Source: Coniochaeta sp. PMI_546
Taxonomy: Eukaryota > Ascomycota > Sordariomycetes > Coniochaetales > Coniochaetaceae
DNA: 64,000 bases
Reading direction: 5' to 3'
NCBI GenBank assembly: GCA_021432605.1
Contig: MU271153.1
Span: 558,001-622,000 of the forward strand
Position numbers and translations under genes: made by a program. Under the pieces are notes generated by a model that saw nothing but the letters and a program-made list of their open reading frames with translations, was not told where the DNA came from and did no database searches. Each line of letters starts with the position of its first letter. Position 1 is the stretch's first letter. Below, piece by piece: positions 1 through 64,000 of the stretch.

Positions 1-465
1 GCCCTGTCCCGATAGCACTCGGACCTATCGGTCGATATCACAGGGCTATCCTCTGACAGATCATCCAATGCTCATCTTCTAGGGGCACTGTTGGGACACG
101 TTCAGAAGGGTGCTGACTTTCCGCTCCACATGCAGCTTACTGAGTTCACTGGTTTGAGGCCGTTGCCATCACATCCCCGCCTTTGCAGGGCTCCGAACCG
201 ACAACAGAGCTTCCTCTTTCGAAACAGTGATTGTGCAGGGGCTGATTCCCACCGCAAACCAGGGCTCCTCCTGGGCTGCACCTATAAACACACCCTGCTT
301 GCAGCACTGTCAAGGTCGTAAGTCTTCTGCAATTTCTGACGACACGATCCGCAGTCCAGTGCGCCTACAATCGTCAAACCTCTGTCTGCTACTCCCTGCC
401 AAGCAGATCCACGGTCATTGGCAACCTGAGATCTAGACTCAACATCACACACCCCGCACGAAATC

Positions 466-1191
466 ATGACCGCCAAGTTTCAGCTGCCCATTGACCTCTC
501 ACGCCTAGAGAACGATCGGCTCAAGCTGGTCCCGATAGAGGAGAACCTCGAAGAATGGGCGGAAGCCTACGTCGAAGACGGAAAGCGTAACCCACAGGCC
601 TACGACTGGCTCAGCTACGGTCCCTTCGCCAGCGGCGCTGAATACGTGTCGTGGTACCGTGAGAACTCCCGCCACATAACTCTCCTCTTGGCCATCATCC
701 TGAAGGCCGGCACCGTCGTCCGCAAGGACCCGGCCACCGGCCAGACGACCACCACCGAAGTCGCCGAGGGTACTTTCGCGGGACTCAGCGGTCTGGTCTG
801 CCAACCCGACCGCGCCACTACTGATATAGGGCAGCTGCTGGTCACGCGGTTCCAGCGTACGTTCGTAGGTACGTGCGCCAACGCTTTGCTGTTGCATGCT
901 TGCTTGGACAGCGTCGAGGAGGGAGGGTTGGGGCTACGAAGGGTCCAATGGCAGGCGAACGCGAGCAACATGGCGAGCGTGAACGCGGCGAAGAGGCTCG
1001 GATTTCATTGGGAAGGCATCATCAGGTGGCAGCAGGTGCTCCCTGAGGGAAAGATCGGGAACGAGGGGCCCAGGGCAGGCTTGAATGGGAAAGAGTGGGG
1101 TCCTGGGAGACATACTGCCATGTTGAGCATGTGCTGGGACGACTGGGTTGGTGGCGGGAAGGAGCATGTGGACGCGCTTGCTAGAGGATAA
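466..1191 (+). CDS. GNAT-family N-acetyltransferase (RimJ/RimL-like)
   Basis: Single-exon gene for a 241-residue protein. The sequence fits the fungal branch of GNAT acetyltransferases related to RimJ/RimL, which move an acetyl group from acetyl-CoA to an amine. The C-terminal half has the family pattern of an Asn-Ala-Ser-Asn stretch, then an alanine-rich helix, then RLGFHWEG at about residues 176-183, the typical acetyl-CoA-binding end of the fold. There is no signal peptide or membrane segment, so it is probably cytosolic. The ATG lies in a good context (AATCATGACC) and no splice sites are needed. The substrate cannot be read from the sequence; RimJ-like fungal members are often annotated only as GNAT. 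Confidence 0.85.
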   Translation: MTAKFQLPIDLSRLENDRLKLVPIEENLEEWAEAYVEDGKRNPQAYDWLSYGPFASGAEYVSWYRENSRHITLLLAIILKAGTVVRKDPATGQTTTTEVAEGTFAGLSGLVCQPDRATTDIGQLLVTRFQRTFVGTCANALLLHACLDSVEEGGLGLRRVQWQANASNMASVNAAKRLGFHWEGIIRWQQVLPEGKIGNEGPRAGLNGKEWGPGRHTAMLSMCWDDWVGGGKEHVDALARG

Positions 1192-1514
1192 TCAAGGTGA
1201 GAGAGAGACTGTGTGGGCGACGATGGCTGTGCGTGTCTAATGGTTCAAACTGCTTCTCCTCGTGAAAAGTATTTCGTTGCCCTGCTCTTTAGTCAGATTT
1301 GAGGGGCATCATTCGAGGTGCCGTGTGATTTGGCAAAGCTTCTCTTGATACGCGTGCCAATGCGCGCTATAGCATCAACTTAAGTGATTAAATGAGCATG
1401 TCAATTATCCTATCATTTCATCGTCGGCAAATGCACTGTGGGAACCTCTTACGGACCCGGTTGGTGTTCTTTAGCCACGGACTATGACAGCCCAGCCTGA
1501 AATCTGCAAGTCCT

Positions 1515-1520
1515 TATATA
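1515..1520 (+). promoter_or_regulatory. Probable TATA box of the DUF1996 gene
   Basis: TATATA lies about 75 nt upstream of the chosen ATG (1595), a normal spacing for a short fungal leader. This supports starting the protein at 1595 rather than at the in-frame ATG at 1484, which is upstream of the box. Confidence 0.4.
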
Positions 1521-1594
1521 TCACATACTATCTGCTGTCCCCAGGCTGGGGAATCGTAACTGCAATCCTATCGCGGCTGCTTCAACAGATCAAC

Positions 1595-2804
1595 ATGATG
1601 TGGCTCACCTTGCTAGTTCAAGCTGGGTTAGCCCACGCGGCCCTCCGGTTCGCTTGCTCGACTGTGTCCATCCAGCGCCTCGATCCCCTCGTCGAGCCCA
1701 ACCGGATCCCTTCGGCCCACGTTCACCAGATCGTTGGCGGGAATGCATTCAATGCCACAATGGAGGGGGACATTGGCGAGCAGGGTACCTGCACGACCTG
1801 CGCTTACACAGAAGACTTCTCCAACTACTGGACGGCGGTGATGTACTTCAGACACGAGAACGGCTCATACAAGCGCGTGCCGCAGTACCCAAACGCTCAG
1901 CTGGGGTACGAGGGCCATGACGCGCCTGATATCAACGGCGGCATGACCATCTACTACACGCAGAAGGATTTCACTTCGAACGGCGACCAGTACATCACGG
2001 CGTTCAAACCCGTAAGTCCACGAGTAATCAACCGTATATCAGCCAGACAACTCCTGGCCCACGAGCCATGAGCCATGAGTGGCTTTTAGACCGGGTACAC
2101 AAGCTGACGAGAACCCAGGGCTTCCGCATGACAGTCGGCAGCCCCACCACAAACACCCTGGCCGGCGCAAAGGCGCACCCTGGGCTGCGATACACCTGCC
2201 TCCAGACGATCCTGACCCGCGGCTCCGAGACGCCCGACTTCCCCCAGAAGCCGTGCCCGGCGGGCATCATGGCCATCCACCACTTCCCGGCCTGCTGGGA
2301 CGGCAAGAACCTCGACAGCCCCGACCACCAGTCGCACATGTACAGCACCACCAAGGGCGGGTTCCAGGAGGCCGGGCCGTGCCCCAGTTCCCATCCGGTG
2401 CGCGTGCCGCAGATCGCGTACGAGACCATGTGGGACACGACTGTCTTCAAGGACATGCTGCCCAAGGACGGGTCGAACCCGTTCGTCTGGTCGTACATGG
2501 ATAGTCTCGGGTATGGCACCCATGCGGACTACGTGTTTGGCTGGAAGGGGGACTCGCTGCGTAAGTATTCCCTTTGGCGCAAGACCGCAGTCCAGGAATC
2601 ACGCTGACCTGGTCGTTAGAGCGAGCAATGAACGACTCGTGCATGTTCCACAAGTGCGGGAGTCCGGGAATGCAGGGCGTGCTCAAGACGCAGTCCGTGG
2701 GGGACATGAACAAGTGCTCGGTCAGCAAGACCGTCACGGAGGATACGGAGGGTTGGCTTACAGAGCTTCCGGGCCAGATGGCAGCGAAGAGGTTCACGGC
2801 TTGA
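1595..2804 (+). CDS. Secreted DUF1996 domain protein
   Basis: Three exons: 1595-2011, 2119-2560 and 2620-2804, joined at GTAAGT donors and CAG/TAG acceptors, giving 347 residues. The protein starts with a signal peptide (MMWLTLLVQAGLAHA) and continues directly into a DUF1996 domain. Family hallmarks are the early RLDPLVEPN-type stretch, the HVHQIVGG motif, a CTTCAYTEDFSNYWT-like block, and CWDGKNLDSPDHQSHM around residue 200. The tail carries the cysteine pairs (CMFHKCGS, MNKC) that close the domain. DUF1996 proteins are secreted fungal proteins of unknown biochemical role, often with WSC domains; none is present here. The in-frame ATG at 1484 would put about 37 residues before the signal peptide and is rejected. 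The neighbour downstream is convergent. Confidence 0.9.
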
Positions 2805-3236
2805 AGTTTGTTACTTGGCGGTACGACAATTGAGAATAGACGAATGACTTCGGGCTTAAAGATGATGCATTGAAGTTGTAAGGTCTGTTGAGGGAGCGTA
2901 CAAAAGCAGAACCGCCACCTCAAAGCTATCTATGACACTATCGAGTACAGCAAGGAGTTGTTTTGCCCATCAAAGAAATGACATCGTGAAACCGACCGCA
3001 TATAATAGTTGAGTGTGAAGCTACAATACAACCGCACGCTTGTACAATATCAGCATTTTCGCGAAAACAATTCGGATGACACAACATGGTTAGTCGCCAA
3101 GTCTCGGAGAGGGCCTCAGCCCGGGGGACCTAGGCATCTAGTAGTGGTGTCGACGGCGCTTGCTCAACCTCCGGCTGTAGCAGTCATCAGCATCTGCACA
3201 AAAAAGAGCAACTGTACTCAATGCCGTGGTGCTAAC
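2805..3236. other. Convergent 3' intergenic spacer
   Basis: Spacer between the ends of the DUF1996 gene (+) and the dehydrogenase gene (-). It should contain both 3' untranslated regions. No coding signal or repeat was seen. Confidence 0.5.
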
Positions 3237-4641
3237 TCACCGGGCAAAATCCTCGAAGGACTCGCGGTCATGGCCATGGTCATGCGCCCCGTCATTCTCA
3301 CGATGAACGACATCGCCACGTCCATCTGACGCCTCCGCAGCTGACGCCACATGCAGCTCCTCCCACCTCCAGGGGAATTTGAAGACAATCTTCGTCTCGA
3401 GCTTCTTGTCAAACCGGCGGTAGCCCTCGGGAGCTTCGTCGAGCCCCTGAAACTCGGCCGAAATAATAAAGCTCGGCTTCGCACGCCCCGTCTTGACGAG
3501 CTCAAGAAGAATAGGGATGATGGGCTTGGGGTCGACGCCACCGCCCTTGATGGACAGATTCTTCTCCCACCACTGGGTTATGGGAAAACTGATGTTCGGC
3601 GAGAGGGTCGTCCCGCGCGGCGTTCCTTTGCTGTTGGGTTCGGCGAAGTAGACGCCGATGACGCCGATGCCACCGCCCGCAGACGCCACCTGGACGGCCT
3701 GGTTGATGACGAAGCCTTGGTCCGGCTTCAGCTTCTCGTTGAGACACTCGAATCCGATGCAGTCGCAGACGCGGGTGGTGCCGTTGGCGGCGATCTTGAG
3801 GATCTGGTCGGCCGGCTTGCCCTTGGCGAGGTTAATGGGGATGGCGCCTATGGACTTGGCCTTTTCGAGGCGGGCGGGGATGTGGTCGACCGAGAAGACG
3901 CGGCTGGCACCTCGGAGGAGGGCGCTGTAGGCGCAGAGCAGACCGACTGGGCCGGCGCCGAATACGGTCACGTCGTCGCCCGGCTGGAAGCCGGAGAAAT
4001 CAAGACATCCCCATGCAGTTGCGAAGATGTCCGTCAGGAACAGGAGCTCGTTGTCTGGAATCTTGTCGTCATCAATGATGAAAAGAGACTTGTCGGCAAA
4101 AGGGACCCTGACGAACTCGGCTTCACGTCGTCTGTGTTAGCTTCCGGGTTGCAACTTCATACTGGAAGCGTGTAGCGCACTTACCTTGACAGCCACCCAG
4201 ATTTCCAAACTCCTTCCCGAGTCCGAAGACGGTGAAGTTCTCGATGAGGGTTGGCTCGATGTCGAGGTGGCCGTCGTCTGGCAAGTCGGGAATGATGACG
4301 CGGTCCCCCACCTTGACCGTATCGACGCTGTTTCCGACCTCGACAACGATGCCGATGGCTTCGTGGCCCATGGCGTAGGGGACCTGGGAGCTCCCAAAGA
4401 CGCCGTGGTAGACGTGCAGGTCAGTACCGCAGATGGCGCTGGTGGTGACTCTGACGACGGCGTCGTCGTCGTTGACGATTATGGCTCGCGGGACGCGCTT
4501 GACTGACATCTCGAAAGGCTTGCCTTCCCAGAACACAGACTTCATCGTCCTGTTATCGAAGCCCCCGCGGTGGTCGTCTTCACGGTGGTTATCGACATGG
4601 TCGTGACCGTTACCATGGGACGCGCCGCGCTTCGTCGCCAT
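3237..4641 (-). CDS. Zinc-dependent alcohol/formaldehyde dehydrogenase-like protein with His-rich ends
   Basis: Two exons on the minus strand (4641-4185 and 4120-3237, intron of 64 nt with GTAAGT donor), 446 residues. It is a medium-chain zinc dehydrogenase resembling glutathione-independent formaldehyde dehydrogenases. The catalytic zinc site appears as CGTDLHVYHG (Cys71) and GHEAIG (His93), and the NAD-binding fold as GAGPVG (207-212) followed by an acidic residue (VDH). The splice rebuilds the conserved GGCQAEFVRVPFAD block. The cysteine-rich structural-zinc loop of classical ADHs is absent. Both termini are unusual: residues 9-24 and the last 20 residues are rich in His and Asp. The substrate is inferred only from family; sorbitol- or threonine-dehydrogenase-like activity is also possible. 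Confidence 0.88.
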
Positions 4642-6073
4642 AATGCTGATAATGTACTAACTAGTGTGAAGTAGGTTGAAACGTTGTTTTGGAGCTTGTG
4701 TTCACTGGTCACTGACGAGATAGACTGTTTGTTACGAGGTTTCACTGCAATGTATTGCTGGAAATACCAGGCTTAAATAGCCGAAACTGATTCTGAACGG
4801 TCATGATTCCATGTACATCTCTTTTTGAAGAGTCTGGGATGTAGGCACTTCTTGACGGAGGAGCTAGCTTACTCTGTCATCAGCTTAGATCTAACTGGTA
4901 TTCTGTCGCATTTCCACAGCTCCCAGGGCAATGGGGACACTCGAGGGGCAGTGATAGTGAGGGTAGTGGGAGAGCTACTGAACGAGTGTAATGGCGCCCT
5001 ATGTTGTCATTCAGTCGAGCTATTCGAGGAACACAGTCATAAAACGTGAATGCTAGGCCCATTAGTCGAGCTTTTTGCCGCCACTATATTTAACTGAATA
5101 CTAATCCCAATAGTCCCTGTGTCCATTAGCCACACTCCCCGTTACATTCACACCAAATCTGCAAGCATGTACAGTGACACTAGGGGGTAATGAGGACCGA
5201 AGCTCGAGTCCGGTGCGTGAGCCTCTAAGCCTGACATGTAATTAGGTAGCTAGTGACTGCTTAGCCGTAGCACCATCGGAACTCGACCAGATTACTGCGG
5301 TTCAGTGCGCGATGAACAATTCTATTCTGGCTGCTTACCACAAACGATGTCCGACGAGCGCGGCTGCACAGCTAACACCCCATAAGCGAACCACAACTGT
5401 GACCCCATTTCGAGTCTTGGTTGTAGCGTCCGAGACACGGTCGTATTTTGGTAGGGAAGTCGGCATTAATTTTTGGGCGATGGCAGCATGTGTCTTTTGG
5501 TGGCTGCCTCCCGCAACTGGGACTTACTGATGACCTGTAAGCCGCGATCTGACACCAATCTTACCAGTCACATATTTTGCTACCTCGAGATGACGTTTGA
5601 TTCCGCTTCAAGCCGTCCGGCTACGACCGTTAGCACTAAAGCTACTTACCCGGATGTATGTTCAGCTGTGTGTGTGTATGTGTGGCGATGCCATACGACG
5701 ACAGTCAACCCTAGCTGCCGGATATGGGCCGCCGTTCCGCTCCGTAGATCTCATCTCCGCCATCACGAGCTTGAATGCGTTGCATTCGCTTTTCTTATGA
5801 CTCCACGTCCGAGGCCCCATGACAATGAACTACTGGGTTTGTGACAAGATCGCATGGCTCCTGGCTGCAACATTTTCTTGTTGCAAACCCATTTTGTAGA
5901 CTCGTACAAAGCCGGGTCCAGTCAGGTAAGAAATCAGACTGACATGCATAGACCTCCTTGCCTGTTGCAGTGCTGTGTATCCATAAGGATGCATCATGCA
6001 GGTCTCTGCTTCACGAACCGAAGCTACCGCTGTTCCCCACGGATCATGTAGAGTTGACCACCCAGTAATCTGG
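4642..6073. other. Gene-poor spacer
   Basis: About 1.4 kb between the divergent 5' end of the dehydrogenase gene and the 3' end of the SDR gene. A TATTTAA element on the minus strand near 4773-4779 lies about 130 nt upstream of the dehydrogenase ATG. Only short open frames without recognisable domains are present. Confidence 0.5.
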
Positions 6074-7384
6074 CTACAAGCAGCCCCAAGACTTCGCTAC
6101 ACTGTATTCGTAGATGCTCTCCGGGACTAGATCTCTTACCGTCTGTCCGAGCAGAGCATCATAGCCGACAGTGTAATACGGCATGAGGAACCGATCGGTC
6201 AAGGCGTCGTGTACGGTCTCACCAACTGCCTCGCTTGGCTGTGCTGCACCTTCAGCTGCGATGACTGTAAATTTGTGCCTTTGCAACTGATTAGCACGTA
6301 TTCTACGATGGCAGAAGGCGAAGCTTTGATGATCACTCACCATTTGTCAAGTATTGGTCGATACAACTTGTCTTTGGCCGCTCCCGGCGACTCTCTAGTC
6401 ATGATAGTATTCCCCAGGCTGTCGACTCCAATTGCACCCTTGTCGATGTTGTCATAATAATTCTCCCAAGCTTTGCGAATCTTAGGCCCAACTCCGCCTG
6501 TTCTCGTCCAGCCTGGTCGGATTGATGTCATGCCTGGTAAGGGATCAGGATGCGGCATGGACGCGCCAGCGAGCTGAATAGACTTACCGACACCAAACGG
6601 CATGAGCTCAAACCTCCAGGCCCGCGTCATGTTTTCGACAGCCGCTTTGGCAGCGCAGTATGGCACCCACATCGGCACGTTAGCATAGCTGCCGAAACTG
6701 CTGATGTTGACGAACCGGCCCTTGTTGATCTTGATGATCGGTAGAAACGCACGGATGACCGATATGTATGCGAAAATATTCATATCAAACACACGGCGGA
6801 CGTCTTCATCGGTAGTGAGTTCCATGGGGGAGATCATGCAGAACCCGGCGTTGTTGACCACGGCAATGAGGGGCTTGTCCTCGTCGCCTTCCAAGACTTC
6901 TGCGATGTGATTGGCGCACTTGGCAATGGATTCCTCGGAGAGGACATCCATGACTGTGACGTGGAAGTCTCCTTGAGCCTTCTCTATATCATCCGAAGCT
7001 TCTTCGGCTGCCGCCTTGGGTCTCTGAATCTCGGACATGTCTTTTACCGTAGCGAAGACATTATCCCCCCCGCGTGCCAACCTCAGGGCAGTTGCAAGCC
7101 CGATACCTGTCAACGCCACCAGGGATTGTAAGTTGCCTATAAATGCCAGAAGAGGCCCAGCAGTTGGTCGACTGACCTTCACTTGCACCAGTGACGACGA
7201 CACTTGGCGAGTAGATGCGGCCACTCCGAACACCAGGTATGGTATGAGTTTGAGGTTTTATGCCTCCCAAGAAATAATAAAGCATATAGCCGCTAACATA
7301 ATGAACAACGAAGTCTAACCAGGCCAATCCGCGGTTCAGGATGACCATCAAGCTGGAAAAGGCATGTAATACTTTGCTTAACAT
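6074..7384 (-). CDS. Membrane-anchored short-chain dehydrogenase/reductase
   Basis: Four exons (7384-7177, 7106-6588, 6533-6341, 6278-6074) encode 374 residues of the hydroxysteroid/retinol dehydrogenase type of SDR. A hydrophobic N-terminus (about residues 8-40) probably anchors it in a membrane. The cofactor motif TGASEGIG (65-72) is rebuilt across intron 1, NNAG lies at 154-157, and the catalytic Ser and YCAAK are at about 205 and 219-223. The C-terminal exon gives the usual substrate-binding tail (DALTDRFLMPYYTVG). Intron 2 is 54 nt, a multiple of three with no stop, so retention would insert 18 residues. The open frame extends 23 codons upstream of the first ATG but contains no earlier ATG. 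The substrate is unknown. Confidence 0.85.
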
Positions 7385-8003
7385 CGTGGGCGCGAACTTA
7401 GCAAGCGGGTAGCCACAGAGGTGTGCAATCAAAGTAGCCAGGTGTCTCTTCAATCTCCTTCACTTGCTAGCAAGATGTAGCTGTTAGTTTCGATATGTTA
7501 CGTCATCAAAGAAGTTGAGGTCATGATGAGGTAAACTAAGTGACATGACGTATTTAACGAGTGTGTCACGGCATAGGAACGAATCTGCTCAAAGCCATCC
7601 TAAATTTATATCTGCTTCTCAAGCTTTACTCATCAAAACGACACCAGTGTAACGCAGTTGCATACGCGTCCTGACATATGTCTGCCTACTGGAGTCGCAG
7701 CCAACGCAGCCATCGTAAGTGGGAATACAGATGCTAAGCTAACACTGACGACACAGTATCAAGCGGCTTACAATCGCGAATCCTGCCCCACAAACGGTTG
7801 CAAGCTACTAAGTGCGGACCGTGCCGGGTACTATCACCTGTTACGTGTATGTAAGGTAGGGTCTTGACTAGCGATTCTGGCAGCCCATGCGAATATATCG
7901 CACTGCTTATGTCTAGTCTATATGAAATTAAAGCACGCTCTATGAGGGACATGCCTTCCTCCCTGGACTATGTCTCAGGCTCCACCAGCAACATCTTTGC
8001 AAC
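7385..8003. other. Promoter spacer of the SDR gene
   Basis: Contains the upstream region of the SDR gene and the 3' end of the head-to-tail hydrolase gene. No convincing gene. Confidence 0.4.
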
Positions 8004-9215
8004 TCAAGACACATCCTCAGCAACGGATCCAAATGCTCTAGCAATAGCCCTGCTCACCACAGGATACGACATGATCCTGTCATGAAGCCCGTACTTCGTT
8101 ATCTCCTCCCTGATCAGGCCCCTGTCTGTCTTCCACTCTACGATCCTACCTCCTGCTCCCAACGACTGCCCAGACTGAGATCGATACCTCTCAAGGTCCG
8201 CGAGGCTAGTACCGGTAGTAGTAGTCGCGTTGACCGCGTGCCAGAAGACCTTCTCCGAATGGACCCATGGGATGTCGTAATCGTCCTCAGCATGGATGAT
8301 GGTAATATGGTACGCCACTGTCTTCTGTGGAAGATGCTCGACATGACGCACAAAGTCCGCAAGCCGATCCTTGCTCGCCCACTTGCTGATGATGAAGGAA
8401 TTGAGGAGGGTCAGGAGCTTAGGAAACCGTGCAACCGGGTCGAGGATCGGGATGGTACCAGCTAGGCGATATGTCGCAGTCAGAAGCTCGACGTCGGCGA
8501 ACGGAGCAACTAGCACCATGCCAGCGAAGAGAGTCGGTTCAGGCATGGTAGCCATGCGATGGGCAAGCGAGATACCGACAGCGGTGCCGAGAGACTGTCC
8601 AAAGATGACTATACGCGACGGCGGAATATCAATCGTGTTCAGGGCAAAGTCCGCGAGCGTGGTTGCATCGACCAGCAGACCTTCTTCCGAAGGTGACCCG
8701 CTACTGGAACCGAAGCCCCTGTAGTCTATCGCGATAATGTGTATCTTATCGGGCGATGCCGCAGACATGGCTCTGTAGCTTGGAGGTCGCCAGCCCGATC
8801 CGAGGGTCCCAGCAGCGCCATGAAAGTATAGCACCAGAAGCGAATCTGGATCGTCGCGTAGGAGTTGGAAGCATAACCTGTCAGCGATATCGTGGGCGAT
8901 GCCCGCAGGTTCCCGGGTCAGAGCATCCTCGTGTTTTTGAGAGACGCCCAAAGGCAAGATGTGCCACGCGTGCAGTCTTTCTCCGTCTGCTGTGTCCAAG
9001 TAAAATGGAGTTACCTGGTTGCGAAGAAATCCCCACTGCTCGGGGACAGAGACGTTTTGAAACCATGTAAGAGTGACTTTGTTGAGGTATACGACTTGGT
9101 TCTGCACTGCGGGAATGGTGAGGATGGCAACGAACGTGGAATACAGGCCTATGACAGCTCCGAAAGCTATAGTGAGAAACCAGAGAACGGATGCAAATCC
9201 TATTCTAAGAATCAT
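8004..9215 (-). CDS. ABHD12-like alpha/beta hydrolase
   Basis: Single exon, 403 residues. An N-terminal transmembrane helix (about 7-35) is followed by an alpha/beta hydrolase domain. LYFHGAAG (about 129-136) is the oxyanion-hole strand, DYRGFGSSSG (164-173) is typical of ABHD12/13 and bem46-type hydrolases, and GQSLG (206-210) holds the nucleophile Ser208. A likely acid is Asp312 in EDDYDIP, and His378 in GLHD completes the triad. ABHD12-type enzymes hydrolyse lipids such as monoacylglycerols or lysophosphatidylserine at membranes; the actual substrate here is not known. The gene follows the SDR gene in the same direction about 620 bp away, with no sign of shared control. Confidence 0.88.
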   Translation of the reverse strand: MILRIGFASVLWFLTIAFGAVIGLYSTFVAILTIPAVQNQVVYLNKVTLTWFQNVSVPEQWGFLRNQVTPFYLDTADGERLHAWHILPLGVSQKHEDALTREPAGIAHDIADRLCFQLLRDDPDSLLVLYFHGAAGTLGSGWRPPSYRAMSAASPDKIHIIAIDYRGFGSSSGSPSEEGLLVDATTLADFALNTIDIPPSRIVIFGQSLGTAVGISLAHRMATMPEPTLFAGMVLVAPFADVELLTATYRLAGTIPILDPVARFPKLLTLLNSFIISKWASKDRLADFVRHVEHLPQKTVAYHITIIHAEDDYDIPWVHSEKVFWHAVNATTTTGTSLADLERYRSQSGQSLGAGGRIVEWKTDRGLIREEITKYGLHDRIMSYPVVSRAIARAFGSVAEDVS

Positions 9216-9579
9216 GATGAACTTCGGCTAGACTCAGTCTCTTTAAGAGTCACCGGAAATGAACTTTTGCACTGTCGGCGGCTCGAATGCGAGTCGAGCC
9301 CTCGAAGTTCGTTCGGGCGTCGTAAGATTGTGAGCTTGTTGTTGATGGAGAGCCTGTCAATTGAGTTGAGTGCAGGACTGGGCGCGATTAAAATACCACA
9401 AGGTGCGCAGCTGAAACACCCGGAAATTCCGCAGCGGTTCATCCCGCCTGTTGTCGATGCCTTTTTACGCCGACATGGAAGATTCGTCTTGCATCCCCGC
9501 GATTAGGAGGCCATTTCCATTGAATGCGAAGCAGTCACGTCAGTTAGCAGTCAACAAATCCGTCGAGTAGCCAGCCCTA

Positions 9580-10454
9580 ATGCCAAACGATGTGTGGTAC
9601 AAATCGAAACAGGACAGACTGTCAAGGAGTATAACCGCGTTTCAAATCGCGTACACGGGGATCGAGTGCAGCGGCCGGGCAATACAGGATCTCGCAATCA
9701 CCACGTTAGAACTCAACACCTTCGGCATTATTGTATGCTGAAACAATGCTCCCTGATGACTTCTTTGACGTGGCTCCACAAGCCATCCGATATTCGAATG
9801 CCGGTGGCCCTAGTCTCGCGTTCTAGCATCGAGGAGATATTAATCGAACATCAGCCGTGGCGAACGACGCCGCTGGACTTCGTCGACGAGAATGGCCCGG
9901 GCTGGTCACTGAACGTGCAACCATTCATGAGAATGCCTGTCATTCCGCCGCAGCGACCAATACAGCGGATTCCGAACGACAGATTTCCGATGAATCCCTA
10001 CGGTGTCCAAGAGTACTGTGTCTGCTTCGCCACTCTCCTTTTTGCTGGCATCCACGTTTGTGCTTGGAACTTCTCTTTCCCCTCCCGACTGGAGCAAATA
10101 TTATGGCGGACTGCGAGCTTGATTCTGTTCGGAGTCACTGCTGCCTTCTGGGTCCTTGAGACCATGGCATCCTGGGCGCGTCTTGGACGGTGGAAATGGA
10201 TTTACCTCAAGGTAGTGGATCCAGATCGACTACCAGAGTTTGAGAAGGCCAGAGAAGAGAGGCTGAGTGCGACCGTCGCGAGGGAGCCAACCTCGTTGCC
10301 CCTGCCTTGGGAATTCTGGTCCATCATGCCGGTCGCGTTGTTGTATGGCATGTCCAGGCTTTACCTGCTCGTCGAGGCCTTTCTAGAACTGAGAAGCGTT
10401 GACGTTAGTGCATTTGTTAATGTTAGTTGGTCTGCGTACCTACCACACATATGA
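9580..10454 (+). pseudogene. Broken, truncated copy of a fungal multi-pass membrane protein family
   Basis: Two adjacent open segments in different frames resemble consecutive parts of one fungal membrane-protein family of unknown function. Segment one (9580-9741) contains DVWYKSKQDRLSR, then ITTLELNTF, the usual family block. Segment two (about 9735-10454) contains TWLHKPSDIRMP, three or four hydrophobic helices (AGIHVCAWNFSFPS onwards) and the typical PHI end. The frames change within about 40 nt, too short for an intron, so a frameshift is the simplest reading. The N-terminal third of the family, with its first membrane segments, is not found upstream. It could be expressed as a 239-residue protein from the ATG at 9735, but a decayed copy is more likely. 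The family assignment is from memory of sequence patterns. Confidence 0.55.
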
Positions 10455-10817
10455 GTAGCCTAGTTGAGCACTGTTTGGTGGCCCAGTGCTCATATTAGGG
10501 CGTTGTACTCCGTTGCATTGGTGGACTGAGCAGCCTATGCACTGAGGAGGTCATTGTTCATATCCCTAAGACATCGCCAGCGTGAAGTGGTTGCCAAAGT
10601 TGCCGTAAAGGACCTGTCAAATCTGTTTAGCTCGCCTTCAGCCGTGGAATTTTCCTCTGCTGCCCCGGATTTGCTATAAACGTATACCAACCGCCCCACG
10701 GACTGTGCACTTGTAGACTCGGGTTTCGAGCAACCCTGCTATTCCATACGCCGATGAGCTCTTGAATGGCGGATGACTTCGAGTCTCCGTGTTGCAACTG
10801 CCCTGATCGCTTCACCC
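10455..10817. other. Convergent spacer
   Basis: About 360 bp between the end of the broken membrane-protein gene (+) and the end of the small Zn2Cys6 gene (-). Nothing recognised. Confidence 0.4.
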
Positions 10818-11522
10818 CTATCTCTGTTGGAGCATGAGGTCCGCGTCTCTAATGAACTGAATGGCTTGACCCAGATCCGGAGCTTCCCTGATGCGTCGTA
10901 GAACCTCCACCGCTTCCGTCCATGTCCGTGTCCGAAGATAGCTCAATAGTTCGTGAAGCTGCGTGTTTTCGTCCGCTATTCGCGAAGCCTGCTCCAACTG
11001 CGCAGAGGTACGGAACTGGCGGCTTTGGGCGTTGTATACGCAATCCACACCTTTGGCCAGGCATCGGTAACACGCAGGTCGATCACCGGTGCACTAGGCA
11101 GTAAACATTGTTAACAGACGACATCTCAGTAATGGAATTTATGATGCATGGGGGGAACAACTAACCTTTGTTCTTGCTTTCTGGCATGCGGAACACGCAA
11201 CACGGACGGACGATCGCTTGCGGTGCGGTAGAGGGATAGGGTTGGGACCAGATCTTGGGCCAGTCGCGGGCAACAAAGGGCGGAGTCTGGACGATGCGCC
11301 TGCGTCGTCATGCTTATCATTAAAGAGAGCTGGGGTTGATGCTTGTATTTCCTGGCTCCTTGAGGTGTGAACACGAGGCACAGGGGGAGATCCAGATGAC
11401 GCTTGCTTTCCACGACTTCTGGTGGTCATGGGCGTCCTCGAAGACTGATTTGAGGCACTGTCGCGCCCACTGGTATTTGGGGGCTTGGATCGATTGCCCA
11501 CCTGGGCCGATAGCTCCTCCAT
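10818..11522 (-). CDS. Short Zn2Cys6 protein without a regulatory domain
   Basis: Two exons (11522-11166 and 11093-10818, GTTAGT donor, TAG acceptor) encode 210 residues. A long Ser/Arg-rich leader is followed by a complete Zn2Cys6 binuclear cluster: cysteines at about 110, 113, 120, 127, 130 and 137 (VACSACQKARTK, then CTGDRPACYRC across the intron). After it comes the short helical module found behind the cluster in many fungal regulators (ENTQLHELLSYL, then VLRRIREAPDL and FIRDADLMLQQ), and the protein stops there. The large fungal transcription-factor domain expected next is missing. It may bind DNA and act as a competitor or partner of longer regulators, or be a truncated relic with an intact frame. 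The intron sits at the same place in the cluster as in the larger regulator at 15.1-17.7 kb. Confidence 0.75.
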
Positions 11523-11990
11523 CGGCTGCTCGGGTTGCTATAGACTAATACTGGAAGGTTGACATGTAGAACACGTTGACTAAAATAGCCATTGTGTCTT
11601 TGATACATTGCCAATCGCTCCACGGCGTTCAAGTTAAAAACTCGCTACCATTATTAAGGTAGTTTTGGCGTGTGCGACAAACATAAAGGACCGCGTGCGG
11701 GAGAGTTGGGCCCGCTATGACCGCGGGCATGGGTAGTTTGGTCTCCACGTCACTGCCATAACGTCACTCCGGAAGCCTTACATAATCCACACCTGTCATG
11801 GATGGGAGGAATGACCGAGAGGCGTCAGAGGAAGGGAAGTCACTTCATCACGAACACCTCACCCCAAGCCAGCTCCTCAGTATAGCGATAGCGCTTCCCA
11901 CCTTTGGTCCGCAGAGAGACTTTCCTACATAAGCGTGGCCCTCAGTCGAGTGTTCAGTCGAGAGCAACCAGTTGCCACACCGGCGACAAC

Positions 11991-12284
11991 ATGGGCACTA
12001 TGGGCGGCTCTGCCGCGACGCGACCGGATTCTAACAACAATGGGGGAAGACCATCACCGAGCGCACCGAGAGAAGCTAGAGGGACGACCACCGTGGAATA
12101 CGCACCGGCTCCTCTGAACGAGGCACTAACCCACCTGCGTGCCCTTGAAGAGAAGCTTAGGACGCAGCTCGAGAAAGACAAGGAGCGGATGAGCATGTTA
12201 TCCCCTGACAAAAACGACAAGCTGTTGAAATCCAATCTCTCAGACTCTGATCAGGCGGGAGTGGCCGCATCACGCAGTGAGTAG
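11991..12284 (+). CDS. Possible small polar protein with a coiled-coil segment
   Basis: Open frame of 97 residues from an ATG in a good context (ACAACATGGGC). The first half is Gly/Ser/Pro-rich. The second contains a heptad-like stretch (LNEALTHLRALEEKLRTQLE) that could form a coiled coil, followed by a Lys/Asp/Ser-rich end. A GTGAGT just before the stop could be a splice donor, so the true C-terminus is uncertain. No family was recognised and it may not be a gene. Confidence 0.28.
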   Translation: MGTMGGSAATRPDSNNNGGRPSPSAPREARGTTTVEYAPAPLNEALTHLRALEEKLRTQLEKDKERMSMLSPDKNDKLLKSNLSDSDQAGVAASRSE

Positions 12285-13740
12285 ATCCTCCCTTCAGCTG
12301 GGGCGGGCGCTTGGTAGCTATTAGTAACATCGCTGACTTTGGACGCCCACCTGGTGACTTTTCGCCGCAAGGGTTCTGTCCAAGCAGCTCAGAAGGCTCC
12401 TCCGGGAACCAGGAGACCGGGGGGCTTCTAGAAACCGGGGAACCGGAGGTAAGACCTGGAGATTGATGAGGGGATCCGGTAGCCAGTGTCGAAGAAACGC
12501 AAGTTCCGGGAGTCCAAGCGAGGAGAATCTACGAGCTCAATGTTGACGCCGGGCAAAGTAGTCCAGACTCAGCTGTTGTCTTCAACTCGCAATGTCCAAA
12601 ATGCCTTCCCCTGATAGGTCGGAGAGAACTGTCCGCAGCACTTGTGGGTGCGCACATGTTTGAACTTTTCTGCGCCTCACAAGGGCGACCCAACCGTACC
12701 ACTCGGTAAGTCGAAAGGCACTTCCACTGGGCTATTCGGCGTGATTTCCTACGAGAGAGAATTGCCATTGGTTTCGCACAATCTGCTTTTGTAATCAAAG
12801 TCATTTCTTGCGATAGCAGCGATGTCTTTTCAGATTGGAAGCACAGCTCATGTCTGGGGGTTTTCCCAATGACGTCATTTACCCCTGGCCGACACCCGTT
12901 TCACGTGACTTCAAGGGCGCGTGCTCCTACCTTGGTGTACTGTGGACAGCGAGATACCACTCGATGGACGTGCGTCATGGTCCAGATCCGGGGGGGGGTG
13001 AACGACCTCTCTTGCTAAAGCTCAATACACACTTTGTCATCGATGGATTTTGATCAGTCGTCGGTACAACGTCGCCAGCTCTGGATAGATATTCGCTGAT
13101 ATTTACAGCGAATGAAGGTGGACCCTTTGCGGATTGACCCTCCAGGCACGACTGTCCTCACTGTCCATATCAACCATGACAGCGTTCGCTGGCCTGATCC
13201 GTGACACTGCGACGCTTGGCAAAGATGCAGCAGTGTGTGAGCCACGTTATGTCACCCTCATGGCATCACCAGAGATTTTCTTTATGGCACTGGGACCTCA
13301 CGAAGTTGTCGGAAGTGTCTGGTCATGCGCAACTGACTGACACCATGCCATTGCAGCAGGAATCCGTGCCTGTATCGACTCCCAGCCTAGAGCGCGGAAC
13401 CTGCATGGGGCGGCGCTGAGTCAGTACACAAATGTTCGACGAGATGAAGAGCAGGACCATCTCAACATACAAGCTGACTTGTTCGCCGCACCTCACAAAC
13501 TAAGATTGAGGCATGTCAATGGCATCCGGTTCCAGCTGGCTGATGTCGTCTAACTATGATAACACTTCAACCAAAGCAGAATGCCACGAGTCCGCAAAGA
13601 GGAGTGGCTAACGAAACTTGCTCATTCCATATGTTGAGCAACTTATTGGTGACAGGGAGGACCGATGGTAGAGCATGGCAGCCAAAGCGCAAAGGTCAAC
13701 ACAGGTGGTGATATACGAGGATGCACGGCGAGCGGGAGTG

Positions 13741-13798
13741 ACAGTCACAGTCACAGCCACAACAGCAGTGAGAGTGAGAATGAGAGTGACTGAGGAGT
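13741..13798. repeat. Short GTGAC/GAGTGA-type simple repeat
   Basis: Reiterated GTGAC, TCACAG and GAGAGTGA units over about 60 bp form a low-complexity patch in the spacer between the two regulators. No function can be assigned. Confidence 0.5.
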
Positions 13799-15119
13799 GA
13801 CACCTGCGGAAGTCCGTACCGCATCGATACCCGCCCAGTCACGATGATGGTACGCACCGATGAACCGACAAGCCCACACAACGCTATCTAATTGCCGCTC
13901 ACAACTCGCATCGGACAAGCGGCAGGGCAATAGTGCACCGCCTATGCACAGAGTGCTCGTATTGATGGCTCCGTCGTCGGGGCGCTGACCAGATTGAGTG
14001 CGCAGGACGTACTGCCATCCAGGCATCATGGCTACGAGCATCAATTTGAACCGCGTGGGCACATTCTGCTATGCTTCCGGCGCGTGCTGCCACCGACACG
14101 GTGAATAATGGAATGTAACCGGCCATCGCGGGCTCCATACTTGTTGCATCCCTTGCGGCATTCGAGCTTGCCCGTAGTCACGGTACAGGGCTCGAAGTGT
14201 TCGTCTGCATTGTCCGGCGGGAGAATATGCAGAAATACTCTATTTGGGTCATGGCCCAATTCTCTTGAAAATCCTGACATCGCAGTGTCCCACAGAGTCG
14301 AACCGGATTGGCGACCGGCCTTTTAAGGAGGAGGCCGTTGATGCTTGAGAATTGCTCGAGGGATTAGGGCGTCGAGTGCACCCCAAATGCCCCCATAATA
14401 AGCTGGAAATTCAACTGAACGCCTGAAACAGTCTGAGCAATGAGATAGGAGAGGAAAAAGCAAAGTGGCGACAGAGGTGAGAGTGAGTGACAAAGTCAAG
14501 GCTGGCAGGCTCCTGTTTTTCTCACATATGTTTGGCTTCCGCGCTTCATTGGCTGGCATCGCGGAACCCGATTCCCATAGCCCTCATTGGTCGAAAGTGC
14601 CAGAGCTCAGTGTATCGCGAATATAAGGACATTCGGCTGCGAACCAAATACGCTGGCAAGTCACCTCTTCCACCTGTTCTTCGCCATTGACGGATATAAT
14701 ACCGTTCACCAACGACGGCAGGCGCTCAGGAAAGATAGCCAAAGACGAGTTTATCGAGCTTCACCACGATACGGCGACGTATGTCTACCCACGGTCGGAC
14801 TCCAGTTTTGTGCTCGCTGAGTGAGGAAAAACTCCAGTCGGCCACATCCACTTGGAGTGTGTTCCCCCCTCTTTCCACCGCCCTCGTCACCTCCAATCTT
14901 CCTCGAGGTCACGTGGCGAGCGCGTGCTTCTGTTCCTGCTCCTGTTCTTGTTCTTCGGGCATTGCAACATGACAAGTCCCTTTAGGCGGCCCTTTTTGCC
15001 AAGCTTCCATGTTTTGTTCTCCTCGCTCGTGGAACCTCTTAACCTAGACCTACCTAAACATTCGATGCGAGGAGCTTCTGACATTCTGAAATGGCAGCTG
15101 GTCTTTGCCCCTTTCCGCA

Positions 15120-17721
15120 ATGAGCGGCAATCGGTACAAGCCGATACTGCCTGCCCCTATTCCGCCGACAGCGTCGACCAGTCAGACACCTCTAGTCTCC
15201 TCCACAACCCTCCGGCATAGGCGCCCCTCTGTCAGGGTTGCCTGCAATAGCTGTCGGGCCAAAAGAACAGCAGTAAGTCTTTCCAGCCTCTGTCCCTCCC
15301 CCCATTCCAAGGCGTAGACACTAGACTTCTCGCTGAGTCTTCAGCCCGGCTTCATGTGCTTATCCTCGTCTGCCCTGTCCTAGTGCGATGGCGATAGGCC
15401 AACCTGCGGGCCGTGTATAAAACGTGGTTCACAATGCGTCTATGTCTCGACCAACCCGGTCGAAACGCCTGCCATGGTGATGAAGCGCGAGATGGAGTCA
15501 CTGCGGAAGAAGTACGAGAATCTGGCTGAAGCTTTTGACATACTGTGCGATTTGCCCGAGGACAAGTCCATCGAGGCACTGCGGAACTCGCGACTGGTGA
15601 CCGCAAAAGATCCAGCTGCCCTCCTGAGTGCCATCACGCACCACACTGCCAACATCGAGACATTACCAAGACAGGTCTTGGCTCGTCCACCAGCACAGGA
15701 TAGCGGAGAGTTCGAGTTGATGATACGCCATGCCATCGCATATCCTACTCTGCTGCCGCTTGATGCCGCCGCAGTCAGTGTCACCACTTTCTTCCCCGGC
15801 CGAGCCCCACCCCTTGCGGATGCCCTACGTGAAGTGTACGTATGCAAGCTTTCATGACAGTCTGCACTCGACATTTCCCTCATGGCCGTGTTTGGCGCTG
15901 ATTCACACTGCCTCTCCAGAAGCTTATCCTCGTCGCCGCGCGGATCGCCAATGCCCTCGTCACGACCATCGCCAACACGGCCGTCTCCTACCTCCGTCAT
16001 CCTCGAATTAGAACCCCCACCTAGGCCGACCGACTACTGCGATGATCGTCTCCTGCTATTAGACATTTCCAACTGGACTAGCGCGCCGATATCCAACGCG
16101 TTGGCAGCGTCACTCATATCCCTCTACCTCAAGATCGACCACCCTACCCTAGGCTTATTTGACGGCGACCTGTTTCTGGACGACCTCGTACAAAATCGAG
16201 TGCGATACTGCTCGCCCCTTCTCGTCTCCTCGGTCCTTGTGTGGGCCTGCGTAAGTCTCCAAGTCACTCCGCAGCTGACTCGGCAGCTAACAACGCTGCT
16301 CTAGCACGCGTACAGCACGCTTGTACCTATTCTGGAAGCCGTCAGCGATGTCTTCCTGGTCGAGGCGAATATCATGTGGGAGCACGAACAGGCCTTCGAC
16401 TCTCTACCTACTGTCGCCGCAGCCCAGCTCCTCAATCTGACCTGCACCTACAATGGGGACAACGGAAAACGGCCATACATGAGTGTTGGCACTGATATGG
16501 CTCAGCGCATGGGCCTTTTCGGGCCCTTCAGGTCACTACGCCCATTCCCGGTTGGACACGAGACTCCGATATCGCCAGTGGACTGGGAAAGAGCGGCGGC
16601 GCATACGGCATGGGGGGTTTACAATTGTGTCGCGTATGTATGCTTCACGAATCACAAAAAGACCGTCGGACTGACATGAACTCGTTCCCTTCAGCATGCA
16701 CTCCTTCATGTTTCAGAGCGTCCAGCACGCAGTCGAATATCCACCACTCCTAGAAATACCGGGCGGCTTGAGTGACCGGCAGGCGGCTGAGGAATTGGCG
16801 GATGGGGCGACCCCTCACGGTCTCGGAGAGTATATGGGACAAACTTTCCCAGCGATATGCGCCTTCTGGGTCATCACGAGCGAGTGGACATCGCGGTACT
16901 ATCTTCCTACCCAGGAACCCGTCGTGGGCCGCGTGCCTTGGGAGTTCACGCAGTCAATTTTCGACAAGCTTCTCAAATGGACAGACGGCTTTCACTGCGG
17001 GCTCGCACGGGGCGACCAGACTCCACATCACAGCGCCGTTCTCCAGTGAGTGGATTGTTCCCAAACGCCCGACGGCCCAGATATACGAAGCTGCGTCGGT
17101 AGCAGGAGACGGACTAACTAACACGTGCATAGCATCTGGCTCCACGCATCGATATCCCAGCTCTTCCGGCCGTTCGCTCGATCCCCCAGTGATCAAGGCC
17201 TCACGCCGATCGACCCGGAGGGTGCCGAAGAGATCGCCAAGAATGTGTTGGAAGCATCAATACATCAGCTAAAGCACATGTGTCTTAGCTTTCGTGACAC
17301 TTATTCCTGCTCGAGCTACGCCATTTTCTGGCACATGGCCTTGTTATATGTTGCCAACGCCGCGCTGGAGGACATCAACGACACCCAATGGCGGGCCTAC
17401 TTCAACCTCTGCGTAACCTCGTACGCGGACCTGTTCGGCACCTTCCGCGTTCCCGAGGGCATTGTCCGCAGTCTTCTGTCGATCGCTCTGCGGAAGGGTA
17501 TGATGAGCGGAGAAGAGGCACAGGGCGCTCTCGAGCGAGTCGCCGCCAAGAAGGGTCGTCCGTATCCGGTAGTCAAGCCCACCTCTAGCGGGTTCGTTGT
17601 CGACCTCAACCTGGCCGTTACCGATCGCGAGGGGGCACAGCTCGAGCCCCTCAACGAGCTCTTCGATAGTCTGCGGTTATTCAACGAATTTATCGACCCC
17701 GAGGTGCGGGGGCCACAGTAA
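15120..17721 (+). CDS. Zn2Cys6 transcription factor with fungal regulatory domain
   Basis: Six exons: 15120-15272, 15384-15835, 15920-16250, 16305-16633, 16695-17045 and 17133-17721, giving 734 residues. The N-terminal binuclear zinc cluster has cysteines at about 42, 45, 52, 59, 62 and 69 (VACNSCRAKRTA then CDGDRPTCGPC). A Lys/Glu-rich coiled-coil (MVMKREMESLRKKYENLAEA) follows. The middle homology region reads through ISNWTSAPISN, LISLYLKIDHPTLGLFD and YCSPLLVSSVLVWAC, then LPTVAAAQLLNLTC and MAQRMGLFG. This layout is that of NirA-like C6 regulators, which act in the nucleus on pathway genes; the target is unknown. Exon 2 ends at a GTACGT donor, chosen because it keeps frame into a Ser/Pro-rich linker; this junction is the least certain. 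Confidence 0.82.
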
Positions 17722-18997
17722 CGTTGGAGACGCTGACTACAAACCGATATTCTGTCTCGGCGAAAGCGTACTCGAGCCTCCTTCCCTTTAATCGCAGCGG
17801 GTAACGCAGGTGTTCCCGTGGGATTTTCGACACAGGTGCGGTTAGCGGAGGCGCATGTTTGTGGTACAGGACTTTTAGCCGCTGGCAGGACTGCCGGCTG
17901 GTTCATCATTGGAGGCATTGGAGACGGCGCAATGGCTGACTGGCATGAACACCCTGCTTGGTGGAGAGCAGAGACGCTTTTGGGATAGATACTGTGCTAT
18001 TTCGATCTCAGGACAAAGCGTGAACTATGGTCTTGTCCCTGGGGCTTCGATGTTCTGTGCTCACGTATCGAGAGTAAAGTTAGGGAACTGTGCTTTCGTT
18101 CGCGAGCAATGCAATCCCAGCAGTCCGCGATCTGAGATCTTTCTAACCGCGGGCAGGAGTTGTGACAGGGATCCAATTGTCTCCACCTGGTAAGCCTGGT
18201 TGGCGGGACGGCGTTCCGGGTTCTTCGTCTCATCGTGGGTGGGGCCCAGGGGTTTGGCCCGACGTCTCATCCAGTCTTCGCTTGCGTACGTCGGCTTCAA
18301 GTCCTGGTTCAGGGTCTCAACTTACCTGCAAATGGGACGATCGCCATGATTTGCGGATCTTCATAGATACGCATCGTCATGCCACGGTTGCAATCCGTTC
18401 ACTTCTCCGAGCTGGGTTTGCAACACGAGCTCTTGTTCCTTCTCATTGACGTCCAGAACCCCCATTCTTCGAATGTGCAATCTGCCACACCCCGGCGGAA
18501 GTGTCACGATACAGACCTAGTCTACTCCTCCATCTCCGGCGCTTTCGAGCTCGCTTAGCTGATCAGATGTGGACAGAGCCTCATGATATCGACGCTATCT
18601 GTCTCACCACGGCCACATGGTCAGAAACACCCCTAGTCCAGTTTCATCCGATGTTGCGTCTGAGCTTTGGGGCTCTCCGATGTTGCCGCTTGGCCTGAAC
18701 CTTGACCAGCGTTGCTATCCCACATGGAAGGTAAGAGTATAAAGCCAGCTGCCCGGAGCTGTGGTTTACGCCCTCTTCTTCATCCAGTCAACTCAGTATC
18801 ACTTGACCGTGTCCGCTTCCTTTTTCCAGTCATTCATTGATCGCTTCGAGGTTCTGTGAACCGTTCCATTCTTTCGTCTCGACGAACAGTGTTTTACTAT
18901 TTCGAGAATCTCCTTCCTTGCCTCCTCGACGGAGCTCATCACTTCATTCCGCTGCTGTGTTTAGTCTTCTGCGTCACGCAAGTACCATCATCCGAAA
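17722..18997. other. Intergenic region and promoter of the wall protein gene
   Basis: About 1.3 kb, with no recognised coding signal. The final 250 bp, from the TATA-like box to the ATG, is pyrimidine-rich and looks like a leader. Confidence 0.45.
18738..18743 (+). promoter_or_regulatory. TATA box of the Ala/Ser-rich wall protein gene
   Basis: TATAAA in the context GAGTATAAAGCC lies about 255 nt upstream of the ATG. It is followed by a CT-rich stretch, as is common in strongly expressed fungal genes. Confidence 0.5.
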
Positions 18998-20644
18998 ATG
19001 AAGTACCAAGCTATCGTAGCCTTCACTAGCCTTGGTCTGGCGGTAGCCGGTCCAGTGCCGCACCGCATGAAGGCCCGAGAAGTTCCCCAGGAGCATTCTC
19101 ACAACCTATTCCTAGACCTTGTCCGCACGTCTCTAAATCTCAACAACCCAAAGAAGATTCAAGACCCTGTCTTTGGCCTGCTTGGAAACGCCGCTGCTGC
19201 CGCTGGTGCTGGTGCCGTCACCAACCTGGACTGTCTCCAGCAAGAAACTGCCGACCAAGCCTTCACCAACGCCAAGGCAGCCGGCGACATTCCGGGCATG
19301 GCCGGTGCCCTGCTGTACCGTGCCATCGAGAGAAATACCGGCAAAGTCGGGCTGGCGAGCGTTCTCTGCACCGAGACCGCCGTGAACCCAGAGATTGCCG
19401 CTCTCTCTCAGCACCAGGACCCAGCCTCCACCAACGCAGCTTCCATCAACAAGGGCATCACGCTCGCACTTGCAAAGCAGCTGGCTGCCATCGGCGCTGA
19501 CCCGCTCCTTGCTCTCGAAAGCGGCACGTTTGCCCCCGGCAATCTTAATGATGCCACGGCTAAAGGTAACACCTGCGACACGGCGGATGACGAGCCGGGC
19601 TGCATCCTCAGCCAGAGATTGCTCGTCCTGGACGCTTCAGAGGCCGAGATCAGTTCCGCTGTCGCCGGCATCACGCCCACCGTGACCGGCACCGGCGTCA
19701 TCAAGGCCACGGATATCAACTTTGCCGGTCTTAGCATCGCTGGCGGCGCTGTCGTTGATGCAGCCACGTCAGTAGCCAGCGCTGTCGCAACTACGGCAGC
19801 TGCCGACGCCGCTTCTTCGTCCGTTGCTGAATGTGCCCTCGTTACCGTGACAGAGACAGCTTCTTCCAGCACCTGCAGCGTTGTCACCACCACTGTGGCC
19901 GCCGATGTTGCCAGTTCCATGCTTGCCACCCTGACTAGCTCAGCGACGGTCGCCACATCGACAGTAGCTAGCGGCACAAACGTGCAGAAGTTCACCGGCA
20001 CGCTCGGCGGCCCTGCACCCCCGGTGGTGTCGAGCTCGGGAGCCCGGCCGTTTGCCGTCAACGGCAACACCTTTGTCAACATCGGCGCGGCTATTCAGCG
20101 AAGCTGCGACATCCAGCACAACGCTTGCGCCAACGCCGCCAACAGCGGTGCGCTGTCTGGCGGTGTGGGCCAGTGTGAGACGCAGCAAGCCGCCTGCGCC
20201 GCGGCCAACAGCGCGGCGAAGGCGAAGAGGGCACTCGACTTCGGCACCTGCGGCAGCCCCACCATCCTGTTCGAGGCCGGGCTCGACGGACGCAATACCG
20301 AGGCCTTCATCGCGGCGGACCAGAAGTCGTTCAACCACGGGTCGGCGCTGAACATCGCCGTCATCGCGGGCTTCATCTGCCAGCGCCTCGACTCGTCGTG
20401 CAAAGCTGCCGCTGACGTCGTGGCTTCCTGCACCAGCGCTTCGGCTGCTGCGGTCGCGACTACCCAGAACCAGGCCGCTGCGGACGTCTTCAACGGCATT
20501 CTGGGCGTGGGTGGCGGCGCCGGGGTGGCTGCTTCGACGACTGCTGCGGCTGCGGCGGCCACGGTCACCAAGGCTGCTTCGGGGGCGGCTGCGGCTTCTG
20601 CAACTGTGTCGTCTGTGGTTATGACTATCACGCAGTGTGTATGA
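18998..20644 (+). CDS. Secreted Ala/Ser/Thr-rich cell-wall-type protein
   Basis: Single exon, 548 residues. An N-terminal signal peptide (cleavage near AVAGPVP) is followed by a probable Kex2-type Lys-Ala-Arg site. The first half contains paired cysteines (NLDCLQQE, SVLCTETA, NTCDTADDEPGC). The middle is a long Ala/Ser/Thr/Val-rich stretch likely to be O-glycosylated. The C-terminal half has a globular cysteine-containing domain (RSCDIQHNACANAAN, GQCETQQAACAAAN, FGTCGSPTILFEAGLDGR, GFICQRLDSSCKAA) seen in secreted proteins of many Sordariomycetes, some of which carry a misleading ribosomal-protein label in databases. It ends in another Ala/Ser-rich tail without a clear GPI signal. It is likely a structural or surface protein; no enzyme motif is visible. 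Confidence 0.85.
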   Translation: MKYQAIVAFTSLGLAVAGPVPHRMKAREVPQEHSHNLFLDLVRTSLNLNNPKKIQDPVFGLLGNAAAAAGAGAVTNLDCLQQETADQAFTNAKAAGDIPGMAGALLYRAIERNTGKVGLASVLCTETAVNPEIAALSQHQDPASTNAASINKGITLALAKQLAAIGADPLLALESGTFAPGNLNDATAKGNTCDTADDEPGCILSQRLLVLDASEAEISSAVAGITPTVTGTGVIKATDINFAGLSIAGGAVVDAATSVASAVATTAAADAASSSVAECALVTVTETASSSTCSVVTTTVAADVASSMLATLTSSATVATSTVASGTNVQKFTGTLGGPAPPVVSSSGARPFAVNGNTFVNIGAAIQRSCDIQHNACANAANSGALSGGVGQCETQQAACAAANSAAKAKRALDFGTCGSPTILFEAGLDGRNTEAFIAADQKSFNHGSALNIAVIAGFICQRLDSSCKAAADVVASCTSASAAAVATTQNQAAADVFNGILGVGGGAGVAASTTAAAAAATVTKAASGAAAASATVSSVVMTITQCV

Positions 20645-20840
20645 GGTGGAGGATATTATTTTTCTTGTCAATATGTACGCAGTACTAGATTACCAATTTT
20701 AACGTGCATATGTTGCTCTCGTTTGTTCCGTTCCCGTTGTCTTCGCTCTCAGCGAAACCACCCTTTTTTTGCTTCTTGCCGCAACAACTCCTGGTAAGCT
20801 AGATGACTGAGATGTTACTTGAAACCCACGTAAGGGTCAA

Positions 20841-21366
20841 TTAGCCGCCCAGCTGCCACACGTCGAGCGCAACTCCTCCGTCGAACGGGGCACCAGTAGC
20901 ATAACCAACAACAGGGTTCAGCCAAGAATATCTCTCGTCACCGGTCTCGAAGAGAATGTGGACATTGGGTGCATGGCCCTTCTCCGTCACCATGATGTTG
21001 GCTCCATCGCTGGTGTGAAGAGTGTAGATGGCATCCGGACTAAAGGTCCCTTTTGCGTCGGTCAAGCCCCAGTCGAAGCCGGTGCCAACGGTGCCTGGAA
21101 TTTATCCTCTGGTTTAGATCCCGACTCACAAACCCCTGATAAGGGATCACAAAATGTGCTGCGGAAGACCAACCGTTAAACTTTGGGCCCCAGAATTTCC
21201 CTCCAGAGATGGGCAAGATCGCCCTGCTGCCGACTGGCGTGTTCCCGATGGAGATGCCCGCCGGCATGGTGAGGTTGATGCTGTAAAGATACGTGAACGA
21301 GGGTGGCTTCGGATCTGCGAACGCTGTCATTACGAGCGAGGCGAGGAAGATAGCTGCGGCATACAT
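20841..21366 (-). CDS. Small secreted DUF3237-type protein
   Basis: Two exons (21366-21174 and 21094-20841) give 148 residues. A signal peptide (MYAAAIFLASLVMTAFA) precedes a DUF3237-like beta-barrel domain: FTYLYSINLTMPAGISIG, then GSRAILPISGG and GGKFWGPKFNG, then after the intron a GTVGTGFDW block, YTLHTSDGANIMVTEKG and a closing GGVALDVWQL. DUF3237 proteins are of unknown function and usually cytosolic in bacteria; many fungal members are secreted. The donor is GTTGGT, weaker than usual, but the join restores the conserved GxVxxGxDW order exactly. A TATAAA on the minus strand lies about 100 nt upstream. Confidence 0.8.
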
Positions 21367-22156
21367 GTCGTCTGAAGTGATTCTGATACCTTGCTGGATT
21401 GTGTCTGTTTGTCAGACTGTGGATAATTCGACATATCTCGCCAGACGAACAGGCAGTAAGACTGTTTATATGCCCTCGGATCCATGATAGCACCTCATCG
21501 AGGCGCGCACCCGCCATGGATGTGTCCGCGGGCCAATATTAGCAGTATGCGGCTAAACTGCAAGCAAGTTCTGAAGTCCGGTGTCGCGCCAGAAAAACAT
21601 TGGCCCATTACATTAGCCATCAACTGCAAAATCCAACTACTCTCCACCCGAAGCGACATGGTCAGCGCTTGTCAGCCTGAGCCGCACAACTAATATTCAC
21701 TCAAATTGGAGTCGAGATTCTAGAGCCCTAAATGTAGTACTAACCGGACAGCTGGGTGTCGTCAAAGTAGAATTTTGTGTAACGCGGTGAGACATATGTT
21801 TCCTGGTATGCTAGTCCGCTTTAGCCACAGGCTGTGTTATTCAGATAGGTATGGCAACACCACCGTGCTCACTTCCTCGTTAACGACTCCTAAGTTCAGA
21901 TGTCAGATAGAGTGACCCGGCAGCTGATAGTCACCGGTGCATTCGGATGAAGACGTAATAGGTCTCTTAAGCTTGAGTGTGGTCACGGCTCTGCGAGTCC
22001 TGAAGAACGTTCGTTACAATATGACAGCTGTATATGGCTCCCGAGGTATCACTTCTGCCTATGAAGGTTCACGCAGCACACGACTCAGCAACCATAAGCC
22101 ACGTTCGTGGTATTCACCAGGGCAACTAAATTTGCCTTTGCAGGCCTTGGATGCTC
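21367..22156. other. Intergenic spacer
   Basis: About 790 bp between the DUF3237 promoter and the 3' end of the transporter gene. No coding signal. Confidence 0.4.
21465..21470 (-). promoter_or_regulatory. TATA box of the DUF3237 gene
   Basis: TATAAA on the minus strand about 100 nt before the ATG. Confidence 0.45.
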
Positions 22157-24091
22157 TCACTGGGACTTCTCCGGCACCCTTTCGACGTTTTCAATCGCCC
22201 CTCCCTTCTCAGTGTCCGACACATCGCCATCATGGCTAACTCTCTTCTCTAAGTTCGCATTTGCCAGGTTCACACCCGTACACTGGTAGGACCGGAACTT
22301 CCTGGCAGGGGTTTTGGCTTCAAACTGGAGGTGGAAACACGTGTTAGTTTGCATACTCCAGTAAACAGAAAACACAGACTGGTTGCTTACTATCTCATCG
22401 ATCTCTTCGAGCGTCCGACCCTTCGTCTCGGGAAGGAAGAAGAAGACCCAGAGCGCACCAATGAGGCAGGACGGGAACCAGATATAGCCGTATTTCGGTC
22501 CCCAGTTCAGGGAGGCGGGATTGATGAAGTACGGGGCCGTGAATGTGGTGAGCCAGGCCGCGAAGAAGCCGACTGCTGCTGCGAGGCCGAAGGTGTAGCT
22601 TCGAAGTCGCTGGGACGGGATCTCTCCGCCGGCCAACCACGCATACGAGGCAATCAGTCCCTACAAACAGAGAATGTCAGTCACTGGTGAAATCATATTT
22701 GTGATATAACAATGTGCGGATACGTACGCTATAGCTCATCATGTACAGACATGACATCGCAACAAGCACCTGGCCAGTAACGATCTCGCCGGGCTTCTTG
22801 TCGTAAACAACAGCCACAATGAGCTGCAAAAAGCCGCAGATAATAAGGCCGTTCATTGTCAGGACCCGACGGCGACCGAACTTGACCACAATACACGCGT
22901 TGATGATGAGTGCGAGGAGTCCCACGGCACTGAGCACGCAGCTCATGGCGAACGGGTCTGCGACCTTGGCCATGGTGAAGAAGTACGCCTTGTATGCTGT
23001 AAAATTAATTCAGTGGTTAGCATGGAAACCGTCGCGCCTCGGCTGCCCATAATCGCTGAATACTAACCGATGATAAACATGGAGCCAGAGGCGGCCTGCA
23101 GCGTTACGGCGCAGACTGAAAGAACCGTCCTCCGTCGATCGATAGGGTTCTTGAACATGTCGATAAAGCCAACGCTGCTGCTGAGCTCCCTCTCTCTCTC
23201 GATCGCAGAACGGATGTCGTCCGCTTCAGCCTGGACATCAGCGCCGTCAGGCCGTAGCCACTTCAGGGACGCGACACCGGCCTCGTGTCGGTCTTTGTTG
23301 ATGAGCCAGCGGGGGGACTCGGGTATGAAAATCAATGCAACACTCAGAACGATGGGTACTGCGTAGATTATACCCAGGGGGATGAGATATGCGGACTTGT
23401 CGGGCCTCTTGGCGGTGGCCCAGTCGACGATGGTTCCTATCAAAGTCCCCTGCAGGACCAGTTAGCGTAACTGTGGTGCGTCAGCAGTACTGTGAACAGG
23501 CCTTGCACTTACCATGGATGTGCAGAACTGGAAGACGGCCAGGAACAGGCCGCGGTACTTGGCCGGGCTACTCTCCTGGATGTAGAGCTGCGAAAAGGTC
23601 ATGAAGTACCCGTTGGCGAGACCGATCAGGAAGCGACCGGCATACAGGGCACCAATGTCGGTCGTGGTCATCATGATGACGTCCGATACGACGCAGAGGA
23701 GACAGGCGAGCCACAGACACATCTTCCTCCCCAGTTTGGCAGCGACGAAACCGGCAGTTCCCGAGCTGAGGAAGGCCCCGAGTGTCATGAGCGATGAGAT
23801 GAGCTGTTGCCGTTCAGGCGTGATATTCCAACCTGAGGGCGTGCTTGGAGATTTGTAGCCGAACACCTAGCAATTTTGAAATGGCCTTTGTTAGAAAAGC
23901 CTTTTCATATTTGTTTGTGAATCGCAAGGACATATCCCAGTGCGTACCTGTAGGAAGCCGGGCATGGCTTGGAGACCACCGATCAACCCAAAGTCCAGGC
24001 CGTACTGGAACGGCGTGACCAGCATGAAACCACATGCTACAAAGCAGCGCCAATTGGCGCGAATCGTCTCCTTGTCCACATTCGGTGCCAT
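22157..24091 (-). CDS. MFS sugar transporter
   Basis: Six exons (24091-23948, 23866-23513, 23449-23068, 22996-22728, 22660-22391, 22324-22157) encode 528 residues with the 12-helix pattern of the sugar porter family. Signature motifs are present: GLIGGLQAMPGF in helix 1, GRKMCLW after helix 2, GRFLIGLANGY, then PESPRWL at the end of helix 6, GRRRV after helix 8, and PETKGRTLEEIDEI at the cytoplasmic end. The substrate is probably a hexose or disaccharide taken up with a proton; resemblance is to maltose/hexose porters. The last intron is 66 nt, in frame and free of stops, so its retention would insert 22 residues after the EEIDEI motif. A hydrophilic 55-residue tail follows. The gene lies downstream of, and parallel to, nothing obviously metabolic. 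Confidence 0.92.
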
Positions 24092-25898
24092 CGTTGCAGA
24101 TATCTCGTCTCAACGGGCAGCGAGGACAGATGTTGAGATAGTACTGTCAAACTGAAAACGACGAGAACCTACAATCGTAGAAAGGGGGTCTAGATTGCTT
24201 TACATACTACCTCCTAGGTAACCATATGCAGACCCATGCCTTGGTTTTCATAGTACGCAGACCAAAATAACTGCCGAAAAAATGTTATGAAATGGGATTT
24301 TCATAACCCTTACCTGCCGATGATAGACCTCGTTCTTGGCGTTTACCCCAACTTCCACATGTGGCGTGGAGGCGCCAAGAGGTTCAAAGTCCGGGTCAAT
24401 AGACCCTCACCTGATGCTTTAGGCTGTTGGGGTGCATATAGGTGTTTATTGACGTGGCCGGTATCTCTGTGTCACCCAAAATGTATTGGATCATGGTCGT
24501 GCACACATATTGCGGCATGTGGTATGGCCCGGATCTACCATGGCCTGGCCAGAACTCGGATCCGACAGTTGCCTACAATATGGCTAGATCAACATGGCAT
24601 AGGATCTGCTAGGATCTGGACCGAGGCTGCAACTCAAAGACGTCTAAGTCAGTATTTCGCGTAGTAGTAGATCGGTCAGCCATATCTGGTCGTCGGGAGC
24701 CCAGACTTCGGTATGTAACATCGTCAAGTTACCAGCCATACGGGAAACCAATAACATTGCCTTGCGCGCGCCAGCGGAATGGTTCAAGCATTCACATCAT
24801 CTGCCGACTCATGGTTGGGGTTGGAATTGACGCTTGTCGAGGCCAGACAGAGGGCCACGGTTCGTGTTATCCTGTCGCCGAGGCATATACCTTAGCCCTG
24901 TGACGACTTGATCGTGAGAGGTGATACTGATAACCTGTCATACGAAGAAGCCTAGTTTCTGTTCGTATTTCGTCTCGTTTCAATGTCTGCTCTACTGTGG
25001 GAAGAGAATGAGCGCACGATCTTAGTCTGCTGCAGATTCCAGACTGCCAACATTTCACGAAGCTTGCGGGAGTCCCCCACATGCCGAAACATTGAGGGGA
25101 TAGTCCAGCTAGGTCTGCAATCTCATGGCTGGCTGATGCCTGCCATGGTCGTCAACAAATGCATGCTGGGTCTGGTCGCAGACACCACTGTTCAGTATTT
25201 ATCGTGTTGTTCCCGAGCTGTTGGTTCACGACGCAATTGATCTGGAGTGACAGGGCAGTGCCTTCATGCATAAAGTGAGGCTCATGCTGAAGACGTGAAG
25301 CAGCTTGATGTTTGCCTTTCCTCAGAAATCTGCCTTGGCGTCCAATCAGATGTATGTACCACATACGATGCAGATACCGCACATTCAGCTCCCTTCCGCT
25401 CGAATAGCACACAACCACAGCGACCAACCAGCGAGCATAAGAAGTTTCGTCTGCGCTTGTCTTCCTCCTTTCTCCGCTTCAATCTCGGCGTCTATAGATA
25501 GACTCTTTCGGATGGGCAAGCGGGCGCGCAAATCTTAACTGCCAGAATCCTTCCCCGGATTCCCCGCCACGCTAAAACATGGGGTGCCAGGTAAACATGG
25601 AATATCTCCGCAAGACTCACTTTAGCGCGAGGACCCATGTGTCTTGGCTCCGCACCGCGCATGATGGGCGCGCGCAAGAACTCGGTGTGCCATGGCCGGC
25701 AGTTGATATCAGGAGTGTGTTTGCGGAACTGGTAGGTGCCATCTTGACAGTAGACATGATACTCTTGCGACACTAGGCCTGTGTAAGCAGCCAGCAACTG
25801 ATGGTGCTAGAGTCTTGCTGTCGGCTGTTGCCTCTTCATGTTCGAGTTTCTACCCGGCTTGCATTCGCAGGAGCCCTGACTGACGGCGAGGAGTACAG
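24092..25898. other. Intergenic spacer between divergent genes
   Basis: About 1.8 kb between the starts of the transporter (-) and the CorA-like gene (+). It holds both promoters and probably an unresolved first exon of the CorA-like gene. No other coding signal was recognised. Confidence 0.4.
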
Positions 25899-27288
25899 CT
25901 AGATGTGGACGAGCCTCATGATGGGTGTCCCAGACTCGATATCCTCGTCCTACGAGGCCATGCTCGATCAAGCAGCAATCCTCTCCGGATTGGAAGAGGC
26001 GAGTTTGAGACAGTCTTGAACCAACTGAGGCTGCCCAAGGTGGTCGTGCGTTACATGCACTCAAATAACGGCGAGCTTTCTCTTGTCCCCGAGTACAATG
26101 ACGAGTCCGACGCCTCAAAGCCCACTCACATGTGTGCGTTAAACTGTCCCCGACGAGGTGTAGCTTCGAACCAGCCGTTGTAGCACGATTCTAACTGTGT
26201 GATATCGGATACAGCCATCCTCGTACACTCACCTGAAGCCGAGGTCAACTGCTTTACATTCGCGCTGAGGCTATCGCTGCGATCACGGAACGCCTCAGGA
26301 CTGCTTATCGTCGAGGCTGAAAAGCAACTCTTTGGCCTGAGAGAAGACGTGCGGGCGTCTGTTCAGAAGCTGCAGGCATGTCCTCTGTATTTCCTCGGCA
26401 TCCTACTCGACCACTACGGCCGCCGTAATGAGGGCCGCAGAGGGTATCTCGACATGAGACTCGTCGAACTGGAGGACAAGATGGGCGTGTGCCCCTTTAT
26501 AGCGACCAAGCAGTCAGCTAGCTCGTACCCGGAGACGTGTACGGACAGCGAGGAATCCATCATCCACGAGTTGCATGACAACAACGTCCGCTTGATCTGG
26601 CTGAGCGGCACTATCAATTTCGAGATCTTGGCCCTCGACTTTGTGATATCGCTGCTGGATAGACTTAACGGGTTGGGTAAGGATGGACGTGCGTTGCCAG
26701 TTCTTTCGGAGGCCATGTGCTCGGTTATGACGGAGGAACTGAGAAGCATGAAGTCAAGCTCCGAACTGCGTCAGTTCCAGAGACGCAACCTCCAGCTAAG
26801 AGCTGAGGCGCGTATCGCAATGGTAAGTAGGCTCTCCTCTAGCCCCTACAAGCAGGTGTGTTGTCACCAGTGGCTGACAGCCCTTTCTCCAGCTTTATTC
26901 GCGAATCTCCCAGCGCGATAGTAAGGTGAGCATCAACGTGGCAGAACAGTCCCACAAGATTGCAGAGACAACTAGAGAAGACAGCCGGATGGTACGATCC
27001 ATAGCGGTTGTGAGCTTTCTTTTCCTGCCCGCCACGTTCGTTGCGGTAAGTTACACGTGGTCACTCCTCTGCTACCAGCACATTCCACACCTCGCTGACA
27101 CGAAACAGGCCATACTCAGCACCGGCTTAGTTGACTTCCAACCCGACGAGCTTGTGGTGTCAAAGTATTGGTGGGTATATGTATCCTTCGCGACGGCGTT
27201 GACGGCCTTGGTGGTTCTCGGGTGGTCATTGGCAAATCCTGTCCGGCCTGGTTGGCTGCGAGACAGGCAAAAGACAAGGATTTTGTGA
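25899..27288 (+). CDS. CorA-like Mg2+ transporter-type membrane protein (N-terminus unresolved)
   Basis: Four exons are clear: 25899-26133, 26215-26822, 26893-27045 and 27109-27288, giving 391 residues plus a missing start. The long N-terminal part is soluble and variable. It holds a FETVLNQLRLPKVVV segment and the THMSILVHSP junction, then helical stretches ending in KIAETTREDSRMVRSIA. Two C-terminal membrane helices follow (VVSFLFLPATFVA and YWWVYVSFATALTALVVLGW), the layout of fungal CorA-like proteins. The bacterial GMN selectivity motif is absent, as is common in this fungal group, so ion transport is not proven. The first exon appears to begin at a splice acceptor; an ATG at 25801 opens a 33-codon frame but no donor connects it. 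Confidence 0.72.
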
Positions 27289-27534
27289 AGAAGACTAGTG
27301 AAGAATGGGAACGTAAATGATCTTGAATATCAAGCTCCAGGTCTCTGTTTATATGTTCTGCTAGGTAACGCAAAAAAGGGCTGAAAATGCGGGGGATCAT
27401 GATGGTCGTCATATCCAAGATCATTCCTGCAGCATCTTACACGAAGGTACTCTAGCGTGACCAACTCATCGCAAATCTAGTCCTCCCCTTGGCTAAGGGG
27501 TGCTGGCGGATGTGCCAGTGTGCAGGACGTCAGG

Positions 27535-29120
27535 TCATAACGATGGACCGTTCCATGTGTCTCGTCTTTGCCGGCCAAACCATGCTTGCTTATGGGGAAA
27601 GGAGATCTCCTTCTCTCGAGAGAAACCTGCGAATTGGAGGTGTTGTATGAACCTGCGACAACGGTTAGAAATCCAAAGCCATATCTGCTACGAGGGTGAA
27701 AGTCGGTCTCTCACCTCTTGTTATCCACCCGCGGCTCGACACAGATGCTCATGGTCCTGTAGTCGGAGCAGAATGACCAATGCACCAAGCTCGTCAACCA
27801 AGCCTGAACCCTGCCACGTGCCCAGTCCTCGCCGATGAAGACGTGAAGCCCTCTGTCCCAGTCTGCGGCATCGGAGCCGCCGATATACCTACCCAGAGGG
27901 TCTTCCTTCACCCAGTATATCTCAAAGTATCCAAACGGAACACCATCCCACGTGCCGATCACGGGAAAACTGTGCTTGGAGGCAAGGGCTTTGGTCAAGA
28001 AGTCGGGCACGAACCCACCCCAGAAGGCCGACACTCGTGGGTTGGCCAACCATTTCTGCAGCAGTGCTGTGTCACTAAGCGTCGTTAGGTCAAATTGTGA
28101 AGGCGGCTTAGGACCGACGGGTCCCATATGCGGCACTGGTTTGGGTGATAGCGACGCAACACGGAAGGACAAATATTGGCCAACCGACGGGATGAAGCGC
28201 GTGTAGAATATCTCCCCCATGCGTGGTGGCTTTGGTCTGATAGGGTGGCGGATGTCGCCCGTCATGGTGAACTCGGCCGGTGCCGGGGGGTAGTAAGTCG
28301 GCAAGTGGCTCGAGCTGTAGAAGGGGCCAATAGGGAATGATGGCGTGCTAGTGAGCGTGATAGGAGGAGGAGCACCAGGCAGATCCGCATAGTGGTTCAG
28401 CGACGGGGACAAATGCGGCCGGTTAGATGTCTCGTTGATTGTAGGCGACCCAGGACGACTGCTGGTCGGGGAGCCAGGGTGTGAGTGCCCGCCTTTGGGG
28501 TTTGGTTGCAGCGTGAAGAGAAAGAGCCGTCCTGGTATCTGCCAGAACATCTTGCGCGACACAAACATGCGGGACCACCCCTCGCTGTCATCCATGACAA
28601 CGCCCACGGCAGAGTCGAGCGTGGCGATCAAGCCCATACGCTCTAGTTTTGGGATCAAGTTCCTGCCCCTCAGAACACCGTCGCGCTTTATGTTGATCCT
28701 CCACTCGCCTCGCGGCTTGCCGGACTCGGGTGTGTTTTTCGATGCGTCGGTATGAAGAACGGACGGTGGTTCGGGTTGGTGGAAGTACCAGTAAAGCGTG
28801 ACCCACAGCATCATGGCAATCTGGCGGGTTGGGCTCGCGGCAGGCTTGAAGTCGTTGCTCGACGGGTTCGAGATGGAGGAGATGAATAGCTTGTCGTTCT
28901 GTAGGGTTGGGCGGGTGAAGGAGTGAACGTGTCGCTTCTCGGGATCGGTCCCGTCTCCATTGTCGTCGGCATCGTCTTCTGTGTGCAGGACCACGCTCCA
29001 GCCGATAGGGAAGGCGTTGGTGTGCGTGCTCAGCTCGTGGGATTTGAAGAAGAGGCCGGCGAAAACGGGGGTCACGGTGAAGTTTTGGCCATCCGGGAGG
29101 TGGATGATCTGAGGCGCCAT
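27535..29120 (-). CDS. sidF: N5-hydroxyornithine transacylase, SidF type (siderophore biosynthesis)
   Basis: Two exons (29120-27715 and 27652-27535, intron 62 nt) encode 507 residues. The protein matches fungal siderophore acyltransferases of the GNAT/AlcB type, which move an acyl group (anhydromevalonyl in SidF) from CoA to N5-hydroxyornithine. Visible family blocks are LPDGQNFTVTPVFAGLFFKS at the start, FISSISNPSSNDFKP, ASPTRQIAMMLWVTLYWYFH, then the catalytic part FPVIGTWDGVPFGYFEIYWV and VFIGEDWARGRVQAWLTSL. The second exon restores the conserved ending FPHKQAWFGRQRR. The ATG at 29120 is chosen because the open frame upstream has only a GTG. SidL, the acetyl-transferring relative, remains possible. 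No siderophore NRPS, hydroxylase or siderophore transporter lies next to it in the window. Confidence 0.8.
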
Positions 29121-32100
29121 GGCTCGCTTCTCCCTCACGTCACGGCCTCCTCTGATACCGCCGTGTCTGCTGCTAGGTTGCCGCTGATTGAAATGGTGCG
29201 TTTGTTTGCAAGAAGTCGGACTTCTCGTCCCTGAACAGCTTGAACGCGGGGTAAACTTTTGTTTACCTTTCGGGATCGCACCTTCAAGACTTCGAACTCA
29301 TGTGGTCCTCCAAGATCTGCTCTTGGAGTTGGAATACCGTTAAAGAAAGAAGCTAGGTCGCCGGCTTTGGCCCAACATCCGAAAGCACTAGATCTTGTTA
29401 TTGTCGTCTCGCTCACGCTACATCAAGCAAGAGAGGCATGTGCCCCAACAGCAAACATGTCCTGATCATGACGATCATCCCACAATGGCATAGTGTGGGG
29501 TAATTGAGGCTGATAAGGTAGCTGACCAAGACTGGGGTCTGATTGGTTGTGGAATGATGCAGCAGAGCCACTATTGGTCGAACCATTCTTACCTGGGCTG
29601 TCTTAGAATGCCTTGAAGAGGTACATGTTTTCAGGCTTATTTTGTACCATCCCATATGTATCTGCTCAACGAAAGTCTTCGGCCCAAAAGGACCGGCACT
29701 CTTAATATTGCTCACCTACCCTATACACGACTGCTCCCTACCTCTGCCGACTTTGTGTTAACCTAGGTATGTGCGCATGCTTCCATATGTTTCAACAGCT
29801 CAGCTTGCCATCTCTCTCATTTCTAGGTTAGTCAGGATCTCTGCCAAGATGCCTTCCAGCTAGCATTGTAATGCTCACTAAATGCATTTTTGTTGTAGAC
29901 ATGCATCCGTTATCCTGACTCTGCTCAGGTTCGAGCAGCTTGGTCACTGTGGACCAAACGTTTCGTCTACAGATTCAAAAACAGAACAGTATTAATCCGC
30001 AAGTGGTTATATATCTGGTTATACCATATGTGGCTTGCGAACTCGCTGCCATGCTCAAGACTCAGATCAGGGCTATTCTGAACACACGATTCAACATCCA
30101 CCCGTCATCAAAGGGGTCTCACTTCAGCTCCTTCTGCTTGTTGCCTTCCTCAACATCGTACCCTTCTATACTGTCGACCACTGGGTGTTTAAATGTCACT
30201 GATGACGTTCTTTTTGCAAGTGACTGGTGCTCTTTCGATGCGGACGTCATCGCTGACAAATGACACAACACATATTCAGGTATAAGCCATTCTGCATGCT
30301 GTATCTAGATCACATATAGCACCAAAAGCAATGCATTCCGGTTTTCGAAAGGGTATTCGCGTATTTTTAACATATCTCTGCTCCCCACGACAGCCATGTC
30401 AGCCCTAACGGTCGGTCTAGTCTTGGCCTGATGCGGCAATCGTTCCGCTTAGAGCTTATAGCCGAGATCTGACATTTACCTGCGCGAACGGCCCCCCCTC
30501 TGTGGGTGAGCACGCGGGTGTGGAATGGGTGGTTCCCGCTTATGTCCTGTGGGATGGCATAGAGGTCGGCGATCACTCTTGCCCATCGTTCACCCAGCCT
30601 TGTACAGTACATGGAGTTGGGGCCCTCTCTGTGGCATTGGTCCGGGAGCTGGGGGTCGATCTTTCCTTGCCGCTTCCTTTCCGACTTACGTCGCATGGAT
30701 GTTTCCCCTACAGCCCTGATTTGCACGACGCAGTATCTGGCACGTGTTTGGTCCCTGGACGGACGATTACTTGAGGAAAGTGGCTACAGCACCGTTTGTT
30801 GTTTGGCAACCTAGCGAGATACTTTGCCCAAGGTCACCGCGACCGCGACTTTGCCCGCCGCGGCCGCGCTCGGTACACCCTTACCACCAGATCAGCCAGC
30901 TCCTAGGGCATGCTCGTGCTAAGATATGACCCGTCGGGAGGAGTTCCCCGGTGGTATGCTAGCCCCTGTCCTCTTATAGCCTCGATCGTAGCTTTCTGCG
31001 CCACATATGGAACCGCCACATCAGGCCTGGTAAGATGAATGCTGTTTTCTTCCGTAGCGTCTGTGAGATCGGTCAGAGTGTAGAACAAGCCTAGTTGAAG
31101 GTGCCACACAAGAAGCTTCAACGTCCCCCTTCTGCTCATCTTCCGACATCTTCAGGTAGAAGACGGTTTCGATGTCCCAGTCGTCAGCATTGGACTTCAA
31201 CTGCTTGCATCGGTTTCAATCGCAGCCCCGTCAGCAGACACCCAGAAATCATGACAAGGAACAAACTTTCAACCTTGAAGGAACGCCAGCCAACCGAATC
31301 CGCTGGCTCGCAGCCCCCAACTGTTCATGCCCTTGGCCAACATGAATCTGTCTTTGCACACCAGCTGTTTCATGCAACCTCTGGGTCCGGGGCTTCTGCT
31401 TCCGGCAGCTGACACCCAACCCACTGAAAGCTTCATCGGTGCCGGCATCCAACACCACTGGAGGAGTCAGTAACCGCCAAGAACTCGTGCCCGTCATCCG
31501 CCCCTTTGTGAGCGGTGCTGCGACCCTGCTACACGTCCGCTTCAGGTGGATGAGAGGGTATCAGTCGCGCCTAGGACGGCGGCTCCGGATCAATGACGGC
31601 AAGGCCCTCGCATCGACAAAAAACTCTGCAAAGTGTGCTTGTGCCACTGTATGCCGGCTCCCGTAGGACAACACAGTTCTCCTGTCTGAGACATTGAGTG
31701 ATTGCTGATGCCAAAGACGCAGTCGTCGTTCGCCGAGATGGCCCTGACCGGAGAATCTTGTAAGAACTCAATTAGATGCCAAGCAAATCGTTTCTCTGCC
31801 TTCGCACTGCTCACACGCGGCATTTATATCTAAGCACAGATTCCCACCTCTCTGGTGGCGCTATTTCTCTGGAGCGTAATACACGGGCGTAATTGGTCAT
31901 CTTCGACTCAGCAACGACTACGAGCCTTTCCACATACGAGCAGGCCTACCCATACCCAGCTTACCCTGTACGACGCTGATGTACGACTGTCAATAGTTGT
32001 TTGATCGTGCGGCTCGTACGTGATTGCCGGCGGCGTATGTGCATTCGGCCGCAACGAGTCAGACGACTTCGGTGCCGAAGCCCGGATGGTGCAACCCCGG

Positions 32101-32959
32101 ATCGGCAACATCTCCATCGGCAACGCCGTGACTGGTCGCCTCGAGAAGGCGACACCCTTGTTGCACGTTGCCGTGATGCTACCATATACCGTCATTTCTT
32201 CAGACCAAACCCTGTGCTGACAGTGTGGGGTGTCGGCTCAGTAACCAAAAGGGGGACCTTGTCAAAGGTGCGGGAGAAGCGGAAGTTCGGCCGCATGCCA
32301 CCCACCCTCCTCCCCGGACCCAAAGTATTTCAAGGTCAACTCACTGGTTCCGCGGTCGATATCCGATAGACGAGCAATGGCCCACCCACTCACAGTAGGG
32401 TAGGGGCAGCGGGAGACTCGGGAGTAAGCCATGACCCGCCTGTCAGCACGAAAGAGGGCGTGACGTTCACGACGGAAGGCGACCAGGGGAGCTGGCGGGG
32501 GTTTTGCGGTTTGACCAGTAAGGACGGGGTATGTTTAACAACAGGTGGTGTATTCCTAAATTGCTACGTGTTCTTCGACGTCTTCCAGATCGACAAAGTC
32601 GTTCGATCTCAGGGGTTGAGGCCTCCAGTTCGCATCGGATCCGAGCATCAGCCCTAACGTTATCCGGCGGGTCAAGCGTGGGAGAAGAAGAGGAACATAA
32701 GCAGCTGGCCTCGGTATTGGTTGAACTTGTCGATGACAATGAAATATCACAGTGCACCGGAGTTTTGGCCGGAACGACAACGTCATGAGCCCACCCCTGC
32801 ACCGTACCGTGTTCAGAGGAGGAAACTCCAGACGTTGCCAAAGTAACGGATCGCCACTCGGCAAGTATACCTGGGAAGCAAGTGTTTTCCACATCGAGCA
32901 AGTTAACCCATATAAGCCCCAGAAGAGCGACGTTGCATGTGATGACGGAAGGCCCGAAA
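29121..32959. other. Gene-poor 3.8-kb stretch
   Basis: Between the SidF-like gene start and the Yvh1 3' end. A GC-rich piece at about 32.0-32.2 kb is open in both directions and may be an exon relic. A GC-rich patch with NotI-like sites lies near 30.85 kb. No gene could be supported. Confidence 0.4.
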
Positions 32960-34360
32960 TCATAGATTCTGCTTGACAGGCATTGATCCGGCCGTAGGTG
33001 TTGGCCGCGGGGGCAAACGAATACCCAACGCGGCCATTCGCTCTGCTTCCGCGACGCCCACCGCCCGTCCAACCGGACCCCGCGGCGGTGAAGTAGCAAC
33101 CTCGTCGACCTTGCTCCTCTGCAGACAGAATGCTGGACAAACCCACTCGCCGCAGCTGCACTTGAACCCTTGCCAAGAGTAGCGACCAATAGAAGCGCCG
33201 CACTTTGCCCCAGGACAGACAAGGCGGCCCTCGAGGAGACCTTCCTCAAGGGTCGGCCGCATCCAAGACAGGGGCTCGATAAAATGTGAACAAGAAGCCT
33301 GCGGTCGGCCGTTGCTGTCATGTGCCACCACGAACGGCTTCGTGGCTAGCACCCGTCGACATTTCTTGCACCGGAGCTCCAGCCCAGCTTCGGCGATTGG
33401 TTGGCTGTCTGGGTTAGGCTTGGCAGTCTCGTTGCTGCCGTTGTCCTTTGCTCCACGCGCATGGTCACCCTTCACCTCTTCATCCTGAAACAGCAGCCGG
33501 TCTGGCGCCATACCTAACTTGGCCGCCTCTTCGACCTCTCGCTGATATGCCCACCGCCTGTACGTGCGATGTCTCTCGACGGCGTCATCACTGTCAGCGG
33601 GGCAGCCCATCTCCCACCAAAGCTCCAGCTGCTTCATGAAGCCGTCATTAGGTTCAGCGATGCCCCTGGTTTGCCGTACCCACTTCAAGGCGCGCGCAAC
33701 CGCAGTACGAGCTGCTCCTGTGCGGTCAGGGTCTCGACCCTCGGCGGCGCCGAAACGATGTGGGTATCTCCAGAGGAGATATGCAACGACGGCAGTGACA
33801 GACCGAGATTTCCCCATGGCGCAGTGTACCAGCACAGCTCCAGACGGTCTGGTACCATTGGACTTCTCTGTGTAGGGCAAGGCAGGTGTCAGGGAGACAC
33901 GAGCGAGCTGCTCCGACGTGGCCGATATGTCTGCTGAGCCGGTCTGAATGGGTGATGCTGGCGAAATGGAATCCGGCGAGCTGGCTGATAACGACTTCTG
34001 ACCGTTCTGGACTTCATCTCCGTCTTGCACATCTGATCTTGAAGCGACAGCACCGTACAGGCCTTGGTGGATAAAGCGGACCATCCTGGGCAGGTGTACT
34101 AGAATGTCGGCCTCCTCAACGTCGTCAATGTCGACGCTGAGGTGCGTGTACTTGTCATCCTCGAACCCGCGGCTTGTATCTAACGAGTATTTTATGACGG
34201 ACAGAACATGAGTGATGTGGTGCTCCTCGAGGAGCGACGCTCTCCGGAAAGCGAAAATTCTGGAAAAAAAGGTCAACACTAGCACGGGGCCAGAGAAGAA
34301 GAAATATACTTACCCACTGATATAGATGTCTTCGGTTCCCGAAACTCTTGAAAGGGCCAT
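32960..34360 (-). CDS. YVH1: Yvh1-type dual-specificity phosphatase
   Basis: Two exons (34360-34314 and 34259-32960) encode 448 residues. Yvh1 acts in late 60S ribosomal subunit maturation, helping release Mrt4, and in fungi also affects growth and virulence. The phosphatase domain begins with DIYISGIFAFR rebuilt over the intron, has a substrate-trapping region near DIDDVEEADIL, and the active site HCAMGKSRS at 161-169 (Cys162, Arg168). A 60-residue Ser-rich insert lies between helix 4 and the active site, longer than in yeast. The C-terminal zinc-binding domain is complete: CKKCRRVLATK, CSHFIEPLSWM, CPGAKCGASIG and CSCGEWVCPAFCLQRSKVDEV. The gene ends with a 40-residue Pro-rich tail. Upstream lies a spacer of 1.85 kb without recognised genes. 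Confidence 0.93.
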
Positions 34361-35095
34361 GATGTTGGTTTCGGTGACGTGTGGGATAAAAGGACGTCGA
34401 TGCAGCTTTTGATGTATGAAACAAGCCGGAAAGCGAGACTTGGTGGTGACATGGCGGGGCAAATTCAAGCTCAAAACTTCCCGCGCACCTTACCTTATTT
34501 GGTTAGTGCCGAACTACAAATCGTCCCTGGAACAGATTGTTGAAGTGCTGGAAGGAAGTACCAATGAGTGCTGGAAAGAGGTACCAATGTAGGGCTGAGC
34601 AAATGATGCTCCGGGCGGCAATAGCCACATGGGCAAAGGCAACGAGGACGTGTACCAAGGTAAACTTTCGTTCCTGAATAAACCAAGCTTGGATTCTCCT
34701 ATGCTCAACTGCATCCGCTATCTGACCAACATCACAGCCACGAGTTGACCAACCATCACGTCGTTTCTACTGTGCCGCTTGCTCGCGAACCAGGGGTATT
34801 TCTCTTCCTCTTTGGCAATGCAGAATGCGTATCAGAAAACCCTCGAAAGAGGGGGACAGACTTCCCAACCCGTTTTAGTGTTCACCCCCGCCAACTATCA
34901 ATTCCCAGATGCCACTCTAACCAAAGCAAAGTAACCGCCAGCTGAGCTGCCTTGATGCTATGCCATAACGAAGACTCATGCTGCAATAACGAACGATAAT
35001 ACAAAGCAAGAACAGCAAAAGATAAAACTTGATCGAGATGGGAACACCCGATGACCTCGACTGTAGTCATGAATTTCAATCCGTGGATGTTGGAC

Positions 35096-35128
35096 GTTGT
35101 CAATGTCAATGTCAATGTCGATGTTAAT
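35096..35128. repeat. (TCAATG)n microsatellite
   Basis: About five imperfect TCAATG hexamers in a row. It lies outside any recognised gene. Confidence 0.7.
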
Positions 35129-35375
35129 CGACACAGCCGCATCTAGACTGCTCTAGTCCACTTTCCGAACTTCGAGTCCGAGGTCAAGTGGCAGTGCCAT
35201 GTACACCATGTACACCAACAAAGAATGGACTCGCGGACTGGTTGCAACCAGAGTCGCTTTGCGAAGGGGTCCCGCAATGCAGCGCCCGTGGCCTTTGCGC
35301 CAGCATTCGACGGCACGCCGTAGTATACCGTGCACCGCAGCGTAAATAATGATGGCTGGCGGGTTCCGGACTGTG

Positions 35376-35594
35376 CTACAGCCGAACGAGTCGATGGCCG
35401 ACCCTGCAGCGCATGGCGATGCAGGTGCTGTAGAATGCATCTCTGAGTTGGCGACATCCCAAGCCAAGCGGACCGGAGCGCTTGCCGCACTTGTTTTGGA
35501 CGCAAGCCTGACACTGCAGGGCGTTGCAGGGATTCGACTGAACACACTTGGATGGCAGCTCGAAATCAGCACTGCGATTGTCCATCTCTTGCAT
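35376..35594 (-). CDS. Possible Cys-rich small protein or exon
   Basis: Open frame whose core has the pattern KCVQSNPCNALQCQACVQNK, then C-G-K-R, then further Cys at regular spacing, ten in about 52 residues. Such density by chance is unlikely. Two other frames in the same stretch are also open, which weakens the case. No signal peptide is encoded in this exon. A TTGGCAG just upstream could be a splice acceptor for a secretion-signal exon that I could not find. If real, it would resemble fungal small Cys-rich secreted proteins. Confidence 0.22.
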   Translation of the reverse strand: MQEMDNRSADFELPSKCVQSNPCNALQCQACVQNKCGKRSGPLGLGCRQLRDAFYSTCIAMRCRVGHRLVRL

Positions 35595-36213
35595 AACCAA
35601 AACCTGCCAATGAAGCCAGACAGAATCTAAAGCGAATCAACGATGCATCGTCGGCCCAATGCTACCCTTAGCCTACTTCTCCCACCCAATGTTTCCTGTA
35701 GCATGGATCTAGAAACTGGCCGTCATTTCCGTCGGCACGAACATTTCCGGCACTTGTTGGATAGACCAACTACCTCGTGTCTCCCGACGCTGCGGTGAAG
35801 GTGTGACTGGGTTTAAAGTGATTCTTAGCGCCCTGTGTTGGCCTTCGGCACAGAATCCTTTCAACTGCACACACGCCGTAACTGCGGATTGTCTCTCATG
35901 CAGACTCGTTCATCCTCAGCCTAGCTGCACACAGCAACTTCAAGGTAGCGGATCCTGCGTGGTATCGACCCAATCACACAACCCAGAAATGATTGTGCCA
36001 GGCAATCCTCAATCCGATTCTTTAATCAGATGGCACTGAGGTCGTTCCCTGATCTCGCCATCAATAGTGCCATTCCTCCAAAGGTGCCGATTTGGCTCAC
36101 CACCGACACCAAGAGCGCCGAAGGGAACGGATTGAGTGCTTTGCGGCATGCTCAAGTACGTATTCTGCACCAATCCTAGGGGCGCCGTTGGAGAGACATC
36201 GCCACCGTCGCTT

Positions 36214-38367
36214 TTATCGAGAAATAATGGGCGGTTCCTCCTCAATCATGCAGGCGTTTTCTAGCATGTTGGTCCACTTTCCACTGGTACCAGCGTGGCT
36301 GTGCTTCAGGTGTTGTCGGAAATGATCAGCCCTGTAAAATTTCTTGCTCGCGTTGCATTCCCTGAACTTGTGCACATCCTGCAAGTGGTGAATGCGTAAT
36401 TCCCAGTCCGCATCGGTGATGAATCTCCCGCTGGCCGCCGTCGAATACCCCGTGCGAGTAAACTCCTCGCCACAGTATCCACAGATATCGGCTTCGCCAG
36501 GGCAAGTGGTGCTGTCGTGGAATGCGCGCTCGTAGCCCGTCAGTGCAGAACATGACCAGCTGTGGCGGCGGACATGTAGCGAGTTCTGGTGTCGTTCGGC
36601 CTCGTTCTTGTTCTTGAAGCGATTGCCGCAGAATGAGCACTCGTATTGCTTCTCCGCTTCGTGTGCACTACGCGAAAGTCAGAAACGCGCTTATGTAATA
36701 GCACTTTCAACTCGAGGCTTGATGGCGCCGTCTCATAGCCGGCTGAGTCTGGAGGGCCAAGAGCCATCAGGAGATAGCAGCTGTGCGTAAAGGAGAACAT
36801 TTCTACATACCTCAGTTCCTCCGGGCTATCGAACTTCTTCGGTTTCTTGGGGCAGCATTCGCACATGAAAAACCCTTGCATTTTCGCAGCAAGTATACTC
36901 CCATTGCTTTTCGGCGGTTCCCCATGTTTTCGCGGCGATGCAAGCGGTCGACTTTCTTGCGTAACAGTTGAAAGTCCGGTCAATGTCCTCTGATGGGGCT
37001 GTTGCACTGCCACCCCTCTGCTGTTGGATGATCGACGAGCTGACCCAACAAGAGAGAGTGAAGCCGTGTAAGAACTTTCGTAGCCAGCGGTATCGGCTGG
37101 CGATATGGGAGAAGGTCCATTCGGCGATATCCGACCAAAGGAGCCCATGCTCGTCAAGCTGCTGGCGCTAGTCATACTCGCGTAGCTGGTGGCGCTGCGA
37201 CCGGCAGACGAAATGCTTGACACGGAGCTCTGCGGGATTGGACTGAGTCTGGGAGTTGGAGATCCTCGAAACATTCCATTGATATCCCGCCTTCGAAACA
37301 TGTCGCTAGCCAGAGGTACCACGTTGTCTTCTGGGGGGGAAGAGGCACGACGCTTTTGACCTCGGTCCTTCTCTCTGTCTCGGGAAGCGTCGTCAATGTT
37401 CAACATGTGTAGTCGCGATGTCTCCTCCATCGGGAAGTCTATATCATCGTCCCGCATCTCGTTACTTCCCTGCGTAGATACCGTCGCATCGTCCGCTATC
37501 GATCCGCTGTTCCTCCGCCTTGTCCGTGGATATGGAGACTGATCAAAGTCGCCGGTATCCGCGGAGAGTGGTGATCTATAATCACCCATTTGTGAAGGAC
37601 CATATCTGAACGGGTTGGAGCGAGGAGATACTGCGGATACCAGAGGCGTGTGGTTATATCGATGAGGCGAATCGAGCATAGGCTGGTGTGATCTCGTTCT
37701 GTCTGGCAGGGAGAGGAGCTTCGGAAGCTGCATCGGAGTCGGACGTGTCGAACTGTCCATTGCAGAGGAGCTGAGGCCAGACCACTGAGTCGGTGAGCGA
37801 TTGTCCAACGGCCTCCTGGCGTTGAGCTTGTCCAACATGGAGGTGTCGTAGGCGTCGGCGCGTGGTCGGAACTGGTAGGAGTTGTGCATGCTGAAGTGCG
37901 GCGAGTTGAGCGTTCTGAGCGGACAAGAACAGTCAGTAAAATAAATCAGGAAAAGCGATCTAGGTCTGAAGACGTAGCGATGAGGTTGCGCACGAGATTC
38001 CACGTCCAGAAATGGAAGGAACCAACCTTGCCGAGCCTATGCTATGATATCCTTCGTCAAGGTCGGGCCTGTAGGAGCGATCTCTCGATTTAAATGTTTC
38101 CCTATCCTCAGGAAAGAAGCCATCGTCGTGATCCCTAGAACGAGGGTCAAACACAGTAGGACCGTCGACGGGGACGAACCGGGGCGGAGGAAGCGGAGGC
38201 GGCGGTTCATCATAGTTGCCGGCGTTGGGTATGGACATGGCCATTGATGAGGACGCGGACGGTGGTGATGGTCTCGAACCCTTGGATCGCGAAAAGCTGT
38301 CCTCGGTAGTTATGGAAGGCAGGCCGCTGCTGAGGCCTCGGGCCGCGTATCTCGTCTCCATAGTCAT
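36214..38367 (-). CDS. C2H2 zinc-finger protein with long Ser/Pro-rich N-terminus
   Basis: Three exons (38367-38027, 37914-36811, 36667-36214) encode 632 residues. The first 400 residues are disordered, Ser/Pro/Arg-rich, with a polyproline run (PPPPLPPPR) and many SP dipeptides that look like phosphorylation sites. The C-terminal third carries the zinc fingers: FMCECCPKKPKKFDSPEEL, then a classical finger YECSFCGNRF with H-x-H end (HQNSLH) rebuilt after intron 2, a cysteine-rich section WSCSALTGYERAFHDSTTC and ICGYCGEEF, and a last finger FRECNASKKF ending HLKHSH. This domain order is conserved in ascomycetes, but I do not know a named function; DNA binding in the nucleus is likely. The intron junctions restore AR-TLNS and EEL-SAHEAE. 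Confidence 0.87.
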
Positions 38368-41300
38368 GGTATGCTGTGTTGTGAGAGACTAGATCGTGTT
38401 GGCGGGTACAGAGCTACTAGGCCAGCTGAAAATGCTTGCTAGGATCCTGTCGCCACGCCGGAAGTGAGGACGACGAGAGCTGACCCACGAGCCACTCAGA
38501 CTGTAGAGACACGAGCCTCGAGTTGTTGCTCAAGCGTATAGGACTTGGTCAATGGCAAGCGAATGACTCGGCGCTTCCGAGCTGCTTTTGCCTTGTCTAA
38601 GCGCAGATCGCAGGTGCCGAGTCTCCAAATCGCGTGCTCTCCGTTCCGGGGTTCGATGCAGTCGAGCGCGTCGTTCAAGGGAGGACAGAGTTTGGGCGCC
38701 AACAAAAGTGCAAATGCAAAAGTAAACAATCGCAGTCGCTAGAGGGCCACAGGCCGCGATACAAAGACGCCAAAGCTCAGATCATTAGAATGCAGGGTAT
38801 ATCGGATCTGAGAACGTCGTAATCGTACAAGCAGAGATTACTGCAGCAAGTTCGGTGTCGAGTCAACTGGCTATGACGGTCTTGATTGGCGAGGTTGAGG
38901 GCAGCAAACAGGACCGGCAAAGGAGTGGTATACGAAGCTGAAAAGCCTCAATCCACCAGCTGAATGACGAATGGAGCGAAGAACTCTGGGAGGCGGGAGG
39001 CGGGAGGCGAAACGGACAGAGGCAGGAAGCCTGGGAGGGCTGGAAGTGCGGGCGGAATCACGCACTGGCGTCCGTGCTAATGTAGGTTCCGCGCAAGCCT
39101 GGTGAATGTGGCTCGTGTCTCCTTTTCTGGTGCCTGGGTGCAAAGACGCTTCGTTGAAACGAGACCAGATCTGTCCCGTCGATTGCTGAGATCTAACCCT
39201 CGTCGCGTCCTTCTTTCACCTTTTTTTCTCTTCTGGCCAGCGTATACGCTGTGTTGAGGTTTATGTGAAGCGGGAGCACAGTTCGTGATACAAGGACAGA
39301 CACAAGCGCGCAGCAGCAGAAGGACGGCCAACTGTCACGGCAGCGAAACCCACGAGAGATCTAAGGTAACCAAACGTATACAGCAGGGCGGGGAAGGCAG
39401 AGGTAATAATAGAAAGCGGGAAGGGGGGAAGGAAATATGTACATGTAATGCAGAAGCCTTCCACAAAATGCACAACAGCCAAGAAGAAGCGGACAGGCGT
39501 GGTGGATGGGACGAGAGATCTTTTTGGGAGCTGACCACTGGACCAGAGTCGACCACTAGACGACTGGCAGTGACAGGAATAAAAAACATCTGGGAGGGCA
39601 GGTACCTTGTACTGTACCTCTGAGGCCGAAGGTGCGAATCACACATTTATCTGGGTACCGCACCCCATGTCCATGTCCGATGCTCCATCAGCGCCTTCTG
39701 GGACCTTACCTTACCCGTCATCCTCTGACCCCTCCAACCCCTAGCGTATGCCGCTACACACTCCCTGGTCACCGATACTGTGGTATGTTGGAGGTCCCTT
39801 GCGCACTCCTCCTCTGATCCTGCGCCAACGAGGCACCATGGGATTTGTGACAGACAGTCCAGAGTACCATGCAGTAGTAGCGTCGTTCTAAGCCCGAAGA
39901 GGCGACAATCTCTGGTGTGGGCGGCAGCATGGAAGACACGGCAAGCCTGGACAAGGGCTGCCAAGTGAAGTGCCCCGTGCAACCAGCCTAGGGAGACACG
40001 CCTTCCCGCATCAGACGCTCCCGGCTTTTCGAAGCTTCCTGTCCCAAGCGGTGTGAATATACATATATGTCTACATGTATACTCGCATTCCCATACAAGT
40101 CGAGTGCCACCAGAAACACCCGTCACGGCTTCCATCTACGGATCTGAAGTACCAGAGGTACCTGACGTGTAAGGTGTGAGGTGTGCTTTGGATCCTTGCT
40201 TGTGGGGTTAATTTGCTATCCTGAGCTTCCTTCGGCCTCTTAGCCCTAAGACGCTAAATGACCGCCTTACAACCACCCCTCCCCCACGCGCGAAGGCTCA
40301 TGCACTGCCCATGTCAGGAAACCAGTGCTGACATTACCACAGTAATTACATGTAGTGTGCTGCATAGTATTCCCAAATTCATGTCCTTCATTTTAGCAAA
40401 TTTACAGACAAGCATTCTAGCCTAGCTTGGGAATCTGTGCGGAACAACGCTCCCTCTTGTCGGAATGACGAAGGGAGAACTCCCGTCTACACGTAGAATA
40501 TGCGCTTCCAGAGAGTGGTTACCTTACTGGGTACCTACCTTTACTTATAAGGTACCTAGGTAGTCTCTGCACTCCAATCAAATCACCACCTTCCATTGCC
40601 GACGTCACTCGAGGAGGTGATGCATTATTGAATCGCCGGCTGCCCGTCGAGAGATCCGCCAGATGATGTTATCGGCGATGCAACCTGGGAAGGCACAGAG
40701 ACAGCAGGCCTCGGACCGGCTTGCCCAAGTCGGCAATTCCTTGTAGTCACCGCAACCAAGTGCTGCGAAGCCAGTGACAGAATGACTCCAGACCATTACC
40801 ACAGTACTTGGCCGGTTACAACGCCAACAATACAACCCTCCCAAGGAGAGCTCTGCCCTACAAGGTTGCGGACAGGATACCTACCTACCTTTTCCGGCCG
40901 ACATCAACATGCTACTGCAGTACAACTCCACAATATTATCGAAATTGAAGAGGACGAGGGATCGGTCGTGACTGCTTCTTCGAGTCCGGGATCAAAGCGG
41001 CTTAGGTTCGCCGTCTCATGTCAGACACGATGAGTCCAACATACCCTCTGGTACAGCTTCATGGCCTCAGATGAGCGTGACCACGATGACAGAACACTGG
41101 CGTCCCATTCACCTTGCAGCCATTGGATATTGGATCGCCCCCGGATCTAGGCAACATCCCAGTTCTCACCTGTGTCATACCACGCATAGTATGTGTACGT
41201 GTACATACCGGGGGATCTCGAGCGGGATTGCTTACGACCCCTGCTGACTTGGCATTTGCTCGCCTCTCCCCAAAGTTGTGCTTCTCTGAAAGCGCAAAGA

Positions 41301-44300
41301 AAGGTGTTTCCACATTGCGAGACGGACCCCTCGGGCCTCAGCCCTACCAGATTCCCCTCCAACGCTAGCTTCAAACTCATCTTGCGGCCCACTCCTGACT
41401 CTCCGACCCCGCGCCAACAACATGGCTATCCTTACTTCATCCGACCCATCACAAACCGATCAATGTTGTGCTATGTACAGTAACTGTGTACTATAGTATA
41501 GCGCCCACCATGTCTACAGGTGCATCAGCCTGGATATCGAGCCTCTGGAAGAATCACGGTGTACGGCCACCCACTGTATATTTCTGCGTGTCATGCCGCC
41601 CATATCATACACACATTGCACAGCAGCGTGGGTGGCCTCGGCTACTGTTGCCCCTCAATATCCGGGAACTGGCTTCAAGTACCGCTTCCAAGATCAAAGG
41701 AAACCGAACCGACAAATGTGCCGGCATCGTACCGCAGGATAAATCCCGCCACGTGAAGGAGATCAGCATCTTGCGCGTTCCTTGGAAATGCCCTGTCCCC
41801 TTGCGATAATCCCGGGCGTAGGAAGGCTTGATCAAGGGCACAACATTGGTTACAGGTTAGTCAGGTACCTGCTGATGTGCCCGCCCTATCTCTCGCTGTA
41901 CCGTTACAAACTTCCAGTTCTTGCAATGATCATCGAGTCATGGCATGTTTCACTGAGAAAAAGGCTGTCATCTTGGCACGCCTCTCGTTGATCATGGTTG
42001 CGTGCTCCGCGTCTCAATTCTCATCTCAGAGGGTGAGAACCAAAGTTTACGACTGTGCCGAAAAGCATCCCTGGCCATACAACCTCGTCCGGCTGGACAT
42101 GGTGGTATTCACTCGCTGTCACTTCCAGCGCCTGTCCGGTCATGATTCAGGGCTGCGCCACCTGAACGCGTGTAGTCCGCAAAAGGTCTCTCGTTTGGGC
42201 TGATGGGAATTTGGAGCCGCGACACGAAGATCGGGCCCCCCGTCGTCAAAGAATCGGACCGTTGGATATGGCTCTGCCGAACGCCATAGCAGTCAGCCTT
42301 TTAAATTGTCATAGCTGACTTTTCTCCTCATGCCCCTCTTTGGACCTCCCTCCCACGGTATACAGTAGATGCCTGAGATGGTGGCGCTCTTCACAAACGC
42401 CGATGGACCCTCGAGATCTCTTGGAGCTAACAATGGTCCCCGAGATTACTGCACCAACCCTTTCTGGCTCTAGTGTCTTCTCCGTCCCGATGGTCAACGC
42501 CTTTGCCAGCTATTGGTTGGTATGTGCACTGTCTCCTGTCATACCTGGAATGTTCCGCAAAATGCGCTCCACAGCGGGCAACATGCGCGTTCCACCACAG
42601 AACACCCAATAAACCTCTGTGAACGCGGCACATTTCCGCAAAGACGTTGATCAGGTTCAGTATACAGATGTGCTGCCGTGTGTTGCATTGTCTCAGTTTG
42701 GATACGTCCTTCCACTTTTAGTTGCCGGCAGATCGTTCGCTTCCAAGCCGGACTTGCTACGTGATCAAGTGAGAGTTATAACCATTGAAGAAGACTGACG
42801 TTCAGCCCTACCTCACTGGCTTCACTCCGTTGTCTTTAGCAGATGTGTACTATGCTAGGCCCCCAAAGATATCGTCGTAAATAGACCAACCGGAGCAGAT
42901 GGTTCGAAGCGGGTTTTTTTGGTTGCGAATTACTGTGGTATTGTGTACCGTGCCGTGCCAGCGGTGGGGTCCGTGTCCGTGGTATCAGACAAACCACAGG
43001 GCAGGTCGCGGAATTCTCTCCGAGTGCCAGAGCAAACCAAGTGTCGCCATTGCACTAGGTCGACCTGAGACATATATACGAAGCGATGGCTTATGGCCGC
43101 ACCCGACTCTGTGGTTCAGCCTTCCAAGGACATGCTTTACACTTACGTGATACGAGCCGTTACCTCGCTGCCAAACTCTCGTCCGATCATGCAACCATCC
43201 GGATTTGGTATCATATCCGGTCCCATGCTCCCGTGGTACGTGCAACCAAGCGGTCAACCGTCGCCATTCGAAGACACCCCCAAAGACATGACTCGCCTTT
43301 CCTGGCTGAGGTTGATTGACAACGATGATAGATCCAGTACGTGTACTTCCAACACCTGTGCACACCACCTTACTGCGGGGTTGCATCTTGGTCTCGCCGC
43401 TCCGAGCCGTCCAAGGAGCCTACCACATTGAGGGTGAGGACGTGTAGTCGGTGTAGATGCTCAGGGGCAAATCTCGGCCCGCAATTGACGAGGTTGGTGG
43501 TATGCCTGTTCCGCATCATTTTGCTCTTCTTAGGCATGAAACGACTATCGCAGTTGTCGATTCGCGGTCAATCACCTTTCACTACCGTCTGCCGCCCGCA
43601 ATGTCATCTCGTACCACAGATCGCCCCAGCTACATACCTCATTCATCATGACTTGTGTTTCGTGGACATGAGTTTGTTGAACTACTTATCCCTATAGCTG
43701 CGTACACATATTTGCCGTCGGGATTCGCTACCGGCAGTCTGAAAGGGTGCCGCCCCATTGAGATGGCCCAAACAGTGGTAGGGCTTCGACAACGGCACTC
43801 TATCCGCACCTTTCCGTATCAAGAAGGGCGGGAGAAGGTCGCGGAACGTTTTTCTAGAAGATTTTAGTCGATCTTCGATTCCCCCTGATGCAAGCAGACG
43901 CAAGGCAGCCTGTCATCGAAGTGACGAGCGCACTCGTCAGCAGCCAATTTCCTCGGGTTGCTACTGTACACTACACTACCACTTCGCGGATCCACATGGC
44001 TATTCACGGCCCAAAAGGCCCGCTGTTACTGAGTCGCGAATGTCGTGGCGGCATCATACAGCACAAACATGATTGGTGGCAACCCAATCGCGATTCGAGA
44101 AAGCCGCACGGTTGCCCTGATTACACTATGACTTGCATTACTTCCTTATCACTCACTACTGTTAGTACTAAGCAGTATAGTGTGGCCTCTCCTCGGCGCT
44201 ACGTGCTGCGTAGCACATAGGTCGCCGTCCACACGGTGACCCTAGTAGAAGAGCATGGTCAAGGCTGTCGGGTACTTCCGTGACAGCGGCGATTGCTCCG

Positions 44301-47300
44301 AATGGTTCACCGACGATGGATTATAACTTCCAGCCCTGAAAACTTGGCGACTGGGCGTGGTGTAGAAGACGGTTGGGGAAATCGACGGCGGATTCGCCAA
44401 ATCGAATGAACCCCGGCATTTGCCGGTGGGACGGGAGACAAGCTCTTTTTACATGCCCAGAGCGGCCATCAAACTATTCACTAATGTGCGATGGTATACA
44501 TTGAGAGGCCTCCCTTCGTCTTGACCGCCAGCCAATCCGTCAGTCCTTCTGTGTATACAGATGTGTACACAGTACTCTCTATCCGGGTCCAATGCTCCAC
44601 CAAGATGCCAGACCGCTCGGCACTCACCGAGACAACGTGTCAGACACACTCCAACACTCCGCGTATCTTTCTGCGGGTTGGGAGACCCTACTGCAGGCTG
44701 GAACACATTCGGCGAGTACCCATCATTGGGGCATTCTTTAGACGCCGATCCAGGCACGGTTCACCGATCGGTCAGCGGTGAAGACTCATGTCCATCGCTG
44801 GGTGGGTATACGATACCACAGCTAAGGGATCCTACATTCCATATTGAGCGGTCTGCATCAATCATCTAGCGGGGCACCCTGATATGTACTACGTACGGAA
44901 ATGAGGTCAACCCCTGATAGTTGATCAGGCACACGCCTTCCTCCGGGATATTTGAAACTGCCGGGCGTGGTGACGGACATTAGCTGACTCTCGGTAATGG
45001 CCTTACTGTGTGGTCGTTACATCGCCGCAGGCCACTCCACTTGCCTCGGCAGCAAGAATTGTCTAATTTTACGTCGGCGACGCAGGCTAGAAACTATGTC
45101 ACACAATTTAGTGTATGGTAGCATATCCTTACCTGCCTTAGTACGTGTAGTGAGTAGTGACGGTTGTCATCGGAGGCATCACTGCGCTTTGACAGTCACC
45201 GACGCTACTTACCTAGTGTATACATTTGTATGGTGTCTCTCCAGGCATGGTGCGATGACAAGGGTCAAGGTCTTTGAAGCTCAGGGAGACTCTAGCGTGT
45301 TACGCGAATGGTTGCATTAATCCCGCACGGGCAGCCTGGCGTGTTTGTTATTGGCATACCACGGCCCGATGTTGGTAGAGCGGTCCGAGATGGTCTTCGG
45401 AAACCCTGTTGCTTTGAGTCAAAGCTTCACCCTAGTTCGAGTTGAAATAGTGCAAAGTAGATGTCTATCACGTAACTAACATGGATCAGGCTTCGTTACC
45501 AGGTAGCAGCGCTACCGTGAGCGAGTGCGTTCTAATTTAGCCGGATCGACCAGGTGACTTCTATGGTCTGCGAACAGTGTATAACTCTGACCGAGCTCAT
45601 CAAGGAAGACTATAGCGATAATCTCACGGCACCCAAAATATACATAATGCCTCGAGCCTGCATTGTCAGGTTACCAAAGTTAAAACCCAAACTGGGCAGG
45701 CATAGTAGAACCTACAAACCATCGTCCTAATCTTTATGGGCTATTCTGGGTGCCTAGCAGATTAGTCTCTCTGATGCAATTTCTCTCCCATTGCCAGTAT
45801 TCTGGATCGACATCAGCAGCATCCGCAACGACGCTCGGACGAAAATCAGACAGTGGCTAGGGACACAATAGAGGTGTAGACTTTGCTGGATATGAGTAGC
45901 ATGGAAGGCAAGTGGTACTATGATGAGAAGCAGTGTTTACACTTGCCCTCATGCTGAGTAGGGTGTTTCTTGCTGTTGTTGTCACGCTACACTGCCTATA
46001 TCTCTGACAGCCACGCATAAACCATATACTATATGGCTATAGCGTGTCTTGGGGGCAGCATGTGAACCGCTGGTAGGATGCGATTGTCAGGTGTAAACAC
46101 TTCGGAGGCCTTTACCGACATGTGTTGCTTGTCTTATTCTCATACTTGACCTTTTAAGGTAGCCCGCACGTGTTCTCATATTCACTTGCATCCTAGATTC
46201 CTAGTAGATAAGATGGGCCCTGAGAGGTGATGGTAGCATCGATATCCGCTATGTTGAAGGGACGTTGAGGAAGGTCGCCAATGGTGACATCAAACAACTC
46301 ATTGCGTTAAGAGGTGTGAGACTCCATGCCTGAGCGTTAAGAAACGACTGAGTTATTTTGTGATTATATATGACTTCAAATCTCATGTTTATAACTTGAA
46401 GGATTACTACCTCGTCTAAGTCTATGGACAGCACGGTTTGACAACCTATAGCTGAACTGCACCAGACTGTAAGTCGTCCTCTTTGTGATAAGAGGACCAA
46501 ACAACATGAAGCAAGCGAATACTATCTATTTCGCGCCAGCCATTATGTCTACGCGTGATATGCACTGCAATGCAGTGCTGACCGTCGGTAAACTGTTCAC
46601 AAGTCGTCAACATAACTCGCTACATATATAACTCTGAATCCACCACAACATGTTTTGAAGTACTCGGCAATAAGGGATATGTGTCCCGTTTCTATTCTCG
46701 TTGCCGATGCTTCCGGACCAAAGGGATTGAACCAAATCCAGCCTCGTATGATAACTATCATCGTCATCGGAGAAACGTAGCAGCCTCACAATTGACAGCC
46801 TGTCGCCAAGCGGTCAGCAGTGAGCAGTCAGCAATCAGCTGGCTGACAGGGATGGCTTGTGTTACAATGAAGCTGACTCGGACCACCACTCGGTCCGGAC
46901 GAACAGCAATGAGCCGCAACGGCATCTATTAAAAGGAATCATGATCTTGAAGTTATCAACTTATCCCTCGTTTATCATATCCGACCTGTGATCAATCCAA
47001 CTTCTGGACGAGGAATCAACATGTTGCAATTCTGAACAATCATAACTACGTCATTTTTTGTGTATCGCCTCACAGGGCTTAGGTACGATCGCTTGGCAAG
47101 TTTAAACGTCGATCAATTGCTAAGCTCGGCTAAGAACACCGACCTGGGAAAACCCTGATTTTTCACCCGGAGAGCGGTTCCAACAGTGCCAACTGGCTGG
47201 TTGCAAACCTGCCGTTTGCGATTTTCGGTCAGATTCTAAGGAGCCAGGGAGCGCAAGATACGCGAAAGCGGGAGCTATCATCCTGCCAAATCACACAAGG

Positions 47301-48114
47301 AGGACTTGCCTTCCCGAGGCCGCCCCTGTTTGCGTGGCGGAGGATTTGCCGCGCAGCCAGGTTTTGCTTCTCAACCTCTGCGGCGAAAATATCACTTGCA
47401 CAGCGTCATACATTTGACGTTGCCCAGGTTGAACGTCTTCACCGTGATTGCCTATTTATCTGCGGGTCGTGGACAGTCGACATTCACATGCTTGCCGCGC
47501 AATGCAACTCCCATGCTTCACTCGAGCCTACTTCATTATCTAGCATTATTTCTGATTCAGATTACCATCAACTCTTTTATGTATTCTGAACATTGCACCG
47601 TGAACAACAAAGAGCTCTAAAGAAGAGCTACATCCGCAACGAAAGGTCGCCTTTTGATAACTTCCCACGTGGCAAACTACACTGACTGCAAAATACCCCG
47701 CGGTCGCCCGAGACTTTCTCCACGCGAGCTCACCGGGCACCCCGCAAACCACGCGACCCACCTGCACCTGGACGCGTCTCGAGGTTCAGCCTCAGATCAG
47801 ACTGGTTCTTGGTTCGACAAGAAGAGGGCACAGCCAACTCGTATTATCGGGTTCTTTAATCTAGGCTGCATCCTCAGTTGGATGCCTACATTTGACGCGG
47901 GGCCTTGGCTTTTGCGGGAGCAAAGCTGGTGACAGAAGCACGAGACATTCACGCGCCTTCATCACATTCTCACGTTTCCGCACTCAATCAATCAGCATAA
48001 GAAAAACCCGCCACCTCACAGAATTCACGTCTAATACCACTGCACCTCTCGATATTGATCATCTTGATCCATCTCTGCTTATCAGTAATCATCACACTAC
48101 CCTAAGTTGCGAAA
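38368..48114. other. Gene-poor stretch of about 9.7 kb
   Basis: No domain, conserved motif or multi-exon pattern could be recognised on either strand. The first 2 kb may hold a long promoter and leader of the C2H2 gene. Base composition changes along the stretch: mixed GC up to about 44 kb, AT-richer from 44 to 47 kb. Copies of the palindrome-like TACCTAGGTA and its half site TACCTACC occur near 40.54 and 40.88 kb. Small lineage-specific or non-coding genes cannot be excluded. Confidence 0.5.
38984..39010. repeat. (GGGAGGC)n minisatellite
   Basis: Three to four tandem GGGAGGC units upstream of the C2H2 gene. The G-rich strand might form a G-quadruplex; this is inference. Confidence 0.55.
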
Positions 48115-48435
48115 ATGCCATCTCAACAAAACTCCGGCGCCCAAAGCTCTGCACAGGCGTACTTTGTTATGCCGAACGTCGATACGGCAAGCTCATCTGG
48201 CACCGAGAACTGGATGGTCGCCACCGTCATTGATGACAACGACCTCATGTTTGGCGGCAAATCGCTCAGTGCATGGTATGAGGAGGACAGGCGGCGGCAG
48301 CAAAGCGGGAGCAGCAAGGTGGAACCAGAGCGGAGAGGTCGCTCCCGCGAGCGACACGGTCTAGGATATGACGGGCCTCACCACCAGAAGCACCGTCACC
48401 ACCACGGCCACAAGGCCAACGACGGGAAATCCTAG
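48115..48435 (+). CDS. Small polar protein with acidic patch and His/Lys-rich tail
   Basis: Single exon, 106 residues, ATG in good context (GAAAATGCC) after a stretch with CT-rich leader features. The central part has TENWMVATVIDDNDLMFGGK followed by SLSAWYEEDRRRQQ; similar MFGGKSLS-type motifs occur in short conserved fungal proteins without known function. A strongly basic region (ERRGRSRERHG) and a His-rich end (HHQKHRHHHGHK) follow. No signal peptide or membrane helix. It might bind nucleic acid or metal through the tail, but that is a guess. The tryptophan-bearing core argues against a chance frame. Confidence 0.5.
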   Translation: MPSQQNSGAQSSAQAYFVMPNVDTASSSGTENWMVATVIDDNDLMFGGKSLSAWYEEDRRRQQSGSSKVEPERRGRSRERHGLGYDGPHHQKHRHHHGHKANDGKS

Positions 48436-51343
48436 CTCAGAAGGAGCAAGAAGACATCGATTATCGGGGAATACAGAATACGAGAATTGGTCGTGTCGCG
48501 CGACTTGTTGCATGGACAGCAACAGAGGGAACTTAACGCTGGTCGAGGACATCGAGGTCTCTCTTCAAGTGCTGAGCACGACTCACGTATCACCCCAGCC
48601 ACAACATCAACGCACATCGCCTACTCGCCAGGTGTCATCGACGGCAAGCCTCGCACTGACGCCTATTACCAGTATTGGGCTCCCATGTCACGCGCAGCAA
48701 CTAACCGTTGACTATTGTTGCCTGATATTGGACACCGCAGCGATCTTCATTGCTCTTCCAACACACTGCACCGTATATACCCTCGTCACAGCATCTTGCT
48801 GAATGGTCTTATTGGCGCCCGACGAAATCTGTGCAACGAGATACTTCCTTTTGGGTTTGGGATATCAGCAAACTTACTATGACCTCAAGGCACCAGGAGT
48901 GACCTTGTAAGGACCTCGAAGGACGTTTCCGCAATAGGTGGAAAGAACATGCTCGGACTTGACTGGGTTGTACCAGCTTATATCCTTGTTTGAGACTCGG
49001 TGCGCAGGCTTTAGGCGACATTAGAAGGAAGAATTCGACCCGCAATTTTAGAGCGTCGTCAATATTGATCGTATATGAAGCTATTCACAAACATCAAAGG
49101 AATGTAGAGGCTGGACCTGCAACCGGGCTGCCACTCATCTCCCTGGATGCCGGTGCTTGGGGCAAACTCTTCTTGTCGCGAGAGACCGTTTCATCATCCC
49201 GGGCAAGAAGTGGCTGATTGATGCGTATCAGGGCGGTTCAATTCTTCCTGCTAGTAACGTTGGAAGAAGGGCTGCTGGCACTTGGCAGATCTTTTTTTCA
49301 TCTCGGGAATGTTCTTTCGCTTTGTCTGACCGAAACCTACCTACCGGCCGGCACCCAGGGCTAACAAGGCAGAAATGTTGATGACCATAGTGTGGATCAC
49401 GCGGGACATGGCACCTGCGGTATGTAGCTCTGGTACAGGAGATCTCCCTAACTCCCTTACACACTGCCGATAGCATACCTCACTGTAGATAAATAACTAG
49501 GGGACACATCGTGGTGGTGAGCACGAACCCTTCTTACAAACTTGTTAGGTATGCTCAGGGCATCGTTGCTATTTTCGCCCAAATATAGGGACATCCCGGG
49601 CTAGTGACTTGATATTTGAAGGTTACTTATTACTATGCAGGCCAATGGAAATGTGATAAGAGACTTGGTGTTTGTTCTTGCTGCTGTGCCACTCGGTAGT
49701 CTACTGTGCTGGATGGGTGTTAATATGGGTATAGTGCTAGACCCAAGGTACCATCCATCATGTGATCATTTTTGCGAAGTTATCTAATGGTAGGTTGCAT
49801 GACAGCTGGGCTGAAGCTTGAGGCTTGCCAACCAGCAGAGGAATCTGCCATAACTAGGAAATCCTTGCTTCCTTTTTGAGTTCATGAAGTCTATCACCTT
49901 TCTTTGTGTCGCAATGTCGGAGCTCTCTTTCAAAGAAAAAGTCACATGGCTCCTTTGGTCAGCAGGACATTCTTCGTCACGCTTACCTTGTTGAGGAACC
50001 AGGTTTTGCATCTTTTGTAGACGCCACGGCGTATAAACAGCTTTTCTGAGGGTTTCCGACATTCTGCCTTCATCGGAGTAAGCGACGTGATACCCTTGCT
50101 CAGCCCACGGCCAAACTCAAGGCCAATAAGGCAGTGTTGGCGTCGAAAGACCGAAGTAGAAGCGATCTTGGTAGTTGACACCACTAGCGTACGGCATATG
50201 CATGATACAGAACGAGCCTTCGCTCAGTAAGTGATGTTGAGCAAGAGGCCCAAATGCATGCGAAATCGCGCATTAGTGGTCTCGCGGCACTATACATCCG
50301 CGACTCATAGATCAAACACCTTCCGCCAAGGCCGCATCGAGGGTCCAGCCAGTCTCTACTCCCATTTAGCGAACAAATGACATCCACTCCTAGGCTTCCC
50401 TCACAGCCATGTACAGGTACCTTGAGACGTAAGAGATAGGAAAGATGCCCTGGCGCCGGTCGTACCCGTCAGCATACGAGTAAGCACTAACCCGGTTGAA
50501 GCTTACGGCTGAAGCATCCCTGCCACCCATTGTGGTCCATGATCACCCTCCAGGACGAAGCCAATTCGTCGTTGAAGACGTCAAGTCGCCGTCATTGTGA
50601 GTGGCCGGCAAAAATGGGTTCAACTCGGCCCCGGGACATAGAGGTTGGGCACTGGTAATTGAGGCTGACTTCGGCCGAAAGAACTGTCGTGCTGATTGTT
50701 GGTCATCAATTTCGCATCCTGGATGACATAAGATGGATACGGTACCCTCCAGAGGCTGCGAATGTCAATGATAGCTATCGTTATACAAGGTCGCAGACTT
50801 CGGTGTCACAGAGAGTTGAGACATCCAGTCCGTGTAACCTGCATTGATGACATGAACCTTGCCGAATGAGGATCGCGGTAAGAACACACAGGTCAGTGAC
50901 GTGTACGCCCGTAGTTACCAGGTGATCTGCCGCACATAAGCACAGTACAAGTCGTATCTCAAATTGTGGCAATGGAGGGGAACAGCTGACGGTCGACTCG
51001 ATCTAAGGTAAAACCAAGTGTCGAGCCTGCTCTTGCCTCACCGCTTCCGTAGAATATATACCAAGCGGTTTGTAACACATATCCATTGGTACCCTCAAGA
51101 GCTATGCAGACAAGAATAATCCAGTTTTGTCTTTCTCTCATAAGACGTCATGTATCTTCATCCGCTCTTCACAGCTACGCCCTAGACCTACGGCTAGATG
51201 ATAATCAGCTAGAATACACGGCCTAGGACATGGCATGAAGCAATAACGGGGTCCTCAAGCAGCAACATACATGATGGACCTAGTCAGGACGTTGTAGACT
51301 CGGTTGCTTGTGTCTCGTTGGCCAATCACATACACTGAGTGTG
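48436..51343. other. Spacer without recognised genes
   Basis: About 2.9 kb. Minus-strand frames at 49784-50387 are the longest but match nothing recognised and show no convincing splice plan. Confidence 0.4.
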
Positions 51344-52134
51344 TCATGGTAGTCCCTTGGGAACAGATGGGAAGAAACTCGGGTCTCGTAGTCTCTCCCG
51401 GTTTCGCTTGGCAATTTCAGCCTGTCTCTTCTTATCCACTCGTTGCTGGTAGAACATCCTACTCGCATTAACGTCATGATAAATGCCATCTCTTACAGCA
51501 GCCCTAGCGGGCGACGGGGTGAGACAATACCTTTTCAGCTCAAAGACCCGAGGTTCTTCCTCCGGCTCTGGAGATTTGGCATCGGGTTTTGCCTGAAATG
51601 GCCAAGTTAGCAGCCACTTAAGTATATCAATCGCTCCGATAGACATATCAAGTCAAGGTTACCAACTGACCTCAGTTGCAGCTTTCTCGTCAGTCTTCTT
51701 ATCTTCATCTGTCTTGGAGTCCTTCTCCTTCCCTTTGTCATCGGACTTGCTCGCATCTTTCTTCTCTTTCTCTTTCTTCTTGCGTTGCTTTTCTTCGTAC
51801 TCCTGTTTCACTCTTGCTACTTCCTCTTCCAGCTGCTTTTTCCTTTTAGCCTCGAGCGCCGCCTGATCAATGACCGGCGTACAGAACCCGGTGTCCTTTA
51901 GATGGCTTGGACAGACATAGAAGAAATCCTGGGGAAATGGATGTGAGCAAATTGTTTGAGAGGTGAAAGAGGTGAATGACGACTAGAGGCCGATATCAGG
52001 GATGGCATATTTGACGCACTGACCTTGTTGTCGGGAGTGATAAGCACACTTGTGCTCAGCTTGAAACAGATCTCACATGCTCTCGCGCTGGTTTCCGCCA
52101 CCCTTCGATGCGTGTAGTTGTTGGGAAAAGCCAT
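51344..52134 (-). CDS. VFA1: Vps4-associated protein 1 (Vfa1)
   Basis: Exons 52134-52024, 51928-51671, 51592-51531 and 51458-51344 give 181 residues. Vfa1 binds the AAA ATPase Vps4 through its C-terminus and acts in ESCRT-linked endosomal sorting. The N-terminus (YTHRRVAETSARACEICFKL, then TSVLITPDNK and DFFYVCPSHLKDTGFC) is the conserved Cys-containing domain with two CxxC-like pairs that may bind zinc. A highly charged Lys/Glu coiled coil follows. The C-terminus (MFYQQRVDKKRQAEIAKRNR, ending SFFPSVPKGLP) is the Vps4-binding part. The third intron is 72 nt, in frame and stop-free; if it is retained the protein has 205 residues. I favour splicing, because homologues as I recall them run directly into FYQQR. 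Confidence 0.87.
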
Positions 52135-53235
52135 CTGGACTAAGCTGGGCTTGATGAGGTGCGGGTATAGCGCATGTCAATGGTCAGCAGGGATTGTGCC
52201 ATGGAGTGAAGTTGGGCGTCGAAATAGGCATGCGGGGCCTCGAGATTTAAGGGACAGTGTGGCGTGTTCAATCTCCACTCGCTCCCACTATTCTCAGCTG
52301 TCAAACTTGACCTCACACAAATCCATTTTCGGATCTGGAGCTGAGCTATCGCCGCCTTAAAGCTGAGTACCACACTCCTCACCGAAGTTGGCCAAAACCT
52401 GTACAATGGCCCTGTTCTGTGCCCCGGCTAAACTTTCACTTTGCAGACGTCAAGTACAGTAGAGACCGACATCAGGGTCCAAGTTTTGAATACCGTCCTC
52501 CGCCAGCCAGAAACCGCTGCACTAGGCATGTGGAGCCAAAAGCGTAAAGGCCTGCCTGCCCCCCTTTGAGCACCGACCTCCTCAATATGTCAACGCCAGG
52601 CCATCTATCGAAGACATCGGGTCAAATGCCGGGCCATGTCTGTCCTCGCTGCGTTTGCCAACAGAGGGTCTTCGTAGAAGGATGAATATGGCGGGTCCTA
52701 ATGCTTGGTAAGTACATAGGTGGCAAAGGGGGAAATCCGCTGGAACAACACAACTTCCAACACATTCATCTCGAACTACTCGACGAAGCACCACTACAAC
52801 TATTTCCACAATTCTGGAGCTCTCGCGCATCTCTTTGCAATCAATCCATGGTATAGGTAAGGACTACATTACAGTGGTTCAAATCAATGACTTTGTTAGG
52901 CAATGACCAATTCAAAGAACGTCCCTGCTGATGCGTAATCTGCTGACTGCCACCCAAAACCGTAGCTTGTCTTTGCGAAAAGAAAAAACCCTTCCGGAGA
53001 CGGCCCATTGATCAGTCTGGCGGGCCTCCGGAACTCACGTGCCATTCCTCCGGCCACAGCCCCCAAAATGCTCCATCGTCTCATCTCGAATGGCCAGAAC
53101 GTGTCGAGTTGCGACATTAGAGTGGCAAATGTCTAGAATTGCTGTGCCGATCCGAACGTGAAGAATTCCGACAGAAAAGCTGATGTCGCTCTTGTCAAGC
53201 TTATGGGACCTTGCTGACGGACTGATGATGAAGCA
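52135..53235. other. Spacer upstream of Vfa1
   Basis: About 1.1 kb with the Vfa1 promoter and the 3' flank of the next minus-strand gene. No other gene recognised. Confidence 0.4.
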
Positions 53236-55421
53236 TTAACCCGAGGGTGTTCGTTCGTGACTCGAAAGCTGATATGGAGGAATATATCGTCGTGGTAAAC
53301 GCTTGATGTCCGCGATGCTTTTGCCGTCGAGAACCCGGTCCACAAAAGCATTTGCTCTGAAAACAGCGGATTCAGGGTCTCGATGGAGGAATATGTCGAA
53401 AGACGTGCCATCTTTGCAAACCCCAATAGACCTTATAGCTAGACGACAGGCCGGATCGATATCCAGAGCTTGAGTCGCATACACTTTTGGGTGCCTCGTA
53501 CCTGGAGCTGAGAATTCGGGACGAATTGTAAGGTGCTTGTCTCCAAAGTCCATTCCGCGGGGGAAATAGAGTAGAAGAAAGCAAAGATCCACAAGAGGCC
53601 CTCCAGCATGGGGTTTAGTAGGTGCCCGGACTTGGTATCCTTCCAAGCGGTGCTTAGATTCCCACTGGGACTTTGCAACGTGGCCGGGTTCCCATGTGAA
53701 CCTCTTTGAGCCCATCATTAGATCACTTCCTCTCATTCCAAGAGAAGCTGGATCACTTCCACTCTTTTCAAGAGAAGCGTGAACTAGTTTATGTTCAATC
53801 TTAGTTCACCGGCTGCGATGTTATGCGTTGCTTGATCATTTCAAGAGTAGTTCAAGACCTCAGTATGTGCTTACCTGAGATTTCATCCTCATCGCTGTTC
53901 CAAAAATGCTCAACTCCAAGCTCCTGTTATTTTTGTTATTGGTGACCTTTACAGTTTGGAAAGGCTAAGACTCACCCTGTCGCCACCCGTCTCCTCGGTG
54001 CCATTCAATTCGCCATACACCGGCACATCATAGTCCAAGTCCAAGAGCTCGGTCTCAAAGAATGCACCACTCCTGCTTCCGACCTCTTTCGCCAAGGCTT
54101 CGACCGGCCGAAGTTGATCGTTTTCGAAGGGCACATGATGGTCTCTGGTAGGACTTGTCCTGTGGGAAGACCCTAGAGCCAAGCCTTTCTGTCGATGTCG
54201 AGATTCTCCGCTGTCCAAGCCGGGCCTCCGCGTGCTTCGTCTTGCGCCTGCCGTAATATCTGAGCCAAGTTACTGCTGCTTTCAAAAACTCCCCGGCGAA
54301 TCCCCTCGGTTTTCGTAACACAAGCCGCAAACTTGACAATCTCATCGACTCGAGTGCAACAGCCCACGGTACCTTCAAGTTGTTGACAGGTAGCTCTGGA
54401 CAAATGATGTAGAGCCGTGGGGAACTCGCCGACGTTTCGACGAACATCTGATACGTGAATTTGCGGATGTGCAGTTGGAGTTGCTGGTACATCCCGAGTC
54501 CCGAAAGAACAATATCCGTGGCATAAGGACCATAGAGGAATATGACCCGGAGGGAGCTCATCTGTATCAGCTGCCGGTTGAAGCCAATGAGCATTTGTCT
54601 CCCCTCGCTGCTGGCAGTTTGAACGTCCCCAACAGTCAATCCTGAATATTGTCGCAGGTGGCATGTCCATACCAGAGAATTCTCCTCCGTGAAGCCTTGC
54701 TCCACAAAACCCGAAGGAAGTCGAATCGGATTCTGGACTGCAGGTTCCGCGATGTCGCTGCGTATCACGCCGTAGCTCAGGACGAATCCAACTCGAGATG
54801 CCAACGAGGAACCAAAGGGCCGGGTGAATTTGGCATGCTTTCTGGTCGCGACCGCCCATTGTCTCTCGAAGCTCTCGAAATTATCTTCTATCGATGAGTG
54901 GGTGCCTTCCGAAACTGCGTCTGACGCTGCAAGACCGTCGATTCGCATTATGGCAGCGTCGAATAGCGACCCAAGCTCTGGCTTCGGGATCCGGAAATTG
55001 TGCGACCTGGATAACGAAATAAGTCCGCCCAGATTCCCCTATACGAAGCGACTGAAGGAGTGGAGGCATCACGTTGAGCCCCAGATTTGCATACTCGGTT
55101 CCTGCCGGTGCCGGTCCAAAGAATTGTTCGAGGATAGCCGCCGACAATGTCTGGAATGGCCTGCAGAATACCATCTCGAGCACATTTTGGAAATGGTTTC
55201 GTGTCTGGGTCAGGGCCGGTCATTGTGGCGTCGGTTGATTCCAAGGACCAAAGACGAATGATGCGGGCTCTGCGACAGCCGCCTCCACACGACAGCATGT
55301 AGTAGTGGAGTGTTTCTTGGGAGCCCGCAAGAATCTGGGATATGTGATACGGGACCCAAACATCAAAAGTGTCCAACTTTTTGGTTAGCTCGCTCGCCGC
55401 TTTTGGGGGCCGTATTCCCAC
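53236..55421 (-). CDS. Uncharacterised gene, exon structure unresolved, possibly decayed
   Basis: Several protein-like blocks lie in order on the minus strand but in changing frames. From the 5' end: TLHYYMLSCGGGCRRAR; ILEQFFGPAPAGTEYANLGL; a long block of about 230 residues with SFERQWAVATRKHAKF, VFLYGPYATDIVL-like and LYIICPELPVNNLKVPWAV; then FFETELLDLDYDVPVYGELN ending at a GTGAGT donor (53976|53975); and a last block KRFTWEPGHVAKSQWESKHR to SIADIKRLPRRYIP, stop at 53236. Only one donor is convincing; other frame changes occur within too few bases for an intron. It may be a real multi-exon gene with errors or a gene in decay. I recognise no domain. The start is not fixed: the upstream ATG near 55427 is in another frame. 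Confidence 0.4.
53722..53781. repeat. Imperfect tandem duplication of about 30 bp
   Basis: Two copies of a unit beginning GATCACTTCC and ending AAGAGAAGC, probably inside the intron before the last exon of the uncharacterised gene. Confidence 0.6.
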
Positions 55422-55680
55422 CGGCTCATTCTCGACTCCGCCTTACCTCTGCCCTCATCAGCCTTAATCAGCCTACATCATCCTTGGTGCTTACTAGTTA
55501 GCTAAGCAGTTAAACTTGCTCGTACTTGCGATATCGGTACTAGCTAAAGAATAGGCTAGTAGTAGGGGATAAATACAGAGCCCAAACCAGCTCGCACTGC
55601 TCGAATCGCTCCAATCTGATAGAATACGCGAGTAGATAGAAAAGAGTATAAGAAATTCATACAAAGCCTAAAAAAAAATA

Positions 55681-55779
55681 CGATAGCAACAGGATTCGAA
55701 CCTGTGCGGCCGAAGCCATTAGCTTTCCGAAGCCATTAGCGGTTCGAGGCTAACCCATTAACCACTCTGGCATGCTACC
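55681..55779 (-). tRNA. tRNA-Ser(CGA) with 18-nt intron, copy 1
   Basis: Reads UCG codons. The minus strand folds into a type II tRNA: acceptor GGTAGCA/TGCTATC, D-arm from CCAGAGTGG, anticodon stem TTAGC/GCTAA, loop CTCGAAA after splicing, variable arm hairpin GGC-TTCG-GCC, T-arm ACAGG/CCTGT with loop TTCGAAT, discriminator G. The intron sits at the canonical site, one base 3' of the anticodon: CCGCTAATGGCTTCGGAA. Intron TTCG can pair with the anticodon CGAA, as in normal pre-tRNAs. A run of nine Ts follows, a Pol III terminator. The intron contains a 14-nt copy of the adjacent exon (GCTAATGGCTTCGG). Confidence 0.85.
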
Positions 55780-55922
55780 TTTCTTAATCAAGGGACCGGC
55801 GCCTAAAGCTAAACTACAGATGTAGGTGCACACAAATTACCGGTCATGTGATCTGATAGAATGTGCGAGTAGATAGAAAAGAGTATAAGAAATAAATATA
55901 TAGCTTAAAAAAAAAAAGAAGA

Positions 55923-56021
55923 CGATAGCAACAGGATTCGAACCTGTGCGGCCGAAGCCATTAGCTTTCCGAAGCCATTAACGGTTCGAGGCTAACCCAT
56001 TAACCACTCTGGCATGCTACC
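55923..56021 (-). tRNA. tRNA-Ser(CGA) with 18-nt intron, copy 2
   Basis: The mature sequence is identical to copy 1 as far as I can align it, and it is followed by a T-run terminator. The only difference inside the gene is one C-to-T change in the intron (CCGTTAATGG). That leaves the 14-nt exon copy imperfect by one base and fits selection on the mature tRNA but not on the intron. Confidence 0.85.
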
Positions 56022-56576
56022 TTGCTTGATTGAGAGACCCTAGCCTAAAGTTAAACTACATATGTCGTAACAAAACGTAATCAACCATACATTAGATGGC
56101 CGTGCGCCCTAAGCTTTTCCCGCCACCGCACCCAGGCCCTATTATGTGGTACAGTAGGTCCGCGTCAAACAGCAAAATAATAGCGGGCCTTGACGCCAGC
56201 TGACAGCCCCTTCTGATGTAGTCTTAGATTCTCAGCTACTTACCATAGGCGTTTCGCGGTTTTGCCATGTATCTTTCTACCCCACCTAAGCCACCCCCCC
56301 GCTCTAACCAATGAAAACACACACACAAAACCGCTACTTACTGGTCTGAGTCCAATTTGCATATCTCGGACAGGTTTCTCACCAGCTTCTCACTAGGTAT
56401 TCAATAGTCGTTACTTAAAACCAGTTGTTTTGAACTTAACTTTGCCAATTGGTTTAAACCAGTATTACACTTACCTTATACTTACCTTATACGTAGTATT
56501 GCACCTGCCTCGCGCGTAGTATTACACCCAGTCTCGCGCCTGCCTTGCTCGCAGTATTGCACCTGTCACTCTAGTC
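56022..56576. other. AT-rich spacer
   Basis: Upstream flank of tRNA-Ser copy 2, a pyrimidine/CA-rich patch near 56.28-56.33 kb and the degenerate tandem repeat listed separately. No gene. Confidence 0.4.
56462..56575. repeat. Degenerate tandem repeat (GTAGTATTGCACCTGCC-type units)
   Basis: Three to four diverged units built from GTAGTATT(G/A)CACC followed by TGCCT and CGCGC, just upstream of the zinc-knuckle reading frame. Unit length is about 30 bp. Confidence 0.6.
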
Positions 56577-56622
56577 ATGTTGTATAACCCGGACGGACCG
56601 ACTTGTTACTCTTGCGGGAGAG

Positions 56623-57417
56623 TTGGCTTCACTAAAGAGATGTGTAACATGCGGACGGTGCGCCTTCTGCAAGAAGAAAGGCCACGACAAGTTCAGCTGC
56701 CCATCAGCGCCTCCCTGCCCATTTTGTCAAAAGAAGTCATCCATCACGAAGGTGTATTTCCAAGCCATCCGTTGGACATTTGGGTGCACATCAGCCAATG
56801 CGACCGCAGATCCATTCCACTCTAATCAAGTCGAAGCATGGGCGGCACAGTAGCGAAACAGGAGAAAAACCGAACAAGCGCACCTTTCGCCGGTGGGCCA
56901 GCCTCAACGTTTCCGCCATGTCTCCCGCCACCCTGGACGGGTCTCCCCAGCGCGATGATAAAGTCACATTTGTAGGCGAAATGAGGGTAGGTAACTGTCA
57001 TTGCGTGTGATTTTGACACTGATGTTTGGGCTTGCAATTCTAGGATGGAGCGCCCATTACGCTTGAGATCCTGTTCCCCGACCTTCAGGAGATTATTACC
57101 TACCTCGTGACTGGATTGGGAGAACAAAGATACCCAGGTCTCGAGATCGTTGACTATCCAACCTGGATCGAGAATGCCGGTGGTGTGACTAGTGTTGTAG
57201 CGACGTTACTAGCCGCTATCGATCATCGAGTGATGGCGCTTAGCAACCAGAAATTGTCGCCTAAGCTGTGAGTAGTACATTTCCGATACGCATGGCTCAG
57301 CTGACCTTTGGTCATAGTCTAGACGACATTTTCACGTCTCAATCGGAGGATCGAGAACCCTGGCCGGACTCGGCCGGATACGCTGACTATGTTACCGACT
57401 CGCGGGATAGCCTTTAG
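56623..57417 (+). CDS. Zinc-knuckle protein of unknown function (start exon unresolved)
   Basis: Four blocks join at good splice sites: up to 56751, 56810-56986, 57044-57267 and 57318-57417 (donors GTGTAT, GTAGGT, GTGAGT; acceptors CAG, TAG, TAG). The first has a CCHC zinc knuckle CAFCKKKGHDKFSC and a following CPFC pair; a related Cys pattern (CYSCGR) lies just upstream at 56.6 kb. The middle is basic and Ser-rich. The third block reads LEILFPDLQEIITYL and LEIVDYPTWIENAGG and looks like a folded domain; I cannot name it. No ATG starts the first block in frame. Zinc knuckles occur in RNA-binding host proteins and in mobile elements; the consistent introns favour a host-type gene. An open stretch after the stop contains LYVGQTSETRVRI, reminiscent of GIY-YIG nucleases. 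Confidence 0.45.
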
Positions 57418-58140
57418 TTGAGGTTATACGTTGGTCAGACAAGCGAGACACGGGTGCGGATCCCACAACTTTCGACACTGTACAGCCACCACAAAACGTT
57501 CAAGCAGGTCGCTCGCCTAAACCTAAGCCTCAACCAGACGTCGAATCTTCACGCTAGATGCGCTCTAGACTAGAACCATTGCACTGCTATGTACAAGGTG
57601 CCTAAAACATCTTTGACGACTATCATATAAACCAAGGGCAGCATGAAGCTGTTACACATCTTGCTTTTCGCTCATGCTACAAGATACATCTCATGAGATC
57701 AAGATGGCCCGGACTTGCTTGTTGGCTCACTCCAATAGGATACATTAGCTCTTAGCATCAAGTGATGAGAGCCTTAAAGACAGTGCTACGCGGCAGGAGC
57801 GCACGGTTATTAAGCCTGACAAACTACTCCATAAGATAATTGGAGCTATGTAGGCCGCCGAGCGCATAACCGGTCGATATGATATCTCTCTATCAAGCTC
57901 ACCCTCTCATGCAAATGGTGAGGGCGAGCTGCCCTCACCATTTGCATGTGAGTATCCGACGTCCTTTCTTCCCACAGTCTTCTGTTCGCTATTCACTCCT
58001 GTTCGGACCTTCCAGCTCTCAGGCGAACTACTCGGGCACACTCGGACTACAAATCCATGTAATTAACAAACCACCACCACCTATGACTTCCACATTTCTA
58101 GAGAGACTGTACACGTCGCTCACACATGTGCTCAACTAGC
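57418..58140. other. Spacer with hairpin
   Basis: Beyond the open GIY-YIG-like stretch and the 18-bp hairpin nothing was recognised; the open frame at 57879-58139 spans the hairpin and is not credible as a gene. Confidence 0.4.
57908..57948. repeat. Perfect 18-bp inverted repeat (hairpin)
   Basis: Arms 57908-57925 (CATGCAAATGGTGAGGGC) and 57931-57948 are exact reverse complements around the 5-nt loop GAGCT. Pairing resumes beyond the arms after one extra base (CTC/GAG). It sits in a gene-poor stretch downstream of the zinc-knuckle gene. Confidence 0.9.
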
Positions 58141-58163
58141 ACATGGGTTACTCTTAAAAAAAA

Positions 58164-58256
58164 AAGAGTGTGGTGCTAACTGGGAAGATTCGAACTCCCA
58201 CCTTGCATTACCGATTCTCCTATGTAGGGAGTATTAGTACGGCCTCAGTATAATCC
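58164..58256 (-). pseudogene. tRNA-derived relic A
   Basis: The minus strand has an intact T-arm (GGGAG, loop TTCGAAT, CTTCC), a 3' acceptor-like CAGTTAG, a CTCC/GGAG anticodon-like stem and a T-run downstream that could end Pol III transcription. The 5' acceptor half pairs only over the inner four bases and the D-arm is poor, so it is probably not a working tRNA. Confidence 0.5.
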
Positions 58257-58265
58257 CCCGGGTTG

Positions 58266-58297
58266 AAAAAAAAAAAAAAATAAAAAATCATAAAAAT
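58266..58297. repeat. Poly(A)-rich tract
   Basis: A run of about 15 A followed by A-rich sequence on the plus strand. On the minus strand it is a T-run downstream of tRNA-like relic B. Confidence 0.7.
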
Positions 58298-58319
58298 AAA
58301 CCCCCGAAAAACCCACATA

Positions 58320-58452
58320 GCACACACCCAGGCGGACTCGAACTCTGGCTTGACCAAGCGCACTTGACCCGAGCTGTGGACGGATTCTTGGCCTACTTAT
58401 TAAGCTCGCTGGTAGTCTACCGGTGAGCTATGGAGCCCGCCTGAATGTGTGC
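58320..58452 (-). pseudogene. tRNA-like sequence inside a 16-bp inverted repeat (relic B)
   Basis: Arms 58320-58335 and 58437-58452 are complementary at 14 of 16 positions (GCACAC..CAGGCGG) and enclose a tRNA-like core on the minus strand. The core has an A-box-like TAGCTCACCGGTAG, a CGAGC/GCTCG stem that could be an anticodon stem with a long intron-like insert, and a B-box-like GAGTTCGAGTCC. The T-arm stem does not pair and a normal 7-bp acceptor next to the A-box is missing. The inverted repeat would extend the helix far beyond a tRNA acceptor stem. Confidence 0.5.
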
Positions 58453-59391
58453 CGACAACCTAACTCCCCATTTGACTTAATAAAGGGTGCTCAAGACCAT
58501 GTCATACAACTATCTAGCCCGATGACGCAACCACCTTTGTTGGCTTCCTCATTCTTTGTACTCTCTAGGCTACCTAGTTTTAGGACCATGCTCCGCTTGT
58601 GAGCGGCAACAGTATATGCCGTGCTGTCGATGACTTGATTCGTTCCTTGTTGGTTGTGAGACCAACATCGATGTTCATCTGATCAGGAGGGTCTTCTGGT
58701 CTGAAGTTATGATGTGCAGTCGGTCCGTTCCTTTCCAGGGTAGCTCGAATCTATGTGGCTGGAGGGATGGCTAGAAGACGACCAAGTGACGCTCCCCGCA
58801 TCCTGACAACCAATGCGGGTAGAGAGCTATGAGATGAAGTTGGGGTAAAGGGTTGCAGCACTGCGATAGGGTAGCCTTACATTACAGGGGTTAGTTCCTG
58901 AACCTGACAGCTTCCATATACTGTACTGGGACACCTCAGTCGCGCCAAAGTTTATTGTCTCGGTCGTCGTCGTCGTCCGTGTTCGCAGGGTAACGTATAC
59001 AGTACGGTCTCTCTGCTCTCCACGACCATGCTACTGTTCTCGGACCTGTTCTCGGACCGAGTCCACCGGCGAATATGCCTTTATGGATCAGGGTGTCACA
59101 TTCAAGGATATCACATGGAGCGTCTTGTGAAAACTCTGCTCTACTTCTGACAGCTGCTCTCGCTAGCTCTAGTTAAGTGACAGGGTGGTTTGTCTCGCTG
59201 TCCTAGACTGGCAACTGTTATCCGCCGTTGGGTGCAAGGTGACGTTTCACTTGTTCTTCAGAAGGGCCGGATGCAAAGTCATGGTGGGCACATGGAGGGC
59301 GCGGAAGGCGGGTGGACTTGGTGGCAAAATGCCTGTATGGATGCGATATGGAGTTGATCGGATGGCATGCTTGCTATTGATCTCGTCCGTC
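58453..59391. other. Intergenic region upstream of the GH71 gene
   Basis: About 0.9 kb with a (GTC)n run near 58.97 kb. No gene recognised. Confidence 0.4.
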
Positions 59392-59398
59392 TATATAA
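59392..59398 (+). promoter_or_regulatory. TATA box of the GH71 gene
   Basis: TATATAA lies about 107 nt upstream of the chosen ATG at 59505, and only 38 nt upstream of the alternative ATG at 59436, which supports the later start. Confidence 0.5.
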
Positions 59399-59504
59399 GG
59401 CTAGTTCCACGGCAGTATCAGTATGGGAGCGATAGATGAGCATCAGCAACGCAGTGTCTCAAGAACTGGCATGCTTCTGGGTCTCAGGGCTGTCACCTCT
59501 CACG

Positions 59505-61746
59505 ATGTTTAGGGTCAACTTCACTTTTCTGCTCTGCAGTGCCTTCCTCTTGATTTCGACTGTTCTCTCGTTTCCAACTGATCAGCGGGACAATGTTCTT
59601 ATCGAACGTCAGAGTACCAACAGGCTGGTGTTCTGCCACTTCATGGTAGGATTTACCCCGAGGGGGACACTGGTCTGCTTCATCCTTGTGGTTAACTGAT
59701 GGCTAACCCACTTGTGACGTGAAGATTGGAATTGTAGGCGAACGGACGGGACCACAGGACTTCGACGATGATATGAAGCGTGCAAAATCACTTGGCATTG
59801 ACGCATTTGCTCTCAATATCGGGGTTGATCCTTACACAGATACCCAGCTTGGCTACGCCTATCAGTCGGCAGCTAATAACGGCATGAAGGTCTTCATCTC
59901 TTTTGACTTCAACTGGTATCACACTTCCGATGCTGTCGCGGTAGGCCAAAAAGTTGCCCAGTACGCTAAGCTGCCGGCTCAATTGTATGTCGACAACAAG
60001 GTCTTTGCATCATCTTTTGCCGGAGATGGGGTCGATGTGGCGGCCATTCGCAATGCCGCAGGAGTTCAGATCTTTTGGGCGCCCAACTTTCATCCTGAGT
60101 ACGACACGGACTTCAATACCATTGATGGGGCTCTAAACTGGATGGTAAGACATGCGGGGACTGATTCGTGCTATTGCTGGTCTAACATGGAATCGCAATA
60201 GGCATGGCCTAATAACGGGAACAACAAAGCTCCAACTCCAGGGCACAACGTCACCGTGGAAGCGGGTGACAGTGCCTATGTGAATGCGCTTAAGGGAAAA
60301 GCATATATTGCTCGTAAGTCCAAAACAACGAGTTTGTACTATTAATGGCCTTACTGACTATCACATAGCTGTATCTGCATGGTTCAGCACACACTTCGGC
60401 CCGGTACGTTCGTCACTTGGCCATCCGTTTTGTGATGCCATAAATACCAAATCGTCCGTAGCTAACATCGATCTAGGAAGTTCCATACAGTAAGAACTGG
60501 GTTTTCCCGTCTGATTTATTGTGGTATGACCGTTGGAACGAAGTCCTCAGTCTCGGACCCCGGTTTCTGGAGATCATCACCTGGAACGACTATGGCGAAT
60601 CCCACTATATCGGCCCTCTCCATTCTCCCCATTTTGATGATGGTAACTCCAAGTGGACGAATGACATGTAAGAAGTCCTGATAGCCACATACAATGTTTT
60701 TGTGCTATCGAGCATTGACATATATCAGGCCCCACGGCGGCTGGCTCGATATGGCCAAGCCGTTTATCTCTGCCTTCCATGCAGGGGCAACTTCAGCAAA
60801 CAGCTATGTCACATCCGACCAACTTATTTACTGGTACAGACCGAACCCGCGGAGCCTCAACTGTGATGCCACGGATACCACAATGGTGCAGGCGGATAAC
60901 TCATCCGGCAACTACTTCATGGGTCGGCCCAATGGCTGGGAAGATATGCAGGACTCCGTATTTGTGGTCGCTATGCTTACCCAGCCGGGGACCGTGACTG
61001 TTGCCTCGGGTAACAATATTCAATCCTTCAACGCTCCCGCAGGTATCTCGTCTTATACCGTCGATATGGGGCTCGGGAATCAACAGTTCTGGCTTACACG
61101 CAACGGGCAGGCTGTCCTCAGTGCTGTGAGCCTGAAGGACATCACCAACGTCTGCCCCTGCGGCATATACAACTTCAATGCTTATGTCGGAACCGTCCCG
61201 GATGCGGCCCCTGACCCCCTGCAGCACGACGGCCTCGCCTCTCTCACAGCGGGCCTCCACGTGAGTACCTGCAGTGCAACGCCGTCGCTAGCAACCACAA
61301 CGATCAAGCCCACCGCAGCCCCTACTAGTGGAGGCGCTGGGCCGACAACAACGGCTAGTTCTTCGACAACTACAGGATCAAGTTCAACTGTGACGTCGAG
61401 CAGCACCACATCCAGCAAAGCAACGACGCCAACATCACCCACTCGCACGACAACGTCCTCAAGCACTATCACCACCAGTACCACCTCCGTACCTCCTACA
61501 GGAACAGTGTGCACTGCCGGAACCGGCCCGGGCAATTACATTGGCCTCTGTAACTTCTGCTGCCAATATGGCTACTGCCCACCGGGACCATGCACATGTA
61601 CCGCGACTGGTCAACAGATCCCGCCTCCACCGCAGAACAGCCCAGCTGGACGCCCCTTGCCTGGCGAGGACGATAGCTACCTCGGCCTCTGCAGTTATGC
61701 GTGCAGCCATGGATACTGTCCGCCAACTGCTTGTCAGCACGGCTAG
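59505..61746 (+). CDS. Secreted GH71 alpha-1,3-glucanase (mutanase) with Cys-rich C-terminus
   Basis: Six exons: 59505-59645, 59725-60144, 60202-60313, 60369-60403, 60477-60667 and 60729-61746, 638 residues. The signal peptide (MFRVNFTFLLCSAFLL) is followed by a GH71 catalytic domain, which hydrolyses alpha-1,3-glucan of fungal walls. Family blocks: RLVFCHFMIGIVG, IDAFALNIGVDPYTDTQLGY, FISFDFNWYH, IFWAPNFHPEYD, AYIAPVSAWFSTHFGP over two introns, LEIITWNDYGESHYIGP, and HGGWLDMAKPFISAF. Beta-sandwich-like sequence follows, then a Ser/Thr linker and two copies of a small Cys-rich motif (YIGLCNFCCQYGYCPPGPC and YLGLCSYACSHGYCPPTAC) like those in CBM24-bearing mutanases, probably binding alpha-1,3-glucan. 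An upstream in-frame ATG (59436) would bury the signal peptide. The fourth exon is only 35 nt. Confidence 0.93.
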
Positions 61747-62190
61747 GCATATACTGTGGGCGCAATACAGCAAGTCGCCGCGGGATTTTAAGCGCTCAGT
61801 CATCGATAACCTGGCAACCCATAAGACTGGGTCGCCACTAACGAACTCTATTGTTGTTGAACCTGTTATTGCTCTTGGTGTTGTTCATCAGTTGCGTCTT
61901 CCCTCCTCGTTTTACTAGTGATGACTTGCAGCCGTCGCTTCAGTCCTGACATTCGTGGCACCTGATCCTTCTTGTAAATATATCTATTGGTGTCAACAAG
62001 GTGAATTTTTTGGACTGTCATTACTGTTATATATAGCTTATCAACTACTAAATATTGTTTCTGCATTGTCCCATGACCTTTTAGGTTCGGAACGTGATGT
62101 CCGCATCCCTTAGTGGAGTCGAGAGTGTCTGGCGCTAAGCGCAGATAATGTAATGCAAAATAAGACATCCGGTATTCATCAAACCAATAA
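61747..62190. other. 3' flank of GH71 gene and upstream flank of tRNA-Cys
   Basis: About 440 bp; AT-rich, no coding signal. Confidence 0.4.
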
Positions 62191-62277
62191 GGATCGATAG
62201 CTCAGCGGTAGAGCGTGGGATTGCAGTTAGCTGCAACAAATATCCTAAGGTCGCGTGTTCAATCCACGCTCGGTCCT
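62191..62277 (+). tRNA. tRNA-Cys(GCA) with 15-nt intron
   Basis: Folds well: acceptor GGATCGA/TCGGTCC, D-arm GCTC-AGCGGTA-GAGC, anticodon stem TGGGA/TCCTA, loop TTGCAGA after removal of a 15-nt intron (TTAGCTGCAACAAAT) at the canonical site, variable loop AGGTC, T-arm GCGTG/CACGC with loop TTCAATC, discriminator T. Anticodon GCA reads UGU/UGC. The intron TTGCA-complementary stretch (TGCAA) can pair with the anticodon loop. A run of Ts follows directly as a Pol III terminator. Confidence 0.9.
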
Positions 62278-62555
62278 TTTTGTCATTCTTGCTTCCATTT
62301 TATTACTTACAATGGCATTTGTCGTGTGTCTCTTTCTATTCATATATGTGACATTTGCGATATGTGTGCAATATCTACCTTGCATTTTGCTTGATAATCG
62401 GAAGAACTAACTGTATGTGACGACAACTCGCTTATACCACCGATAAACATTTCACAATTCACCTCTAATGCGCAGCTACAAACTTCCGGCCTCTTTAGTC
62501 ACTGCTTCGATTGAAGATATACCCCGTACACTCTTTCCATACGCTATCTGACTCT
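62278..62555. other. Spacer between tRNA-Cys and BYS1-like gene
   Basis: Nothing recognised; should contain the 3' untranslated region of the BYS1-like gene. Confidence 0.4.
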
Positions 62556-63026
62556 TCAAGCAGCACAAATCGTAAAAGTAACATCCTGATCACTCCCGCA
62601 CACCTTGGTCTGACTTCCACCGGGGGAGGTACCAGCAGGCCAGACGATGGAAGGGCAGCTCGCCGCGCTCGAGACCACCAGCTTCTTGCCGGGGAACGGG
62701 TCGCCGAAGACGTCGCTCAGATCGTACCAGATCTTGTCGTTGTCGAGGCTGTACGCGAAGTTGGTCTGGGGTGCGCCGGTGTACAGGCCGTCGGCTGGGA
62801 TGGTGATCTTGAGGGCCTTGCCGCCGGTGGTGGGGTCTTTGACGAACTGCTCGGCGTAGGAGCCGCCGTGGGCGCTGAGGCGCCAGGGCCCGTCAATCGC
62901 GGAGCCGACCGACCAGACTGAGACGTCGACGTCGCAGTTGTTGACTACCCTGGCCTTGCCGACGGCTGAGACGGAGGTGGCGAGGCCGAGGGCGAAGGTC
63001 GTGAGTGTGAGGAGGGAGGTATACAT
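62556..63026 (-). CDS. BYS1-type secreted protein (thaumatin-like fold)
   Basis: Single exon, 156 residues. The signal peptide (MYTSLLTLTTFALGLATSVSA) is followed by a domain of the BYS1 family, named after a Blastomyces yeast-phase-specific protein and common in secreted fungal proteins. Typical points are GKARVVNNCDVDVSVWSVGS at the mature N-terminus, ISAHGGSYAEQF-like glycine turn, KITIPADGLYTGAPQTNFAY, and cysteines near the end (ASCPSIVWPAG, KVCGSDQDVTFTICAA) that can form two disulfides. The function of the family is not established; secretion is clear. A TATATAAA element on the minus strand lies about 160 nt upstream. Confidence 0.9.
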   Translation of the reverse strand: MYTSLLTLTTFALGLATSVSAVGKARVVNNCDVDVSVWSVGSAIDGPWRLSAHGGSYAEQFVKDPTTGGKALKITIPADGLYTGAPQTNFAYSLDNDKIWYDLSDVFGDPFPGKKLVVSSAASCPSIVWPAGTSPGGSQTKVCGSDQDVTFTICAA

Positions 63027-63182
63027 GTTGAGTGGTTGACTGACTGTTGATCGAAGTATTTCGATAAATCAGGAAGACTGATCGGTTAATATATGGTGAT
63101 ATGTTTTGGAAGCTGGCTGTGGTGCGAGAGTGTGATGTGATGAGCTATCGGTACATTGTCTTGACGATAGAACCAGCGGCCA

Positions 63183-63190
63183 TTTATATA
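63183..63190 (-). promoter_or_regulatory. Probable TATA box of the BYS1-type gene
   Basis: TATATAAA on the minus strand about 160 nt before the ATG. A second AT-rich element (ATATATTAA, near 63086-63094) lies closer, about 60 nt before the ATG. Confidence 0.4.
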
Positions 63191-64000
63191 CTTACGAGTC
63201 ACCTTCTAGACATTTCTACCTTCACTATGATCGACAGTAGGAATAAGACATAAATAGGACTCCGTAACTATCACCGTAAGACAGACTGCGGACTTTGACA
63301 TCATAATGTGGTATCAGTTGACAATACGTTGGCTGCCAGGCGCGGAATACTACCCTATGAGGCGTGGTCCCTGATTCTCGATGAGCAGGTAGTTCACGTG
63401 CCCCTCTATACGAACTGTCTCTCGAGACAAACAGTCGCGCGGTAGTTCGCGGCAGTTATTCCTGTCGCTGTCAGCATACGCGACTATACGAGTTATTTCA
63501 AGTGCTTCGCCATCGTAGGATTATGACGGATCACCGTTACACCACTGGCAGTGTGACGGGCGATCGATCGTGCCAAGAATCGTATTCATGACTGTGGGGA
63601 ATGTAGGGATATATAGTACATGCAGATCGGTTGACTCCATCCAGTCAGCATCTCCAGTTCATATTCAGTTTGTCAGAGCATAGTGGTCTGCCTGAAACTC
63701 TGGATATACCTGCCTGCTGTCTTACTATCTGATCCAATTTTGGGGCTGCGGAATTTCCAATCGCCGTCACTCTCCCTCGTGTTCTGGTCTACAGAACCTA
63801 GCCCACTGTGCCCGATGAGAGCTATTGGGCGCGTCCACTCAGCTGTTATGTATGTGCTAATCCACTGCTACCTGTTAGACGCGATTGTCGCCCATATCGT
63901 CCATCTCGAATTTAGAATCGCGGATGTGATACTGAATGTTGATCTCCTGGGTCTGTAGTATCTCGCCCTTTCCTAGCTCATGTACCAATACGCTCTTGTC
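63191..64000. other. Right-hand flank without recognised gene
   Basis: The open frame at 63683-63958 (plus) is hydrophobic in places but has no recognisable motif and starts without a clear ATG context. The window ends in this region. Confidence 0.4.

Follow-up and report, generated by a model that had tools for sequence, protein, structure and literature searches.

A tRNA intron of canonical appearance that repeats its own tRNA in tandem, most likely gained in an intronless tRNA-Ser(CGA) gene

Introduction

How does an intron come to occupy the fixed site of a eukaryotic tRNA gene? The gain of such introns has been stated as an open question (PMC4090602), and a pair of tRNA genes in the fungus Coniochaeta sp. 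PMI_546 bears on it, as the locus shows the likely raw material of one intron. Intronless versions of the same gene in the same genome allow comparison, which makes the question of intron birth testable. The genes lie in a stretch of 64,000 nt (contig MU271153.1, positions 558,001 to 622,000) that we call the window. An earlier note on this DNA had claimed that two genes for tRNA-Ser(CGA) each contain an 18-nt intron with a 14-nt copy of the neighboring exon, and had proposed that the intron either arose by local duplication or allows the pre-tRNA to adopt two folds. From the sequence of the locus and its relatives, we consider it most likely that an intronless gene gained this canonical-looking intron, which repeats part of the tRNA sequence in tandem.

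Results

Two tRNA-Ser(CGA) genes have an intron at the canonical position

Both genes are on the minus strand and exceeded the gathering threshold of the Rfam tRNA family (47.7 and 47.1 bits). Intron-aware ARAGORN called both as Ser(cga) with an 18-nt intron, in agreement with the identity that the earlier note had given them. Neither was among the calls that ARAGORN made with the bacterial code and no intron option. Serine tRNAs are marked by G73 and a long variable arm, and the sequence and pairing of both genes show these features together with a paired acceptor stem. In both, the intron is inserted between positions 37 and 38. Splicing at this position would restore the mature anticodon loop CTCGAAA; the placement by ARAGORN is shift-equivalent. 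The features of the locus, in window coordinates, are as follows.

55681..55779, minus strand: tRNA-Ser(CGA) gene copy 1, with an 18-nt intron (Rfam RF00005, 47.7 bits; ARAGORN intron mode, cga i(36,18))
55923..56021, minus strand: tRNA-Ser(CGA) gene copy 2, with an 18-nt intron (Rfam, 47.1 bits; ARAGORN)
55725..55742, minus strand: copy 1 intron, CCGCTAATGGCTTCGGAA, at canonical position 37/38; splicing there would give CTCGAAA, the loop that the intronless Ser(CGA) genes have
55967..55984, minus strand: copy 2 intron, CCGTTAATGGCTTCGGAA, with one C-to-T difference from copy 1
55727..55740, minus strand: 14-nt repeat GCTAATGGCTTCGG inside the copy 1 intron (exact match, C11:613727-613740)
55710..55723, minus strand: exonic 14-nt original in copy 1, formed by the 3' anticodon strand and most of the variable arm (exact match, C11:613710-613723)
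55952..55965, minus strand: exonic 14-nt original in copy 2 (exact match, C11:613952-613965)
55727..55731, minus strand: TTCGG in the copy 1 intron, predicted to pair with UCGAA of the anticodon loop (constrained pre-tRNA fold and minimum-energy fold of the arm)
55670..55678, minus strand: T run 3' of copy 1, resembling an RNA polymerase III terminator (read from the sequence)
55907..55917, minus strand: T run 3' of copy 2, resembling an RNA polymerase III terminator (read from the sequence)
55614..56065, minus strand: segmental duplication containing both genes, with a spacing of about 242 bp (direct repeats D1, 154 nt, 92%, and D2, 65 nt, 89%; alignment)

The intron is a copy of the adjoining exon

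The intron of copy 1 contains the 14-mer GCTAATGGCTTCGG, as do the exons of both copies; the intron of copy 2 matches it at 13 of 14 positions, with one base changed. The exact-match coordinates place the exonic original in the 3' anticodon strand and most of the variable arm. Both of these observations are as the earlier note had described them. The intron and exon form a tandem repeat that is exact over 14 nt at a lag of 17, with a single A-to-CC departure from strict duplication that lies at the 5' edge of the intron and is common to both copies. When the sequence was compared with itself, matches peaked at this lag (20/30 positions), with at most 9/30 at the other lags between 12 and 23.

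None of 200,000 shuffles of the intron reached a 14-nt match between intron and exon (maximum 12), and with TTCGG held fixed one random intron in 200,000 did so. Internal direct repeats in the two genes extend to 14 and 12 nt. In the other 60 of the 62 distinct tRNA genes or gene-like rows sampled from the same genome, no such repeat exceeds 8 nt; the sample was drawn from the 63 of 897 RNA-family candidates that were scored and from some of the B-box pattern matches listed (C1 to C4). Absence of long repeats in these 60 is in keeping with the earlier note's view that tRNA introns are normally unrelated to the neighboring exons. That view does not extend to pairing, since in 16 of the 45 introned rows of the genome the intron contains an exact complement of at least 4 nt to the anticodon loop, a count made with no chance control.

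Across the 33.5-Mb genome there are six exact occurrences of the 14-mer, and five of these fall in Ser(CGA) genes. A foreign source of the intron was rejected: the single occurrence elsewhere is at C16:435990, where ARAGORN finds no tRNA. Local duplication is well supported as the origin by the intronless Ser(CGA) genes elsewhere in the genome that contain the 14-mer and by the 17-nt period of the repeat, and this upholds the first of the two proposals in the earlier note. On this sequence evidence it is close to certain that the intron is a tandem copy of the adjoining exon and that duplication was its source.

Most related serine genes in the genome have no intron

An A-box pattern search that allowed up to three mismatches found 31 places in the genome. 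Twelve of these have zero or one mismatch, and all are genes or gene fragments for serine tRNAs with the AGA/CGA type of body: six intronless Ser(AGA) genes, two intact intronless Ser(CGA) genes, two degenerate intronless copies of the CGA type and the two introned genes. Ten of the 12 therefore have no intron, and the two genes in the window are the only ones that do. Places with two mismatches are five introned Ser(GCT) genes, and among those of the remaining 14 whose sequences were inspected (not all of them) there was no serine gene of the AGA/CGA type. The two intact intronless genes are as follows.

C7:375383-375463: intact intronless Ser(CGA), 14-mer present
C18:329588-329668: intact intronless Ser(CGA), 14-mer present

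Removing the 18 nt from the introned gene gives anticodon and variable arms exactly as in the C7 gene, and the two are identical over positions 8-56. They differ at 9 of 81 positions; position 57 is one of these, and the other eight lie in the acceptor stem. The acceptor-stem differences from the intronless genes are four two-sided pair changes that keep the pairing. In the C18 gene position 53, in the variable arm but outside the 14-mer, differs as well. In comparisons with the spliced body, the intronless Ser(CGA) genes scored 0.89 and 0.88, two Ser(AGA) genes 0.84 and 0.77, and a spliced Ser(TGA) gene 0.68. Introned and intronless Ser(CGA) genes of this genome share a body type.

We also considered whether the intronless genes could have lost an intron by deletion between the repeats. 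Reasoning from the sequence, recombination within the 14-mer would leave CTCGAACC, not CTCGAAA, and we rejected this route. Exact-pattern scans of viral and genome contig collections for a comparison locus in other fungi gave no matches.

The two degenerate copies of the Ser(CGA) type (rows L035 and L063) differ in what they have lost. The one at C8:259716-259760 has no intron and is missing part of the T arm; the one at C5:2373625 is shorter beside the variable arm and, by eye, has one mismatched acceptor pair.

The introned gene was duplicated and both copies look maintained

Between copy 1 and copy 2 there are differences at 0 of 81 exon positions, 1 of 18 intron positions and 17 of 109 flanking positions. 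Flank sites were taken from the blocks that still align without gaps, so that 17/109 is a low estimate of flank divergence. Exons differ from flanks (Fisher p = 5e-5); the comparison of intron with flanks gave p = 0.47, with 18 intron sites and little power. The intron and its A-to-CC departure are in both copies, and the segmental duplication would be younger than the intron. Judged from the exon-flank contrast and from the four paired acceptor changes, both genes look maintained. Identity of the exons could instead reflect gene conversion between the copies.

When the 143 bases between the two genes were used as a query, they matched only themselves and the equivalent stretch beside copy 1. 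Beside the tRNA pair, window positions 56485-56565 contain three copies of a 23-nt repeat, two of which are 70% and 83% like the reference.

Constrained folds favor a structure that could be spliced

When all four stems (acceptor, D, T and anticodon) were imposed, UCGAA of the anticodon loop paired with TTCGG of the intron in the best fold, and AAA was left bulged beside the anticodon stem. In copy 1 this AAA consists of two intron bases and base 38. Folding the arm by itself gave the same pairing and the same AAA bulge. C32 and a G at position -3 are present, and the energy model pairs U33, not C32, with this G. Among the 45 introned rows of the genome, 7 of which are not equivalent to a canonical position, 20 have a Watson-Crick 32:-3 pair. 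Since 152 of 2000 shuffled introns gave arm energies no higher than the observed one, the pairing energy is weak evidence by itself. When folded free of constraints, neither the precursors nor the spliced form took a cloverleaf as the minimum-energy structure.

The second proposal of the earlier note was that the 5' anticodon strand can pair with either the intron copy or the exon. In our constrained models such an alternative is physically possible, and it lies above the splicing fold by 1.2 kcal/mol in copy 1, which is within model error, by 3.5 kcal/mol in copy 2 and by 2.4 kcal/mol in a model 17-nt duplication. The check by folding thus favors the splicing fold, with a gap in copy 1 of just 1.2 kcal/mol, and gives no support for use of the second fold. 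In both copies the alternative has an 8-nt anticodon loop. When the acceptor, D and T stems alone were imposed, the splicing fold remained the best for copies 1 and 2; for the model 17-nt precursor a third fold was better by 0.1 kcal/mol. That the CC change evolved as a means of disfavoring the alternative was not supported, as the gap is -2.4 kcal/mol in the model duplication versus -1.2 kcal/mol in copy 1.

The TTCGG part of the intron copy fits the role of a complement to the anticodon loop. A role for the TTCG motif is also consistent with the two Ser(TGA) genes that we read, where a 13-nt intron has TTCG near its 3' end. The genome has matches to the endonuclease family PF01974 (two) and the ligase family PF09511 (one). 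From these models, we infer that the 18-nt intron would be spliced out as a canonical tRNA intron, and it is plausible that the duplication was cleavable from birth.

A tandem duplication in an intronless gene probably made the intron

Considering these results together, a tandem duplication of about 17 nt in an intronless tRNA-Ser(CGA) gene probably made the intron, and the whole gene was probably copied later. The duplicated unit would be AAAGCTAATGGCTTCGG, which runs from the end of the anticodon loop through the 3' anticodon strand and takes in most of the variable arm, and the new intron would fall at the canonical 37/38 site. Strict duplication would yield a 17-nt intron; the 18 nt observed would need a change of A to CC at the 5' edge of the intron. 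The extra copy would read as an intron because TTCGG derived from the variable loop would pair with the anticodon loop and be followed by a 3-nt AAA bulge next to an intact anticodon stem, an arrangement of the kind recognized by the tRNA splicing endonuclease of eukaryotes. The whole gene would then have been duplicated 242 bp away. On this account the change was a gain, the genes would be transcribed and spliced, and the events would have occurred in the order given here.

We simulated tandem duplications in 17 rows that ARAGORN called intronless, using an ad hoc score. For the two intact intronless Ser(CGA) genes, 12 and 11 of 135 outcomes had at least four pairs between loop and intron. 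The other 15 rows, of which L120 and L130 are probably misread introned genes, gave 0-6 of 135. The top-scoring duplication in the two Ser(CGA) genes was longer than the one observed.

Other tRNA genes and features near the locus

Several other tRNA families in this genome have introned and intronless relatives. A tRNA-Cys(GCA) gene at window positions 62190-62278 (plus strand) has a 15-nt intron whose CTGCAA is the full complement of the loop TTGCAG; if its intron option is off, ARAGORN calls this gene Ala(TGC). An intronless Cys gene is found at C13:601419 and scored 0.85 against the spliced body of the gene in the window. Genes for tRNA-Val(TAC) occur with and without a 9-nt intron (L051, C7:779314-779395, and L001, C18:330288-330360). 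The spliced body scored 0.99 against the intronless gene, making this another mixed isodecoder, apparently of one origin. Three Thr(CGT) genes (L050, L124 and L129) have introns of 9-13 nt and bodies that scored 0.93-0.96 against an intronless Thr(AGT) gene (L132). In L124 the start of the intron, TCCGTA, follows the loop CTCGTA, perhaps as a small local repeat or by chance. Open reading frames elsewhere in the window match glycosyl hydrolase family 71 (60694-61746, plus strand), a fungal C2H2 zinc finger (36540-38003, minus strand) and a GNAT acetyltransferase (27711-29138, minus strand). Matches such as the first two point to a fungus in general; a 5.8S rRNA search, in which 39 of 957 candidates were scored, gave no match.

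Discussion

The CC at the 5' edge is not explained by strict duplication and could be the remnant of an older short intron with its own TTCG that was largely replaced by exon sequence, through recombination or template switching at the TTCGG that it shared with the variable arm. The 13-nt introns with TTCG near the 3' end in the two Ser(TGA) genes are in keeping with such an ancestor, as is the intron in tRNA-Ser(CGA) of S. cerevisiae that is described in PMC4090602. This history nevertheless needs an additional intron and two steps, 10 of the 12 AGA/CGA-type genes or fragments are intronless, and the spliced body is closer to the intronless Ser(CGA) genes (0.89 and 0.88) than to spliced Ser(TGA) (0.68). 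We consider remodeling unlikely, and from the paralogues and parsimony we infer that the intron was gained instead. A further possibility is coincidence combined with constraint: the intron needs TTCGG to pair with the anticodon, the variable loop contains it anyway and the rest of the match is accidental. The TTCG near the 3' end of the Ser(TGA) introns is in its favor. Holding TTCGG fixed left a single 14-nt match in 200,000 random introns, and none of the other 60 sampled genes had a repeat above 8 nt, so that this explanation is barely conceivable.

The remaining explanations concern what the duplication did to the gene. One is that it occurred inside a gene copy and made a pseudogene that was copied afterwards. 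In its favor, there are degenerate relatives at C8:259716 (part of the T arm missing) and C5:2373625, and ARAGORN does not call the two genes without its intron option. This is highly improbable given exons that are identical at 81/81 positions while the flanks differ at 17/109, four acceptor changes that are paired, T runs 3' of both genes and a canonical intron site that restores the mature loop. Another reading is that the repeat has been kept to let the 5' anticodon strand pair with either copy, so that the pre-tRNA has one fold that is spliced and another that stays unspliced and extends the variable arm, perhaps as a control on maturation. The gap of 1.2 kcal/mol in copy 1 would allow this. 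By contrast, the C-to-T change in copy 2 widens the gap to 3.5 kcal/mol, the anticodon loop of the alternative is 8 nt in both copies, and the intron, with 1 change in 18 sites, shows no special conservation relative to the flanks (p = 0.47, with little power). We regard a functional switch as very unlikely.

Gain by duplication in an intronless Ser(CGA) gene, which we favor, raises the question of whether the route is general. It is conceivable, if doubtful, that tRNA introns are self-templated, with a duplication that places a complement of the anticodon loop behind the loop making an intron that can be spliced at once; this could be a general route to the patchy introns of fungi. At birth such a precursor might be doubly safe, as the 5' anticodon strand could pair with either copy. 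One fold would be spliced to a normal tRNA, and the other would already present a 7-nt anticodon loop and have just a longer variable arm. The later change of A to CC, and then of C to T in copy 2, would commit the gene to splicing.

In position and structure the introns resemble canonical 37/38 nuclear tRNA introns, which are processed by the Sen/TSEN endonuclease and a Trl1-type ligase. In the human TSEN-pre-tRNA structure, C32 pairs with a G of the intron, and a 3-nt bulge of flipped-out bases comes next (PMC10539383). The genes studied here have the same insertion position, C32 and a G at -3 (which the energy model pairs with U33 rather than C32) and, in constrained models, a helix between loop and intron with a 3-nt 3' bulge. 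At 18 nt the introns are within the 9-47 nt range of canonically placed introns in this genome (one 4-nt misparse left out), and both the endonuclease and ligase families are present.

The signals for spliceosomal splicing differ from the structural pairing of a tRNA precursor. Spliceosomal introns have been gained by tandem duplication in a potato RdRp gene (PMC4974935) and in Drosophila (PMC2891723), according to these reports. In both settings tandem duplication supplies an extra copy that becomes the intron; those introns depend on other machinery and signals and the one described here on pairing within the tRNA precursor. Archaeal tRNA introns are reported to have been gained by insertion of a mobile element in Caldiarchaeum (PMC3293823) and by transposition in Thermoproteales (told in PMC4090602). 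Here too an intron enters an existing tRNA gene; in the archaeal cases its sequence is foreign or transposed, not a local copy of the exon. A 2025 survey reports direct repeats near the borders of 213 of 213 introns examined, one of which is a nuclear archaeal-type intron of a fungus (PMC11782384). Among the matches listed in our literature search, outside which subscription papers mostly fall, none described a nuclear tRNA intron derived from the exon beside it.

Another comparison is with the yeast introns discussed by Yoshihisa in 2014 (PMC4090602), who described likely recent gains, asked how these could come about and proposed extension of cleaved tRNA halves. Suspected examples are tRNA-Ala(UGC) of L. 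thermotolerans and tRNA-Gly(UCC) of K. lactis. As in those cases, the intron described here is found in an otherwise intronless type of tRNA. The mechanism was left open for the yeast gains, whereas the Coniochaeta intron reveals its own source.
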